DNA of 64,000 nt, taken from assembly GCA_020736575.1 (NCBI GenBank), contig JAGPYM010000009.1, forward strand, positions 1,282,565 through 1,346,564. Reading direction: 5' to 3'. The position numbers and the translations under genes were made by a program. Positions 1-64,000 of this stretch are shown here, in pieces (the stretch's first letter is position 1; every line of letters begins with the position of its first letter). The stretch is from Thelonectria olida (lineage: Eukaryota; Ascomycota; Sordariomycetes; Hypocreales; Nectriaceae). The notes under the pieces were generated by a model. It had not been told where the DNA came from. It did not search any database and worked only from the letters and a program-made list of their open reading frames with translations.

Positions 1-1
1 A

Positions 2-181
2 AGACCGACCATTATTCCGTGGGCATGGTCCGAGGAACAGCGCCAGCGGGTGATGATCCCGGGCCGGACCGGCGCTGACTTTCCTGGTGAGAATGTGAGT
101 GGGCCAGGCTTCAACGCAGGTCGTCGTGGCCAGGGGTCTGACGAGTCTGACGTAGGTGCCCGGCAAGCCAGCAGGTTCTGA
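2..181 (+). CDS. 3' end of an off-window gene (partial, hypothetical)
   Basis: An open frame enters from the left edge and stops at TGA 179-181, giving about 59 residues. It begins RPTIIPWAWSEEQ and ends GARQASRF. The text is rich in Gly, Arg and Asp (GRTGADFPGE, FNAGRRGQGSDE), which looks like a soluble or disordered C-terminal tail. A GTGAG at about position 87 and a CAG at about 109 could instead bound a short intron. I do not recognise the family. The frame could also be chance, since only 60 codons are visible. Confidence 0.35.
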   Translation, partial: RPTIIPWAWSEEQRQRVMIPGRTGADFPGENVSGPGFNAGRRGQGSDESDVGARQASRF

Positions 182-397
182 GATATTCTAGACGCATGAT
201 GGAATGAAGTCCCAGGACTAGGGAACAGTCCATCACCTCCATGAGAACGATATGCACATACAAATACATGGTACACCTCAATACAACATCCTGGAGGTAT
301 GTGGCATGCCTATCAGCGCGCAAGCGAGGCTGGTTTTCATGCCGTGGAGTCTGGATAATGATCAAAAGCCGAATCGTCCCAACGCCAGTGTCTGTAT

Positions 398-2914
398 TCA
401 CTCTATCCCTGCGAAACCTAGCTGGTCAATCTGCCATCCGTCCAAAAAGTCAAACCCAAGAATATCCCCGTACAAGGAGGGATGTTCCCCTTGTCCAATC
501 TGGGAACAGACCATGCTGAAGTCAGTGTGTGGTGACGCGTGCGTTTCGTTTAAACTATGCTGGTCTGACGGTGATTGACAGGAGGTTGGTTCAGTATTGT
601 TCAGCGGGACTGGGCAAAGATTCTTCTTCGAAAGCACCGCCTCAAACGCAGGCAGGGCTCGTTTTATGGCGGGAATTTCCCTGCCTTCGTTAAGAACTAA
701 CATTGTCTGATTGATAGATATTCGAGCCATGGCACGGACAAGGTCCGTTTCTGAAGGATCCAGGGCAGATTCAATATGAAGCGCCAGTAATGCTGGCATT
801 GTTGTTATACTAGAAAAACCGGTGTCAGAGACCTTTCAAGCAAAGAAAAGATCGAACAGCAGATTGTGCATACAAGTTTATGGGGAATTTTCGGAGCGTG
901 TCGTTTGCCAACACTCTCTTTGCAATAGTATCCATCTCAAGGATGGCTGACCGAAGCCTTTGTTTTGCCCACCCACTCCAGCTGGCGTCTTGGGAATACC
1001 GACGGTGGCGTCGGATGAGACGGCACATGATGGACTCGAACCGATAGCTTGTCGCGAGTGCTTCTGGGTAGTATATGTCACCATTGTGAAATGGGTCGCC
1101 AATTTGCATCTTATCGGCGAGGGACATGCGCCACGCGTCGAGTGGGCGTATCAACTGACATGGATCTTGCTGCAGTCCCTGTGTGACGGCTGACAGGCAC
1201 TGTCCTGCTGTTCCCGGTGTTACCCTAGCTTGTTCAGACGAACAGGTGATTTATAGAACCTACAGATTTGGGCCAGTTCGCATTGCGCAATGAAGGAAGC
1301 TTTCTGCTGATGTGATATCGGAGAAAGTAAGCCAAACCCCTCGGAGACGTCCTCGGCTTCCCAGTCATCCTCAGTAATGGGCTTTATACGAGGTGCGCTT
1401 TCAAGGAACCGCACATTAAGCGTGTTGACAAAGGACTGAAAGACATCCCGATTCTGTCGGTAGGGAGTGTCAGTACTAAGATATCGTTTCAAGGTAGGGA
1501 GTGTTGTAGCGTACGCAAAGAACCCACCAGATTCTCTTATAAAGCTTGACGAATCTGCAAGGTCCGTCACCTCGCGTACACCTGTTGCTGTTTAGTTGGT
1601 CGCCAACTAATATTGGTGTCTCGGAGAACCCACGCGCTGCGTATGTTTAGTTTCACCGCAAGGCGAATAGAATTGGTGTACCAATATTGGAAGTCCCTGT
1701 CGGTGGGATGATCGAGAAGGATTGAGCCCAAGATGATGCATCCTTGCAACATGGATAGAGGATCGCTCTCATAGTGAAAGTCGTGGAGAGTATTAGCCTT
1801 GGAGAAGAAGGATTCTTGCGCAGCCGAACGGCTTCCAAAGCCACATTCGGATATGACATCCATTGGTACGTAGAGAGTTGCAGCTGCCATTATAGCGCGC
1901 AACAAAAACAATGAGCAGTTACCCGATCGATAGCTTCGGATGAAGTCCACCCTTTCTATCACGGGAGAAAAGGGGTAGAGATATTCGAAGAAGGCCTTAA
2001 GAAAGGTGTCTCTAATAGGCCATCAGCGGGTGCTCTGTGAAGACTTGCTAAGCATCCGTATCTTACAAGTGATGGGGAGGAGGCAGCTTGAACACTCCTT
2101 TTTTAGCAAGGTACTCCTCGTCGATATCGTCCAGCTGAGGTGGTTTATTCCAAGGCCGGGCTTGGGGAGTCAGAGCGTTGTCCGGCTTTGAGCTAAAGGG
2201 GGTATTACTGGCGGTGCCATGTGGCTGATCCGTCGCGGTGTCGCTATCATTGACAGCGTCGTGCAAGATGTTGAGGTACTGTAGGTCGGCCTGGTCAGGT
2301 CGGGGCTGACCTGGGTCCTCGCAGTCCGTAAGGTCAGGGCTCTCGTGGAGTTGAGAGGAACCAACGACTTCATGCGGTTTGTCTGCACGTCTCGGATGGC
2401 TGCTGTTGGTTGTGTGACCCGAGCCTCCGGGGGTACCTGCTACGGTCTGTCGGCCTCGGAGATGTTGATCAGACTACGTTCACCAGAGTGAGCATTGGGA
2501 GTGCGAGGGTAGACGTAGACGACGGAAGAGCAGACGAAAAAAGGAATAGGACGGAACGAATGAACTTATTCACTTACAGGTGCATGACTTCTTGACCTCC
2601 CAGACTCGTTTGAAGCTGGCAAGGGACGTACCGTTCTGAGATAGTCCGTAAGCATTCGACCGAGCTCTCTCCCATTCGAAGACGGGAATAACTCACCTTT
2701 TGCGGCGCTTGCGGGCCGACAGGACGCAACTTTCGGGACATTGTCGACTGCTGCAGCTACTACAAGGCAGTCCAACCACAGACGCGTTGCACTTCACCTT
2801 GCGTGCACGACAAGGAACACATGCCTTGCTCGGCTTTCCTCGATGAGTGGGTACATCCGGTTGCGAGGATGGCGTTAGCTCGGTCGGATAATCCATTGGA
2901 GAGGGCTTTTCCAT
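398..2914 (-). CDS. Zn(II)2Cys6 fungal transcription factor, similar to cutinase transcription factor 1 / Far-type (multi-exon)
   Basis: Sequence-specific DNA-binding regulator, expected in the nucleus. Exon 1 (2914 to about 2697) encodes a binuclear zinc cluster at residues 32-63, ACVPCRARKVKC followed by LPCSSC and CPESC (spacing CX2CX6CX8CX2CX8C), then a basic run SARKRRKR that ends at a GTGAG donor. Exon 2 (about 2500-2060) carries DIDEEYLAKKGVFKLPPP, and the next exon begins KAFFEYLYPFSPVIERVDF. That junction is typical of the fungal-specific transcription factor domain (Fungal_trans). The later frames at 1962-1567, 1570-1220, 1154-825 and 799-398 continue the regulatory domain and the C-terminus. 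At least five introns are needed. The first ATG in the open frame is at 3019; I prefer 2914 because it directly precedes the conserved region. The zinc cluster plus VVGLPCSSC resembles Ctf1/FarA-type regulators of lipid and cutin breakdown, but that specific role is inference. Confidence 0.75.
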
Positions 2915-3019
2915 CCGTCTCACCGAGATGATTGAGTATCGGAGTTTGAACACAACACATCGTTGTGAAGTGGAGTTTGGGGGGATTCTTATGTTTCCCG
3001 CGGGGTTTCGGCATTTCAT

Positions 3020-4007
3020 GCTCCGGGTCCGGGAATATGGATAATGCCGAAACCCATGCCAAGTGGATCTTGAGGCCGAGTGCAGGCGGATGTTACTTAG
3101 TCAGCATCTTGGAGGATTTGGAATGATGGACAGCATGGCAACGGGGGTCCATGTCCTGTTGACACCGAGTGCAGCACACATGGGTGAAGTTAGCAACGAA
3201 GCCGAGTCAAATGGGCAATGCCTGCACCCGATAGAAACATGGGTGGGAAGTGTGAATCCTTCCATGTGTGGAGCTGCAAGTCAGAAGTGGACTTTTCCGG
3301 CCTCGAGAAGATAGAGTCAGAATAGTACTCTCGCTCTTGCTCCATGTATTAGAGCAAAGCGAGGAATGTGTTACATAATTTCTAGACGTCCACATCTGTA
3401 CATGAATTCGACGTAACTGTATCTGTTGGTTGCAAGCAAGAGAAGATCAAGCCGGTGAGCCAGCCCGAGCCTTATAAGTTGAGCCTCTCGAGGTTGAAGC
3501 CCACCTTAAGTACGTACGCAACCTCCGATTCATCGATTGATGCTGTGCCTAGATGTCTAATGTTAAACCTATGACTGAATTCAATCATCGCTTATGGCTT
3601 GTGCTAAGTTTCTTCAGTTGCGTTCAACTTGTTACTATGATAGCAAGTTAGGCCTCAATTCTCTCCGAGTCACCCTCCCTTAGATCCCAACCGCACAATG
3701 ACTCCCCTGGTTTGCATTCTTTCATCAATGGTCTGACCCCTTGCCGTTCAGCCGAGCGCCGGAAGGATCCAAGAGACCGAGTTGTTAGTTCAGTGAAACG
3801 ATCATCTCGAAGAAAACTCCGCGGGTCTATCGGTCCCAAGGCCGAGCCCAAACTCCGAAGAACAAATCCCGACACCAGGTCATTTTACGTCCAGCCTAGG
3901 CATTAGGGGTCGGTCTCCTTGATCTCGATTAAATAAATAAATAGCTAAAGTAGTAATCGCATCTTCATCTTATCAATCTGCTAGACAATCGATCTTTACA
4001 AGCAGCC
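3020..4007. other. Divergent intergenic region, no gene seen
   Basis: About 1 kb between the divergent transcription factor and the MFS transporter. Only short ORFs without family resemblance occur. A T/A-rich stretch (AAATAAATAAATAG, about 3931-3944) lies 65-75 bp before the transporter ATG and may be core promoter or 5'UTR. Confidence 0.5.
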
Positions 4008-5798
4008 ATGGCTATCCCTCCTCGTCCAACCTCCTCTTCCTCCTCAACGAATACCGCCAATGATACCATCCAAACGAAGCAAGTGACGGGTTTCAATCCT
4101 TTCCAATGGATCAGCACTTTTCTTCATTCCCGCGTTGGCAAAGCCGGGATCCTCGACCACAAGTACGCAGGCAACGGAACAGCTACCTCCCCGTTTCTTG
4201 TCGGGTTTCTGCCAAACGACCCTCAGGATGCCGTGGCCTTCTCAACGAGTAGGAAATGGATGATCACCGCTCTCCAGGCGGTGGCAACCTTGGCCGTGAC
4301 TTTCGCGAGTTCGGCATACTCGGGCGGCATAAAAGAAATAATTCGCACTTTCGGTGTATCTCAAGAAGTGGCCACGGTTGGTGTGTCGCTTTTCGTCTTG
4401 GGCTTTGCCATTGGGCCACTGCTCTGGGCCCCTCTCTCTGAGCTGTATGGGAGACAACGGATCTTCATACTCACTTACATGGCCGCGACAGCCTTTAACG
4501 CCGGAGCTGCTGGTGCACACTCCATGCCAGCCCTCCTAGTCCTTCGCTTCTTCGCTGGTGCCTTCGGTTCATCGCCTCTCACAAACGCCGGAGGGGTCAT
4601 CGCAGATATGTTCAACAAGTCTGAGCGTGGATTCGCTACGAGTATTTTTGCTATGGCTCCATTCCTAGGGCCAGCCATCGGTAAGATTGCTCTCCAACTG
4701 GCATTCTGCAGGCCGGCTAATTGGCATACTAGGACCGATTGTGGGCGGCTTTCTTGGCGAGACGGAGGGTTGGCGCTGGCTTCACGGCCTGATGGCTATC
4801 TTTACTGGCTCTCTTTGGATTCTGACTACACTACTAGTTCCAGAGACATACGCCCCCTTCATCCTCCGTCGTCGTGCCCGGATGCTCTCCAAGATGACAG
4901 GCAAGGTGTACATCTCGACTCTTGATGCTGGTCAGCCACCAAAGTCACTCTTCCACCAACTCAAGATGGCACTTACTCGGCCATGGGTCCTGTTGTTCAA
5001 GGAGCCTATTATCTTACTGACTTCTCTGTACATCTCCATTATTTACGGAACATTGTACATGTGCTTTGCAGCCTTTCCCATAGTCTTTCAGACCGGACGA
5101 GGCTGGAGTCCAGGGATCGGCGGACTGGCCTTTACTGGAGTTGCAATCGGTGTGTTACTCGCTACATTGGGCTTCATTCTGGAGAACAAGCGTTACGCGC
5201 GCCTAGTAGCTGCCAAAGGCGACTTGATCGAGCCAGAGGCCAGACTCCCTCCCGCCATACTTGGGTCTGTTCTTATTCCTGTTGGGCTTTTTTGGTTCGC
5301 TTGGACTACCTTTCCAAGCGTTCACTGGGTTGTACCAATTATCGGCTCCGTTTCCTTTGCCTTTGGTCTCGTGTTGGTTTTCATGTCCCTCTTGAACTAC
5401 CTCATTGACTCTTGTAAGTCCCATTGATTGCCAACGCGTTCCATTCCGCTTACATACCTTGAATAGACGTTGTCTTTGCCGCTTCTGTGCTCGCCGCCAA
5501 CTCAGTCCTACGGTCCTTATTCGGCGCCGCATTTCCCTTGTTTACACGACAAATGTATGCAAAGCTTGGGAACCAGTGGGCAGGCTCTATTCCAGCTTTC
5601 TTAGCCCTTGCCTGCGTACCTTTCCCTTTGTTATTCTTCAAGTACGGGGCTCGGATACGGATGAAGTGCGAGTATGCATCTGAAGCGGCCAATGTGCTCC
5701 AAAGAATGCGCGCACAGCACGTCGCCGTCACCGAGGATGAGGCCGTGGTTGAAGCCGAGGAGGCCTGGAGGACACGATCGCAAAGCAACGCTTGCTAA
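4008..5798 (+). CDS. MFS multidrug/polyamine-type transporter (DHA1 family, 12 TM)
   Basis: Drug:H+ antiporter of the plasma membrane. Three exons fit perfectly: 4008-4680, 4733-5413 and 5467-5798. The 52-bp and 53-bp introns have GTAAG donors, and the first has CTAAT before its acceptor. The joined 561-residue protein reads [22 protein letters not shown] across the first junction and [16 protein letters not shown] across the second, both hallmarks of this family. The signature LSELYGRQR lies after TM2, and [16 protein letters not shown] precedes the last two helices. The N-terminal ~80 residues are cytosolic and Ser/Thr-rich. Length is normal for fluconazole- or cycloheximide-resistance exporters (Flr1/Mdr type). 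The substrate cannot be told from sequence. It is divergent from the zinc-cluster factor, so co-regulation is possible but unproven. Confidence 0.9.
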
Positions 5799-5999
5799 TA
5801 ATCCGCGGCAATTGTAGACATTGTATACTAACTTTAGAAGGAGAGTTTGAACAAAGCTCTTAGAAAATGTAGAATAGACGATGGTATAGACATAATAAAA
5901 ACTCTCTACTAACAAATGCGATACAATTCGATACTACAATCATGTCACGCACTGTTGATGTTGATGTTCAAGACCCTTCATAACCGACTGGTAGTCTGA

Positions 6000-8476
6000 C
6001 TAGCTTCGAATGCCCCTTTCCTTGAGATATTCGCCGTCCTTGTGACCATGTGTCTTCTCGATGTACGTCTCAAACTCGTTCACTACTCGAATCGTCTGAT
6101 CAAGATGCACGCACCCCATCGGTTTGTTTTGAAACTGAGCCAACTGCCTGGCCGACGTGATTGCATTTCGGATCTGACGCCCGTTGAGCTTCTCTTGAGC
6201 CAATACTTTGAGGTTGTCACTGAGCTCTGCCATGTTGATCTTTTCTCCGTTGTCGAGCTCGATGATGCCATCCTCCGCTGAGTTGGGATCCTTGCGTTGT
6301 TTTACTAGAAGTCGGAAGAAGTTATTCCAGACGCTTATGCGCCCTTTTTCATCGATGGGAGGATAGTGGATTGCAAGCTGCACGCGTGACTTGAAAGCTT
6401 CGTCAAAGGTCCCGACTATTGTTGTGTCAGTATGTTGTATGCGGCGAAGCTAAGAAACTCCTCTGGGCAGGTAGACCATACTTCGATTAGATGTCAGTAT
6501 GAGAATACCCTCGTAGTATTCAAGAACTCGAAGGAAAACGGACACCAAGGCGTTTCGCTGAAGATCGTTCTTCTCACGCTCTTCAAGGAACACATCGGCT
6601 TCATCTAATAAGATAACTAAGTCAAGGCTGTCAGTTAGCTTCCCACGGTTGCTTACAAAGATATACGGACCGGCTTTCCAGGTGGTTCCAATGTAGAAAA
6701 CAGATTCCAGGTACTTTTCCACACTTTCAGGATCAGTTCCGATGTCACCGCAAGTTACGCGATATAACGGCCTCTCAGTCAACTCTGCTACGCTCTCAGC
6801 CGTCAGTGTCTTGCCGGTCCCTGGTCCACCGTGAAGTAGGACGATGAGGCCCTTTCCTTTGCCTTCGATTACATCAGGCGACATGTTTGACGATATGTGA
6901 ACTTGCACCATGGCTTCGATTAGATCTTTCTTGTGCTGATCCAAGACGAGTTTTCTGAATGCGTCCTTCTGCCACTCAACAGGGTGGAGGTGCTTGACCA
7001 GAAGGCTTCCTGTGAAAGAAGCTGTTAGTGTCGAATCGCGTATTTCTCGCTTTGATGAGGCCGAAATACTCACTCCACTTCTTGTCATGAAGCCCAAACC
7101 CATGTATCCTAGGTGGAAGGAGCAAGAGGAAGGGGTCGTCTGGTGGCTCATCTCGGCCCAAGAGCGTCTCGGGTAGATCGTCCGATTGGCCTTGTCGGCG
7201 AATTTCATTGTCCCCGTCGGTCTGGTGCACCTCGCGGTAGCCCTCGTAATCGAGCATATACCTCGCATTAGACTATGGGAGTTAGCAACCCCAAAACATT
7301 TTCAAGTCCGGCGGTGTGAAACCATACAACTTGAATCTCGAATGCGGCTTTGGGCGCATCATAACCCATGAGACATCTCGTCCGGCATTCCCAAACCATC
7401 CGTCCCCTGTCTCTAAGCTCCTTCTCTAACTCTCCACTTGTATTGAACAACAATGGGTAAACGTCCAGCGAGTCGATAGGAATGGCTTCACTGTCGGTTT
7501 TTGGCCATTTAACTGTTAAATGCTGAGTCTCTTTGTGGAATTGCCCGTCAAACGTCCAGTGATAGCCTTGTAAGTTGAAGGAAGAAGACTGATTGAGAGG
7601 ACCGAATGTGAGAACGAAGGCACGAGGCTCACCATCCTCGATTCGCACGACGACATCTCCAACCTTGAAAAGTTTAGCCAAGTGTTGTTTAGTTACGAGG
7701 CCGCTCGAGAACCAATCCATCGCCTCGTCGTATTCCTCTTCAGAGGACTGCTTGATGTGGGCGGCCAACTGATCAACTCGTTCGCAATCGCTGGAATCGA
7801 GAATCTCCTCCGCTAAGGTTCTAAGCCGCTGCAGATTGGGCCATAATTGCAAATATGGTGGAACGAGACGATGCTCCCAATCACGGAAAGTCTGGTCATG
7901 GAGCGCCAAATTATCCATAGCCCTCTTCAACGCGGGTGAGGGGATGACCGACTCCTTTGAAGCGTTGGGGATATCGGAATCCCGAGGGAGAATGTAGAAA
8001 TATGGGCGAGCCTTTGTAGGTATTTCCGGATGCCTTGGTCGAGGAAGTTTCACGAACGACGGGCCGATCAGGTTATGGAAGTATACGCAATGATATTCCC
8101 GCTTGATTATCAGATTCGCATCGTCATAACTCTCAAAATAGTCCTGGACATGACCTGGAAGTCTTTCTTTGCCTCTTAAAGCGCTCGCATGACTATCTCC
8201 TTCGAAGAGGCGCGGCGGATCGAGATATGTAGCAACCTGGGCATGTTCTTCATGCCCAATGACATTAAGCCCACACGCCACAGTGTGGACGAGTAAGGAT
8301 CCCGGTGTTGAAGAGAAGTCGCCCACGATAAAGCCTGTGTATTCTGTCTCTCCATGCGCTGGGCTGGCAACGCTTTCGTCTTGCGAGCTCTCGGGCTCCG
8401 TAGCTGGGGAACGGAGGCGTTGTCGCTTTCGACCCATAGAGTTGTTGGAAGGGCTATGGTGTTTGGCGGAGTCCAT
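6000..8476 (-). CDS. AAA+ ATPase with N-terminal DUF7025-like domain
   Basis: ATP-driven remodelling enzyme of a family common in filamentous fungi; the target is unknown. The N-terminal ~400 residues (8476-7310) form a DUF7025-like region (VKLPRPRHPEIPTKARPYF, then GDVVVRIEDGEPRAFVLTF). It is followed by RYMLDYEGYREVHQTD after a spliced intron. The ATPase core has Walker A HGGPGTGKTLTAES (about 6830), Walker B VILLDEADVFLEERE (about 6600) and sensor ILILTSNR (about 6480), then IGTFDEAFKSRVQLAIHYP and a lid domain with LNGRQIRNAITSARQLAQ. Splitting out a 54-bp GTCCGT intron gives the expected TWKAVILLDEAD, so the frame breaks are introns, not mutations. Four introns are inferred. The start is ATG 8476 (MDSAKHH). 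The gene looks intact. Confidence 0.87.
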
Positions 8477-9322
8477 TGTAGTCTTGATAAGCCCTGGCGA
8501 TCTCAAAGCTTTTGGTACAACCCGAGCTGGACTGTCTGATCAGGACTGATTTCGGTGAACCTGGTTTGTGCCTCAGACGCGACCGAGGCGCCAAGGCGAA
8601 GGCTTGGTATGTGTCAAGATCAGACCGGCTAGCCGGAGGTCCGAACTCCCGGTCAGAGAGCCGTCTCAAGCACTGTAACAACCCCTCAGCTAGGGCCTCA
8701 CTGAACAGCTAGAAATAGGGCCCCAAGCCACTCGTTAGATCAAGGAAATCAAGAGCTTTCCAATGACTTCTTTTGCAACCTACTACTAAATGTGATAGTA
8801 TGGATGCTTTATGTTAGCAACATAGCCCCGCTTAGCTAAACACAGCAGTTTTCACAGGTATAAGCCGAACCCCGCTATGCAGGCAGAAGTGAAGAAGTGT
8901 TACTATATCAGAATCTGCTGCAATTGAATCGGGAATGATGTAGACTAGGTAGATTCTAGCCCGGACATTTGAATAGAAGAAATAATAAATCTTGGGCCCC
9001 AAAAGCGCCTAGGTGTCTATTCCAAGTTACCTAGACTTTCCTCCAAGAGGCCCTCGCGCTTTTTCACTCAACCCTCCTGACCCCAGTGCCTTCGGCGATG
9101 GTGATTCTCAGCGCAATTGCGCGGAGAATAGCCTTGAGGTACCTTGCACGCCCTGGCAGATCGTTCTTATGCTTTATCTAAGTATGTACTCAGTTATCCA
9201 TCTGGTCTTTGGGCCTGTAGCTTGTTATTCGTCCGTTAAGGGAGGGTCTTGGGGTTACTGTCCGATACATTTGAACGTTTACGATTGAATTACAATTTGA
9301 CATATTATTTCTTCAAAATTGC
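8477..9322. other. Intergenic region, no supported gene
   Basis: About 0.85 kb upstream of the AAA ATPase and downstream of the repeat protein. The frames at 8512-8712 and 9013-9288 lack ATG context, splice support or family resemblance. I see nothing else. Confidence 0.45.
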
Positions 9323-10366
9323 CTACAAAGACATAGTGATCCACTCCCACTCTTGTACGGACTCTTGAAGCCTGGGTCTCTTTTCGGTCGCCGTGTCTCT
9401 CTTTTCGGTCGCCGTGTGTCTCTTTTCGGTCGCCGTGTGTCTCTTTTTGGTCGCCATGTTGGGCTCATCAAGAGCAAGCCATCGCTTTTGGCGCATCTTG
9501 GTCAAATCGGTGCGGTCCTCTGAGATGGTGTAACTGATCTGCTGAAGAAGTGTGCTTTGTGAATTTGAGGACGGCGAGTTTTGCACTAATCCAGGAGGTT
9601 TCCTAGGAAGCTCTCTAAGAAGGTTTCCGTCCGAGTTTAGACTCCCATGACCCCAATTCTGTACGTAACGGTACGCCCCGTGAGAGTCGTCTTTGTGGCG
9701 GTCACCAGCATCCCCTTCTCCCAACTTGGCTCCTCGGGCAACCTTCTCTAAAGATTCCACGTTATCATTTATGGGCCGCGACGCGGGTGTTGTCGGGACT
9801 CTCGAGTTTCGTGCAAAGCGCTTCCATCGCTGGTCCCTGCTGGGCTGAGATGGTGGTCGCGGCTCAGTAACAGGCGCAAGACTTCTCGCAACATCAGCAC
9901 TCCGGTCGGCTCTGGGACGCTTAGATGTGGCGCTCTTCCCATTGCTGGTTTTACCGAGAAACAGCTCAGCCGCTTCTGACATTTTCCTCACCGGTTCTAA
10001 CATTTTCCTCACCGATTCTGACATTTTCCTCGTGGATTCTTCGGCCTCAGCTAGCAACGAGTCTTGACTCGCGAGGCGCTTGGGGGGCTGGTACTGCAAG
10101 TGCGGCGGCAAGGATCTTTTTCGAAGCTTCTCCCGCGAATCAGGAGGCAGAAATCGGATTGGATACGGCGAAATATTGTCATTTTCTGTCGTAGTGTGAT
10201 CTCGTGGGACGGGCGGGTTCGATCGTGACCGTAACGCTGCGTAGAGAGAGTCGGGGCTTTGAGGAGTGGGCGGTCCTGCACTTGCCAGCTGAGCCGGCTT
10301 GTCAAGAAGCCGTCGTCGAATGCTTCGCAGCTGCTTTGGGGTCGATATCGCTGACGTCGATTGCAT
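9323..10366 (-). CDS. Intrinsically disordered hypothetical protein with two heptad repeat arrays
   Basis: A single uninterrupted frame of 347 residues from ATG 10366 (MQSTSAISTPKQL), or a few codons longer with a non-ATG start. It is rich in Ser, Pro, Arg and Lys and has no transmembrane segment or recognised fold. Two internal repeats stand out: a central RKMSESVRKMLEPVRKMSEA built from three 21-bp units, and a C-terminal run of four heptads of the form (T/M)ATEKR(H/D/P). Both are charged and could form a short helix or coiled coil. The protein ends EWEWITMSL. No function can be assigned. Both arrays keep the frame open, which argues for a real gene, but no homologue comes to mind. Confidence 0.5.
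   Translation of the reverse strand: MQSTSAISTPKQLRSIRRRLLDKPAQLASAGPPTPQSPDSLYAALRSRSNPPVPRDHTTTENDNISPYPIRFLPPDSREKLRKRSLPPHLQYQPPKRLASQDSLLAEAEESTRKMSESVRKMLEPVRKMSEAAELFLGKTSNGKSATSKRPRADRSADVARSLAPVTEPRPPSQPSRDQRWKRFARNSRVPTTPASRPINDNVESLEKVARGAKLGEGDAGDRHKDDSHGAYRYVQNWGHGSLNSDGNLLRELPRKPPGLVQNSPSSNSQSTLLQQISYTISEDRTDLTKMRQKRWLALDEPNMATKKRHTATEKRHTATEKRDTATEKRPRLQESVQEWEWITMSL
9378..9461. repeat. 21-bp tandem repeat, 4 units
   Basis: Four adjacent 21-bp units starting at 9378, 9399, 9420 and 9441; the core is CTCTTTTCGGTCGCCGTGTGT. Units 2 and 3 are identical; unit 1 differs by one base and unit 4 by several. They encode the C-terminal heptads on the minus strand. Confidence 0.95.
9975..10037. 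repeat. 21-bp tandem repeat, 3 units (second array)
   Basis: Three 21-bp units starting at 9975, 9996 and 10017; the core is TTCTGACATTTTCCTCACCGG. They encode the RKMSE/P heptads on the minus strand in the same gene as the 9378 array. Confidence 0.9.
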
Positions 10367-10995
10367 GGTGACGTTCTGGCCGAATGACCTGGGTCTGTTG
10401 GTCACTGAGCTTTGGGAGTCGTAATACCATAGTCAGGTATGTCGTTGTGAGGCCGATAGTTATGGGTTGAGATTGCATGAGTAGCCTAACAGTCGTCGAA
10501 CCATGCGCGAGTCGCAATTATAGTGACTCGCTTGCTGATCCAGATTGCTTGAGGGCGGTCGTTGTCTGCCGGGTTGCGACTTGAGAGGTTGGTCACCTTG
10601 GAGGCTTCGGCTGACGCGAAGACCCAAAATGTGGGCAGTAACAGAGTCACGTGGGATCATGCAGGAAATGCACAAATGTTGGCTTGGCTACGCGTGACAA
10701 ACTCAGCCTCATCAGGCATTCTTGATGCTAGCCCAAGCAGCCCGGCTTGAATGCCCCTTACACGACCTGGGTACGATGTAGATCTGGCCATAAGCCAGCC
10801 ACCTTGGAGGGGAAAAAATCCAAATTTGAGTCCTCTTTTACTCCAGCTCCATTTTGAAACCAATCCGAGCCTAACCTTAGTTAGTTGTCGGAGCACGAAT
10901 GTTGTCAATTTCGACATCTGTCCAGCCTGTGGCGGTGCCTCAGTTCTCTTCGTGAGTCATCCAACAAATCTCTAGCAGCCCTGGGTACCTAACCT
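10367..10995. other. Intergenic / 5' region of the DUF7708 gene
   Basis: Lies between two divergent genes. It probably contains a first exon of the DUF7708 gene, because the coding frame of that gene is open back only to an acceptor-like CAG at about 11003, with an in-frame TAA just before it. I could not fix that exon. The frame at 10751-10975 is a weak candidate. Confidence 0.35.
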
Positions 10996-11003
10996 TGTCC
11001 CAG

Positions 11004-12672
11004 AGGCCGAGATATCGCAAATGAAGCCTTCAGTGATGCTCTCAACTACCTCGAGCTCGAGTTTTCGGGCAACGTTGAGGCCTTAGCTTGGCTTAAGAAG
11101 GTCAAGTCCACGACCATGGATGACCTGCTCGAGACCACGCAGCAAGTGGAAGCAAAATATCGCCAATCAGCTCAGAAGAAGAATGGCTTTATGAAGGTGG
11201 TTCACGGTTTATCCGTCAGAGTCATGCACTATGGTCAAGTGCTAGACACTTTGGCACAACATCACCCCGAGTACGTCGCGTTGGCCTGGGGAATGGTCAA
11301 GTTTATCTTGATGGTGAGTATTTCTTTGAGAACTTGGTCATGAAAATTTCCTCACAATTGAAAGACTCTACTAATAGAAAAACAGGGTGTCATCAACCAC
11401 GGCAAACTGGTGACACAATTCTCGCAGGCGCTATCGACGATCGCTGATGTGTTGCCAAGAGCAAACCTGAGTGCGGAATTATACCAAACCGATCAGATGG
11501 AGAACACAGTAGCGAAAATGTATGCACACATACTGCTGTTTCTGAAACGGGCCATGAAGTGGTACCACGCTGGGCAAGCTGGCCGCGCCCTCGCTGGACT
11601 TTTCAAACCCTACGAACTGAGCTTCAAAGACACTGTCGAGCAGATTGTGGAGTGCGCCAAGGCAATCGACGACATTGCCAGCATCTCAAACAAAGTAGAG
11701 GTCCGCCAGATTGGCGAGATTACAAGGGATCACAGATTAAAGTTGACCGGGATCGAGGATAAGTTGCAAGGTCTCACCGCCACTGTGGGCAATGTCCTGC
11801 AGTGTTTAAGAGGGAAGTGATGATTTTCCACTCTGCAACACCGAGGACTAACTAGATTACCAGGCAGTTCAACCAAGATCAACGAAATCTACATCGACAT
11901 GAAGTTTATCAAGCCTCGGATAGGCGATATGCATTTCAAGGATATGCTTGATGTCTTAAAGCCGGACACATTGCCAGAGCACTCCCTGCGGAAGCACAAG
12001 TCGATTGTCTGCAGGGCATCGTCGGGGCGAAATCGTAACCAAAACGTGACGAACATCCTTCAGGCAGTTGGACAGTGGATCTCAAGCTCGCAGTCATCGT
12101 TGCTCATACTCCAAGCACAGCCAAGGGCCCGAGTTCGTGTCAAGGAGATCGCTACGGAAGTTATCGGGCTGCTACGACCGAAATCTAAGCACGTCATCTG
12201 GTATCTTTCGAACATCAACGCCGACCAAGATGGCGCAGCCTGCGCGACAGAGGTGTTTCGCAACTTAGTCTTCCAGTTGGTCAAGTTGACACCAGATTTT
12301 GTCAGCTCGAGCCCCGACAACTTCAACCTGGCTAAACTATCGGCCTCGCACAGTGAGGAAGAGTGGCTCGGATTGTTGTGTCAGATACTTCGGCAACTCC
12401 CAGCCTGTTTCGTCATTATCGAGGCAGAGGACGTATGGAGGAACGAAGGGCGCTCCGGTGGGTTTACAGAAATACTGGTGCGATTGTCACGGCATCTTGA
12501 TGAAAATGGGACATCTGCCAAGCTCCTTGTTGTGAGTTACAATCGATCTTGGCAAGGCGATGGAAACTCGACCAGGGTGATTGAAGTTGCAGAAGAGTCG
12601 CGTATCCCGGTGCCAAGGGGGCTGCGACGTAGCTTTCGCGGGCGTCGGGGCGGAATTGGGCGTCGAGCTTGA
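11004..12672 (+). CDS. DUF7708-type N-terminal domain protein with degenerate NACHT-like NTPase region (NLR-related)
   Basis: Resembles the N-terminal module of fungal NLR-like proteins. Exons are about 11004-11313, 11386-11816 and 11868-12672, joined by GTGAG/CAG and GTGAT/CAG introns of 72 and 51 bp. The DUF7708 block includes FMKVVHGLSVRVMHYGQVLDTLAQHHPEYVALAWG, then IADVLPRANLSAELYQTD and KMYAHILLFLKRAMKWYHAGQ. The third exon looks like a STAND NTPase that lost its motifs: the Walker A position reads SSLLILQAQPRARVRVKEIA with no GxxxxGK[ST], and the Walker B position reads CFVIIEAEDVW. The protein ends about 200 residues after that with an Arg/Gly-rich tail (GLRRSFRGRRGGIGRRA) and has no ankyrin, TPR or WD repeats. 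The first in-frame ATG is 11116, but homologous text starts earlier (AFSDALNYLELEF), so the true start is in an unmapped upstream exon. Confidence 0.7.
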
Positions 12673-13429
12673 GGGCATTTTCATTACACTTTGTGTACTA
12701 GGTAGTTAAGTCTTGCTTGTTTATTTACTAGGATTCAGCAACCATCTAGTTAGAGAACAACCAAAGCCATCCATTCGATCGGGAATTGGCTCTTCTACAA
12801 CAGTACAAAAAGGATTTCGTCCCTTAAGATCAATCTAGCAAAAGAACAAAAATAAACATACAACAGCGAGGATTCCCCGGTCGTCACCGACCCGAGTACT
12901 AGTTCGCCGCTTCTCAGCTTAACGTGCGGGGAGCAGACGGGACCCAGTGTTTTCTAAGAGCTATGGTCGTATGTGCTGTGGGACGCTGCCAACTCCGCCC
13001 AAGATCACGGGCGGCATCTTGTGCGCGACACAAGCAGCGGATGTTCAACATCCGTTGTCCAATTCCACGGATTGTTGATCGAGAAAAAGAACAACAGAGA
13101 AGGGTGATCCCCAAGGGATTAATTGCGTCATCGGAATTAGCAGTAGCACCGATGCACAGTTCGCGACATTCGTACGAGTCATCGGGGCCGGAATTGCGGC
13201 GTTGGGATCCATCTCGCCAAACCCGCTCATCCCCCGCGGGTTTCGTGTAAGTGGCTTGCGCTCGCTGCTAGACACTTCATCTATAAGAGATCGAGCACAT
13301 GTTCGCTTTCATCAATAGTTCCAGCATCGCAATCAATACATTTGCAATTCACATCTGCTTTGACATCAACATCATCTTCTCTCATCATCTTCACATCCTC
13401 CCAAGGTCTCACCACTCATACGTCTCGAA
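12673..13429. other. Intergenic region upstream of the SDR gene
   Basis: About 0.75 kb, with no coding frame that I trust. The last ~120 bp is a C/T-rich leader (CATCATCTTCTCTCATCATC) typical of fungal core promoters and 5'UTRs, directly before the SDR start. Confidence 0.5.
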
Positions 13430-14529
13430 ATGTCTCTGGCCGCCCTCAAGAGCACTCTGGGACAAACATTCCCAGGATCGCCCAAGTTTACCGAAAAGGA
13501 TATTCCCAATCTAACCGGAAAGGTTTGTCTCAATTCTCCCTGCTATCTCTATACCGAACAACTACTAACCACTTATCTTTAGGTCTGCATCGTCACTGGA
13601 TCCAACACCGGCGTGGGAAAAGAAACAGCCCGGATGCTCTACTCGAAAAACGCCAACGTCTATCTCGCTGCAAGATCCGAGGAAAAGACCCGCCAAGCCA
13701 TCGAAAGCATCAAGGCTTCAGCTCCCGCCGACTCCAAGGGACACCTCTCGTTTCTCCGCCTCGACCTCGCCGATTTGTCCACCATCAAGAGTTCTGCCCA
13801 GGAGTTTCTCGCCAAGGAGAGGGAGCTTCACTTGCTCATCAACAACGCCGGCGTCGGCTACCCGGAGCAGGGATCCAAGACTAAGCAGGGCTATGAGCTG
13901 CAGCTCGGCGTTAACTGCGTCGGCCCGTTCCTCTTCACCAAGCTCCTAACGCCCATCCTTGCCTCAACTGCGAAGCAATCGCCGCCTGATTCCGTCCGCG
14001 TCGTCTGGGTCTCGTCCTCGGCATCCGAAGGCATCAGCCCCAAAGGTTTCATGGACAACCTAGACTACCACAACGACAAGTCATCGTTCCACAAGTACTG
14101 CATCAGCAAAATCGGCAACTACTTTCAAGCCACCGAGTTCGCTCTCCGCCACAAGAAGGATGGCGTTGTCTCTATAGCAATGAACCCTGGAAATCTGGAC
14201 TCCGACTTTTGGCGCACCCAAGGCTCCATCATGAGTTTCGTCCTTCGTCGCACCGTCCTACATCCGCCTGTCTATGGAGCTTACACGGAGATCTATTCTG
14301 CATTCTCTCCTGATATCACCATGGCGAAGACTGGTTCGTTTGGTAAGCTTTCATTTGAAATTGAATTTAAGTTCCTAGTTACTAACTTAGAGCAGTTGCA
14401 CCATGGGGAAGACTCTGGCAGCTATCGCCCGACGTCACCAAGGCGGCAAAGAGGGAGAGCGAGGGAGGCACTGGGTCCGCGACCAAGTTTTGGGATTGGT
14501 GTGAGGAACAAGTGCGATCTTACGCCTAA
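13430..14529 (+). CDS. Short-chain dehydrogenase/reductase (retinol dehydrogenase / WWOX-like)
   Basis: NAD(P)-dependent oxidoreductase with a Rossmann fold. Exons 13430-13522, 13583-14342 and 14396-14529 join in phase to give 328 residues. The first exon encodes MSLAALKSTLGQTF. The cofactor motif TGSNTGVG lies at residues 36-43, NNAG at about 118-121, the catalytic Ser in VVWVSSSAS at about 175, and the catalytic pair YCISK (Y203, K207). The intron at 14343-14395 is supported because splicing replaces an unlikely tail with APWGRLWQLSPDVTKA and ends KFWDWCEEQVRSYA, the usual end of this subfamily. Length is normal and all catalytic residues are present. The substrate is unknown; similar fungal enzymes act in secondary metabolism or lipid metabolism. 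Confidence 0.88.
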
Positions 14530-15129
14530 TTGTGCCTTGAAGTTATTTCAGCTGCTCGGAATGCTTTCATTGTCTTTTTTCTTGGTTTTATCTAGACCGT
14601 ACGCTTTTCTATCTCATGACGAGTGCCTAATATCAGTTTGGGAGAAATACACATTAATAGATGCTTAATCCAATGGTAGTTGTTATACATTCGAGGTTCA
14701 AGAGCATCCCCAATCAACCTGTCACGTAATGTCTCTAGACGATCTTCACTGAAGACGTTCTTTGATGACATTTAGGGTCACTGGGATGACAATTATAACG
14801 AGAGCTGAAGAGAGCTTCGGTTAGATATTAGTGCTGCAAGAAATAGATGTTTGCACTCTGTCCATCTTTTGCATTCAATCACTATTCTCCTGCATAGCCG
14901 TCGCTCGAGCTTCCAACAGAACTTTGAGCACATCTTGGCATCTAGGCACATTCATTTCCTCTCGTCCACAACCTCTCTACATGAATGTCACCAAGATAAC
15001 CGTCGTCACCGCGGGGTAGTTGAGGCTTGAGAGTGGCGTTTCTCCACAAACATCGCTGCGAATATCCCATTTTATCATCTCGAGTGCCTCGACAGCGGGG
15101 AGGGGGTCCCTTTTCTGGTCATTCGGCTG
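14530..15129. other. Intergenic region, nothing recognised
   Basis: About 600 bp between convergent ends (SDR on plus, DUF6604 pseudogene on minus). It presumably holds the SDR 3'UTR. No RNA gene or repeat was seen. Confidence 0.5.
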
Positions 15130-16965
15130 TTAAAGGTTGGTACTGTACCCCTCGGGTACGACGGACTTCATCCGAGACACATCGACATTGTTGCTTTCAG
15201 TCATGCGGCTCATCGTATCTCGCAAGTGGAGCATCTGGCTATCCCCTATCCCAAACGCCTTCGCACTGCGAACAAGGACCGAGTCTTTGAAGCGAGGCTC
15301 ATTGGTCTCCGGGTCGACATAAGTCTCCTGTTTTCCAGTCGTTTGAAGAACAACATTGTTCCAAATCCAACGTCATTGTCTGAAATGGCATCTGGGTTCC
15401 AATCCACCATTCGGTAGAGAATCAGATTTGATTTCTTGTTGAACCAGCTGTTCAGATTCAAATCGAGGAGACCGTGAATGTCTACAGCCCCCTGTGATGC
15501 TGCCCGAGCAGCTTGGCGCTGACGAGTAGCAAGATGCGAGGTTGTCTGGCCGGTCTTGGCGAGGAGAGCCTCTCTGAAGTTACTTGTTGGCACTACGCCA
15601 TCGACGAAAAATGACTCCTTGAACAAGTTTTCAATTAATGCGTAGAGACAACAACCCAGCCTCGGGATATCGCGAATGAGTCGACAATTCACTGGAGCTG
15701 GAAAACGTGATGGTGCAAGATCATCTTATCGAGGTTCGTTCCAGGCTTCTTCATAGCCATTGACGTGATCTCACCAGCGAACTCAACGAGACCCAAGAGC
15801 CTTCGGTGGTGTTCCCAGGGTCCCGTGAGGGACCAGTCGACATTTTCGTAGGCATGGCATTCGCCTCGTAGAGTATTTCGTTGTACGACGATGGAGAAAA
15901 CACATTGACCAGATCGTAGAGCCAATTGATGGAATACGATCGGCGCCAGTCCATCCGCTGCTTATTGGTGGCTGATCGGAGGCTGAAATCGGGATTTCAA
16001 TTGGCAAGTTTGGCATTCATGGCCTTAGTAGGTTTCCCACTGCGAGTAGCCCGGAGGTCGGTGACGAAACCAACAAGGTCTCGATAGGCCCAGATCAAGA
16101 ATTGCTCCTTCGCATCGAGAGCAGTCTCGATGGCTTTCTTGCCCGGGTTTCCGCTGGAGTCGAGCTGGTAAAGAGCCATGGAGGAGTTACCCTGGATTTT
16201 GCCTGGATTGCCGCGAGTGATGGTGTCCATGATTGTTTATAACTGTCGTGGCCTGGGAAATCGATAGAGATCGATGAACTCGTTCGTTTTACCATTGCTG
16301 TCGTCATGTGGGACAATGCTCCAGCTACGGAGCTGTTGAGACCTTCGAAAGCGACTTACCTCCAGATGTCCTGTGGATATGCTCTCAATTCGATCCATTC
16401 GCGAACAGCGGAGTAAACAGCCATGAGATTGTCAACGACCAGCCCTCCTCACTCTCGGTGATCTTGATGCTCTCGATCGGTACATCCTCAAAGTTTGCTT
16501 CCTTGTCGGGAGCCGGACCTTTTCCTTTCTTCGACTTCTTCCCCTTCCTGCCTTTCTTCCCTTTCGTTGAAGACTTTTTGGAGGCTTTCCGTGGAGCCGA
16601 TGATTGTTGTGGGACTTGAAAGCCATCGTCGTCATTATCGGCATCGCTCTGCGGGCACTGGATTCATTTTTGAAGATTATTTCTTCAATGTCTTCATTCT
16701 GCTCGGCATTTGTGGCCCCAGACTGCCAGGCCGTGCCGCCCAAGATGTTGAAAGCGTCTGTGAGTGTGTCGATGAAGTGCTTGTGGCTGGCATTGTTCCG
16801 CTGGAGTCCTGGGTCTGGTCTCGAGCCGACTAGCTATTGAAATGCCGTGTATACAGTGGACCTCGCTTCTATAACGGATTGAAAGTGGCGATAGATGACA
16901 GAGGGAACTGGCTCGGAACGCTCTGCGATGAGCTATGAGATGGAGAGAAGGCCAGCTACAGCAGG
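15130..16965 (-). pseudogene. Decayed DUF6604-domain gene (multiple stops and frameshifts, internal deletion)
   Basis: Fragments in different minus-strand frames line up in order with the fungal DUF6604 family, whose function is unknown. From the 5' side they are VIYRHFQSVIEARSTVYTAF; NNASHKHFIDTLTDAF; DNLMAVYSAVREWIELRAY; VAFEGLNSSVAGALSHM; SIDFPGHDSYK; DTITRGNPGKIQGN; KEQFLIWAYRDLVGFVTDL; MDWRRSYSINWLYDLVNVF; IVVQRNTLRGECHAYENVD; HHRRLLGLVEFAGEIT; LYALIENLFKESFFVDG; and the tail VDPETNEPRFKDSVLV, ending at TAA 15130-15132. Lesions: in-frame TAG at 16834-16836, TAA at 16356-16358, TGA at 15997-15999 and TGA at 15689-15691; single-base frame changes near 16440, 16240 and 15900; and a large piece missing near 15660. 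Several stops fit C-to-T changes of CAG, CAA or TGG codons. The alignment to DUF6604 is from memory of the family; the lesions are seen directly. Confidence 0.82.
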
Positions 16966-17560
16966 GGCGAGATGGCGTTCACCCCTTTGAATCTAAAAAC
17001 AAGCCTTTGAGCATGATTTGGGTTGTTTGAAATGTCGCCGAAGTTACTGCGAGTCGACGACGAGGTCAAATTGCTTCGACCTCATGGCGTAGGTAAGGAG
17101 GGAGGTATGGACTGGGTGAGTGAGGAGTGTCAAACTTGGGCGGAGCCCTCTCCATCTTAGTCATCCAGGGCCCGGAGAAACTGCGGCTGATGATCACAGC
17201 TTGTATCACAGTACCTCATCATTACGTACGAAACGTTCTACACGTACAAATACCAACATTCCGAAGTTTTCGATATTGAGAGAGGAGAAGCACAAAGCTC
17301 AGATGAAACTCGTGGCAAGAGACCCTCTCAACCCTTGTTGTGAGTGTGGGTGGAGTGATCAGATCATCACATCATTACATCCATCCGCGACTGCAGCATG
17401 CTCCCCTGATCCGGAAATCCGCGGATTACGGTTAACCCGAGGGATTCCCATCTCCGTCACCCGCTTCCTTGAGCTTGAACTCCGAGCTGCGACAAGCTCC
17501 AACGTCGCGCAGCACGACGCAGCATATCCGACACTTTATTTGTCCTGGAGTTGACTGGCG
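16966..17560. other. Intergenic region between pseudogene and Zn2Cys6 gene
   Basis: About 600 bp containing the presumed promoter of the plus-strand transcription factor. Short frames such as 17120-17554 look non-coding. No distinct element was recognised. Confidence 0.45.
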
Positions 17561-19764
17561 ATGGAGCCTGGAACCTCCCGCCCACCGGCCCCATCGGAGC
17601 CATGCACTCCGGCGCCGTATGGACGCGCATGTGTGGGGTGCTCTCGAGCGAAATGCAAGTGTTTCTATCGAACTGACGGGTCTGGCTGTGAGCGGTAAGA
17701 CGACCACTCCCTCCTGCATCTGCTTGATGGTGCTCCTATCCCGCGGGTTTGGGCGTCCCAGCTGCCATGCTGTTTGCTAATCGAGCACGATGTAGCTGCC
17801 ATCGACTCGACAAAGCCTGTGAACAGTCGCTGTCTGTCCGGAAGCGGCGAGCAAAGAGAGCCCCTGTACGAACTGCTCCTCCCAGCAACGCTTTGGAAGA
17901 GAAGCTAGACGATATTGTCGCTCTTCTACGTTCTCAGGCCTCGGAAAAGCAAGCATCTAAAGACACAGCGCAGAGTGGACCAAGCCATGAGACTACCCCG
18001 TCAATGTCGAGTAGACCTGGTGAAGCTGGGAGTTCTCTGATTTCCTCCCCAGGAGGACGCGACCCAGACGTGGTTATCGACACCACTGACAGCGTTGTTC
18101 GTCTCCTCCGTCCAACCGAATCCCCTAGTGATTCGCCGTTTGATCTATTTCCGCACCCATCACCGATTGCGGGCGATGTCTCCGTCCACAATATCCCAGA
18201 CTGGCAGGCCGATGAGCAATTAATCCTCTTCCGACGAGCTTTCATCCCACTCTTTCCCTTCGTCCACCTCCCAGACTCGATGCAAGCATCCGAACTACGC
18301 CGCGAGAAGCCTTTTCTGTGGCTTGTCATTATGGCTCTGACTTGCAAATCGGTCTCGAAGCAGTTTGAGATGGCTGACACTGTGTGGAAAGTAATATCAA
18401 CTCGGGTCGTGTCCGAACATCACGCCAATCTAGACCTTCTCCTTGGCATAATATGCTTTGCCTCATGGTACGGCTACTTACGAAACCATTACTCCGAAAA
18501 AGGTGCCTAATACTCCCCAGGTCCCACTACTTCAAACAAGATAAACCCTTCATGACCAAGTTATCTCAGTTGGCTATATCTCTCGCATATGACCTCGACC
18601 TCCATATAGCCACCCCTTCCCATGCAGCACGCCGTGGACGATCGGGCCATGTCTCAGGTCAACAGGCTGCCGCTGCGCAAGACAAAGCTTTAGAGGAGCG
18701 ACGGACTTTTATTGCTCTGTTTCATCTTAGTTCCGCGTGAGTACTATTCTTTATTCTCTTGCAATGGACAGTCGACGCTTGGGGATTGCTGCTTACCACC
18801 ATTCATTAGCACCTGGACAGGTTACCGGAAAACACCACCACTTCCCTGGACACGATATATCTCGGACTGCGTGCGCATTCTCAGTGAAGGAACAGAAACA
18901 CAGTTAGATATTCTTTTGGCAACCCAAGTGAAATGTCAACTTATTACAAACCAATTGTCCTGCCCTCCCGATGACGAGTTCGCAGGAAGCGACAGCACAA
19001 ATGCTCTGCCCAAAATTCTCTACGCCACTTTACAAAGGCAGCTTGGGGAGATCGGGCAAGGCTTACCATTGGATTTGCAATCGCATAGTAAGGCACGAAA
19101 TATCGCCTGCTAGCGAAAACATGCTAACGCTCACTGTCTCGAAGGGACCACGCAGCTTTACCTCACCAGCACAGAGCTAAGAATCAAAGATTGCCTCCTC
19201 AATAGCGCTGCTACTCATGGACAGCCTAGCACATCACAATTCCAGAGACTCCAAGACCTCGAGTCAACCTTGTCATGCGCTGAGCGGTTCATTGCAGTGT
19301 TCTCGAGCGCGCCCCCCCTGGATTGGGTCGGCATCAATGTCGACAGTTTCACTCAGTTCACCCACTGCCTCGTCGTTCTCTTTAAGCTTACCACTCTGAA
19401 CGAGCCCGACTGGGACGTGGCAGAGGTCACTCGGCGAGCCGATGTCTTCGGCATTCTGGACGAGTTCTGCGTGAAAGCCACGCAGGTTCCAGAGATGGCG
19501 GGAATCACGGACACGGATGGGTTAAACAGAGGCATCTTCACCAAGACACCTGCGCTTCTCAAGACGATCAAAGCATTGATGATGTCAGAGATGGAACCGC
19601 CACCGGTGGTTCCAATTCCAGAACAAAACTCTGGGCAAGGTGGTGATGATGGTTTTCTCGCCGGCTTCACCAACGAGAGCGACGCTTCTTACGATTTTCT
19701 CGAAAGCTTGAGACACGAGCCGTGGCTATCGGACATAATGGAATATTCATGGGACTTGGTCTAG
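17561..19764 (+). CDS. Zn(II)2Cys6 transcription factor (Leu3/War1-like)
   Basis: Nuclear DNA-binding regulator. Five exons fit with in-phase joins: 17561-17694, 17796-18467, 18521-18736, 18810-19087 and 19145-19764, giving 639 residues. The zinc cluster spans C24-C53 (ACVGCSRAKCKC then GCERCHRLDKAC; CX2CX6CX8CX2CX6C) and is split by intron 1 between ER and CHRLD. A linker with basic RKRRAKR and an ALEEKLDDIVALLR coiled coil follows; that arrangement, with the motif GCERCHRL, is common in Leu3/War1-type factors. The middle region (WSHYFKQDKPFMTKLSQLAISLAYDLDLH, then TWTGYRKTPPLPWTRYISDC) is the usual fungal regulatory domain. The C-terminus is acidic (GDDGFLAGFTNESDASYDFLE) and probably activates transcription. 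Target genes are unknown. Its 3' end faces the amino acid permease 194 bp away. Confidence 0.87.
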
Positions 19765-19957
19765 GCAATTGGGTGATATCTTTCAGGGACGGCACACGCA
19801 TTGTAGTATCACTGGTCGCAGGTCATTGCATCACATTTCATTGAGGAACACGAAGTAAGATATGAGAGATACGCTTCTTTTTGCATGCGCTTAAAAATTC
19901 ATCAATCGGTACCTAGATATGCAAGGTACAAAAGGTCTAACCCCAATGGGAATTCCT

Positions 19958-21791
19958 TTAGAACAGCCAAGAGACGAAGGTCTTGTAGAACCAACCACCC
20001 CGGCTAGGACCCTCAGCCGCATCCTTGGCGGCCTTCCAAGCGAGGAACTCGTTCTCCTCCCGATCAATAATGTCCTTTCCAGTGAAGAAGTCAACCTCAT
20101 GCGGCTTGTAGCCACGGCTCTTGGTAAAGAACTTGTGTCCGAAGATCAGGATAAGGTAGACGGGGATTCCAAGATAACCCGTGATGAAGGTCTTGTACTT
20201 GGCGTTGAAGTCTCCGACGAAGACATCGTAGTTCTTGGTAAGAGCGACAACGATACATACGGCCAGGGCGCCATATGAACCCCAGATGCCGAGAGGGGCG
20301 ACGTAGGGAAGGGCATCGTCCCGGATGTCCTGGACCTTGCGGGCGCGGCACCAGTAGATGTGAGTAACGAGGATAGAAATCCAAGTCATCAGGCCGAAGA
20401 TAGTAGTCAGGTTCACGAAATATCCAAAGACGGCAGTCGAGTCGTCTGAAACGTTCATGAAGGCGAGCAGGGCGAAAAGGGCAGAGAAACCCAGGGCATA
20501 GACAGGGACACCTCGGGAATCGGTGCGCTTGAAAATAGCGGGCGCGTTGCCATCGGACGCAAGACCGTACAGCGTTCGGCTGGCGATGTAGAGGTCGGAG
20601 TTGGAGGCAGAGAAGACGAAGACGCAGATACAAGCATTAAGAATGTGCGGGATAACCTTGACACCGGCAACCTCTGCGGCGACGACGAAGGGGGAGGCTG
20701 AGGCACCGGTCTTGGCTTTTGTGCTGGCGAAGATGAGCTTGGGGGAGTTGTATGGAACAATCATTCCAACGAGAAGCACGCTCAAGCAGTAGAAGAAGAG
20801 AATTCGGTAGAAGGTCAGCTTGATGGCCTTGGGGATGGTTTTCCTGGGGTTTTGGGCCTCGGCGACGGTCACACCGACGAGCTCCGTACCAAGGTAGGCG
20901 AAGGTGGCAGTAACCATGCAAGACCAGAAGCCCAGAAACTGGCCGGCAGATCCATCGGTGATGTAAGGCTTGAAGGCACTAAGGGGACAAGTTAGAATGG
21001 GTGCTCTCAACTTCGGAAGAGACCATAAAGAGACTTACCCAGGGTCCTTCCAGTAGCGGAATCCCTTTCGATCATGGTCGGGGCCGCCGCCAAGAGCGAG
21101 GACGAGGGAGAAGAGGATGATTCCGATGACAACAATGACCTTGAAAGAGGAAAGCCAGAACTCGAACTCTCCGAAAAAGCGAACACCGAAGTAGTTGATG
21201 CACACAATAGTGACGAGGAAAATGGCGATGAAAACACCAGGGTTGACCTTCTCACGGTCGACCCAGAATTGGATGACGAGGGCGGCAGCCGTCAGTTGGT
21301 TTGGCGTGACGATAATGTACTTGAACCAGTAGCTGTTGTGGTTGATTAGCCATTGCTTCAGACGAACCCGTTGCGTTTCCTGGAATAGAGACTTACCACC
21401 AACCGAGAGCAAATCCAAGCGAAGGATCACAAAATCGAGAAGCGTATCCAGAAAAACCAGCAGACATGGGGAGCCAAGCAGCCATTTCACCCAGGGCAGC
21501 CATGACGAGGAAGACGACAAATCCAATAATAGTATACGAAATGAAGACACTGCCAGGACCGGCTTGGGCAAGGGCCTTTCCGGTACCGATGATGAGACCG
21601 GTTCCGATGGCACCGCCGATTGCAATCATGGTAATGTGACGAGCTTGAAGACCACGGTGCAGCATGGTCTCCTCGCTGGTCTCGATACCCCTGATGTGCT
21701 GGTTCTTTTCGACATCTTGGTTCACAACTTGGATGTCCGTGTTGTAACCGGCCGCTTCGATGCCGTCCGGCGAGCGGGATTTGTTATCCAT
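19958..21791 (-). CDS. Amino acid permease, Dip5-type dicarboxylic amino acid transporter (YAT family)
   Basis: Plasma-membrane proton symporter, probably for acidic amino acids. The start is ATG 21791 (MDNKSRSPDGIEAAGYN). The hallmark N-terminal block GLQARHITMIAIGGAIGTGLIIGTG opens TM1, and GEMAAWLPMSAGFSGYASRF follows. Two short introns are inferred. Near 21390 splicing gives FALGWCYWFKYIIVTPNQLTAA. Near 21000 it joins RYWKDPG to the AFKPY region. Later blocks are WSCMVTATFAYLGTELVGVTVAEAQNPRK and YVAPLGIWGSYGA. The cytosolic tail contains KPHEVDFFTGKDIIDREE, typical of Dip5 homologues. About 12 TM helices and ~560 residues are expected; the gene looks intact. Confidence 0.9.
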
Positions 21792-23584
21792 GGTGGCGGG
21801 ATGGATTGGGGTGTTGAAAGAGAAAGACAAAACTGAGCTCTAACACTGAGACTCAAGTCGAGTTTGTGAGAGGGGTGTGAACATGAATATGCGAGAAACG
21901 GCAGACGGACGGTGGTATTTATTCTCTTCGGAGAAGTTCCTGTAAGACGTTACGGTCTTACCAACAAGCCCACATGCACCGACCCAGTAGCTAAGGTACT
22001 CCGTAATGATAGGCATGCTCCTTGCCCCGTCCTCCCTACCGGGGTCCGGAAACTGGGTCTCGGAGGCAACGGAGTCGCCCGGGCGTCTTGGCACGCAGCC
22101 CCAAAGTCGACTATCTGCCGAGTCATGTGTGATGCTATAATTGCTATTACGTGGAGAATGCGGAGATGCCGGCCATTCCCCTAGGACCGGCCCTCCAGCT
22201 TTGCACGAGGACTTTGGTCCTTGGTCAGCAAGCGAAGGTGAGAAGCGAGGTAAAATCCCAAAAACGCCCAACAACTACCTGATGTTGGCTCCTTCGTCGC
22301 TCGCGGGTTGCTGGTCATGGCGTCACGGCTTGCCTGAGGATTCGTGAGAATAGGACGAGCTGGCCTCGCGTTGCAGGGATAGACGGAGCACTAGTTCGAC
22401 CTGTTTGAGGAACGATACGAATACACGTCGGCCCTTGTGTGTGTGTGGGACAAGCGGTTAGGCTCAGACAAGGCCTTCTCCTCATGCTCATGCTCGAATC
22501 CCTGCGAGAGACTTGCTCGACTCGATAACAAGAAACATGCTATCAATGCCGCTCGGTGATTCCCGCGCTGCTAAGTAGCTAGCGTTTAAGCTTAAAACTC
22601 TTCACTCTCCCATTTGCGTGTCTCTTGAGCCGCACTCAGACTCGAGAAACGCCTGAGCTCATCTATCTGAGTAAGGTCGTTACGTATTCTGCAGATGAAA
22701 TCTGGATGAGATCTTTGACCCCGTTGAACAGGATTTCTCCATCCCCCCTCTGTTCTTCTCCACCGCCGTTGGGCCATTGCACCACGATAATCCTTGATTT
22801 TGCCATCGAGGTCCAGAATTTTAACACAAGGGGCCGTTGGTCCCCCGGATTGAACGTGCGTCGTTGTTAATCTCTCAAAATCCATGGTTCTGAGCACTTC
22901 ATTACGTACAGAATATCCCATCAAGCTGATCTTCTCCGCATTCCCCGCGTTCTGGCCTGAGGGGCTGTGCTTTGGTGGTGGAGAGGTCGAGGTTGGGACA
23001 ACGTTTTTGAAACCGTCGCGAGCTCGTACGTAACGATCGAACGGGACGGGCCAAAGTCTCACCCGTTGACTAAGAGTTACGAGGCGCTTCCTGTGAGAGA
23101 ACGCCTCAGCACGACTCTGACGTTGCACCTGCAGCTCTAGGCTGAGAGGCCGACTTTGGAACTGCTGAAGAATTTTCTGAGGACTTTCCCTTCGCGGGTT
23201 AGGGAGGAGGATGCAACAGACGCCATCCCGTCATAGGAAGGTGAGATGATAGGCCTGGGAGGGATACGCATACAACCAACAGCGGAGGGAAAATAACGCG
23301 CGAGTGGACCAGGCGAATTGATAGCGGCGGGGTACTGTTGCCATGGCGTCTCGCTTTTGCCTTTATCTCTATCGAAATTGGAAGTGATCCCCCGACGAAT
23401 GGCGGCCAATGGCCCACCGAAGAAATACCTATCTTCGCTGAGGGTTGGGGTTGGAACATGCCATCATATAATGCGCGCTGCACGATGGATGCAGGACAAT
23501 TCGCCCGAGGCAGATTTTTCGCTTCACCTCGACTATCTCTTCACCTTCGTGTAATCCACAATTCCGCCTATCTACAAAGAATAT
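21792..23584. other. Long intergenic region (about 1.8 kb), no confident gene
   Basis: Upstream of the permease and downstream of the carboxypeptidase. The longest frame is 22592-23128 on the minus strand (178 codons, including TTG or other weak starts). It is Arg-rich with no recognisable fold and probably not a gene. A GT-rich run (GTGTGTGTGTGGG, about 22437-22449) is seen. I see no RNA gene or transposon remnant. Confidence 0.4.
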
Positions 23585-25248
23585 TCAGCTGCCAAGAATC
23601 CTGAAAATCGGATACTCGTCGCCCTCCTCCAACGGAATCACGTTGACGCTCGCGTACGAGTCGACGTTTTCCGGCTCCAGCGCCACCATTGCCAATGCCG
23701 CGTTTTTCTGCCTTGTGCTCACCAAGAAGCTTCCTTCGGGCAGATTGATCTCTTTGCTGGCCGTCTCTGTCGCAATTGTTGCAAGCACCGAGCCTTCGTA
23801 GTACCCGCTGTCAAACGCCACCGACACAATGTTCAAGGCCTCGACTGTACCGCTCCAAGGCGTTTTCAGTTCCTTCACTGTGACGCCCAGTAGCTGCAGC
23901 CGTTGCGCCACGTCAGACCACCCTGCAGGAATGAGATAGCTTTCTGGTCGGGCGCGGGTCAAGTTGGCAGTCATTGGCGTCGACGGACGGAACTGGATGG
24001 GCACCTGAACCACAGAGCCATTGTTCACGTCTACCATGGTGAATAGCCGGTCCGTAAGCTCGGAGGAATCAGTCAGGATAATATCATCCGTAGAGTCGAT
24101 AAAGTCGGCGATGGACGCGCTGATCGTTGAGGAAACCTCGTCAGCATTGTCGGCGGCCGTCTGAAGAATGCTGGAAACCATGGTGAGCGCAGACGCAGTT
24201 CGTCGCTGGAACTCCTGGTCGGCGAGACGGATGCCGCGAGTCTCGATGAGGAACGTGACGCATTGTGTCAGTCCCATGGCGTTGCGGCCAATTCTGGCGC
24301 TGCTCCCGGCTTCGGCAAAGATGATTTCGTAGCCGGGGACAGTGCTGCCGTCGACCTCACTCTCAATGTACGGCTCCCATCGAAGGCCGCGAGCTTCCAT
24401 GGCCTTGCCGATATTGTCTGCGAATAGATTCTCAGATATATTCCGGATACCAGAGTGAATGTTTAGGTTCTTCGCGGCCGAGAACAATCCATCAGAGCCG
24501 TGCTTGTAGGTCCCGTATTGGCGATTTGCCGTGTACTCGTGCATATCGGCAGCAACATGCGGGCTGAATTTGTTGAAAAGCGCCTTGATGCTGCGAGTCT
24601 GTTGGCGTGCGAGCTTCACGTGGTCGCGGTTGGGGTCAAAGTTTGAGGCGAGAGTGCGCTGGAAGTAGGAAACACCGTCTGGGTTGTACCGCGGGAGAAT
24701 GAGAATCTCGAGTTTCTCGAGGAGCGATGCAGTCCAGGTCTGGTTGGCATTAAGTGCACCTAGCAGCGCGAGAAGTGATTGATCTCCGGCCGGTTCGTTG
24801 CCATGAACGCCACCTTGGAGCCAGACACGGATCTTGTCCTTTTTCTTGCCGGAGGAAGAGAGTCGTACATATGGAAATGGGCGGCCTTCTTCGGATGTGA
24901 AGTCTGCCTTGTAATAGTGCATCCAATTGTTCTTCTTGGCTAAGCGTCTGATAAATGAGTCTAAGCGGCTGTCAGTGTGCACCTCGGACAAACTTGCACA
25001 GCGTCCTCACCTAGGACTTGGTCAGAGGTAGGTCCGCTTGTTCCGTTGGAGAACTCGGCCGGCACTGTATCAGAATTAAATGCAGGCGCTATCAAGCTAA
25101 CATCCTCAATATCTTGAAAGGCTTTGGCGACGATGTCACTGTCCTTGTCAACTGCGAGGTAATTGTGGCCATATTGGGATGCTTGGACGTGTATTACCGT
25201 CAACAAACTGATGAAGGCGAGGCGAAGACTGATCATTGTGGTGCACAT
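23585..25248 (-). CDS. Secreted M14-family zinc carboxypeptidase
   Basis: Extracellular metallo-exopeptidase. The N-terminal exon starts at ATG 25248 with a signal peptide (MISLRLAFISLLTVIHVQA, cleavage before SQYGHN). After one intron the catalytic domain follows. The first two zinc ligands are in VWLQGGVHGNEPAGDQ (HxxE). The substrate-binding region has ILPRYNPDG, the third ligand is probably in VAADMHEYT, and the catalytic Glu is in VTFLIETRGI (ExR). The C-terminal ~200 residues form a fungal extension ending YPIFRILGS. The splice between the two exons (about 24961-25030) is not clean: the obvious GTGAG donor and the CAG acceptor differ in phase, so the real junction or a small frameshift is unresolved. 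Length is close to that of related fungal secreted M14 proteins. Confidence 0.8.
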
Positions 25249-26088
25249 TCACATTTGAAGTGAAGTGCAGAGGAATCAGAACTACTAGGTGCCGTTCGGG
25301 TATTTTATAGTATGGGTTCCTCCACTTCGAAAGCACACGTCAAGGATAATGAATAATCGATCAACGGCAACCCCCATGCTCCCGTACCGTACTTCTAGGT
25401 CAACTCGGTAGAACTTCTGATTCCTATCAATGATATTCGCTACACTAGGATTAATAAGGAAGCTATTCTGGCGGTGAATACGCTTACAAGGAAGCTTAAT
25501 CACACGGTAGTATTGCCAAGGCGCGAAAGGTCCCTCGAGTAATGAGGAGAATCCGAAGTTTCCTCGTTAAAGAGTCTTGTTATCGATCAGTCTATGGGGC
25601 AGCCTATCATATGGCCTGACCATCACGCCGGCTTGGCAACTACCCCGCGGAGACAGATCCCTAACAATTGAGGTGATCTCCACTGACACGTCCGTTTGGA
25701 GCGTTGAGCAGGAGGGGTATCGATGCAGTTACGTCAACCTCGCAAGGGAGGTTGTCCGATTTGACCCAGTTTCGTCAGTTCCCTATTACATATTCGAGAT
25801 AAAAGAGATTAATTGTTATGAAAGCAACTCAGTATTTCTTTTGCCGATACCTAAAGGTTGAGCATCATGTTATGATTCAGTGGCCGGGGAGAGTAAATCG
25901 CGGCTTCAGGGTAGGTCGGTGACTGCGAGCGAGATCCAGTTCTTGACGCGCAAATTCTAAAATCCGAACCCTGGCAAGCGATCGATCGAGTCCTACTTTG
26001 CTGCGACAAGACGCGACGATGCTAGGAGAGACGAACTCTCCCCTCCTTTCACCTCGTAGTATAGGTGCAAGACCATCACGCCAACTTA
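25249..26088. other. Divergent intergenic region
   Basis: About 840 bp between the minus-strand carboxypeptidase and the plus-strand HET gene. It has short frames only; a weak candidate at 25577-25861 has no family resemblance. Promoters of both genes must lie here. Confidence 0.45.
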
Positions 26089-27738
26089 ATGCATCTATTA
26101 AATGTTAAGACGAGGAAGCTCGAGGCATTTTACCACGGCGCCATCCCAAAATACGCGATACTGTCGCACACATGGGGCCACAATGAACCGACCTTCGACG
26201 ACCTTCAGAACGTGACGAAACGCTGGAGGCTGAGAATAGGATCCGGCAAGATTAGCCGCTGTTACGCCCAGGCAGCATCGGACGGATTTGACTACGTGTG
26301 GATTGACAATTGCTGTATCGACAAGAGGAGCAGCGCCGAGCTCTCCGAGGCCATCAACTCCATGTTTAAATGGTACGCAGAAGCCGCCGTTTGCTACGTC
26401 TACCTTGTCGACGTTTGTCCCGCAGCCCGGCAGCGAGCCTCAGGTGCCAAGTCGGCTTGGATGTTGTCCCTCGATCCTGCGCAACTCGGGGACCTCAAGA
26501 AAGCCAGGTGGTTCACAAGGGGATGGACGCTGCAAGAGCTCCTCGCGCCCTCATTATTGAAGTTCTACGACTCGGCGTGGAATCTTATCGGCTACTCTAG
26601 CCGCATCGATGTGGACGACACAACCAACGGCCAGGCGTGGGAAGTCCCCCGTCTAAACCCGCTGCTAGCTGACATTACGGCGATACCGATGAAGTATTTG
26701 CAGGAAGAGGCGCTAGACCAAGCCTCGGTGGCCGAGAGGATGAGCTGGGCGGCTGGGAGACAGACTACGCGTTTGGAAGATATGGCGTACTGCCTTCTCG
26801 GTCTATTCAGCGTCAACATGCCTATGCTATACGGCGAAGGCCCTGGTGCGTTTCTGCGCTTGCAGGAGGAAATCATGAGAAAGTACGATGATCACTCCAT
26901 CTTCACCTGGGGCCTTGGAAGCCACACGGCCGGCGTGGACGGGGAGTGTTGCATGGCCAAGTCCCCAGCCGACTTCAAATTGAGCTGCTCCGTCACCATG
27001 CGCTCACCGGAGGATGAAGCTTCCAACCACTACGAGCCAACCAATGCCGGCATCCACATCCAGCTTCCATTGGTTCAGTTGAGGTCCGGAGAGTACCTCG
27101 CCCGCTTAAACTGTACCGTGGACTCTGGCCAGGTCGACGTTTTGCTAGAGGACAAGTACCTCTCCCTCATCTTGATCCAGTCCCGAGACCGCAAGAATGT
27201 CTTTTACAGACGCACAGTAATACCGCCTACTCCCGTGTCCCTGCGTTTTTTCGAGCATGCAGTCCGCCAGAGCATCTACCTGACACCGGCACCATACGTT
27301 ACCATTCGCGATATGAGGAACGGGCCGCTTTTTGTATCAGCGGGTTGCGCCAACGTTTTTAAGGTCCGATTCACGTATCCAGGTGTTCTCGATGTCGACG
27401 AAGGTGTCTACTCGCTCATAACTGACCTGTGGAAGCACTTGCGGGATGGAAATGGAATCTTCCTAGATTGTGTGAGCGTGGGGGGCAAAGAATTCGCAAT
27501 TCGGGTGCTGTTTGAGATGAAAAAGGACGACATTGATGGTGGTGGGATTGGGATTGAATCAGCCAGTCTCAGCATCTCCCGTCGGCGGGATGTTAGTTCT
27601 ATGGTGGAACTTATGATGCTTCCTAAAACTGGGGAAGTTCTTGATTTGGGTTGGGAGACGGACACTGTTGTTGATGGTTATCAGATTGCGCTCGAACCGA
27701 CCGAGACGAATCAGTGGAAGATCGACATTGTCTTGTGA
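26089..27738 (+). CDS. HET domain protein with DUF8212 (HET-E/HET-D-type N-terminal architecture)
   Basis: Heterokaryon-incompatibility type protein; HET domains act as cell-death effectors in fungal allorecognition. It is a single exon of 549 residues from ATG 26089 (MHLLNVKTRKLEAF). The three HET motifs are all present: IPKYAILSHTWGHNEPTF near the start, YVWIDNCCIDKRSSAELSEA, and KKARWFTRGWTLQELLAPS. DUF8212 follows: VAERMSWAAGRQTTRLEDMA, then CLLGLFSVNMPMLYGEG and AFLRLQEEIMRKYDDHSI. The C-terminal ~250 residues are a beta-rich region of unknown role. Unlike Podospora HET-E or HET-D there is no NACHT or WD40 part. A NACHT protein begins 669 bp downstream on the same strand, so the two may be a separated effector/receptor pair; that is inference. 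Confidence 0.9.
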   Translation: MHLLNVKTRKLEAFYHGAIPKYAILSHTWGHNEPTFDDLQNVTKRWRLRIGSGKISRCYAQAASDGFDYVWIDNCCIDKRSSAELSEAINSMFKWYAEAAVCYVYLVDVCPAARQRASGAKSAWMLSLDPAQLGDLKKARWFTRGWTLQELLAPSLLKFYDSAWNLIGYSSRIDVDDTTNGQAWEVPRLNPLLADITAIPMKYLQEEALDQASVAERMSWAAGRQTTRLEDMAYCLLGLFSVNMPMLYGEGPGAFLRLQEEIMRKYDDHSIFTWGLGSHTAGVDGECCMAKSPADFKLSCSVTMRSPEDEASNHYEPTNAGIHIQLPLVQLRSGEYLARLNCTVDSGQVDVLLEDKYLSLILIQSRDRKNVFYRRTVIPPTPVSLRFFEHAVRQSIYLTPAPYVTIRDMRNGPLFVSAGCANVFKVRFTYPGVLDVDEGVYSLITDLWKHLRDGNGIFLDCVSVGGKEFAIRVLFEMKKDDIDGGGIGIESASLSISRRRDVSSMVELMMLPKTGEVLDLGWETDTVVDGYQIALEPTETNQWKIDIVL

Positions 27739-28406
27739 GTTATGGTGTTGGCGAAGGCATCCATCGGTTCGTGCAGGTCGGTAAGGGCAGTGCAACTGAC
27801 CTTGATGCACAATGCAAAGCCATCTGGTCGCTGCCCAAATCGACTATCTGGCGTGACTGCTCAGTTCAAGAATGTCAGCGAAGATTTATAGTGTCTCGAG
27901 CTCTTGGCATTCGTCTATGCACACCGTGTCAAAGGTTTTGCATTCATTCTAGAATTTCTAGGTACCTCAATCTTTTCAGGCCATCATCTACCTAGGTACT
28001 GTAAGTTTGTACTCAAAATCTATAGTAGCTGTGCAAATTTATTTGGGGGGCTCAGCATCGCTCACGAATGGGAAGGATTGGGTCTGAAGCCCAGGCACTG
28101 GACTGGCATTGTACGTTGTTGCGCAAAAGACGAACATCCCTTGCGAGACGCTTACCTCACCCTTTTTCTGACATGCGTGACCTGCGTATACCTGGGCTTA
28201 TCTGCCGTACCGCTGTGCATGCCGCAGACAAGCCCATCGTGGCAGTGCATGATGCAGGTATCTAAGCCACCAGGGCAGTGCAGGCGGGATAGGGCTGCGG
28301 CGGGTATGAAAACCCCCCATGTGACCACCTAGGTCATACTTTCGTGCAGTCTTTCACCACGAGCCCATCCTCTTCCCCTCCGCCCGACGCCAGTACGAAC
28401 TGCCTC
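27739..28406. other. Intergenic region between HET gene and NLR gene
   Basis: About 670 bp. No frame with coding character was found; the frame 27904-28332 is Cys-rich with no known motif. It presumably holds the HET 3'UTR and the NLR promoter. Confidence 0.45.
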
Positions 28407-29744
28407 ATGGCAGATCCGCTCTCCATCATAGCCAGTGTGGCTGGCATTATATCTCTCGCCGATGTTGTCTTTGCGCGAATCTACAAATATGCAAAGGCCG
28501 CAGGAAGCGCCCAGAAGGACGTGAGAGATCTTGCCGAGGAGGTCAAAACTGTCCGTGACTTACTATGCGCGCTCTCCTCTCTTGTTTCCAGACTTGACGC
28601 AGCACCTGTAATAACAACATTCAATCTGAGCTACGTCAAGAGTTGCCAGGAAACCCTCCAACAAATCGAGGATGGCTTGAGCAAAGCACAGACAGATTTT
28701 GAGAAAAGCAAACTACGAAGAATTCAGCGGAAACTCAAATGGCCTTTCACTGCGACAGAAACAAGGGACCCGCTTAAAAATCTCGCGCGGCAAAAAGGAA
28801 ATATCGGGTTGAGTCTTGGGACTGACTGCGTGTCCCTAATACTCTCCGGACTTCCACGGTTGAAGCAACTGGAGACATCCGTTACTCAGATTTCTAATGA
28901 CATTCAAAATATGTCCGTCGGCGTTCACAACATCCTGAGCCATGCCCGTTTGGTAGATCCATACTTCAAGCGAGTTGTTATTGGGTCTTTCACGGAGGTC
29001 AACCCTCAAGCTCGGCTTAACAGGAATCTGGCTCAGGTGGTTGCGGGCACTTATCGGCGGACATTCGACATACCCGTGTTTCGCGACTGGCTGAATAAAC
29101 CTGGCTCAAAGCTGGGGATTACCGGAATTTCTGGGACCGGGAAAACTATGTTGGCTGGTTGCCTTGTGCAAGAAGCACTGCGCCGCCAGACAATCGGAGT
29201 CGGTGTGGCATATTTCTACTGCGATTTTAAAGATGCTCGAACTCAATCACTGTTGCAAATTCTAGGAACCTTGGCTGCTCAGTTGGCGGATCAGAATAAT
29301 GAAGCATACGAGTGTCTGCAACGATACTACAAACGTCTTCATCCACTAGAAGCCAACGCTATAGCGAGAACCCCTACAGTCATAAACCTGGTCTCCATTC
29401 TTCAAGAAATGACAGAGTGTTTTGAGCGGGTTTCTATCATCATTGATGGTTTGGATGAGTGTGGAGATGAGTGCGGTGTGGTGGCAGATGTCTTAGCATC
29501 TGCTGGCAACGCGAGCAACATTTCGATGGCGTTGCTAAGCCGAAACGAATACCGCATTTTCCAACATTTCGGAGATGCAGACCGCTGGGAGCTCGAGAGT
29601 AACTCGGACGATATCAGGACCTACCTTGAGGACGAGACGGAAACGGGGCTTCAGTCTCAACAAGTACCCGTCGTGAATCCACAAGTCAAGGAGGAGATCG
29701 TGCAAGAGCCTGTTCGTGGGGCTGACGGAACGTTCGTACAATAG
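28407..29744 (+). CDS. NACHT NLR-like protein truncated after the NTPase domain
   Basis: STAND-class signalling ATPase related to fungal NOD-like receptors. The start is ATG 28407 (MADPLSIIASVAGIISLADVV); this opening and the helical region to about residue 180 match the Helo-like fungal N-terminal domain of STAND proteins. The linker (FRDWLNKPGSKLGI) leads to Walker A GISGTGKT at about residue 241, then VAYFYCDFKDARTQS, and Walker B VSIIIDGLDEC at about residue 344. After YLEDETETGLQSQQV the text reads VKEEIVQEPVRGADGTF and then stops (VQ*). In related proteins this block continues into FRW and ankyrin, WD40 or TPR repeats. At 445 residues the sensor repeats are absent. I found no repeat-coding exon in the next 600 bp. 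It is either a genuine short NLR or a broken one. Confidence 0.85.
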   Translation: MADPLSIIASVAGIISLADVVFARIYKYAKAAGSAQKDVRDLAEEVKTVRDLLCALSSLVSRLDAAPVITTFNLSYVKSCQETLQQIEDGLSKAQTDFEKSKLRRIQRKLKWPFTATETRDPLKNLARQKGNIGLSLGTDCVSLILSGLPRLKQLETSVTQISNDIQNMSVGVHNILSHARLVDPYFKRVVIGSFTEVNPQARLNRNLAQVVAGTYRRTFDIPVFRDWLNKPGSKLGITGISGTGKTMLAGCLVQEALRRQTIGVGVAYFYCDFKDARTQSLLQILGTLAAQLADQNNEAYECLQRYYKRLHPLEANAIARTPTVINLVSILQEMTECFERVSIIIDGLDECGDECGVVADVLASAGNASNISMALLSRNEYRIFQHFGDADRWELESNSDDIRTYLEDETETGLQSQQVPVVNPQVKEEIVQEPVRGADGTFVQ

Positions 29745-30440
29745 GCTGTCTACCTGCAGAACACGGGGTTATTTGCTGACTAGTGCTCTAGGCCTCAAAG
29801 GGTGGTCTGTTGGTTAGACATGCGATGCATGTTTCGAATAGTGAAGCGAGACCAGTGGCACTGATTAGACAAACTTCATCTCTCATTCACCCGTACTTGC
29901 ATAGGCACCATCGAATCTATGGATTCAAAGGCGCAGTCCAGCAAGAGAGGGCGATGACCACGACTCGCAATCTGTCGGAATTTGTGATCCATATGTAGCA
30001 TATTCAACATCCAAGTATTTCCATACCACCAACATCTATGCGTGGGCTTCGCAACCTATCACTACGGCCTGGGTTTGGAGCTGACCCTCATAATTGAAGC
30101 ACCCTTTATATACCGGAGGAGGCTGCCTTTCCTGTTGCTCAGAACTTTTGCACGCCATCGTCTAACTGCACTCGCCTACAGCGCTGAAAGCTATCTGCCT
30201 ATCTGTAACTATCCATCCTTGACTGCTGGCATGTATTGGCCTCGGGCTATGTGGCTGAAAGCCGACTGTTGCCGACTTGTCAAGTCAGCCGGGCAACAAG
30301 ACAAGTAGGTGAATAAGCGCTGTGGCGCTGGATGCTCGAACCCATTGGACATGGCATACTGCATGGAAGCGAGTAAAATTTGCACTTTCTATCAGAGCCC
30401 GAGCAAAAACATTTTCCTTTACCACTGTCCGACCACCCCA
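29745..30440. other. Intergenic region, no repeat domain found
   Basis: About 700 bp after the truncated NLR. I looked for ankyrin, WD40 or TPR coding text in all three forward frames and found none. The frames at 29810-29998 and 30042-30308 look non-coding. Confidence 0.45.
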
Positions 30441-33400
30441 TGATCGACACAAAACGCAAGACCTCAATCAGCCAGACACATCGCCCATCGATGTCGCTCA
30501 GCCTACCAACCACAGTTCTCGAGACGGGTTTACCGAACGCCAGAAGATCAAAATTCCAGAGAGAAACCAAGGGTTTCATGATCCGCAGAGTCGCAGCTTT
30601 GGCGAGCCGATTGGGCCAAGGAGAAGGAGCCATCCAAATTTGCCACGGCCCCCCGAAGAAAGCCACCGAACTCACCGAACGGCGATGCGATAAGGACGGA
30701 AGATATAACAGACATCAAGATAGAGATAGTTGGTCGTTCGTCCGACCATACTATTCGTGCAGGCGACTCGAGACGAGAAGTGTCAGAAAGTAGCGGGTTG
30801 CGGAAGCCGATGGCAGCCAATCTTCCGCCCAACCCGGTGTCTACAACGGAGCCTGAGGTGCCTGAGGACACACTCGTCATAGATATGTCCGACCGTGAGC
30901 GCGAACGGGTTCGTGAAGCGGAAGCCCGAGAAGCGCTCTCCACCTTCGTCATGATGCGTCTTGAAAGATAGACGAACCTCAAAATGGCCCTCTCAAAAGA
31001 TCCACCTGGGACATAGTCAAGCGTTTCCGCGTAACTGACATATCCCAACAAGAGGCTAGACGCTGAGTCAGACTTCTCGAGAAAGAGACAGAGCCCGTGA
31101 GCAAGAAGAAGGAGGCCTGGGGCCTGCCTTGCAGCGCCAACTTGAGCTTGCCCAACAAAGCCTCGACCTCGAAGATCTCGACAAGAGGTTTTGCCACACA
31201 CTTGTGCAGTTCGACTCTAAGACTCAGCCACTGGACCCAGCACTGTTTGAGAGCTCTATTAAACATATTAAAAGGGATAAGGGCAAGAAGGGCAAGAAGC
31301 TCAAGGTGCCCACAAAAGAAAGAATCGCCATCACCGCATACTTTAAGAGATCACCCACATCTGAGCAAAATCGCGAGCAATTGCTTCTGAATCTGCGGAA
31401 GGAGAAGGAGTCGGGCGTGGTAGCGGGAGACTGTGTTCCTCGGATCGGACCTTCTCAACGTACTACTGGCGAAAGCTCATCTATGGAAACCACTGAGAAG
31501 GATCGATCTGATTCAAAACTTGGTTGGAAGGGTGCTGCTTCCGTCAGTATGTTGTACAGCACTCACTCAACGGACGCTGGGGCTAGCCAGGGCAGCGAGT
31601 GCAGCGAGGATAGCATTGACAATACGCAATTCTCAACTTCCTTTGGGGAGACTCGGAGTGGGGGAACCGGCCCGTCAACTGTACCTGTGTCACACTCAAG
31701 GGGAAAGGTGCCAGTACTACCTGGTGCCTTCACTATCGAAGAAACTGTACAATCTGCGACAGAAGAACTTCCTCAGGCCACATTTGGCGACATCGATAAT
31801 CTGGACGACCTAGACTCTCTGGCCGATGACGAAGTAGAGCAGCACTGCGCTTCCGAGGACTTTGACGCAGACACTACGTACTCTAACGACACGATCTTTG
31901 ATGACCCGAAGCTGGAATATCTTCAAGTGTTCGCAAGGAAACTTGCTAAGGACATAAAGCAAGATTCTGGCGGCATGTGTATTGAGAACATGACATCAGA
32001 ATCTCTTGGTCCAATGTTGAGGGAGTTCGCATGGAAGCTGTACGGCGAGTCATTGGATCCGTTTCAATGGGAGGCTTCCGTTATCATCAACAGGAAGCGG
32101 AGGTAAGCAATAATGCATCAAGCCATCTAATAGCTTTGCGGCTGACAACTTGACCTTACGCTCTCTAGGAATATCGTTCAACTTCTGGTTCCTGACGCCA
32201 TGGGAACTGAGACAGACAAAAGCGCTTCGAGTGAGGATGGTGAAGACGATGGGTTGTCGAGCCGTGTGCCATTTAAGAAGTCCCGAGATATGGTCTTGGA
32301 GTGGGCTGGGACGTCGAGACGTCATCCCCGCCAACAGATGGACCTGAAGGGCCCACGGAAGTTCTCCAGCTACCGCAGTATGAGAAGTTTATCCAAGAGT
32401 CCGAAGCCTATCGATGGCTCCTGGCCGAGATCAGCCAGCATGGCCGATTGAACTTCGAAGGCTCTAGCGCAATGCTCGAAATCGGGACCAAGATTCGAAA
32501 CCATCTCCAAGCTCAGGAACCCCTGCGCAAGATGAGTAGTCAGAGACCGCCATCCTCAGTTAGGATGACGTTCCACATCGACTGGAACCCAGTTCGTTTT
32601 ATGCACGATGAAGGAGTCACTCCTCCGTTTGCAGAGGCTCTTCCTAAGATTCACTGCTTGACAGGGTCGTGGAACGAAGCACAAGCCACTACTGCCATTG
32701 ACTACATGGACCAAACATGGCCTCAGTCTGGGCGGGCTCTCTTTGGTTTGGTGCAAAAACTTTTGTCTGTCCCAGTTGGCGAAGAGTGTTCTGGTAAGAT
32801 CTGATATAGTAGCGCGCTGCTGTCCATGCTGACCTCTCTTAGCTCAAGTACCGGAACGCCGGACACGTCAGAACCAGTCTAGTCTTGGGACCTCCCGCCC
32901 GAAATCAAACGCTGCAATGCTCACCGCTCGGATTATCTCACAATCCTCCTGCTTTATCTCAGCTACTGGGGGACATTACTTTGTCTCAGAGATAGGTGAG
33001 CAGGTTGCCTGGTTGGCGGCGGCCTTGCGGCCTTCTCCCCGGAGTAGAGGCGTCGCGGCTTGTACTCCTCGCATCAAATATCTCCAGGCAACCACTCATG
33101 GTGAGGAAATTATAGGATTTTGTTCCTTGGTATTCGATTTCAAGGATGTAGAGAAGCGCAATTTGATTCCCGGATTCTGCTGGGATAGTCTTTTCTGCAG
33201 TCCGATCCTGGTGTGCGGCTACCCAATCCTTCAAAGATCGGAACCAAAAACGGGCCTCGAGATGTCCCTGGGTAACATAGCAGCTATCATCGGGTCTCAT
33301 CAAGTAGTACAGTGGGATGAGAGGGTACTCATCAAAGGATTCAGCATGCTCATGGTCGCGACGCTTGTGGCTGCCGACATCATCGTTTGGCACCTGCTGG

Positions 33401-35000
33401 TCAGCGAGAACCCTGGCGAACGAATTTCATATATTGACTCTCGGCTCGATGAGTTAGTTGAAACTTCAGAGCGGATCTCTCTTCGAATGCTTGAAGGGAG
33501 ACGCCATGTTGTTGGATGGTGCTCTGAAGCGACGGATTGGTGTGGTAAGTGATGGCCTAAGACCTATCTACAAATTGTGTCCGTGTCGTTGACTTGAGAA
33601 CAGGCAACGCAGTGTCAAAACACAATGTTGAATCATCAGGATTGCGGAAGCCACCAGCTTCAATCGTCATTGATAAGTTATACCTCGAAGCCGGGACTGA
33701 TGTGGTAGGCGGTGTTAGTATGAGTATCAACAAGAAGGAGGCGCCGTTTTGGCTTCAGCGGGAGAATGACTATCCCAGCCTGCTCAAGTGGGTTGCTATA
33801 CAGCCCATTGTTTTCTACAATGCAGCAGACTGTCGTGCATGGCTTATCGATGGCGCTTCCGCATTGCTTCATTTGGTCCGCATATCATTATATCTAGATG
33901 AGAACGATCCTAAATCGACATATAACTGGGTCTTTGATGCCGCGAGGCTTGAGGATAAGTGGGACGGGTTAAACGGACGCCAGGCAGCACTGAAGACGCT
34001 AAAAAGCGCTGCCAATCGCAAATTGAATGTCTATGTTCTCGGCGACGGTGTGTCTGGGCCCGAATATTCGACATTAGAGAATCGTATCAAGAGGATCATA
34101 CATTCGATAGAGATTCTCATCGACAGGCAGGTCAAGGTCGCTTCCCAGGACGGCATCAGAATCTCACAGACGTTGGACCCTCGTCGAGAGATTGTTGGCT
34201 TTGATATCCTGGACGTTATCACTCCACTCGGCCCCATCCACCCTCGTATCAAACATCTGAACTCGATGGGCCACGGATGGGTCGATCTGATTCCTTCCAT
34301 CGGCATCACCACTATCTTCGGTCGCGGGTTCGGCGAACTGATTCGTCCTGATCGACCGGAAACGGTGTGCACGACATGGCAGTCTGTGCCCAAAGGCATG
34401 GATTATATGGCCGCGTCCGTGTCAACGCTGAAGATGTTGTACCAAAAGCGTCTCCAGAGGATCGAGCCGGGCATAAGCGGAGGTGAGATGACCAGCAAGA
34501 TTGTCTGGACCTCACCAAACCATCCGTTCAAACTTTGCGGGTGCTTTCAGAAGCAAGGAAGCGGCAGTAACAACAGCTTGGAGAACCCGGAATGCCACAG
34601 TCCGTTACAATTCCTTGCACAGAAGTCATGGTCGCACTGGGAGCGCTTTGTCCTTCGCGGTGCAAAGCCTGTGCATCTAGCAGCCCTGGCTGAAAAGGGA
34701 GCTGTGGTGTTTGGCCACATTCCGCTTCGGGGTGTGGAAAACAAAGGGAGCCCTACGCATGAACAACACAATGCGGACGGAGGTACATCCAAGTCAAGCG
34801 CTGAGGAAGCGTTGCGCCCCCCCATCAGTACCTCGACCACAAGCAGGTCAACTGGATCAGCAGGCTTAACAGGTATCACAGTGCCAAGCTCAGGGGGGTC
34901 TAGTACTGGCGAGGGACAGGATATGGACGGATCTCAGGATAATGGTGTTGAGACAGGGAAGAAGAAAACGAGGTGGTGGGACCTATGGAAAAGTAGGTGA
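30440..35000 (+). CDS. Large unknown fungal protein, multi-exon, with interrupted reading frame
   Basis: I do not recognise the family. Ordered exons include about 30600-30968 (ESQLWRADWAKEKEPSKF, LVIDMSDRERERVREAEA), 31060-32101, 32168-32790, 32850-33546 and 33603-35000. Confident splices are a GTAAG intron at about 32105-32169, one at about 32791-32841 joining EECS to AQVPERR, and one at about 33545-33602 joining DWCG to NAVSKH. Visible segments are a basic run KRDKGKKGKKLKVPTKER, an acidic DIDNLDDLDSLADDEVEQ, a hydrophobic FSMLMVATLVAADIIVWHLL that could be membrane-associated, and a Ser/Thr/Gly-rich tail ending TRWWDLWKSR. Two breaks need explanation: an in-frame TAG at 30969-30971, and a frame change near 32305 where five extra bases (GCTGG) sit after DMVLEW. 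Either small introns, sequence error or gene decay could explain them. Confidence 0.55.
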
Positions 35001-35436
35001 AGAACGTTGATGGGAATCTTGATTTCGAAGGGGTGAGGCCTGGTTAAGTTTTATTTACGCTTTCCCTGAAGCAAGAAACGGATATTTCGGGGGAGAGATG
35101 TTGGATCTAGAGCCTTGAATTTAAAAGACATCGGTTGATGTGATTGTTGCTGGAAACCATCCTGAAAGCAGGCCTGCATGCATTTCCTCATGTCTTTATC
35201 CATGGAGCCTCCCACATCGACCACATGATAACAATCAACTGGCTAATTAACATCTTGATCACCTCTGAGTTTAGATCTACCCCACACTGCATTTCTAAGC
35301 CATCGATGGCTGATGTAATGCATTGGGTAAGCCTCCCCAGCGCTAATAAATACGCCGAGCATTCCAAGCACTCGTCATGTCAACACGTCAAGCTTTCAGC
35401 TCCCACTGTGTCCAAATCAAGCTCAAATAGACCACA
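35001..35436. other. Intergenic region upstream of the monooxygenase
   Basis: About 435 bp. It holds the end of the large unknown gene and the promoter of the next one. No gene was seen. Confidence 0.5.
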
Positions 35437-36612
35437 ATGTCAGCCAGCAAGCCGATTCTCATCTCAGGCTCCGGCCTCGCGTCACTGCTCCTTGCCCAGT
35501 CCCTCCGACTGTCCAAGATCCCCTTCAAGATCTTTGAGCGCGATGCCTCCTTTGTATTTCGCGCCCAAGGATACCGACTGCGCCTCTCATCAGAAGGCCT
35601 CGACGCCATCGAGTCCGTCCTCGATGCTAAAACATGGCAGCACTTTTGGGACAAGTGCGGCAAGACCGGTGGTTCCGGATTCACCGCCCTCGATGCCGTG
35701 ACGGGAGAGCAGACGGAGCATATCGTGCCTGAGAAACTGGAATCACGAGGCGGACAGATCGTTGGAATCGCGCGAGGCGATATGCGCAAGGTCTTTGCCG
35801 AAGGCTGCGAAGACTTCATTGAATGGGCCAAGCACGTTACGGGCTACGAGCTGACCGACGATGGTGTCCGAGCCGTATTTGCCGACGGTACCAAGTCCAT
35901 CGAAGGCTCCATGCTCATTGGCGGCGAGGGCATCTATTCCAAGGTCGCGAAGCAGCTTTCGGGCGGGAGGCTCAAGGTCTACGACACTGGCGCCAGAGGC
36001 ATCCACGGCCAGGCGCCAACCACCGCTTTCAAGGGCCTGGGAGAGGGCGTCTTCCGGCTGCGAGATGGCACACGTCCCGATGGCTCCGTTTTCATCATAA
36101 CCAACGTGCGCTCCGGTGACATGGACGACCCCAATGTCAAGTTTGGATGGACTTTGGGAGGCGAACCAGGCGTGATCCGGGCGCCCAACGACGATTACAC
36201 CATCGTCGGCAAGCAGGCTGCAGACATTGCCAAGTCGATCACCAAAGACTGGCACCCCCGCTTCAAGCCGCTGTTTGACCAGATGGACGAGCCGGAGGCT
36301 GCCTTCTGGAAGATTACGTGCTCGAGCCCGTCGGGTGTGCCGGAATGGCCCAACGAGCCCCGGGTGACGGTGATTGGTGATGCCGTTCATTCCATGACTC
36401 CCGCGGGGGGCCTTGGAGCAAACACCGCCGTCCGGGATTCTGCGTTGCTTGGAAGGTTGTTGCGAGAGGCTGGCGGGTACAAGCCTGGCGTCACGGCTGC
36501 CTACGAGAAGGAAATGAGGGTTTATGGCAGTCAAGCCGTTCATGAGAGTTACACAACGGCCCGTGGCGGGTTCGGCATCAGCATTGATGAAGAGACCAGC
36601 GCGGTGGTGTAA
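35437..36612 (+). CDS. FAD-dependent monooxygenase (PHBH/UbiH-like)
   Basis: Flavoprotein hydroxylase using NAD(P)H and O2, probably on an aromatic or polyketide substrate. It is a single exon of 391 residues from ATG 35437. The FAD-binding beta-alpha-beta unit is ILISGSGLASLLLAQSL; the third Gly of GxGxxG is replaced by Ser. The ribose-binding acidic residue is in FKIFERD. The second FAD motif, VTVIGDAVHSMTPAGGLGANTA, is at about residue 310 and contains the conserved GD. A DG-type motif region (GSMLIGGEGIYSKV) lies near the middle; the usual DG is GGEG here. The last residues (FGISIDEETSAVV) are normal for the family. The gene looks intact. Its neighbours are not an obvious biosynthetic cluster, so the substrate is open. 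Confidence 0.87.
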   Translation: MSASKPILISGSGLASLLLAQSLRLSKIPFKIFERDASFVFRAQGYRLRLSSEGLDAIESVLDAKTWQHFWDKCGKTGGSGFTALDAVTGEQTEHIVPEKLESRGGQIVGIARGDMRKVFAEGCEDFIEWAKHVTGYELTDDGVRAVFADGTKSIEGSMLIGGEGIYSKVAKQLSGGRLKVYDTGARGIHGQAPTTAFKGLGEGVFRLRDGTRPDGSVFIITNVRSGDMDDPNVKFGWTLGGEPGVIRAPNDDYTIVGKQAADIAKSITKDWHPRFKPLFDQMDEPEAAFWKITCSSPSGVPEWPNEPRVTVIGDAVHSMTPAGGLGANTAVRDSALLGRLLREAGGYKPGVTAAYEKEMRVYGSQAVHESYTTARGGFGISIDEETSAVV

Positions 36613-37989
36613 AGGAAATGATAATGCTGAGGATCGACGCCAACGGGAAGACATCCGGCGTGTAGCCCAATTACTGCAGTTCATCTCAATGCTTGGTCAT
36701 CCTCCCCTCCCCCGGTTGTTTTTAGCCCTCTTTCTTTGCCAAGATGTCCTGAAGATTCGATTTCAAATTGATTGCTGCTTGGAACCAGCACTCATTCCAA
36801 GTCGTGCGCCTCGATGCATTAGAGCTGTATTACAACCCCTTGATCTCCAAAAATGAGCTCCGTTCCAAGTCACCAGCGCTTAAAAAGCAAACAATCTCCG
36901 TTACTGGCGTCGAAATGCAGCTCAAAACCGCAATGCCATATATTACTGGTTCCAGCATACTGCTTTCATTAGCTGTTGGGTAATTGGATTATGAACAGCG
37001 AGATGGAAGAGACGCGGCGCAAACCGGACAATCTACATCTAGAAGCGAAGCAAGGCGCCAACGCCTCCAGCATCTGATCTGAGGTTCGTTGTAGTCAAAT
37101 TTGATCCTCGCATGGTGTAAGACTTGGTTTGATGTCCGGCCCATCAGCAAATCTCCAGTCAAGCTAATTACTGGCGCGCAATGACAATGCAATCGCAATA
37201 GAAGAGCTTCCGCAGGTGCAGTAGATTGTGAGGCTTGTATCGGCTTTACTTAGAAGCTGAGGCACTGTGATCGACGTGGAGCTTTATGCTATACCTTTGT
37301 GGTTGACGCATTTGTTTCTGCGAAGCAAAGAGGACCACAAGGAGCTCGTATTATGCAGTGTTTCACCATTTCGGAACAGATCCGACTCACCCCAGTCAAC
37401 TTATTAAGGTTGTTTCGACCTCGTTCGAACTGGTCTGTGTTGGTTTCACTCAAACACGATTTACGTGAAAATCACCGAATTGCGTCCATGTTTGATGCTC
37501 AATACAGGGCAGGGTATCCATGTCGAGGAGGATTTCCAGTTTCTAATTCCACGTCAGATCAGGCAGTTGACAGGCAAATTGCCCCTTATCATACTTCTCA
37601 GCTTCCTAAACTATGCAAGCCGTCAAAAGTGTTTCACGCGTCGTGCTTAGTTCGTGTTGTGTAGATAAACTCGGCGAAGCTTGTGAACATCATCTCGAAG
37701 GGAAATCACCGAGAATCCCTTTCGATGTCGTAAAATTTTGCACAATAGATCTTATCAATCAAGAGACTCTCAGGGGTCACAGAATCCTCCTGGTATCATA
37801 CTGGGCAAGGATTAAAGTCGAGCATGCCCTCTTGTTCGAATATAAGTCGACTTCAGTCCTCCGTCCTCTCTCTGCCAGATCAAACATCTCATTTGCTTTC
37901 AATTCCTCATCACGTCTTTCTTTTCCATTCTCTTTTGTCCTTCTTTACTTTCTATTTCCTTTCTTTATTCCAGCTCCGAACCTTTCAAG
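36613..37989. other. Long intergenic region (about 1.4 kb)
   Basis: No convincing gene. Frames at 36768-36983, 37299-37664 and 37613-37993 lack motifs. The final ~140 bp is strongly T/C-rich (CTTTCTTTTCCATTCTC), a typical fungal core promoter just before the deuterolysin start. Confidence 0.5.
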
Positions 37990-39124
37990 ATGAAGCTTTC
38001 GGCCTACTTTGCTCTCGTCCCTCTAGTAGTGGCTGCCCCCGTGATTGACTCTCGGGATGCCAGTCCTCTAAAGGTGAAAATCGAGAGAGTTGGAAACTCC
38101 AAGATCAGGGCCGTTGTTAGCAACAGGGGTACAAGTGCTCTCAACATCTTGAAAACTGGCACGGTCCTTGATCACGCTGGAGTTGAGAAGGCTCAGGTCT
38201 ACTCTCAAGGTATGTTATGGACCGACTAGGCGCCTGCAATTTCATTGGGCAAATAGACTGATTAATCGCGCAGATAACATGGATACTGTCCCCTTCGAGG
38301 GTATCCGCGTTATCATCGACCATGGGAATTTGCCCAGCACAGCTTTTGTTCATATTCCCGCTGGTGGGACTGCCGCAAGCGAATTTGACGTTGCCGAACT
38401 GCACAACCTCGGCCAAGGAGGTGACTACAACATTCAGACGACTGGGTCTTTTCACTATGCCAGAGACGACTCCACCACCATTGAAGGCGCCATCGCATAC
38501 AAGTCGAATGAAATCGATGCACACATCGACGGCCGACAAGCTTCCTCCGCCTACAATGTCTACCACGCCAAGCGCGCTGAGAAGCGTTCGCAGATTGGAA
38601 GCGGGTGCACCGGCGACAAACTCGTCACGGCTCAGAATGCTTTAGCTGGTTGCGCAAAGAGAGCGCAGGGAGCTTACGAGGCTGCCGTGAATGGCTCGAG
38701 TGCCAAGATGGAGGAGTACTTCAAGTCTTCCTCACAAGCGACTCGCAGCACTGTCGCGCAGGCGTTCAAGAAGATGGCTGCCGAATGTGGCACCACAAAC
38801 TCGGGCTCGACTGGCTACGCATGCACCGACATCGACAACTACTGCGAGCAATCGGGAGCGGTTGCCTACGCCGAGCTCAATGTCGGGTCAACCGTCTACT
38901 GCGAGAAGTACTTTACGGATATTCAACCCTTCAGCACCCAGTGTCATTATGGAGACCAGGCCGGAGTCACTATCCATGAGATGAGCCATCTGACGCAGAT
39001 TAAGGGCACGTCTGACTTCGCTGGATACGGGTATGACTTTGTTCGCAGCTTGTCAGCTGAGCAAAACCTCAACCACGCCGATACTTATATGCTCTTTGCA
39101 AACGCCATTCAGGTTGGGTGTTAG
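37990..39124 (+). CDS. Secreted deuterolysin metalloprotease (peptidase M35)
   Basis: Extracellular neutral zinc endopeptidase. Two exons, 37990-38209 and 38274-39124, join SQ to DNMDTVPFEG and give 356 residues. The signal peptide is MKLSAYFALVPLVVAAP. A propeptide to about residue 176 ends with a Kex2-type site (YHAKRAEKR), leaving a mature enzyme of about 180 residues, the usual size. The zinc site is HEMSH at about residue 308, followed by the aspzincin motif region GTSDFAGYGYD that supplies the third ligand (Asp). The family tail NLNHADTYMLFANAIQVGC is present, and the conserved cysteines (CTDIDNYC and others) remain. The gene looks intact. Such proteases aid nutrient uptake and sometimes host interaction. 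Confidence 0.93.
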
Positions 39125-39378
39125 GTTGGTCTGGGTTTAAATAACTGGGTCATTCCTGCTCCCATGTAAGGTAGTTTTTATTGGAATTATAGTACGTCTG
39201 GAACGTATGTATCTTGGTTTAAAAGTTTCTTTTTGTTGAGGCTCCTCCGGAGACGTTTGATCCCGGGGCGTGCTTATTTAAATCATAGATCCAGTATTTG
39301 GCAAAAAGAGCATGGACAGCCACCTTGGCAATCACTGGGAGCAGATGCTGGGAGGGCAAGATGTATTTGCCATGCTTG
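39125..39378. other. Short intergenic region (convergent ends)
   Basis: Lies between the deuterolysin stop and the 3' end of the LINE-invaded gene. An alternative minus-strand frame here (RFGIKILSDKHGKYILP to about 39220) has coding character and could be the true C-terminus of that gene if the last splice differs. Confidence 0.4.
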
Positions 39379-42300
39379 TCACTTAGGATCTTGATTCCAA
39401 ATCTGGATTTGGAAGGCTACGGATAGAAAATTAGACTTGAATCTTCGAACTCACAATTTTGCCATTGGACAGATCACGTACCTTTTCTCTTCACCCGCAG
39501 AACGACGAGACCTCCCTTGAGTTTGTTTCGTCTATCAGTTGACCCTGCCAGTAGAAGAATTGTCAGCAAACCAAATATCATCTATCAACTATGAAAGGGT
39601 TATGATTCTCAGAATGACTTACCCCACAGAGCCTGTACTTTGCTCATGTCCCCTTGGGTTCTTCCTATACTGAGTGATATGGTGTTTTCCACAATTCCTT
39701 TTGGAAAAACAGGCCGATCTTTACTTGGTCGGTGGGGCGAGCCTGCCGTGCGAGTTTTACGAGACAAGCAATTCTTCAAGGAGTCAAATGTCACTGGAGT
39801 AGAAGGGCTTAGTAAGATACGTGAGTTGGGGGTTCTTTCAGGGAAGTCTGTACCAACAGACTCGTCTGGTGACAAATGATGAATCTCAATAGAGAAATTG
39901 GGTTGTCCGCTTGTGTAAATGATGGCGTGCTTGCGAAATCCTGGACCGTGGCCGTTTCGGAGGAAGATTACCCCTCTGTCTATTTGCGGCATGACAGGGA
40001 AGTAGATTTATGACACAAGCATCAGTGATATTCCCTGAATAATATGGCGCCAGGACGAAGACGTATTTCTTGCCGGTCTTGATCAGCCATTTTCGCTCGT
40101 TGGTGTCTTCTCCCTTCAATGGGAAGAAGCCACTGCCAGCAACGATGAGTTAGTGGACTGAGGAAAAAAATGTATGTATGTATGTATGTATATTTTTCGT
40201 CCGGGAGGCCGTGAGGCCCGTAAAGTCCCCTATGGGGGCACAGGACGTGCTGAGCTAGAATCTCTAATGCTAAAGTCTACGTAGTGCTAAAAGGTGGGGT
40301 TGTGTTTAGTCATTCGCGACGCGAAATTTGAGCCTCCCTTTTCTTCTCGTAAAACGCAGAACAGACCACTATCCAGCATATCATCGGCACGAAGGCGCAT
40401 TGTTTCGGGCTTGCTACCCGTCAGCGGGATGGCCAAGCACGGCTGTGACAATAGTAGCCGCTGTATGAACCCATCTCCAACAGGGAGAGGGAGGGCTGGG
40501 ATGAGGCCCTGGACGCGGCTGCACGAGGCGGCCTCAGGTGGTCTCAGTCAGATGAAGGGTGCTGCAACACCCCTCGTCTAGTCGAGCCCAGGTAATTGAA
40601 GAACAGGAACAAAAGAGAAGAGAAAATAAAGGGAGAGGAGGAGACGCGAGTGCGTCTCGGGTCAGCCTTGTCTAGTGATGAGGGCAGATCTTTTCGAAAA
40701 AGGCGCTTGATTTGGCCAGCTTGATGTACTTGTCGAAATCTCTTCCTATTGCGAGGTTGACCGCTGCAGTCGGCGAGGGGACAAGCCTCATTCGACATCG
40801 CGGCGGTACCTTTCTGCAGTAGAAGACATGGTCAGGTGCTTTGCGTCGACCGCACGAGCAGATCACCCGCGCATCGTTGTGGTTGAATCTTTCGTGGTAT
40901 GCAGCGAAGTCCCCATGGAGGGATCTTGCTGCGAGCAGATGGTGCAAAGCTGTCCGAGGGAGTGAGAGCTCCGGTGGGCAGCGTATAGTCGCCTTGAGAT
41001 TGAATTTCCTGTACTGCTCGGGGGCGGAAGTTGACCACCATGTTTCGAAAGCTTCTTTCGGTTTTTGCCTCGCCATCTTTCGCACGTATGCCAGCGTCGG
41101 CTGAGTGCCCTCCGGCTCCGGCAGCGACGAAGCAGATTTTGCCAGTTTGTCGGCTTGTTCGTTGCCGGGAATGTTCGTGTGGCCAGGTATCCAGCGCACT
41201 TGTGTAGCTCCATGTGATGCAGCTAAAGCCTGGAACTCGAGGAAGACTTCTTGTGAGGAGTCAGACGGTGTGCCGCGTAGGCATGTGGCGGCTGCCAGGT
41301 TGTCTAGGCAGACTACGATGTCCTGTGTCGCTGATCCTGGGAGGTCTAGGGCGGCCTTAAGGCCCTCCAGTGCTCCTGTAGCTTCAGCATCAAAGACCTC
41401 GACAGGTCCGAGGCGGCCTGAGCCGTTGGAGATGGGGAGGTTGTTCTGGTGAATGGCGAAGCCGTAGCTGGCTGCTCCCTTTGAGGACAAGGAGCCGTCT
41501 GAGTATACGATCAAGGTAAGTGAGTTTACTGACTGGATCCACTGGAGGAAGGCCTCAGCAGATTCTTCTTTCGATGCTATCTGTAAGGGTGTTCTCTGTT
41601 CCTTGTCGAAGCATTGCTGGATGAGGGACGGCCGCGTGCAGGGTGCGAGGAGCTCATCGGCTCGTCGAAGACGGGTCCTGAAGCTGCTCTCTGATGGGGT
41701 TTGGTACCTCCGCTTGATGAGCATATGGTATGTGGGTTGTCTGGGTGGAAGTGTGCGCTTCGCGAGGGGGTGGGCCTCGTCGAGGGATTTAAGTCGAGCG
41801 GAGAAACGGTATCGACGTGCTTCAAGAAGCTGAGCGACTGGCGGTATCCCGCTTTCCCGATGGAGGATGGCGATAGGGGTCGTCCTCCAGGCGGGGAGTA
41901 TAGCTCGCATAGATTGGTTAATGGCCTTGTTCATTCTCCGCAAGAAGTGTTGGATACTTGATGGCCGGTCTTTAGAGGGTTGGTTCCACCGCGGCCGGGT
42001 TGCACCTGGGTACCATACTTCAGCGCCATAGAGCAGGACTGGTTCAACGCACGCCCTGACGGCGCTCCGCACAGCACTGGGCAGCGGGCCGTGTTTCGTG
42101 TTGGTGAGTCCTCGTAGATGGTGGGCGACAGCCTGTGCTTTAGCCGTCCACTTCTCTACGTGGGCTCGAAATGATAGGCTGCTGTCCAGCCAGATGCCTA
42201 GCCAGCGCATAGCTGCTTCAGGGTGCTTCTCGACATCACCATGGCGTATTGCCGGTGCAGTCTTTAGTTTGCTCCGAGAGAAGTGCATGACTTCCGTCTT

Positions 42301-45300
42301 CTTAGGGTCGAAAGATACCCCGTTTTCCGCGCCCCAGCGGACTAGTTCTTCGACGGACTTTGATGCTGCAGCGGCTGTTTCCTCTACCGTGTCGCCTGTG
42401 CACAGGATGCCTGTGTCGTCTGCATAGCCGAATCGGCCCTGAGGGTTGCTTAGTCGGTAGATGGGCTCTGTATACAGCAGAAAAAGGATCGGCGATACCG
42501 GCGATCCCTGAGGGAGACCGCACTGGAGAGGAGATAGCGGGGTGATAGTATCTTGGTATCTGACGCAGGCAGATCGGTCGTCCATGAAGGATCCGGCCCA
42601 TCGTGCGAGATGTTCCGGCCAGCCTTGTTCGCGGAGCCGCAAAATCAGTCTGTTGCGCAGGACAGTGTCGAACGCGCCTTGGATATCCATCGTGACCAGG
42701 GTGGCCACCTTCTTGCGAGCAAATGCTTCCTCAATGTCGTGAACTAGGGCAGCCACGAGGTCTGTCGCAGACCTCTTCGGGAGCGCCCCAGCTTGTGGGT
42801 GAAGGACTCCGTAGTGAATACATGCCCACGCGAGACGGCGCGCGACCAACCGTTCTAGCCCCTTGCCGAGACAAGAAAGCAGAGAGATAGGTCGCCATGC
42901 CCGCGGCTCCGTCAGGTCTCTACGTCCAGGTTTGGCGATCATGACCACCTCGGCCGCCCTGAAAGGTTTCGGGTGGTGGCCTATGGCCAGGCACCCCTCG
43001 AAGAGGCGGCGAACGTGTGTTCCGATGATATGCCATACTGCTGTGAGGAGTTTGACTGTGATGTTATCTGCCCCCGGGGATGTATTCCCGGTACGGAGTG
43101 TCGCGTCCTGTGCTTCTTCTAGGGAGATTTCCTGCGGGAATGGGATCGTTTTGCGAGGGCTGACCTGGATCCAGGGTTCCTGGATATCGTCCTCAGCTGT
43201 TCGGCGCTCTAGAGTGGCTCGCCGGAGCGCGTTGGCCTTGTCGAGCTGGGTTTCGTAGACCACGTCGTCCACTTGCAGTGGAGGGGGTTGGAAGGCTCCT
43301 GGTGATCTCAGCCACCGCACGGCCTTGAAAACGGAGCTGCTATCTGAGAAGCTGTCGATCAGGTTCCGCCAATAGAGCCTTTTGGCACGGCGGACCACTT
43401 GGTGGAAATCTCGTTTCGCTAGCTGAACCTCTTGGTTGAATCCGAGGGGGTAGAGTCTTCTGATCGCACGGTATCCGGCTGCGGCCCGGGCGCACTCTTC
43501 GGTCCACCAGGGAGCGTTGCGCGCTCCCTTCCTCGCAGGCCGGCCCGCCGCCTTTGCTGCTGATTGTAAGAGGTTCACAAGCGCAGATGCGAGCTCGTCT
43601 AGCTCTAATGGGCCCGAGGCAGCGACGGGGATCCCAGTCGATCCGAGTTCTACGATTTCTACGAAGCGCTTGAGCTCGTCGTCTGTTGTTACGCGAATTT
43701 TGCCCGGTTGTATTGGGGCCAGCTTGATATCCGGGAGTGTTAGACTAAGAGTGAAGTGGTCAGAGCTGGTGGCGAGGTGGTCCTCAATGTTAGCTTCAGC
43801 AAGAGGTACATTCGTAAAGGCGAGGTCGATAGTGTTTCCATGGGGGTTTGTAGGGATGTCTGAAGTGTTCAGCAGGCCGAGGCCGTTTTCCGATGCCCAA
43901 GAGGCGATATCATTGCCACGGTTCGTAGTCAGGCCTGTCTGCCAGGTGTGGTGTCTGGCGTTAAAATCACCTGCCACGAGGCAGCGATCGGGGATAGGCC
44001 ATTGCCGTAGAGTGTCCAATGCATCGCTTTCGTCGTTCTGACGATAGAAGTTAACTATTATTATATCATTGACCGTGAGCCACAGGATATCGCGGCTTAT
44101 GTAGGGTCGGATCTGGTCTGCCAAGAGCTTAGAATCACGGCGGATATATGTCATGACTCTGGGTCGAGTGCTATTGCTATCCCAGGCTTCGACTGGGGAG
44201 TAGGTGTCATATGCTGGGTGGGTCTTCGTGAGGCAACGGGAGTTTGCCATCGTTGTCCATGGTTCTTGGAGGAGCACGATATCGTATCGTTCAGAGTCTG
44301 CCAATGCAAGGGCACAGTCATGGGCCGGGGGCACCTTGCCGACGTTGGCCTGAAAGACTCGGAGAGTCTTTCTACCACATCTTCGTGCTCGTGGGCGTCT
44401 ACTCATGCTCGTGCTCATGAGGGCGCGTGATGAGGACGATGCGGCGCTTCCTTGGAGAGCCAGGTCTTGGGTGCTCGGGTTCCCCCTCTGCTTCGGGGGT
44501 TGTGGCCACCATTATGCATGAGGGCGCTCTCGACGCGGCGGGACTGGGAGCGAGAGGGCTGGGTCGTTCTTGCGACCCGGCGCTATCGTGTTGTGGGTCG
44601 AGTGCGCGTTGTTGCGGTTCTGAATTGCGCTGGCGGTATGTCTCAGCGCCTACCGTTCGGATGTGGTCTCTTTGCTCTTTGGTCAGCCGGCGGAACACGC
44701 CGTGCACTTTCTTCGGGCGAGCTGGGCACTTGGCGAAGTTGGCGCTGTGCGGGCCGCGGCAGTTGGCGCATTGTTCTGGGGCAGTGCAGTCCACGGAGTC
44801 GTGGCCAGTCTTACCGCAGCGTACGCACAGAGGGCGTCTATGGCAGGTGCGCAGCGGGTGGTAACCCAAGCATACGTCGCACTGCTTAGGGCGGTTGGTT
44901 TTCTTGATGAGCCTTGCTGGTCGGCTGCTGAATAGGCACCAATGCTTTTTGACTGGTTCGAGAAAAGATACGAGTAGAGTTTTTGTTAGAGGGTTGTCCG
45001 ATTGGCGTCGTGTAGGGCGTATGTCGACAGGCTTCAGCCCTGTCTGAATCTCAATTTCTTCGTTCATAGCCGCATCACTGTCCGCCTCGTTACCGTAGAG
45101 GTCGGTCAGTTTGCAGGGGTAGTCTGGGACTACATATGTAAACCATTCCTTGTTAGTCTCTATGGTAGCGGCCCCTAGATCGGCTGCCCATTCCGTTCGT
45201 TTCTGCACGAGGAGGTCGCGGGTGGCTATATCGATCGTGAGGACGGCCCATCCGGACCTGACTTGGAATACCCGCGGGATCTTGTGTGGGTCCACTCCGA

Positions 45301-46322
45301 GTTTCCGAGAAATATGGGTCCGGATTGCGTATTCCTTGTGGGCTCTAGCCGGAGCTCCGGCGTCTAACCGGATGAAGACACGGAGGTCCTCTCGGGGTGG
45401 GGCAACAGCGGTCGGTTGCCCTTGGCGATGAGTGGGGGTTTGTTGTTGATGGTGTTGATGATGTTGATGTTGGTGGGCAAGGGAATTATTTGCAGCTGGG
45501 GGCGAAGCCGCGACGGTGCTGTAGGTAGGCACGGGGGCAGATTTGGCGTCAGTGAGCGCCCGGTTCCATGAATCCAGGAAGCTATTAGCAAAGTTTCGAG
45601 CGAATTCTCGTTCGAGTCCAGTGGTGAATTGTTTCGCCGCTTCTTCGAATTTAGCACAGAAGGCCTGAAACACCTTCAACTTGGCATTATACTCCTCCAC
45701 ACGCTCGCGTGCGAGCCTATTGGCTGATTCAATAAGGGATACTGGTTGCTGTTCAGTGGTCCGAGCAGGAGAGGGGGGGGAGGGACGGGCAAGCTGGGCT
45801 CCTTCTGTGGCCGCAGTAGTAGAGACCGCATTGAGCGGCGAAGACGGCGTTTGAGCGGTCCTCCCGAAGGCGGGCGGGACACCGACAGGTCCATTCACAA
45901 CAGCGGGGCTGTTTTGCAAGAGGGCTGTGCGGGCTCCTCGATTGAGATTGCCGGGAGTGTGGATTCCCAGGTCAAAGGGATCTGGGACAACAGGCGGACC
46001 GGTGGCCGATGCCATCGCCGCCGCCAGAGGCTGCGCGGAGCGCAGGATTGTGGTTGTTGCGTTGCACTTGTTAGGGAAAAGGGTGTAATTAAGGCTACTT
46101 TCTTAACATCTGCGTGCCAAGAAAGTAAGATGACGAAGGAAGGTTGTGAGGAAAAAAATGGCATGGGCATGAAGGGCCCTACAGGGTACTGCGGACGGAA
46201 GTTTCGCCTATCTTCACTAGATTCGAACGTACATCTCTCATAGCACCCGCATACCATAAGATGGGAGGAAAAACAGGATCATAATAGAAAGCAGGCACGC
46301 CACAAGCGCCCATCTTCAACAT
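39379..46322 (-). CDS. Unknown gene whose first intron appears to contain the LINE insertion
   Basis: No family recognised. Exon 1 (46322-46183) starts at ATG and reads MLKMGACGVPAFYYDPVF, then WYAGAMRDVRSNLVKIGETS, ending VRSTL in phase 2 at a GTAGGG donor. Exon 2 (from 40132) resumes in matching phase with GFFPLKGEDTNERKWLIKTG and KKYVFVLAPYYSGNITDA. A frame change at about 40000 then leads to DRGVIFLRNGHGPGFRKHA, continuing to ALWG at 39623; this is either a 37-bp intron (short) or a frameshift. A small exon 39544-39482 encodes NKLKGGLVVLRVKRK, and a last exon probably ends at TGA 39379-39381. Without the LINE and one copy of its duplication the first intron would be 62 bp, with CTAAC and CTGGCAG at its 3' end, like other introns here. 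Whether the present ~6-kb intron is spliced is unknown. Confidence 0.55.
40159..40172. repeat. Target-site duplication of the LINE, 3' side copy
   Basis: TGAGGAAAAAAATG, identical over 14 bp to 46147-46160. It abuts the (TATG)n tail of the element, as expected for target-primed reverse transcription at an A/T-rich site. Confidence 0.93.
40672..44418 (-). CDS. LINE ORF2: endonuclease / reverse transcriptase / RNase H polyprotein
   Basis: 1248 residues that copy the element RNA into its target. An APE-type endonuclease covers about residues 15-235 (FQANVGKVPPAHDCALALAD, IVLLQEPWT, GDFNARHHTW, and SSDHFTLSL with the catalytic His). The reverse transcriptase spans about 470-740, with GAFDTVLRNRL, GLPQGSPVSPILF and the catalytic box GYADDTGIL at about 664. 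RNase H lies at about 965-1110, with acidic residues in VYSDGS, AEATGALEGL, VVCLDNLA and NEQADKLAK. A C-terminal Cys/His finger (CSCGRRKAPDHVFYC) is at about 1189. Its ATG overlaps the ORF1 stop by about 20 nt, which suggests re-initiation after ORF1. All catalytic residues appear present. Confidence 0.95.
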   Translation of the reverse strand: MSTSMSRRPRARRCGRKTLRVFQANVGKVPPAHDCALALADSERYDIVLLQEPWTTMANSRCLTKTHPAYDTYSPVEAWDSNSTRPRVMTYIRRDSKLLADQIRPYISRDILWLTVNDIIIVNFYRQNDESDALDTLRQWPIPDRCLVAGDFNARHHTWQTGLTTNRGNDIASWASENGLGLLNTSDIPTNPHGNTIDLAFTNVPLAEANIEDHLATSSDHFTLSLTLPDIKLAPIQPGKIRVTTDDELKRFVEIVELGSTGIPVAASGPLELDELASALVNLLQSAAKAAGRPARKGARNAPWWTEECARAAAGYRAIRRLYPLGFNQEVQLAKRDFHQVVRRAKRLYWRNLIDSFSDSSSVFKAVRWLRSPGAFQPPPLQVDDVVYETQLDKANALRRATLERRTAEDDIQEPWIQVSPRKTIPFPQEISLEEAQDATLRTGNTSPGADNITVKLLTAVWHIIGTHVRRLFEGCLAIGHHPKPFRAAEVVMIAKPGRRDLTEPRAWRPISLLSCLGKGLERLVARRLAWACIHYGVLHPQAGALPKRSATDLVAALVHDIEEAFARKKVATLVTMDIQGAFDTVLRNRLILRLREQGWPEHLARWAGSFMDDRSACVRYQDTITPLSPLQCGLPQGSPVSPILFLLYTEPIYRLSNPQGRFGYADDTGILCTGDTVEETAAAASKSVEELVRWGAENGVSFDPKKTEVMHFSRSKLKTAPAIRHGDVEKHPEAAMRWLGIWLDSSLSFRAHVEKWTAKAQAVAHHLRGLTNTKHGPLPSAVRSAVRACVEPVLLYGAEVWYPGATRPRWNQPSKDRPSSIQHFLRRMNKAINQSMRAILPAWRTTPIAILHRESGIPPVAQLLEARRYRFSARLKSLDEAHPLAKRTLPPRQPTYHMLIKRRYQTPSESSFRTRLRRADELLAPCTRPSLIQQCFDKEQRTPLQIASKEESAEAFLQWIQSVNSLTLIVYSDGSLSSKGAASYGFAIHQNNLPISNGSGRLGPVEVFDAEATGALEGLKAALDLPGSATQDIVVCLDNLAAATCLRGTPSDSSQEVFLEFQALAASHGATQVRWIPGHTNIPGNEQADKLAKSASSLPEPEGTQPTLAYVRKMARQKPKEAFETWWSTSAPEQYRKFNLKATIRCPPELSLPRTALHHLLAARSLHGDFAAYHERFNHNDARVICSCGRRKAPDHVFYCRKVPPRCRMRLVPSPTAAVNLAIGRDFDKYIKLAKSSAFFEKICPHH
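44399..46015 (-). CDS. LINE ORF1: gag-like RNA-binding protein with CCHC knuckles
   Basis: 538 residues from ATG 46015 (MASATGPPVVPDPFDL). It is expected to coat the element RNA. The first half is Pro/Ala/Ser-rich, with a helical region (SANRLARERVEEYNAKLKVF) that may drive oligomerisation, and a Gln/His-rich stretch at HQHQHHQHHQQQ. A central folded region has VFIRLDAGAPARAHKEYAI. Three Cys/His knuckles follow at about 379-440: CDVCLGYHPLRTC, CVRCGKTGHDSVDC and CANCRGPHSANFAKC. The C-terminus is basic (PRKRRIVLITRP) and ends with alternating His-Glu. This matches gag-like ORF1 proteins of the Tad1/Jockey group. Confidence 0.92.
   Translation of the reverse strand: MASATGPPVVPDPFDLGIHTPGNLNRGARTALLQNSPAVVNGPVGVPPAFGRTAQTPSSPLNAVSTTAATEGAQLARPSPPSPARTTEQQPVSLIESANRLARERVEEYNAKLKVFQAFCAKFEEAAKQFTTGLEREFARNFANSFLDSWNRALTDAKSAPVPTYSTVAASPPAANNSLAHQHQHHQHHQQQTPTHRQGQPTAVAPPREDLRVFIRLDAGAPARAHKEYAIRTHISRKLGVDPHKIPRVFQVRSGWAVLTIDIATRDLLVQKRTEWAADLGAATIETNKEWFTYVVPDYPCKLTDLYGNEADSDAAMNEEIEIQTGLKPVDIRPTRRQSDNPLTKTLLVSFLEPVKKHWCLFSSRPARLIKKTNRPKQCDVCLGYHPLRTCHRRPLCVRCGKTGHDSVDCTAPEQCANCRGPHSANFAKCPARPKKVHGVFRRLTKEQRDHIRTVGAETYRQRNSEPQQRALDPQHDSAGSQERPSPLAPSPAASRAPSCIMVATTPEAEGEPEHPRPGSPRKRRIVLITRPHEHEHE
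46147..46160. repeat. Target-site duplication of the LINE, 5' side copy
   Basis: Identical 14 bp to 40159-40172. It marks the 5' end of the element at 46146. Confidence 0.93.
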
Positions 46323-46410
46323 CTCTTCTCCAAAACAGGTAATGGATGACTCTCACGTCCCACTGCTAGAGTATGGTATTTACAAGCATGTAGCCCACAA
46401 ACCATAGAAT

Positions 46411-47277
46411 TCACAGAGCATGGACAAACTCTCCGTCCGTTTCCGACACCAATATCCCGTCTTCTTCAGCCAGCTCCTCGACGCGGAAGCTTCTCACCGG
46501 CACCGATTCGAGTGTGTTCCCGATGACGACATCCGCCTCATCCTCAATTTTCTCATCTTCCGCCTTCTCTTCTTTCGATTCATCGCTCAGCCCCGCACCT
46601 TGGCGGTTCAGCTCGAAGCTCAGCCTCTTCTTGGACTTGCGCCACCCCTTGGACGTGATTCGGTGAACCTGGTAAGCAAAAATGGCCTCTTCCTTCACTT
46701 CAGCCTTCTGGAGGCTGGTCCAGTTGCTCGCCCTCTTAACCTGCCCGCCCGCCTTGGTATCCTCTTTTATCTGGCCCGACAGCTTGGCGTGGGCGTCGCT
46801 CGTCGTGCCCAGTCTGATCTCCCACGTGAGGCTCGTCGAATACTTGATGCCCGTGACTATGTAAATAGGGCCTTTACCTAGGTATTTCTGAAGCTTCTCT
46901 TCGTCGTTCACCCTCTTCTCGAAGTACTCGTGCAGGTCTTTGCCCGTGAATGTATCCGTCTCCAGATTCTCGATCTTGTAGACCACGTGTGAATCCTTGG
47001 ACGCTTCCACGCCGATGTTTCCGCCGAATGTCCGTAGATACTCCAGCCAAGCCTCCGCGCCCATTTTGGACCCGCGGTCTTCCGTGATCTCGCGGTCAAC
47101 TTCCATTGCCGATGGCTTCACTTTGGGTGGCAGTAGTTTCGGGTCCCTGAACGATATCGGGACGTCGTCAACCTCGAGGGCATTTTTGAAGATGTTCCCG
47201 AGCGCAATCTGGCCGCCGCGGCGAAAGGAAAACCCCGAGCCCGGAGCGATTATGTACGACTTCAACGGCGAAGACAT
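46411..47277 (-). CDS. Gasdermin-like pore-forming cell-death effector (HET-Q1/RCD-1 family)
   Basis: Predicted executor of regulated cell death: fungal gasdermins oligomerise in membranes after a partner protease removes an inhibitory C-terminal tail. The start is ATG 47277 (MSSPLKSYIIAPGSGFSF), giving 288 residues, close to HET-Q1. Supporting text is an N-terminal LGNIFKNALEVDDVPISF, then MEVDREITEDRGSKMGAEAW, a central HVVYKIENLETDTFTGKDL, and the strand PIYIVTGIKYSTSLTWEI (about 138-154), which parallels the VYVVTEV-type strand of animal gasdermins. A highly charged linker (DESKEEKAEDEKIEDEAD, about 231-250) precedes a ~38-residue tail, a plausible cleavage region. There is no signal peptide. 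A subtilisin-like protease gene lies 557 bp upstream on the same strand, the arrangement known for het-Q1/het-Q2. The family call rests on motif resemblance plus this neighbour. Confidence 0.78.
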   Translation of the reverse strand: MSSPLKSYIIAPGSGFSFRRGGQIALGNIFKNALEVDDVPISFRDPKLLPPKVKPSAMEVDREITEDRGSKMGAEAWLEYLRTFGGNIGVEASKDSHVVYKIENLETDTFTGKDLHEYFEKRVNDEEKLQKYLGKGPIYIVTGIKYSTSLTWEIRLGTTSDAHAKLSGQIKEDTKAGGQVKRASNWTSLQKAEVKEEAIFAYQVHRITSKGWRKSKKRLSFELNRQGAGLSDESKEEKAEDEKIEDEADVVIGNTLESVPVRSFRVEELAEEDGILVSETDGEFVHAL

Positions 47278-47834
47278 GATTTGCGGTGGCCGAGCCGACA
47301 CTGTGGAGCGAATGGTAGGATGGTAGATAACGGAAGAGGGCGCACTTGGTTGCTGCTCCGTGGAACACTCGGCTTTTTATCGCGCAGAATTGTCGATCTC
47401 ACGCGCTCTCCGCAGCTGCTGACTTGCGCAAGCTGGACTCGCGCCACGTACCATTTTTTAACCAATAGTGCTCATCGATTGAACGCTGCACTGCATGTTT
47501 CTTTAGGCATCCATGCATGATGTATAGACTATAGCATCGGCAAACCCGAATGAGTTGGAAAATGCCACGGCTACGAGGCTTGTGAGGGAAACGATCATGT
47601 GACCTTCATACTTCATGAATACCCTCACTTGGTGAATATTGTGTAAATAGATTAAGTCAGAGCGTTCTTGAAGAATCTCTGTCTGTTCTTGTAAACAATC
47701 ATTTTGCCCAAGTCGCACCCGACCTCGTTCGTGCTCTTGTACGACGCGTCACAAGGCTGGGGAAGCTTGACTTGTCAAGATGATTCTGCTGAGATATGAA
47801 CGTCGAAACCTCGTTGGCCACCGTGGCTGAATGA
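47278..47834. other. Intergenic region between gasdermin-like and protease genes
   Basis: 557 bp between co-oriented genes. It carries the gasdermin promoter and the protease 3'UTR. No ORF or repeat was recognised. Confidence 0.55.
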
Positions 47835-50800
47835 TCATGATTCCTTTTTCAGCGCCGACTTGACAGCTGGTCTCCGCTTCTTCAACTCCCCCGCAGCGGT
47901 CACCAACAGTGATTCCCAACTTGCCTGGTCTTTTTCCCTGAAGAGCTGCCAGGGGTTCAAATACCGGCGATCGCCGTCTTTCCTGGTCAACATCTCGAAC
48001 AGGGCCAGCATTCCATCTGCCTCGAACAGCCGTTCTAGATGGGGCACGTGGGGATCACCTTCGGACAGGCAGCCCAACTTCCACAGCGCATACTGTAGGT
48101 ATGTAGCAGCGATTGCGGCCATGATGGGCGCGGCAATAGAGCAGCCCGACATGGTCAACACCTCGCTCCGTTTCTCATCCTTGATCCATTTGTGCGTGCA
48201 GGGGACTTCGACGGCGAGCGTACCGTACAGCACGCCGTCGCCTTTCGGGTTATAGCGGGCTTCGAATCCGCCATTGTGGTTTGTTCCACGGGCGGATATG
48301 GTAAGATGCCGGGACGAGGCCGGAAATCGCTCCGATTCGTTCCGACCTTGGTTGTTTGCTGCGGCGAATATGAGTAAACGCCTGTTGCGCATGTCCCGTC
48401 CGAGTGCATCTTCAATAGCATGCTCGATGGACTCCGGCGTATCCAAGAAACCGAACGACAGCGTAATTACGTCGACAGCCCATTTTTCCGCGGCGTGACG
48501 AATAGCCTACGCTCAAGATTAGTGTCCTAAACTTTGTAGCCAAGCCCTTTAACATAGGCACGGCGAGAGAAAGATGCAGTAAGCATAGCTGCCTAACGAA
48601 ACCCTTTACCTTCGAAATAGCCTCCTCGACACCCGGAGCGTTGAATTCTTCCTTGGTCCTCGCAACGCGTCCTATGAAGATTTCCGCTCGGGGCAGCAAC
48701 ATCAGAAGCGCCGTGGTAATCTTCGTTCCGTGGCCGTCAACGTCGACAGGCTTCGGGCTCTTCTCGTCGTCGATGAAATCTTTCCATTGCGCTCCCATTA
48801 TGCGCTGCTTATCAGCCTCGTTGTGCATTTCGTCGAAAAACTCCGTGTTCAGGTCGCAACCGGTGTCCAGCACGGCGATTTTTACCTTTCTCGGCAGCGT
48901 CTTCTGCTCCGTAAGAGGCACAAACACATCATCGTCGATTTTGATAAACTCTTGCAGCCATTTGAGCGCGCTAATGGCTTTGTCCCGCGTGTACTTGTCG
49001 CTGTTCCGAGAACTATTAGCTTCTGATTGCGAATCATCTCAGGGAGGAGTCATCACTCCGACAGAATCGAATCAGATGTGCTCTCACCTGGGCCACGTGC
49101 TTGACGCTTCCTTCTGTAGAAAGTTCAAGTACTCCATGTACCTTTCTGATTGACTTTTTACTTTCTTTTTCCTGATACTGATCCTGCCCCTATCTCGCGC
49201 TTTGTCCTCAAGAAGGTTTCCTGGCGCGTAAAGTTGGGAAGCCATGTTTGAGTTCTGGAAACTCTCCAGGAGGCTATCTTCGGAATTAGATGGCTCCGGG
49301 GATGAACTATCCAGGTGGTCCGATGCGACCGTATCTTGCTGCTTTTTCGTCATTGCTGTGGGATCTCTCGTGGGTGCGTCAATTCCATTGCTCGAAGGGT
49401 GGATCTCTTGCTCGTCGTTTCCAGCCTCGGCATTGGAGTCGAGCTGAGAGGCTCCGGAAGTGTTCACGGGTGTCTGATCGGTGTTGAGCTGAGCCTTGTT
49501 TCCTTGGAAGACGAATACGTCCAAGTCTTCGGCGCGAGAACTGGTACCACAGAGTTTTATCAGACTTTCTTCTAAAGGCATTATGACATGCTGGTAGAAT
49601 AGTTCGCATTCCTCAGAATCGCCACTAGCGGAAGTTCCAGCAATATCCAAGATCCCGTCGATAGAATTTATAATGAATTCGTAATCCGAGACCTCGCGAT
49701 ACGGCTCAAGATGCTCCTGGACTTCAAAATATACCTCCATGAACAGGCTGTTTGAGACTTCGAAATCATGTCTTGCTGGGCCGATATCCAGTGGCTTCTG
49801 TTGAAACAGCTCTAAAAGCAGGATCCCCAGGTCAACACGGGCGCCCAGGCTCGATTCACAGTCTAAGCGAGGTAGTAGCTGGCCATCGATATCGGCTTTG
49901 GGCCTTTCGTGTTTCGCAGAAACAGCTGAGGGCACAAACGGCAGGAACGGGATCAATAGCGTCCCTGATTTTGTGGTAATAAGTTGAAATTGGTCCTTAT
50001 CCAGTGTTCTGGGGATCCACGGTCCTCCATAGTGGTGAAGAAATGACGTGGCAACGAGGATAGCAAGGCGTGTCAACACCTGGAGGGACAGCGGCGGACC
50101 GTTGGGTGAGCTGGCCAAAGCGTTTAGAAAATCCCGAAATGAGATAGGACGAGCCGACGAGAGCTGCTGAGAGTCGAAACGTGCTCTCTTCCTGGGACGG
50201 TCTTGTCGTAAGCCGCTACCATCTGCTACAAGGGCTCCTCGTAGATCGGACATGTAGCCGCGGTTGAAGCGTGCGATGTAAGAGCATATGGTGACAGGTT
50301 CGCACGTAGGTCTTCCTGAGAACTTCACCCGTCTGGCCTCATCTCCCCCAGAAGATCTATCTTTTACATCGGAAGACACAGGGACCTTGATTTCCGTATC
50401 AAACCACCGCCGGCTCATAGATGGCGGCGTACCGGTGATCAGCACGTCAAACGTAATGTCGCTGTCTTTTGCCTCGGAGAAACTCAGATGATTTGCCATG
50501 AAAAGCAGTGCTTCATGTGACGAAGGACAAGAGCACTTGGACTTCTCCAGAGAGCCCTGGAGAACGTGGTGAAGCGAGGCGGCGAATTCGTGAACGTTGT
50601 ACGAGGGCCGCTGTCTGCCAGAAGATCCGGGAATGATGTCCCGTAATCGCGTGGTCCATTCTTTTATTTCTACGTTTAGCTTGGGGTGTTTCCGCTTTAG
50701 GTGCTGCGATAGCTTTTGTGGTGTGCTGCGTCGAATAGCCTCGAGCCCTGGAAATGACCGTACTGCATACTGGGAGTAATGCGCTCAGCGATATTCAAAC

Positions 50801-51099
50801 ATGATGGTATATTCTCGACCCGAGCCACCCACCTCGGACCGTGCATCCTCGTCCGCAAGATTATCCAGGCATTGTAAAAGCTCTCGTAGAGCGTTGGTGC
50901 ATTCTTTCTCAAACCGCAATTTTCGATTTCCAAAGTGATCTGGCAGCTTCTGCAGGACGTTCTGCAGTAGCCGGAACTCGGATCTCAGGGGCGTCTTGAA
51001 CTCCCAATCGGCATCATCACGTCCTGTCGATGAAAGAGCGTCGAGGAATGTGGGGAGAACATTATCGAGGCGTTTCAACAGGTCCTTGGGCGACTCCAT
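47835..51099 (-). CDS. Subtilisin-like serine protease with DUF7580-like N-terminal region (HET-Q2-like)
   Basis: Probable processing protease for the neighbouring gasdermin. Exon 1 from ATG 51099 (MESPKDLLKRLDNVLPTF) is a helical region. The next exons carry a DUF7580-like region: HEFAASLHHVL, then LQVLTRLAILVATSFLHHYG and PRLDCESSLGARVDLGILLLEL. A Ser/Glu-rich disordered linker with a basic patch (SIRKKKVKSQSERY) precedes the S8 domain. The catalytic triad is Asp in KIAVLDTGCDLN (about 48865), His in VDVDGHGTKITT (about 48735) and Ser in LTMSGCSIAAPIMAA (codon 48138-48140); the oxyanion Asn is probably in FAAANNQG. Clean splices join EEAISK to AIRHAAEKWAVDVITLSFG, and STWPR to a short exon with NSDKYTRDKAISALK. 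The protein ends KSALKKES. The open frame 51122-51532 could add an upstream exon. Confidence 0.85.
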
Positions 51100-51559
51100 C
51101 TGCGACAAAACACCAACGACATTAAAGGCAACGCGACGGAAGATCAGGCGAAGTTAGAGAGGGCAAGCGCATAGCGTGCGGCCTTATCGCCCTGGTACTT
51201 TTCAGCTCATCACATGACTGGAGCGGGGTTGACAAACCGGGACATGCCTCATCAAAGTGCTCAACCGGAGGTATCTTCGGCAGGCCACAGGCGATTATTT
51301 GATAAATAGCTCTGTTCCTATTTTCATTGTTATATTCAAAAGGAGCTCTGGCTCTATCAATCCTATCCTGGTCTCTTCGTGTGCCGTCGCTGAAACTTGT
51401 CTCGATATCGGCCCATAGCGGAGTTGGGCCGACAGCACGTTCTCCGACGATCATGAGGCCAGAAGCCAGCCATTCAGCCCCCAGAGACTTTGTTTCGGCC
51501 TCGATTCTGGCGTGTGTTCGGATAAAATTCAAGAGTCTTCACGCTCACTCTGAGAGGGG
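51100..51559. promoter_or_regulatory. Shared divergent promoter region (protease / kinase), possibly with an extra 5' exon
   Basis: 460 bp separate the predicted ATGs of the protease (minus) and the kinase-like gene (plus). A 136-codon minus-strand frame (51532-51122; HARIEAETKSLGAEW, YNNENRNRAIYQIIACGLP) fills most of it and has coding character. An acceptor-like TTTTGTCGCAG lies directly before ATG 51099, so this frame may be a 5' exon of the protease gene, leaving almost no intergenic space. Co-expression of the two genes is a reasonable inference. Confidence 0.45.
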
Positions 51560-54500
51560 ATGTTTTCAGATCGGGTATTAAGCGTGAGAGATCGCGCCAA
51601 GATATGCAATGAGGGTCTTGAAAACCTCGGGGGCCTCTGCAAGCAGCTCTCCGGGCGCAGTCACGACAAAGTAGTCAAGTTGCTCAAGCGATGGAATGGC
51701 TGGATCGACGGAATCGGCGTGTTCGCCGAGTATCGCCTCTCGCTCGACTATCGACTACGGAAGGCGCCAAGGCTTGCCGAGACCTTGCTGGACATGCTTG
51801 ACCTGTTAGACTTTCAGATATGTCGAGGTATTCCTAAAACCACATCGCGTTTCTCTCTTCTTGCTCTCGTCCATCTTTAACACACATCTTTGAGGCGCAT
51901 TTTACTGACCATGGAATTATTTAGCAATAACCGCAGCAAGCGATCCTCAGTCGTCAGAAGACAGCCTCGTGCCAGAACTGGACCCAATCTATGATTCCAT
52001 TGACTGGCTTCATAGGTTCTCTCTGACTGTTCGAAACTCGGTGCCTAGGGATCCTCTATCGTTGGCAGCCAGATTCATGACCGACGAAAGGGGATCGAAG
52101 GAGATGGCTTCTTTTGCCGATGCAGTGCGAGAGATTCTCGAGATGAAGATGATATCCGTTGGCAGCAAGCTTGTCGATCGACTAGTCGATGCCGTTTGCC
52201 TTCGTCGAAGATACTTCATGTATTGCCAGGCGCATCAGACGAGGCTCGCCACACGGGTCGAACTGCCCGAACAAGAGGCCGAGCAATATCCCGCTGATGA
52301 CCGACAGCCCGATGTGCAGCCTGTGGATCTTGCCAATCCTTTCGTGTTCACTGCTACTACGCTGACAGACGAACCTGGTGTCGACCAAGAGTCAACGACA
52401 GTTACCGATGTCGTAGATCGCGACGTGCACGATTCTGGCCGAACGGCATCGCCAACGCCTTCGTCAAATGCGCCAACTTCCAACTGGATCGACTACGTTG
52501 GGGAGCTTCAAGTCCCCCCTGCCCCGGAGATCGGGGACGATAGGGAGCATCGATGTCCGTATTGTTGTCTGACCCTCCAGGCAGAAACCTTTAATGATCC
52601 CGAAGTCTGGCTGCGGCATGTCACGGAAGATCTGAGGCCTTACATCTGCATGCATGAAGACTGCCCTTTTCCAACTCAGCTTTTCAGCTCGACCAGAGCC
52701 TGGAAGGAGCATCTGCGGAAGCCTCACTCTTCGGAGTGGGTGTGTCCTGTTCACGCTCGAGGCTCGGAAGGACGATCGAACACGGCCGTTGGAAGCCAGG
52801 ATGCTTCAATTTTCACCACCGAATCCGACTTTCACAACCACCTGGAGAACGAACATCCCGGAATGTTCTCGTCGAAGCAGATTGATATTCTGAAACGCAG
52901 GAGTGTTCGGACAGTGCGGCCCATAGTCGCCTCTCCCTTCTCTGAACCTGGCGGATCTCATGACGTCTCGTCCGCGACGAGGGATATATATCATCGTGTT
53001 GGTGAACATCTGTTAAAAATAGCTCTTCTGTCATTGCCTCGGCGAACAGATCTAGAGCAGGATCAGGATAGAAAGAAGAGTGAGTGGCAGATGGGAATTG
53101 AGCAGTTTGTGAGCACCGAGGCATGCGTAAACATCCAGGAATGGTTTAATTCACAACCCCAAAACAACGATGCACTAGGAGAGCTACCAACGGAGCCGCT
53201 AGAGGACCTACCAGAGGAGACGCCGGAGGAGCCACCGGAGGAACTACCAGCGGAACCATTAAGTCAAACGCCAGAGCAACCATCATTGGAACTACCAGAC
53301 GAAACACAGGAGCCGCCAATGGAACCACTAACTCAACCATCAGAGGCACCATCAGAGGAACCACCAGAGAAATCAGCGGAGAAGCCACCCGAGGAGTCAC
53401 CAGAGAGAGCGCCAGAGGGACCGGTAGAGGAACCGTCAGAGAACCGATCAGACGAATCACTGGAGGATACAATCGATAGAACACTTGAGGACCGGATCTT
53501 CATGAATTTCGTCCGGAGCAGCTTCGACTTTGACTATGAACAGGATTTCCTGCCCCAGGGGTGCCTGGAGAAGCTCATCACGAGGGCTTCGGTCCTCAAG
53601 ACGGTCGAAAGGGACGAGATCGATCCAGGCCTTTTAAACTTCATAACCAACTCAGCGAAAAAGGTGTTTGCCATCACAGTGTTGTGCGGCTGGGAAGGTC
53701 GGCGCCTCTACCTGGTCATGGAGAAGTTCAGGGAAGACGGCTTTCACGACAAATCCCTCCCTGTCAAGACAGCGAGTGGCCTGTCCAGTATCAGCTGCTT
53801 CAAGAGGTGGACCAAGGCCACGCGACTCCATTTCATCAAGTGCCAGTGGAAGTTTCTGGTGCCGATTTTCCCCAGAGTCAGAAGCAAGGCGGATCTACAT
53901 CTGAATCTAGATCCACAGTGCATCCTGCCTTTCACGTCGGCGAAGAGGTCGGGAACATTTGGAAACATCTACCAGGTCACCATCCACCCCGATCATCAAG
54001 AAGATCCCATGAGGAAGGTTAGTCGGCCAAAGAAGGGCACCTCTCAACACGAGCTATTTACTGATAGTTTTCCCTTCGTTTCACAGGCAAACGGGGACCT
54101 TGCCAACGCGGCCATCAAGGTACTCAGGGAACTCCAGGCCGCGAGCGGCATGGATGACGAGACTCGATACATGCGTGAAGACTGGCGGCAGGAGGCGAGG
54201 GCGCTCGAAGACATCATCGATCTCGACCACCCGCACATAATGCAGGTCAAAGCCATCATAACGCGCGGCACGAGTCACTATGCCATGTTCCAGTGGGCCG
54301 ACGGCGGTAGCCTCCGTGATTTCTACCAGAGCACCCGGCGTCCGAATCTCAACGCGGCTTTCGTTCGAGAAATCATCACGCAGCTTTACGGACTGGCCGG
54401 AGCGCTCAGCAAGCTACACTACTACAAGGGCAAGGGGTCGTACCGGCACGGCGACCTGAAGCCCGAGAACATACTGAGGTTCAAGGACAAAACACAGATT

Positions 54501-55346
54501 GGAATCCTCAAAATCGCCGATATGGGATTGCGTGGTCGTCCCATCGTTTCGCGCTACGGCACGCGCGCATACGCGCCCCCAGAAGTGATGACCATGACCG
54601 GCGCTCATGGGTCCCGCCTGTACGACATCTGGTCCATGGGCTGCATATGCCTCGAGCTCGTCGTCTGGCTCCTCTACGGGTGCGACACGCTTCGCGACTT
54701 CAACAACAGCCTGATCATCCCGCCGTGGAACGCCGGGCCCTACTGGTTGGTCGACGACGCCCAGGTGCATCCAAATGTCGTAGCGTGCATGGATTATATC
54801 GAAGAGAAGGATCCCGAGTGCGACCGACCATCGGCGATAAGCGACCTCCTTGAAATCGTCAAGACAAAACTGCTCATAGTTCTTCTACCTCCCGAGAGCA
54901 GATCGACCTCTTTGAATCCCACCTCTCCCCCGAGTACTCAGGCCCGGCAGCGATCACTCCCGGGACCGACTTTCGGTTCGTTCCGCACCACTGCCCCAGA
55001 GTTTTGCAGCGCTCTGGAAAGCATTCTTGAAAACAAGGACGAAAGCTACTGGTACAGCGGAATATCTAGAGACCGCGTCGCACCCATGCCGATAAACCCG
55101 AAACCTTGGGCGACCCCTTTCACCCCTGAAGATCTCGCCGGAGTTGACACGCAGATTACTGACACAGTGGCGGGCACGACGAACATTGAAGGCCCGATTA
55201 TTAATGTGTCGCCTCGCGACGACACGAGAGAATTAACCGAACCGCGTGAGCTACAGGCCGCCCCGGGGCTGCTTGGCTCTTCTTCGAGACTCAATGTAGG
55301 CGCTCTCCATTCAGCCGTCACCAGTGTTCTATTTTCCTCACCCTGA
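51560..55346 (+). CDS. Large C2H2-finger / Pro-Glu repeat / protein kinase fusion
   Basis: Two exons, 51560-51827 and 51925-55346, join QICR to AITAASDPQ and give 1229 residues. The N-terminal ~230 residues (LKRWNGWIDGIGVFAEYRLSLDYRLR) are a helical fungal module often seen before zinc fingers or NACHT domains. Degenerate C2H2 fingers start near residue 299: HRCPYCCLTLQAETF, then RPYICMHEDCPFPTQLF, SEWVCPVHARG and FHNHLENEH. A Pro/Glu repeat follows at about 500-605. The kinase domain is at about 795-1010: glycine loop RSGTFGNIYQV, lysine in ANAAIKVLREL, catalytic loop YRHGDLKPENILRF (HGD instead of HRD), metal motif IADMGLRG (DMG instead of DFG), and APE as YAPPEV. It may be active although non-RD. 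A C-terminal ~200-residue tail is disordered. Its divergent pairing with the protease suggests a role in the same response. Confidence 0.85.
53165..53480. repeat. Imperfect Pro/Glu-coding short repeat inside the kinase gene
   Basis: Runs of imperfect 9-15 bp units containing GAGGAACCACCAG/GAGCCACCGG encode (L/E)PEE-P type text (LPEETPEEPPEELPAEPL). This is low-complexity, charged and likely extended or disordered. Length variation between strains is expected. Confidence 0.8.
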
Positions 55347-55860
55347 TACTGCATTCTGAATGCGGTGTTAACTGATTAATACGCCGTCATAGATTATTGT
55401 ACGTATAACTCAACCCCGAGAGTGAGCATTAATTTCAAGTACTTCATGCTAAATTTGAACTTCGGTTGGCATCGAACAGGATGTAAGTACCTGATCTTCG
55501 ACAAGACTAACTGCATGGTAGTGCGCAAGCTGCTTGGCCAGAACTAAAACTATTGCGGAGCACAGCTAACTAGGTATGTGTTGTTGGACACTTCTAGGCA
55601 GTGAGTAATCCATGTTTCGTTGTGAGATCGACGTCCACTCGCTAACTCTTTTCCACCCAGCCTGTAAGTAGTACCCCAATCAAGAAGTGAACTCTGAATC
55701 CAGGCGACAGTAACTAAGTCCGATCCCACATAGCCAGCAAGTATCTTGTGTTCCCTGGCGAGAGAAGAAGCTGATCGTGTTATAGCCTGTACGTCGTTCC
55801 GGGCGCCTGACACCTGAAATATTTTGATAAGACCACGAGTTAATCAATAGATGTAGCTTA
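55347..55860. other. Intergenic region
   Basis: About 500 bp between the kinase gene and the second HET gene. No gene was recognised; a 5' exon of the HET gene may lie here. Confidence 0.45.
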
Positions 55861-57853
55861 TCAACACCTGGAACTTCCCAGTTGATAACGACTTTGCTCG
55901 CTATCTGTTCTTGAACTCGGAACTGTTAGAGTGCTACCCCAGAGCCCGGAACGTTGCAAAGCTCTGCGGCAGGTGCCAGAAAATGGACTTTTGGGCACAA
56001 CCGTTCCGGTTCAAAGATAACCTCCAGGACTTGAAGCGAGACGCCACCAGCTGCGAGTTTTGCGAGATTCGAAAAGCACTATGCGAGAACATGAACCCCG
56101 CATTGTTCCGTACCGTTCATTTCGACAGACTTGACTCCATGATAAGGCTGAATGAGAGCCATCCTCCGGCCTTCACGGTCGTCCGATCACCAGGTAAGCT
56201 CAAGACAGCGACGAAGGGTATCACTGTGACGCAGCCGTTTAACGACTGAACGAATCGACAGATATCGAGATGCTGGGTTCCATGCGGCCAATACAGATAG
56301 GGCTTCCTGAGCTCCCTGAGGCCGGCGGCAGCCACCACCTTGACATTATCCGAGGGTGGCTAAGGCACTGCGACCAAAACCATCCTAATTGTAGGCAGCC
56401 GGAGACAACTCAGTTGCCAACAAGGCTCATCGACGTTGGAGTTTCCGCCTCTCTGACGATCAAGCTATACGAGACACGACCAGGGGACAAGCTGCAGTAT
56501 TTCGCTCTGTCGCATTCTTGGGGCAAACCTCCGCACTTTTGCACGAATGTATCGAACTTTGAACAGCACAAGCAAGGAATTAACAATAGCGCTCTCCCCG
56601 ACACGTTCCGGCATGCAGTTGCCGTCACGAGAGAGCTGGGCGTCAGATACCTGTGGATCGACTCCCTCTGCATTATCCAAGGCGACAATGGCGATTTCTA
56701 CCAGGAGGCAAAACAGACGGGGGACGTCTTCAGCCAGGCCTACTGCGTTCTAGCCGCAAGCTGCGCGACTAATCAGCTCGACGGGTTTCTAAAACCACGC
56801 GACAAGAGGAAATACCTCACTTTCCAACGCGAAGGGCAGGCGCCGTTCTACCTCTGCGAGTTCATCGACGACTTCGAGAACCACGTGCTCAGAAGCAACC
56901 TCAACCAGCGCGGATGGATCCTGCAAGAGCGTGCGCTGGCACGTCGCACCATCTACTTCACCCAGAAGCAAACCTATTGGGAATGCGGCGATGGCGTGCG
57001 ATGCGAGACGATGACGAAAATGAACAAGTAGGTTAACTCCCTTCTTACTCTATGCGCCAGGGCTTAGTAACGCGTTCGCGCCTGTAGCACGTTGGCCTCT
57101 TTCCTCGGCGATCCGTCGTTCCCCAAAGTGGCGATCGAGTCCTTGCGTGGCGGCAAGATATTGCTGTACCAGGACTTGTACCGGAAGTACTCGCGACTCG
57201 CCTTCACGCATCAGCAGGACCGGCCCATTGCCATTGCGGGCCTCGAGAGCCGCTTGATCCAGAGCTTCGGAGTGCGCGGTGGTTTTGGCGTCTTCGACGA
57301 CAAGCGCGGCTCGGGGCTCTTGCGCCGCAGCCTCCTGTGGCATCGAAGCTCTGACGTGGAGAGGCTTGATCGCATCAGCATGCCTGCGGGCCGCATGCCT
57401 CCCTCGTGGTCGTGGATGGCGTACAAGGGCGGCATCGACTACTTTGACCTGCCTTTGAACGGAGTCGAATGGGAAGGGGATGAGATCCGCTCACCCTGGG
57501 CACCGAGCGACACCGAAGCCTGGCACACGGCTGACGCTGCCGGAGCTGCGGAGCTAAGCGCCGTGGCGAGGGACTTCAATTCGAGCTTCACGTTGGGAAA
57601 AGACACTGCAATTATATACGACGACCCGGCAAGGAGGTACGGTCCAGCGTTGAGTACGAAATGCGTCGTGCTGGGGAGGCAGAAAACCTCTGACCAAAAC
57701 GGTCTCTTCGGACGGCATTATGTCATGGTTGTGATTCGCAACACCTTACAGGTGGCAAGGGGTGATGTGGTCTACGAAAGGGTAGGGGTTGGATATTTAC
57801 CCGGAAGGATGATTCAGTTAAGCGTGGCAGGAACTCCAGGAAAGATTCGTTAA
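55861..57853 (+). CDS. HET domain protein (TOL-like long form)
   Basis: Heterokaryon-incompatibility effector-type protein. The N-terminal region LCGRCQKMDFWAQPFRFKDN with SCEFCEIRKALCE holds paired Cys typical of this subclass. An intron (about 56194-56259) joins VVRSP to DIEMLGSMRPIQIG. The HET domain follows: LQYFALSHSWGKPPHFCTN, VRYLWIDSLCIIQGDNGDF with EAKQTGDVFSQAYCVLAAS, and NLNQRGWILQERALARRTIYF. A second intron (about 57029-57086) joins TKMN to NTLASFLGD. The C-terminal part keeps the usual GGFGVFDDKRGSGLLRRSLLW and PPSWSWMAYKGGIDY. The frame is open only back to a TAG at 55855-55857 with no ATG at the expected start, so a 5' exon is missing from my model. The gene otherwise looks intact. 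Confidence 0.85.
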
Positions 57854-57919
57854 AGGCCGTCAGTCATCTCCGCAGGGCTGCTTGGTCCTGGCCTACGGCC
57901 TGATGGGAGTGAGGAGCAT

Positions 57920-58258
57920 ATGATCGGCGTAAAAAACATCAAGAAAGAAGAGATTGACTTCACCAACTGGAAAATCGCGTCAAATGCCGCAGAAGGAGAG
58001 GCGCAACATCAAGAGATAGCGACTGTATACAATGATGAAGAACTGGGGCTTCCAGAAGACGACATCATCGAGTCACTGACGTCCTGTTCCACAGAGGAAT
58101 TGGCACGAATTGCACCAGAGGAGGGATTGACTGTTGATTATACAAGGGCCGATATCAGAGAGGAACAGATACGTCAACTAGCGGATGAATATACTGCTTC
58201 TCATGGCGAAGAACCCTTAGAAACAGAGGTATCCCTGTCGCTGGGAACCCATGCCTGA
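57920..58258 (+). CDS. Small acidic hypothetical protein
   Basis: 112 residues from ATG 57920 (MIGVKNIKKEEIDFTNWKIA), strongly acidic (EELGLPEDDIIESLTSC, EELARIAPEEGL). It ends LSLGTHA. It has no signal peptide or TM and I recognise no domain. It starts 66 bp after the HET stop on the same strand, so it may be an independent small gene, a remnant, or an alternative extension of the HET transcript. Confidence 0.4.
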   Translation: MIGVKNIKKEEIDFTNWKIASNAAEGEAQHQEIATVYNDEELGLPEDDIIESLTSCSTEELARIAPEEGLTVDYTRADIREEQIRQLADEYTASHGEEPLETEVSLSLGTHA

Positions 58259-58925
58259 TTGGCAATACAGTATGACCAATAAGAGGCTACATATAGACGA
58301 TATTAATAAAGCCGGCTATATTAAGAGGTATGTTAAAGAGTTGTTTTTTGGAGGCTGTTAATGTTGAATTGGAGAAACACTAGGGCTCCAGAGAGTCACG
58401 TGAGAAATAGAGGGTTGCTGGGACCGACTTAGAAGGGGCTTGCCGAGCTCAAGCTACCATGACGGCCAGCTCAAGCTGTACGCCCACCATATCACGGCAC
58501 CGACGACCCTAGAGGGGCGGCCCGAGTGACAGTTTCCGCCGTGGAGCCACTGTGTTAGGAACGCCAGAGACTTAGCGAAACTGCATCGTTACTATAAATA
58601 ACACTAGAGATCAAGTTCTGGCCCCCTTGAAAGTTCCTGAAAAACGGAACCCTGTCGGCATGTCTAGTTAGCCTTGATTGGCTCAGAGTTGCCTTTCTCA
58701 ATAATGGCCTTTCTGGACAACTAAGCGAGCGTTCGACTCCTCCTATGGGATTTGGAAATGGTCTGGTAGGGAGCTTTAAAGGCACCTTGTGATGTACCGC
58801 AAAATTTAGAAATATTTTCTCTCTTTCTACTTTCCTTGCGCATAAGATGTCGCGGCCCATGCATGACCCAACTCCCACTAAAGCGGTCTGGGACGGCAGA
58901 ACTGCAGATAGCCCCACTTTTTCAC
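58259..58925. other. Intergenic transition to the AT-rich block
   Basis: About 670 bp of normal-GC DNA before the AT-rich block. The minus-strand frame 58555-58917 has no family resemblance. No RNA gene was recognised. Confidence 0.45.
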
Positions 58926-59031
58926 GATCTTATATAAGATATTATTAAAAGACTAATAAGGACCGACCGATAGTCCTAATAATCCTACCCTAGACTGATC
59001 CCTTAATTTTATTAGTCCTTAAAAGAATACT

Positions 59032-59250
59032 TAATATATAAATATATTTATTTAAGTATATTAAATAGAATATAGCTTTTTAGCTTTTAATATAACTTAG
59101 TTATACTTATTTATTTTAAGTATATTACTAGATATAATATTATACTTTTTACTATTTAGACTTTAATACCCTAATCTTTCTACTAATATAAACCTAGAAC
59201 CTTTTAGTCTTACTTATTAGAAATTAATTAAATTATTATATATTAAAAGC
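59032..59250 (+). repeat. Left arm of a ~220-bp inverted repeat in the AT-rich block
   Basis: Reads inward TAATATATAAATATATTTAT, with landmarks ATATAGCTTTTTAGCTTTTA (about 59071) and CTAATCTTTCTACTAATATA (about 59171). The same landmarks occur in reverse complement at 62995-62780. Most differences are transitions, plus a few 1-2 bp indels. Confidence 0.82.
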
Positions 59251-62200
59251 TCTTATTTAAATGGTTATTATATTACTTTAAATAATATTAAAAATTATTA
59301 CTATAGCCACCTAGTACTAATAAGGTAATAATATAGCTTATATTACTCCTTTTATAAATATTAAAATAGAAAACTAAAGTATAATATTTAATAATAACTG
59401 TAAATAATTTTAATTTAATATATATAAATATAAGTTTAATATAAAAGTAAAATTTATACTTTTAATATAAAGATTAAAATAATATAAAATAAAATTATTA
59501 GAATTTTTATAATCTAATAAGACTAATAAGCCTTATAGTAAAATTAAACTAATAATTTTAATAACCTTACTATTATTATTACTATTAAATATAACTTTAA
59601 AGAAATCCTTAAGCCTATTATATTTAAAAAGTTTAATAGTAATATATATAACTTCTAGATATTTATTACTAATATAAATACATTTTTCTTATATTACTCT
59701 ACTTAATTTTATAATAACTTTTTTAAAGTTTATTATATAGTTAAATAACTTACTAGTAATATAAAACTCTAATTTAAACCTATTATAAGAAATTATAATA
59801 ATAAGTAAACTATTAAATAAAATAAATATATTTAATATATTTATAAAAGTTATACCATTTTTAAATAAAAACTTAAATAAGCTTTTAAAATAATTAATAA
59901 AAAGTTTAAAATTAAAAACTAAATTAAGTTATTTAAATAACTTAAATTAGTATTAAACTATAGGACCTTATTTACCTAATTAGCAGTTAAACTATCCTAT
60001 TAGAAATAAGACGCCCTTATATTACTCTTTTTTAATAGATTAAAATAAATAGTTTAAAAAGAGCTATATAAATATAAAAGATTAATAACACTTATTAAAT
60101 ATATTAAACAAGCTATTAAAATTAATAATAGATAACTCTTATAATATAAAAAGTAAAACCTAACTATTAAAAATAATAATTAAAATAAGTAACCCTAATA
60201 TAATACTAATTAAGGAAAATAGTAATAAGAAAATACTTCCTATAATATAAATTTAAGCCTAATAGAACTTAGCGCTATTAAATATAACTATTTATAAATT
60301 TTCTATTAAAATTATAAAAAAAGGAATATTTTAAAAGTAAGTATTAAAACCCTAATAAAACTAATTAAAAGTTTAAGCCTATTCCTAAAAGTAAGAAATA
60401 CTTAAATAATACTAATAAATAGAAATATAAAAAGATACTAGTAATAGTATAAATAGTTATAATTAATTAAAATCTAGCTCTTTTAATAAAGTTATTCTTA
60501 CTAGTAATAACTTATATTATAATAAAAAGAACTTTAATATTATTAATTACTCTATCCTTTAAATTATAAAAATATAAATTTATACTTTTAATTAAAAATA
60601 ACTTTTTAAGTATACTTTATATAATATAATAAAAAGCTTAAAAATAGATAAAATATATTTAACCTTATAAAATAAACACCCATTCTATTTATAAAAATTG
60701 CCCTAAAAGGAGATAATTTAAAAACTCTTATAATAGTATATAAAAGAAAAGTACTAAGCCTAAAAGGAAGCAACCTTATTTATAATAAAAAAAGATAATA
60801 AGGTATTAAGGCATATAGCTACTTAATATAACTTTAATAAAATAACTATATAAATTAAATAAATACTAAAGCTTTAAAATTAAACTTAGTAAATTAAAAC
60901 CTTATTTAACTTATAAAAAGGGAACTTATAATCTAAATAAGAAATAATATATTAAAACCCTTTTTAATAATTTTAAATTTAAAATAAGCTTAAAAACTAA
61001 AATTACTAGTTAATATATAGTATATATTTCTAAACTTACTTACTAATAGTATTTCTATATAATAAGTATAATTTTAAAAACTAAAAAAAGAGGAAAAGTT
61101 TTAAAAGAAAATAATAATTTAATAAATAATACTAATTTAAATAAAACTAAAAACTAATAGAGTAATAATACTAAATTTATAGTAAAATTATCTAAAAATA
61201 GAATATAAATACTAGAAAATTATATATATATAGTATTAATTATTAAATAGCTTATAAAACTTATAAGAATTATAAAATATATAAAAATAACATACTAATT
61301 ATAAACTTATAATATATAAACTATTTAATAATTTTATAAATCTTATATTATAATATAAAATATATATATTACTTATATTATAAAGTTAAAAATAATTACT
61401 ATCTTATATAATTAGAAACTTATATAATAATAAGATAGTATTAAATTAAAAGCTTTTAAAAATAATAAAATATTATATAATTAAAATCTTTTAATATAAC
61501 TATTCTTATAAATTATACTTATATCTTTTTAACTAAATATATAAATAGAATATATAATATAATAAAATACTATATTATAAAATATAAAATATATAAATAT
61601 AAAAAGATTATATAAAAGTATATTAAATATTTAAAATAACTAATATAACCTTATAATATTCCTGCTTTAAAAAATACAATAGTAGGATAATAAGTTAAGA
61701 AAGTATATTAGAAAGTAAAAAATAATAAATACTACTTATAATAGAGCTATAAGACTAGTTAAAATAGGAGGAATTTATAAGACCTTTTAAAAAGGCTTTA
61801 TATATAATATAAATACTTATATAAAAGCAAGCTAGGCTTTTACTATAAGTATAATTTAATAGTAGGAGTAATAACACAACCTAACCCCTAATAGAAGTAA
61901 TTATAAAAGGTAAATATATAAAAGATAAAGTAATAAAGACTTAAAAGAAAATTAACTCTTATTTATAATTAGTTATAATTATAAATAAGAGGTAAAATAG
62001 AAAATAGGTAAACTAAATAATTAAAAAGAAATAAGTTAGAAATATTAAAATAAATTATAAAAATTTAAATAAAAACTTAATAAAAACTATAAAAAAGGTA
62101 TAATATCTATTTTTAAAAGTTTCTAGCCTTCCCTTTTAAATTTATATAGTTTAATTTAATAAGAAGCTTAAACTACCTAATTCTTATTAATTTCTAATAA

Positions 62201-62779
62201 AAATCCTTTATTTTTATTATTATATTTTTTACTAATAGCTTACTATTACTATTATAAACCTCCCTATATAAGCTAACCCTTGCTCCTAAGATTTTAAAAG
62301 CTATATAAAATACTATTATAATAGAAGCTTAGTAATAAAAACTAATAATAATAAAAGGTAAAAAGCTAATATATAAAAAAAAAATAAAAAAACCTAAATA
62401 ATAAAATATAAATTTAATTAATTTATTTAAATATTTTTAATTCCTTGTATTAAAATATAAATATTACTATTAATAATTAAATATAATAATATTAGTTATT
62501 ATTATTATTATTATTATCCTTCTTACTTTTATTACTTTTATTTCTTTTATTACTCTTATTATTTTATTTGCCTTTCTATTTTTAAAATTAGTAGTAGGGG
62601 TATTTAATTAAATAGCTATAAGTATAAGGGACTTAAGTTATTTAAAAGTAATTAATCTTATAACTAAGTCTTAATAATAAATACTTATATTTTAAATAAC
62701 TAATAGGGTAGTTATAATAGAAATAGTATAAGGCTAAAATAGCAAATCTAAAAGCTATAAAAGCTAAGGTAATAGAAGT

Positions 62780-62995
62780 GCTAGCTTATTATAATAATCT
62801 GGTTAATTCCTAACAGATAAGACTAAAGGGTTTTAGATTTATATTAATAGAAAGATTAGAGCGTTAAGGTTTAAGTAATATAATAGGTTATTACATTTAG
62901 TAATATACTTAAAGTAAATAAGTATAATTAAATTATATTAAAAGCTAAAAAGCTATATTTTATTTAATATATTAAATAAATATATTTATATATTA
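62780..62995 (-). repeat. Right arm of the ~220-bp inverted repeat
   Basis: Reverse complement begins TAATATATAAATATATTTAT and contains ATATAGCTTTTTAGCTTTTA and CTAATCTTTCTATTAATATA. It retains more G/C than the left arm (for example TTAACGCTC and AACCAG), so the two arms were mutated to different degrees. Confidence 0.82.
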
Positions 62996-64000
62996 GGAAG
63001 CTTACTTTCCTTAAGTAAGTAATTATAAGATTCTTATAAGGGTTTAAATAAGTATTTAAGTATTAGCTTATAATAATTATTATAAGTGGAAGTGGTTTAT
63101 TTATTTTAAGAGTGGGGCATATAAGGATACTAGAGGTACTTATGCCTATTGTTTTAATATGGGCTATAATATAATATCTCCCCTCTATTAGTTTTATTTT
63201 TAAAACTATTTAAATAGATTATAGCTTGTTTTTTTAATTTATTAGAACTTTTTTCTTATACTTATTATATTATACTAATATAATATCTAGCTATATTTCT
63301 AAATAAAAAATTCTTTAAAATCCTAAAGTTTTATTATAAACCTTTAATTAGTATAGTTATACTATAGTAATTAAGCAGTTTAGTTTTATAATTATACCTT
63401 ATTTTTATTATTACTTTTAAAAGGTAGTATATAAAATATTAAAGGATTCTAGTTAGTATAGTTTTTATACCTATTTAGGTCGTCCTTATAATAGTTTTAA
63501 GATTCCCTTATACTTTTATAAGTCTTATATAATATTTTTCCCTTTTATTTCCTTTTTTTTAACTTTTAAGTTTAATAGATTAGATTACTAATAAGAATAA
63601 AAGATTAAAATTAGAGTAGGCTAAAATAGAGGATTATTGCTAGCTTATTATAAGGCCCTTTATATAATATAATACAAGTTTAATATATCCTTAAACACTT
63701 TAGAATTTTTATATTATAAGTATTAGTTATTATATTTATAAGGTAAGGTTTTAATCTATTCTATTTCTAATAATTTAATAGTAGTAAAATATAAGATTTT
63801 TAAGCCTATTATTAATATTTAGTTTCTAGTATATTCTAATATTATTAACTGGGGGGTAGTAGATTTTAAAAATCTTTTACCTTTTTTAATACTATTAGTA
63901 GAAGTTCTTTAAAAGGTATTATATATAAGTAAGGTATTTTAATAGTTTTTATATATTTTCTAATATAATATATTCTTTCTATTTAAAAGTATTTAACTTA

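Follow-up and report, generated by a model that had tools for sequence, protein, structure and literature searches.

The window analysed here, a stretch of 64,000 nucleotides that takes up one end of contig C155 in the Thelonectria olida genome (52.5 Mb in 165 contigs), raises the question of whether a gasdermin-like gene and the subtilisin-type protease gene beside it form a switch for cell death, and which protein would throw it. The nearest precedent is HET-Q1 of Podospora anserina, a 278-aa gasdermin with a short C-terminal part, whose partner HET-Q2 is an S8 protease of the subtilisin type with 388 aa, and whose cleavage at F238, with the loss of 40 residues, was mapped by experiment (available text of PMC10989679). 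According to the accessible part of one review, some 80% of the gasdermin genes of fungi are clustered with genes for proteases and about 63% with S8 genes (PMC10197012, reviewing Clave et al. 2022), and the accessible part of another mentions proteases fused to predicted kinase-like domains (PMC12881547). The gasdermin-protease pair alone is a further case of this known arrangement; what is new with respect to the preliminary description of this DNA is the kinase-likeness of DUF7580 and a recurrent zinc-finger gene. In our judgement the locus is quite probably a regulated cell-death cluster with a HET-Q-type gasdermin-protease switch. The two genes had been described as co-oriented, with no strand given; both are on the minus strand, the protease upstream (Table 1).

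Table 1. Features of the locus (positions in the window)
Feature	Position	Strand	Basis or remarks
Gasdermin-like protein, 288 aa, single exon	46411..47277 (stop included)	-	Profiles, NCBIfam, AF2 fold matches
Gasdermin residues 232-288: acidic linker plus C-terminal tail	46414..46584	-	Charge, conservation; putative inhibitory role
DUF7580-subtilisin protease gene, 1003 aa	47835..51099	-	Exons 51099-50833, 50769-49088, 49000-48610, 48506-47835; introns 50832-50770, 49087-49001, 48609-48507
DUF7580 domain, residues 149-491, probably kinase-like	49564..50592	-	Pfam; 12-copy profile against kinases
Peptidase_S8 domain, residues 687-920	48087..48891	-	Pfam; D695, H740, S903; third intron (48609-48507) inside
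Spacer between divergent protease and zinc-finger genes	51100..51559	.	Sequence; possibly a shared promoter
Divergent zinc-finger/kinase gene	51560..55346	+	Large ORF 51969-55346; putative start near 51560 and putative intron
Zinc-finger module, ORF residues 194-303	52548..52877	+	Motif common to the zinc-finger family
Protein kinase domain of the zinc-finger gene, ORF residues 714-898	54108..54662	+	Pkinase E 1.9e-20; AIK, HGDLKPEN and DMG motifs

The 288-aa protein does contain the two blocks that had been read as gasdermin-type, HVVYKIENLETDTFTG (residues 97-112) and PIYIVTGIKY (residues 137-146), and it is through profiles that its homology becomes visible: a Pfam search of the single sequence returned no gasdermin match, and phmmer of the same sequence against the PDB gave noise only. 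The NCBIfam model prok_gasdermin matched the single sequence with an E-value of 1.6e-7 (31 bits, below the family cut-off of 100), and the family profiles retrieved RCD-1, HET-Q1 and bacterial gasdermins from the PDB, profile A3 reaching 1.1e-17 for RCD-1-1 and 1.1e-10 for the HET-Q1 pore chain. The top structural matches of the AF2 model were gasdermins and the best fold matches RCD-1 chains, at low Foldseek TM-scores (0.24-0.41 on the query for the best 12 matches) and with low pLDDT in the tail. All three lines point to a gasdermin, as the preliminary description proposed, and the structure search that it suggested as a check did not refute the idea. By homology to RCD-1 and HET-Q1 the protein is placed, on sequence grounds, in the fungal gasdermin (fGSDM) family, and its predicted fold is that of the pore-forming gasdermins.

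The charged linker and short tail, also part of the earlier claim, are present, the net charge past residue 230 being -15 (-9 for residues 232-258 and -6 for residues 259-288). The short C-terminal part, 57 residues of acidic character beyond residue 231, agrees with membership in fGSDM, and an acidic C-terminal part is common to 8/8 full-length proteins measured, the window's included (-13 to -24). Within the gasdermin, conservation is lowest in linker and tail (41% and 45% identity to four orthologues, vs 55-72% in the core), so that any specific latch formed by them is putative. The HET-Q1 chain in the PDB stops where residue ~230 of the window protein aligns, and on this analogy our guess would be a cleavage site at about residues 232-240.

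For the protease, 91 intron combinations are open in frame, and the four-exon model of 1003 aa was chosen because it is 100% identical over its full length to NCBI B0T10DRAFT_325096 (Thelonectria olida). Both domains previously assigned to it exceed the Pfam cut-offs in the spliced protein (Peptidase_S8, E 1.7e-16; DUF7580, E 6.1e-9), and the Asp/His/Ser triad reported as intact is in place at D695, H740 and S903, together with N832. With these residues, and with a gap of 557 bp separating the coding parts of the two genes, it is a HET-Q2-like (Q2L) protease in the sense of a catalytically intact protease of the S8 or CHAT type that lies no more than 10 kb from a gasdermin gene. The pair resembles HET-Q1/HET-Q2 in joining a gasdermin with a short C-terminal part to an S8 protease, and differs in a putative cut site and in a protease of 1003 aa that includes the probably kinase-like DUF7580; we rejected the protease as an ortholog within the HET-Q1/HET-Q2 pair, a stand-alone S8 protein of ~388 aa being expected there.

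DUF7580 itself is probably kinase-like, a pseudokinase. A profile built from 12 copies matched kinases throughout in the PDB, as far as seen in the best 60 of 78 matches, with weak E-values of 1.2e-4 to 1e-3 (LIMK2 1.2e-4, IRAK4 3.9e-4, MLKL 7.1e-4) and part of the domain covered, one copy (L014) matched Pkinase at 5e-5, under the cut-off, and the HRD and DFG motifs are absent by eye from the aligned window copy. The AF2 model of the protease, made from four sequences, had a mean pLDDT of 36. Other DUF7580 proteins carry PNP_UDP_1 (L019) or HeLo (L014, the only one in which HeLo was seen, with no zinc-finger gene within 10 kb), and when pieces from six loci (in the range L004, L008, L017-L021, with L014 set aside) were searched with Pfam, no known membrane domain was recognised at the N-terminal ends of their DUF7580 genes. 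Our literature search on DUF7580 found no paper.

Which protein might act upstream of such a pair? The zinc-finger gene next door went unmentioned in the preliminary description. Its zinc-finger module has the pattern DLxPYxC...C...W..H, and the same ORF holds a protein kinase domain. Pfam gave kinase-type matches and weak others (E up to 1), with no NACHT or NB-ARC, and we do not class the gene as an NLR for want of such a domain; in this it differs from the zinc-finger NLRs of fungi, of which the available text of PMC12258605 gives 34 with C2H2 zinc fingers in Sordariales, with PKinase in a few. Searches with three members as queries yielded 18 zinc-finger genes in the genome; two have a gasdermin less than 4 kb away, one (C78:1970k) is near neither gasdermin nor DUF7580, and the others are within 5 kb of DUF7580 (15/18, or 12/15 when the three query genes are set aside). 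When DUF7580 sites were compiled (26 matches merged to 25, of which two fell below the cut-off, and the window copy, which the search had missed and which was included manually), a zinc-finger partner was found at 8/9 of those with S8 vs 8/17 of those without (Fisher 0.09), and it therefore goes with DUF7580 rather than with gasdermin. On C9 no zinc-finger gene was found, the contig ending 2.6 kb past DUF7580.

Zinc-finger loci were examined for other domains in 15 of the 18 cases, C78, C84 and C88 being left out. The same ORF contains a kinase (window), WD40 (L018) or ankyrin (L021), and the ORF that follows it on that strand, presumably joined to it, contains NACHT (L010, L027), TPR (L029), TPR and CHAT (L026) or DUF7779 (L031). 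We regard the zinc-finger protein as a candidate sensor of the gasdermin-protease switch, at somewhat under an even chance, on the strength of its synteny and domain composition within a single genome. It is also conceivable, at a level that we would call rather unlikely, that the neighbour regulates transcription of the pair, or that it serves as receptor in another pathway which only has the locus in common. Such a role would suit the divergent orientation of 12/15 zinc-finger/DUF7580 pairs (two of them with a gasdermin in between), the partner's presence at 8/17 DUF7580 sites without S8, which shows it not to be gasdermin-specific, and the 7/15 examined loci in which no other domain was recognised, several of which end at the edge of the stretch. 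Set against this are the closeness to DUF7580 of most members of the family and the 7/15 loci with kinase, WD40, ankyrin, NACHT, TPR or CHAT, a make-up more like that of receptors.

Whether the protease belongs with the gasdermin can be read from the genome at large. The preliminary description would have failed if relatives of the two genes were never linked; they are linked. Single-protein genome searches (some weak, E up to 0.03) and a profile run on fetched loci gave 11 gasdermin genes, with some S8 gene within 7 kb in 10/11, a DUF7580 gene with S8 within 6 kb in 8/11 and a zinc-finger gene within 9 kb in 9/11; the gasdermin on C132 is known only from the scan of a protease-fetched locus, and without it the counts are 9/10, 7/10 and 8/10 for S8, DUF7580 and zinc finger, respectively. 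A gasdermin lies within 10 kb of 9/9 DUF7580 sites that have S8 within 4 kb and of 0/17 other DUF7580 sites (Fisher 3e-7), the latter count coming from profile scans of 10-kb stretches (6 sites) and single-protein searches (11 sites), and two of the nine sites belonging to one locus (C24). Similarly, 11/34 S8 sites (42 matches merged to 34) have a gasdermin no farther than 10 kb away, 9/9 with DUF7580 and 2/25 without. Gasdermin therefore accompanies the protease, most of all in the DUF7580-S8 form; duplicated clusters would not count as independent evidence, and binomial values calculated for the linkage presuppose that genes are placed independently and uniformly, so that they serve as a rough guide.

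These counts also bear on the thought that the protease cuts another target or is inactive, and adjoins the gasdermin since immune genes gather in islands. The Ser box of the protease reads SGCSIAAP, where S8 proteases usually have GTS, and S8 genes at C24 and elsewhere do sit among other immune-type genes. Nevertheless, D, H, S and N are all present, the SGCS box is kept in the Nemania relative, and the DUF7580 sites without S8 are rich in immune-type neighbours, yet no gasdermin was found at any of the 17, so that we hold this explanation to be improbable. Most improbable is a gasdermin that acts like RCD-1 of Neurospora crassa, uncut and triggered by the meeting of unlike alleles after cell fusion, with the protease as an uninvolved neighbour: RCD-1 is the best sequence and fold match and its activity is not controlled by cleavage (PMC12881547, accessible part), but the window gene has a protease beside it, the profile matches HET-Q1 as well, and gasdermins track the DUF7580 sites with S8.

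The HET-Q-type switch that we favour would work as follows. The gasdermin would be synthesised in an inactive state, with the pore-forming core held in check by the acidic linker and tail (~232-288), and the neighbouring kinase-like/subtilisin protein would be its dedicated activator. Once released, the S8 domain would cut within the linker, at roughly the position of the HET-Q1 cut, and the freed core may then form pores in the plasma membrane and bring about cell death. The divergent zinc-finger/kinase protein would probably supply the upstream signal, the likely order being sensor, pseudokinase-protease, gasdermin pore. Direct support covers the gasdermin family and fold, the S8 family and its catalytic residues, the genome linkage, the kinase-likeness of DUF7580 by profile and the recurrence of the zinc finger; cleavage, pores and death are carried over by analogy with HET-Q, and we infer that the cluster serves non-self recognition or defence.

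A bolder extension, which we offer as speculative and rather doubtful, is a modular relay in three parts. It would begin with a zinc-finger receptor whose end can be exchanged (kinase, WD40, ankyrin, NACHT, TPR or CHAT), continue with a divergent DUF7580 pseudokinase bearing the output domain (subtilisin where gasdermins are present, phosphorylase or HeLo at two other sites) and finish with the gasdermin. In the window the receptor would itself be a kinase, and signalling from kinase to pseudokinase, comparable to RIPK3-MLKL necroptosis, would set the protease free and fire a pyroptosis-type pore. The likeness to MLKL/RIPK3 consists in DUF7580 profile matches to the kinase domains of MLKL, IRAK4 and LIMK and in the kinase next door; it is a works-like analogy only, the E-values being weak, the domain partly covered and the output in the window a protease.

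What kind of stimulus sets off the death sensors of fungi is named as a major open question (available text of PMC12881547), and a zinc-finger family near 9/11 gasdermin genes of one genome offers a concrete candidate sensor. The rule of zinc finger, DUF7580, S8 and gasdermin is checkable in any fungal genome, and, should DUF7580 prove to be a pseudokinase, a signalling part would be common to the pathways that have been compared with necroptosis and with pyroptosis. As a whole, the cluster is a variant of the known gasdermin-protease arrangement, with a zinc-finger partner and DUF7580 that are absent from the literature found. It shares with the two-gene gasdermin-Q2L clusters a protease adjoining the gasdermin, of the S8 type as in about 63% of cases, and, with the fusions mentioned in the second review, a probable kinase-like domain on the protease; it differs in the recurrent divergent zinc-finger gene, of which the accessible text of the reviews (PMC10197012, PMC12881547) makes no mention; our literature search found no paper on the zinc-finger/DUF7580/gasdermin set, the architectures of Clave et al. 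2022 lying outside the comparison.

Outside T. olida, linkage was judged from equal-sized contigs alone. Only three other proteins passed the protease homology search, from Nemania (the nearest, with 57% identity across a 389-residue part of the S8 half), Tolypocladium (with both DUF7580 and S8) and Fusarium (a kinase-S8 protein), and no protease relatives for the Stachybotrys, Monosporascus and Cryphonectria gasdermins were among the 7993 candidates scored. The Nemania protease and gasdermin orthologue are each on a contig of 137,881 bases, which suggests that they share it. Within T. olida, the paralogous gasdermin on C9 is NCBI B0T10DRAFT_46330, the one gasdermin without S8 nearby (C57:273.9k) adjoins an apparent HET-domain gene (by eye), and the gasdermin on C80 is flanked by two ORFs, one of S8 type and one CHAT-like, and by ankyrin-like repeats, each of them recognised by eye.

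A LINE-type retrotransposon lies beside the gasdermin-like gene of the window, whose stop codon is situated about 400 bp from the end of the element. A 1501-base piece of this element was found in three further copies in the same genome (two on contig C109 and one on C81), and, because all three are 100% identical to it, recent movement of the retrotransposon is indicated. The final 5 kb of the contig, TA-rich and with a G+C content of 10-20%, resembles DNA degraded by repeat-induced point mutation. Inspection of the contig's final 300 bases by eye showed no telomere repeat.

Features of the window and of two further gasdermin loci of the genome
Feature	Location	Strand	Remarks
LINE-type retrotransposon	window 40672-46015	-	carries two long open reading frames of 538 aa and 1248 aa
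TA-rich contig end	window 59001-64000
Locus L023	C80:268500-273500
Locus L025	C57:270000-278500

Elsewhere in the genome, the gasdermin of L025 was the only one found without a gene for an S8 (subtilisin-type) protease nearby; a HET-domain-like ORF and a zinc-finger gene adjoin it. At L023, the gasdermin has a CHAT-like ORF on one side and, on the other, an S8 ORF bearing ankyrin-like repeats, both recognized by eye; it may have these two candidate activators.

The nearest relative of the window's DUF7580-S8 protease, P0043 of Nemania sp. FL0031, is annotated at 599 aa, and in it a second, partial S8 end precedes the full S8 domain; perhaps two genes were merged in this annotation. Other outputs were also found on DUF7580 proteins, namely PNP_UDP_1 at L019 (contig C90) and HeLo at L014 (contig C133).
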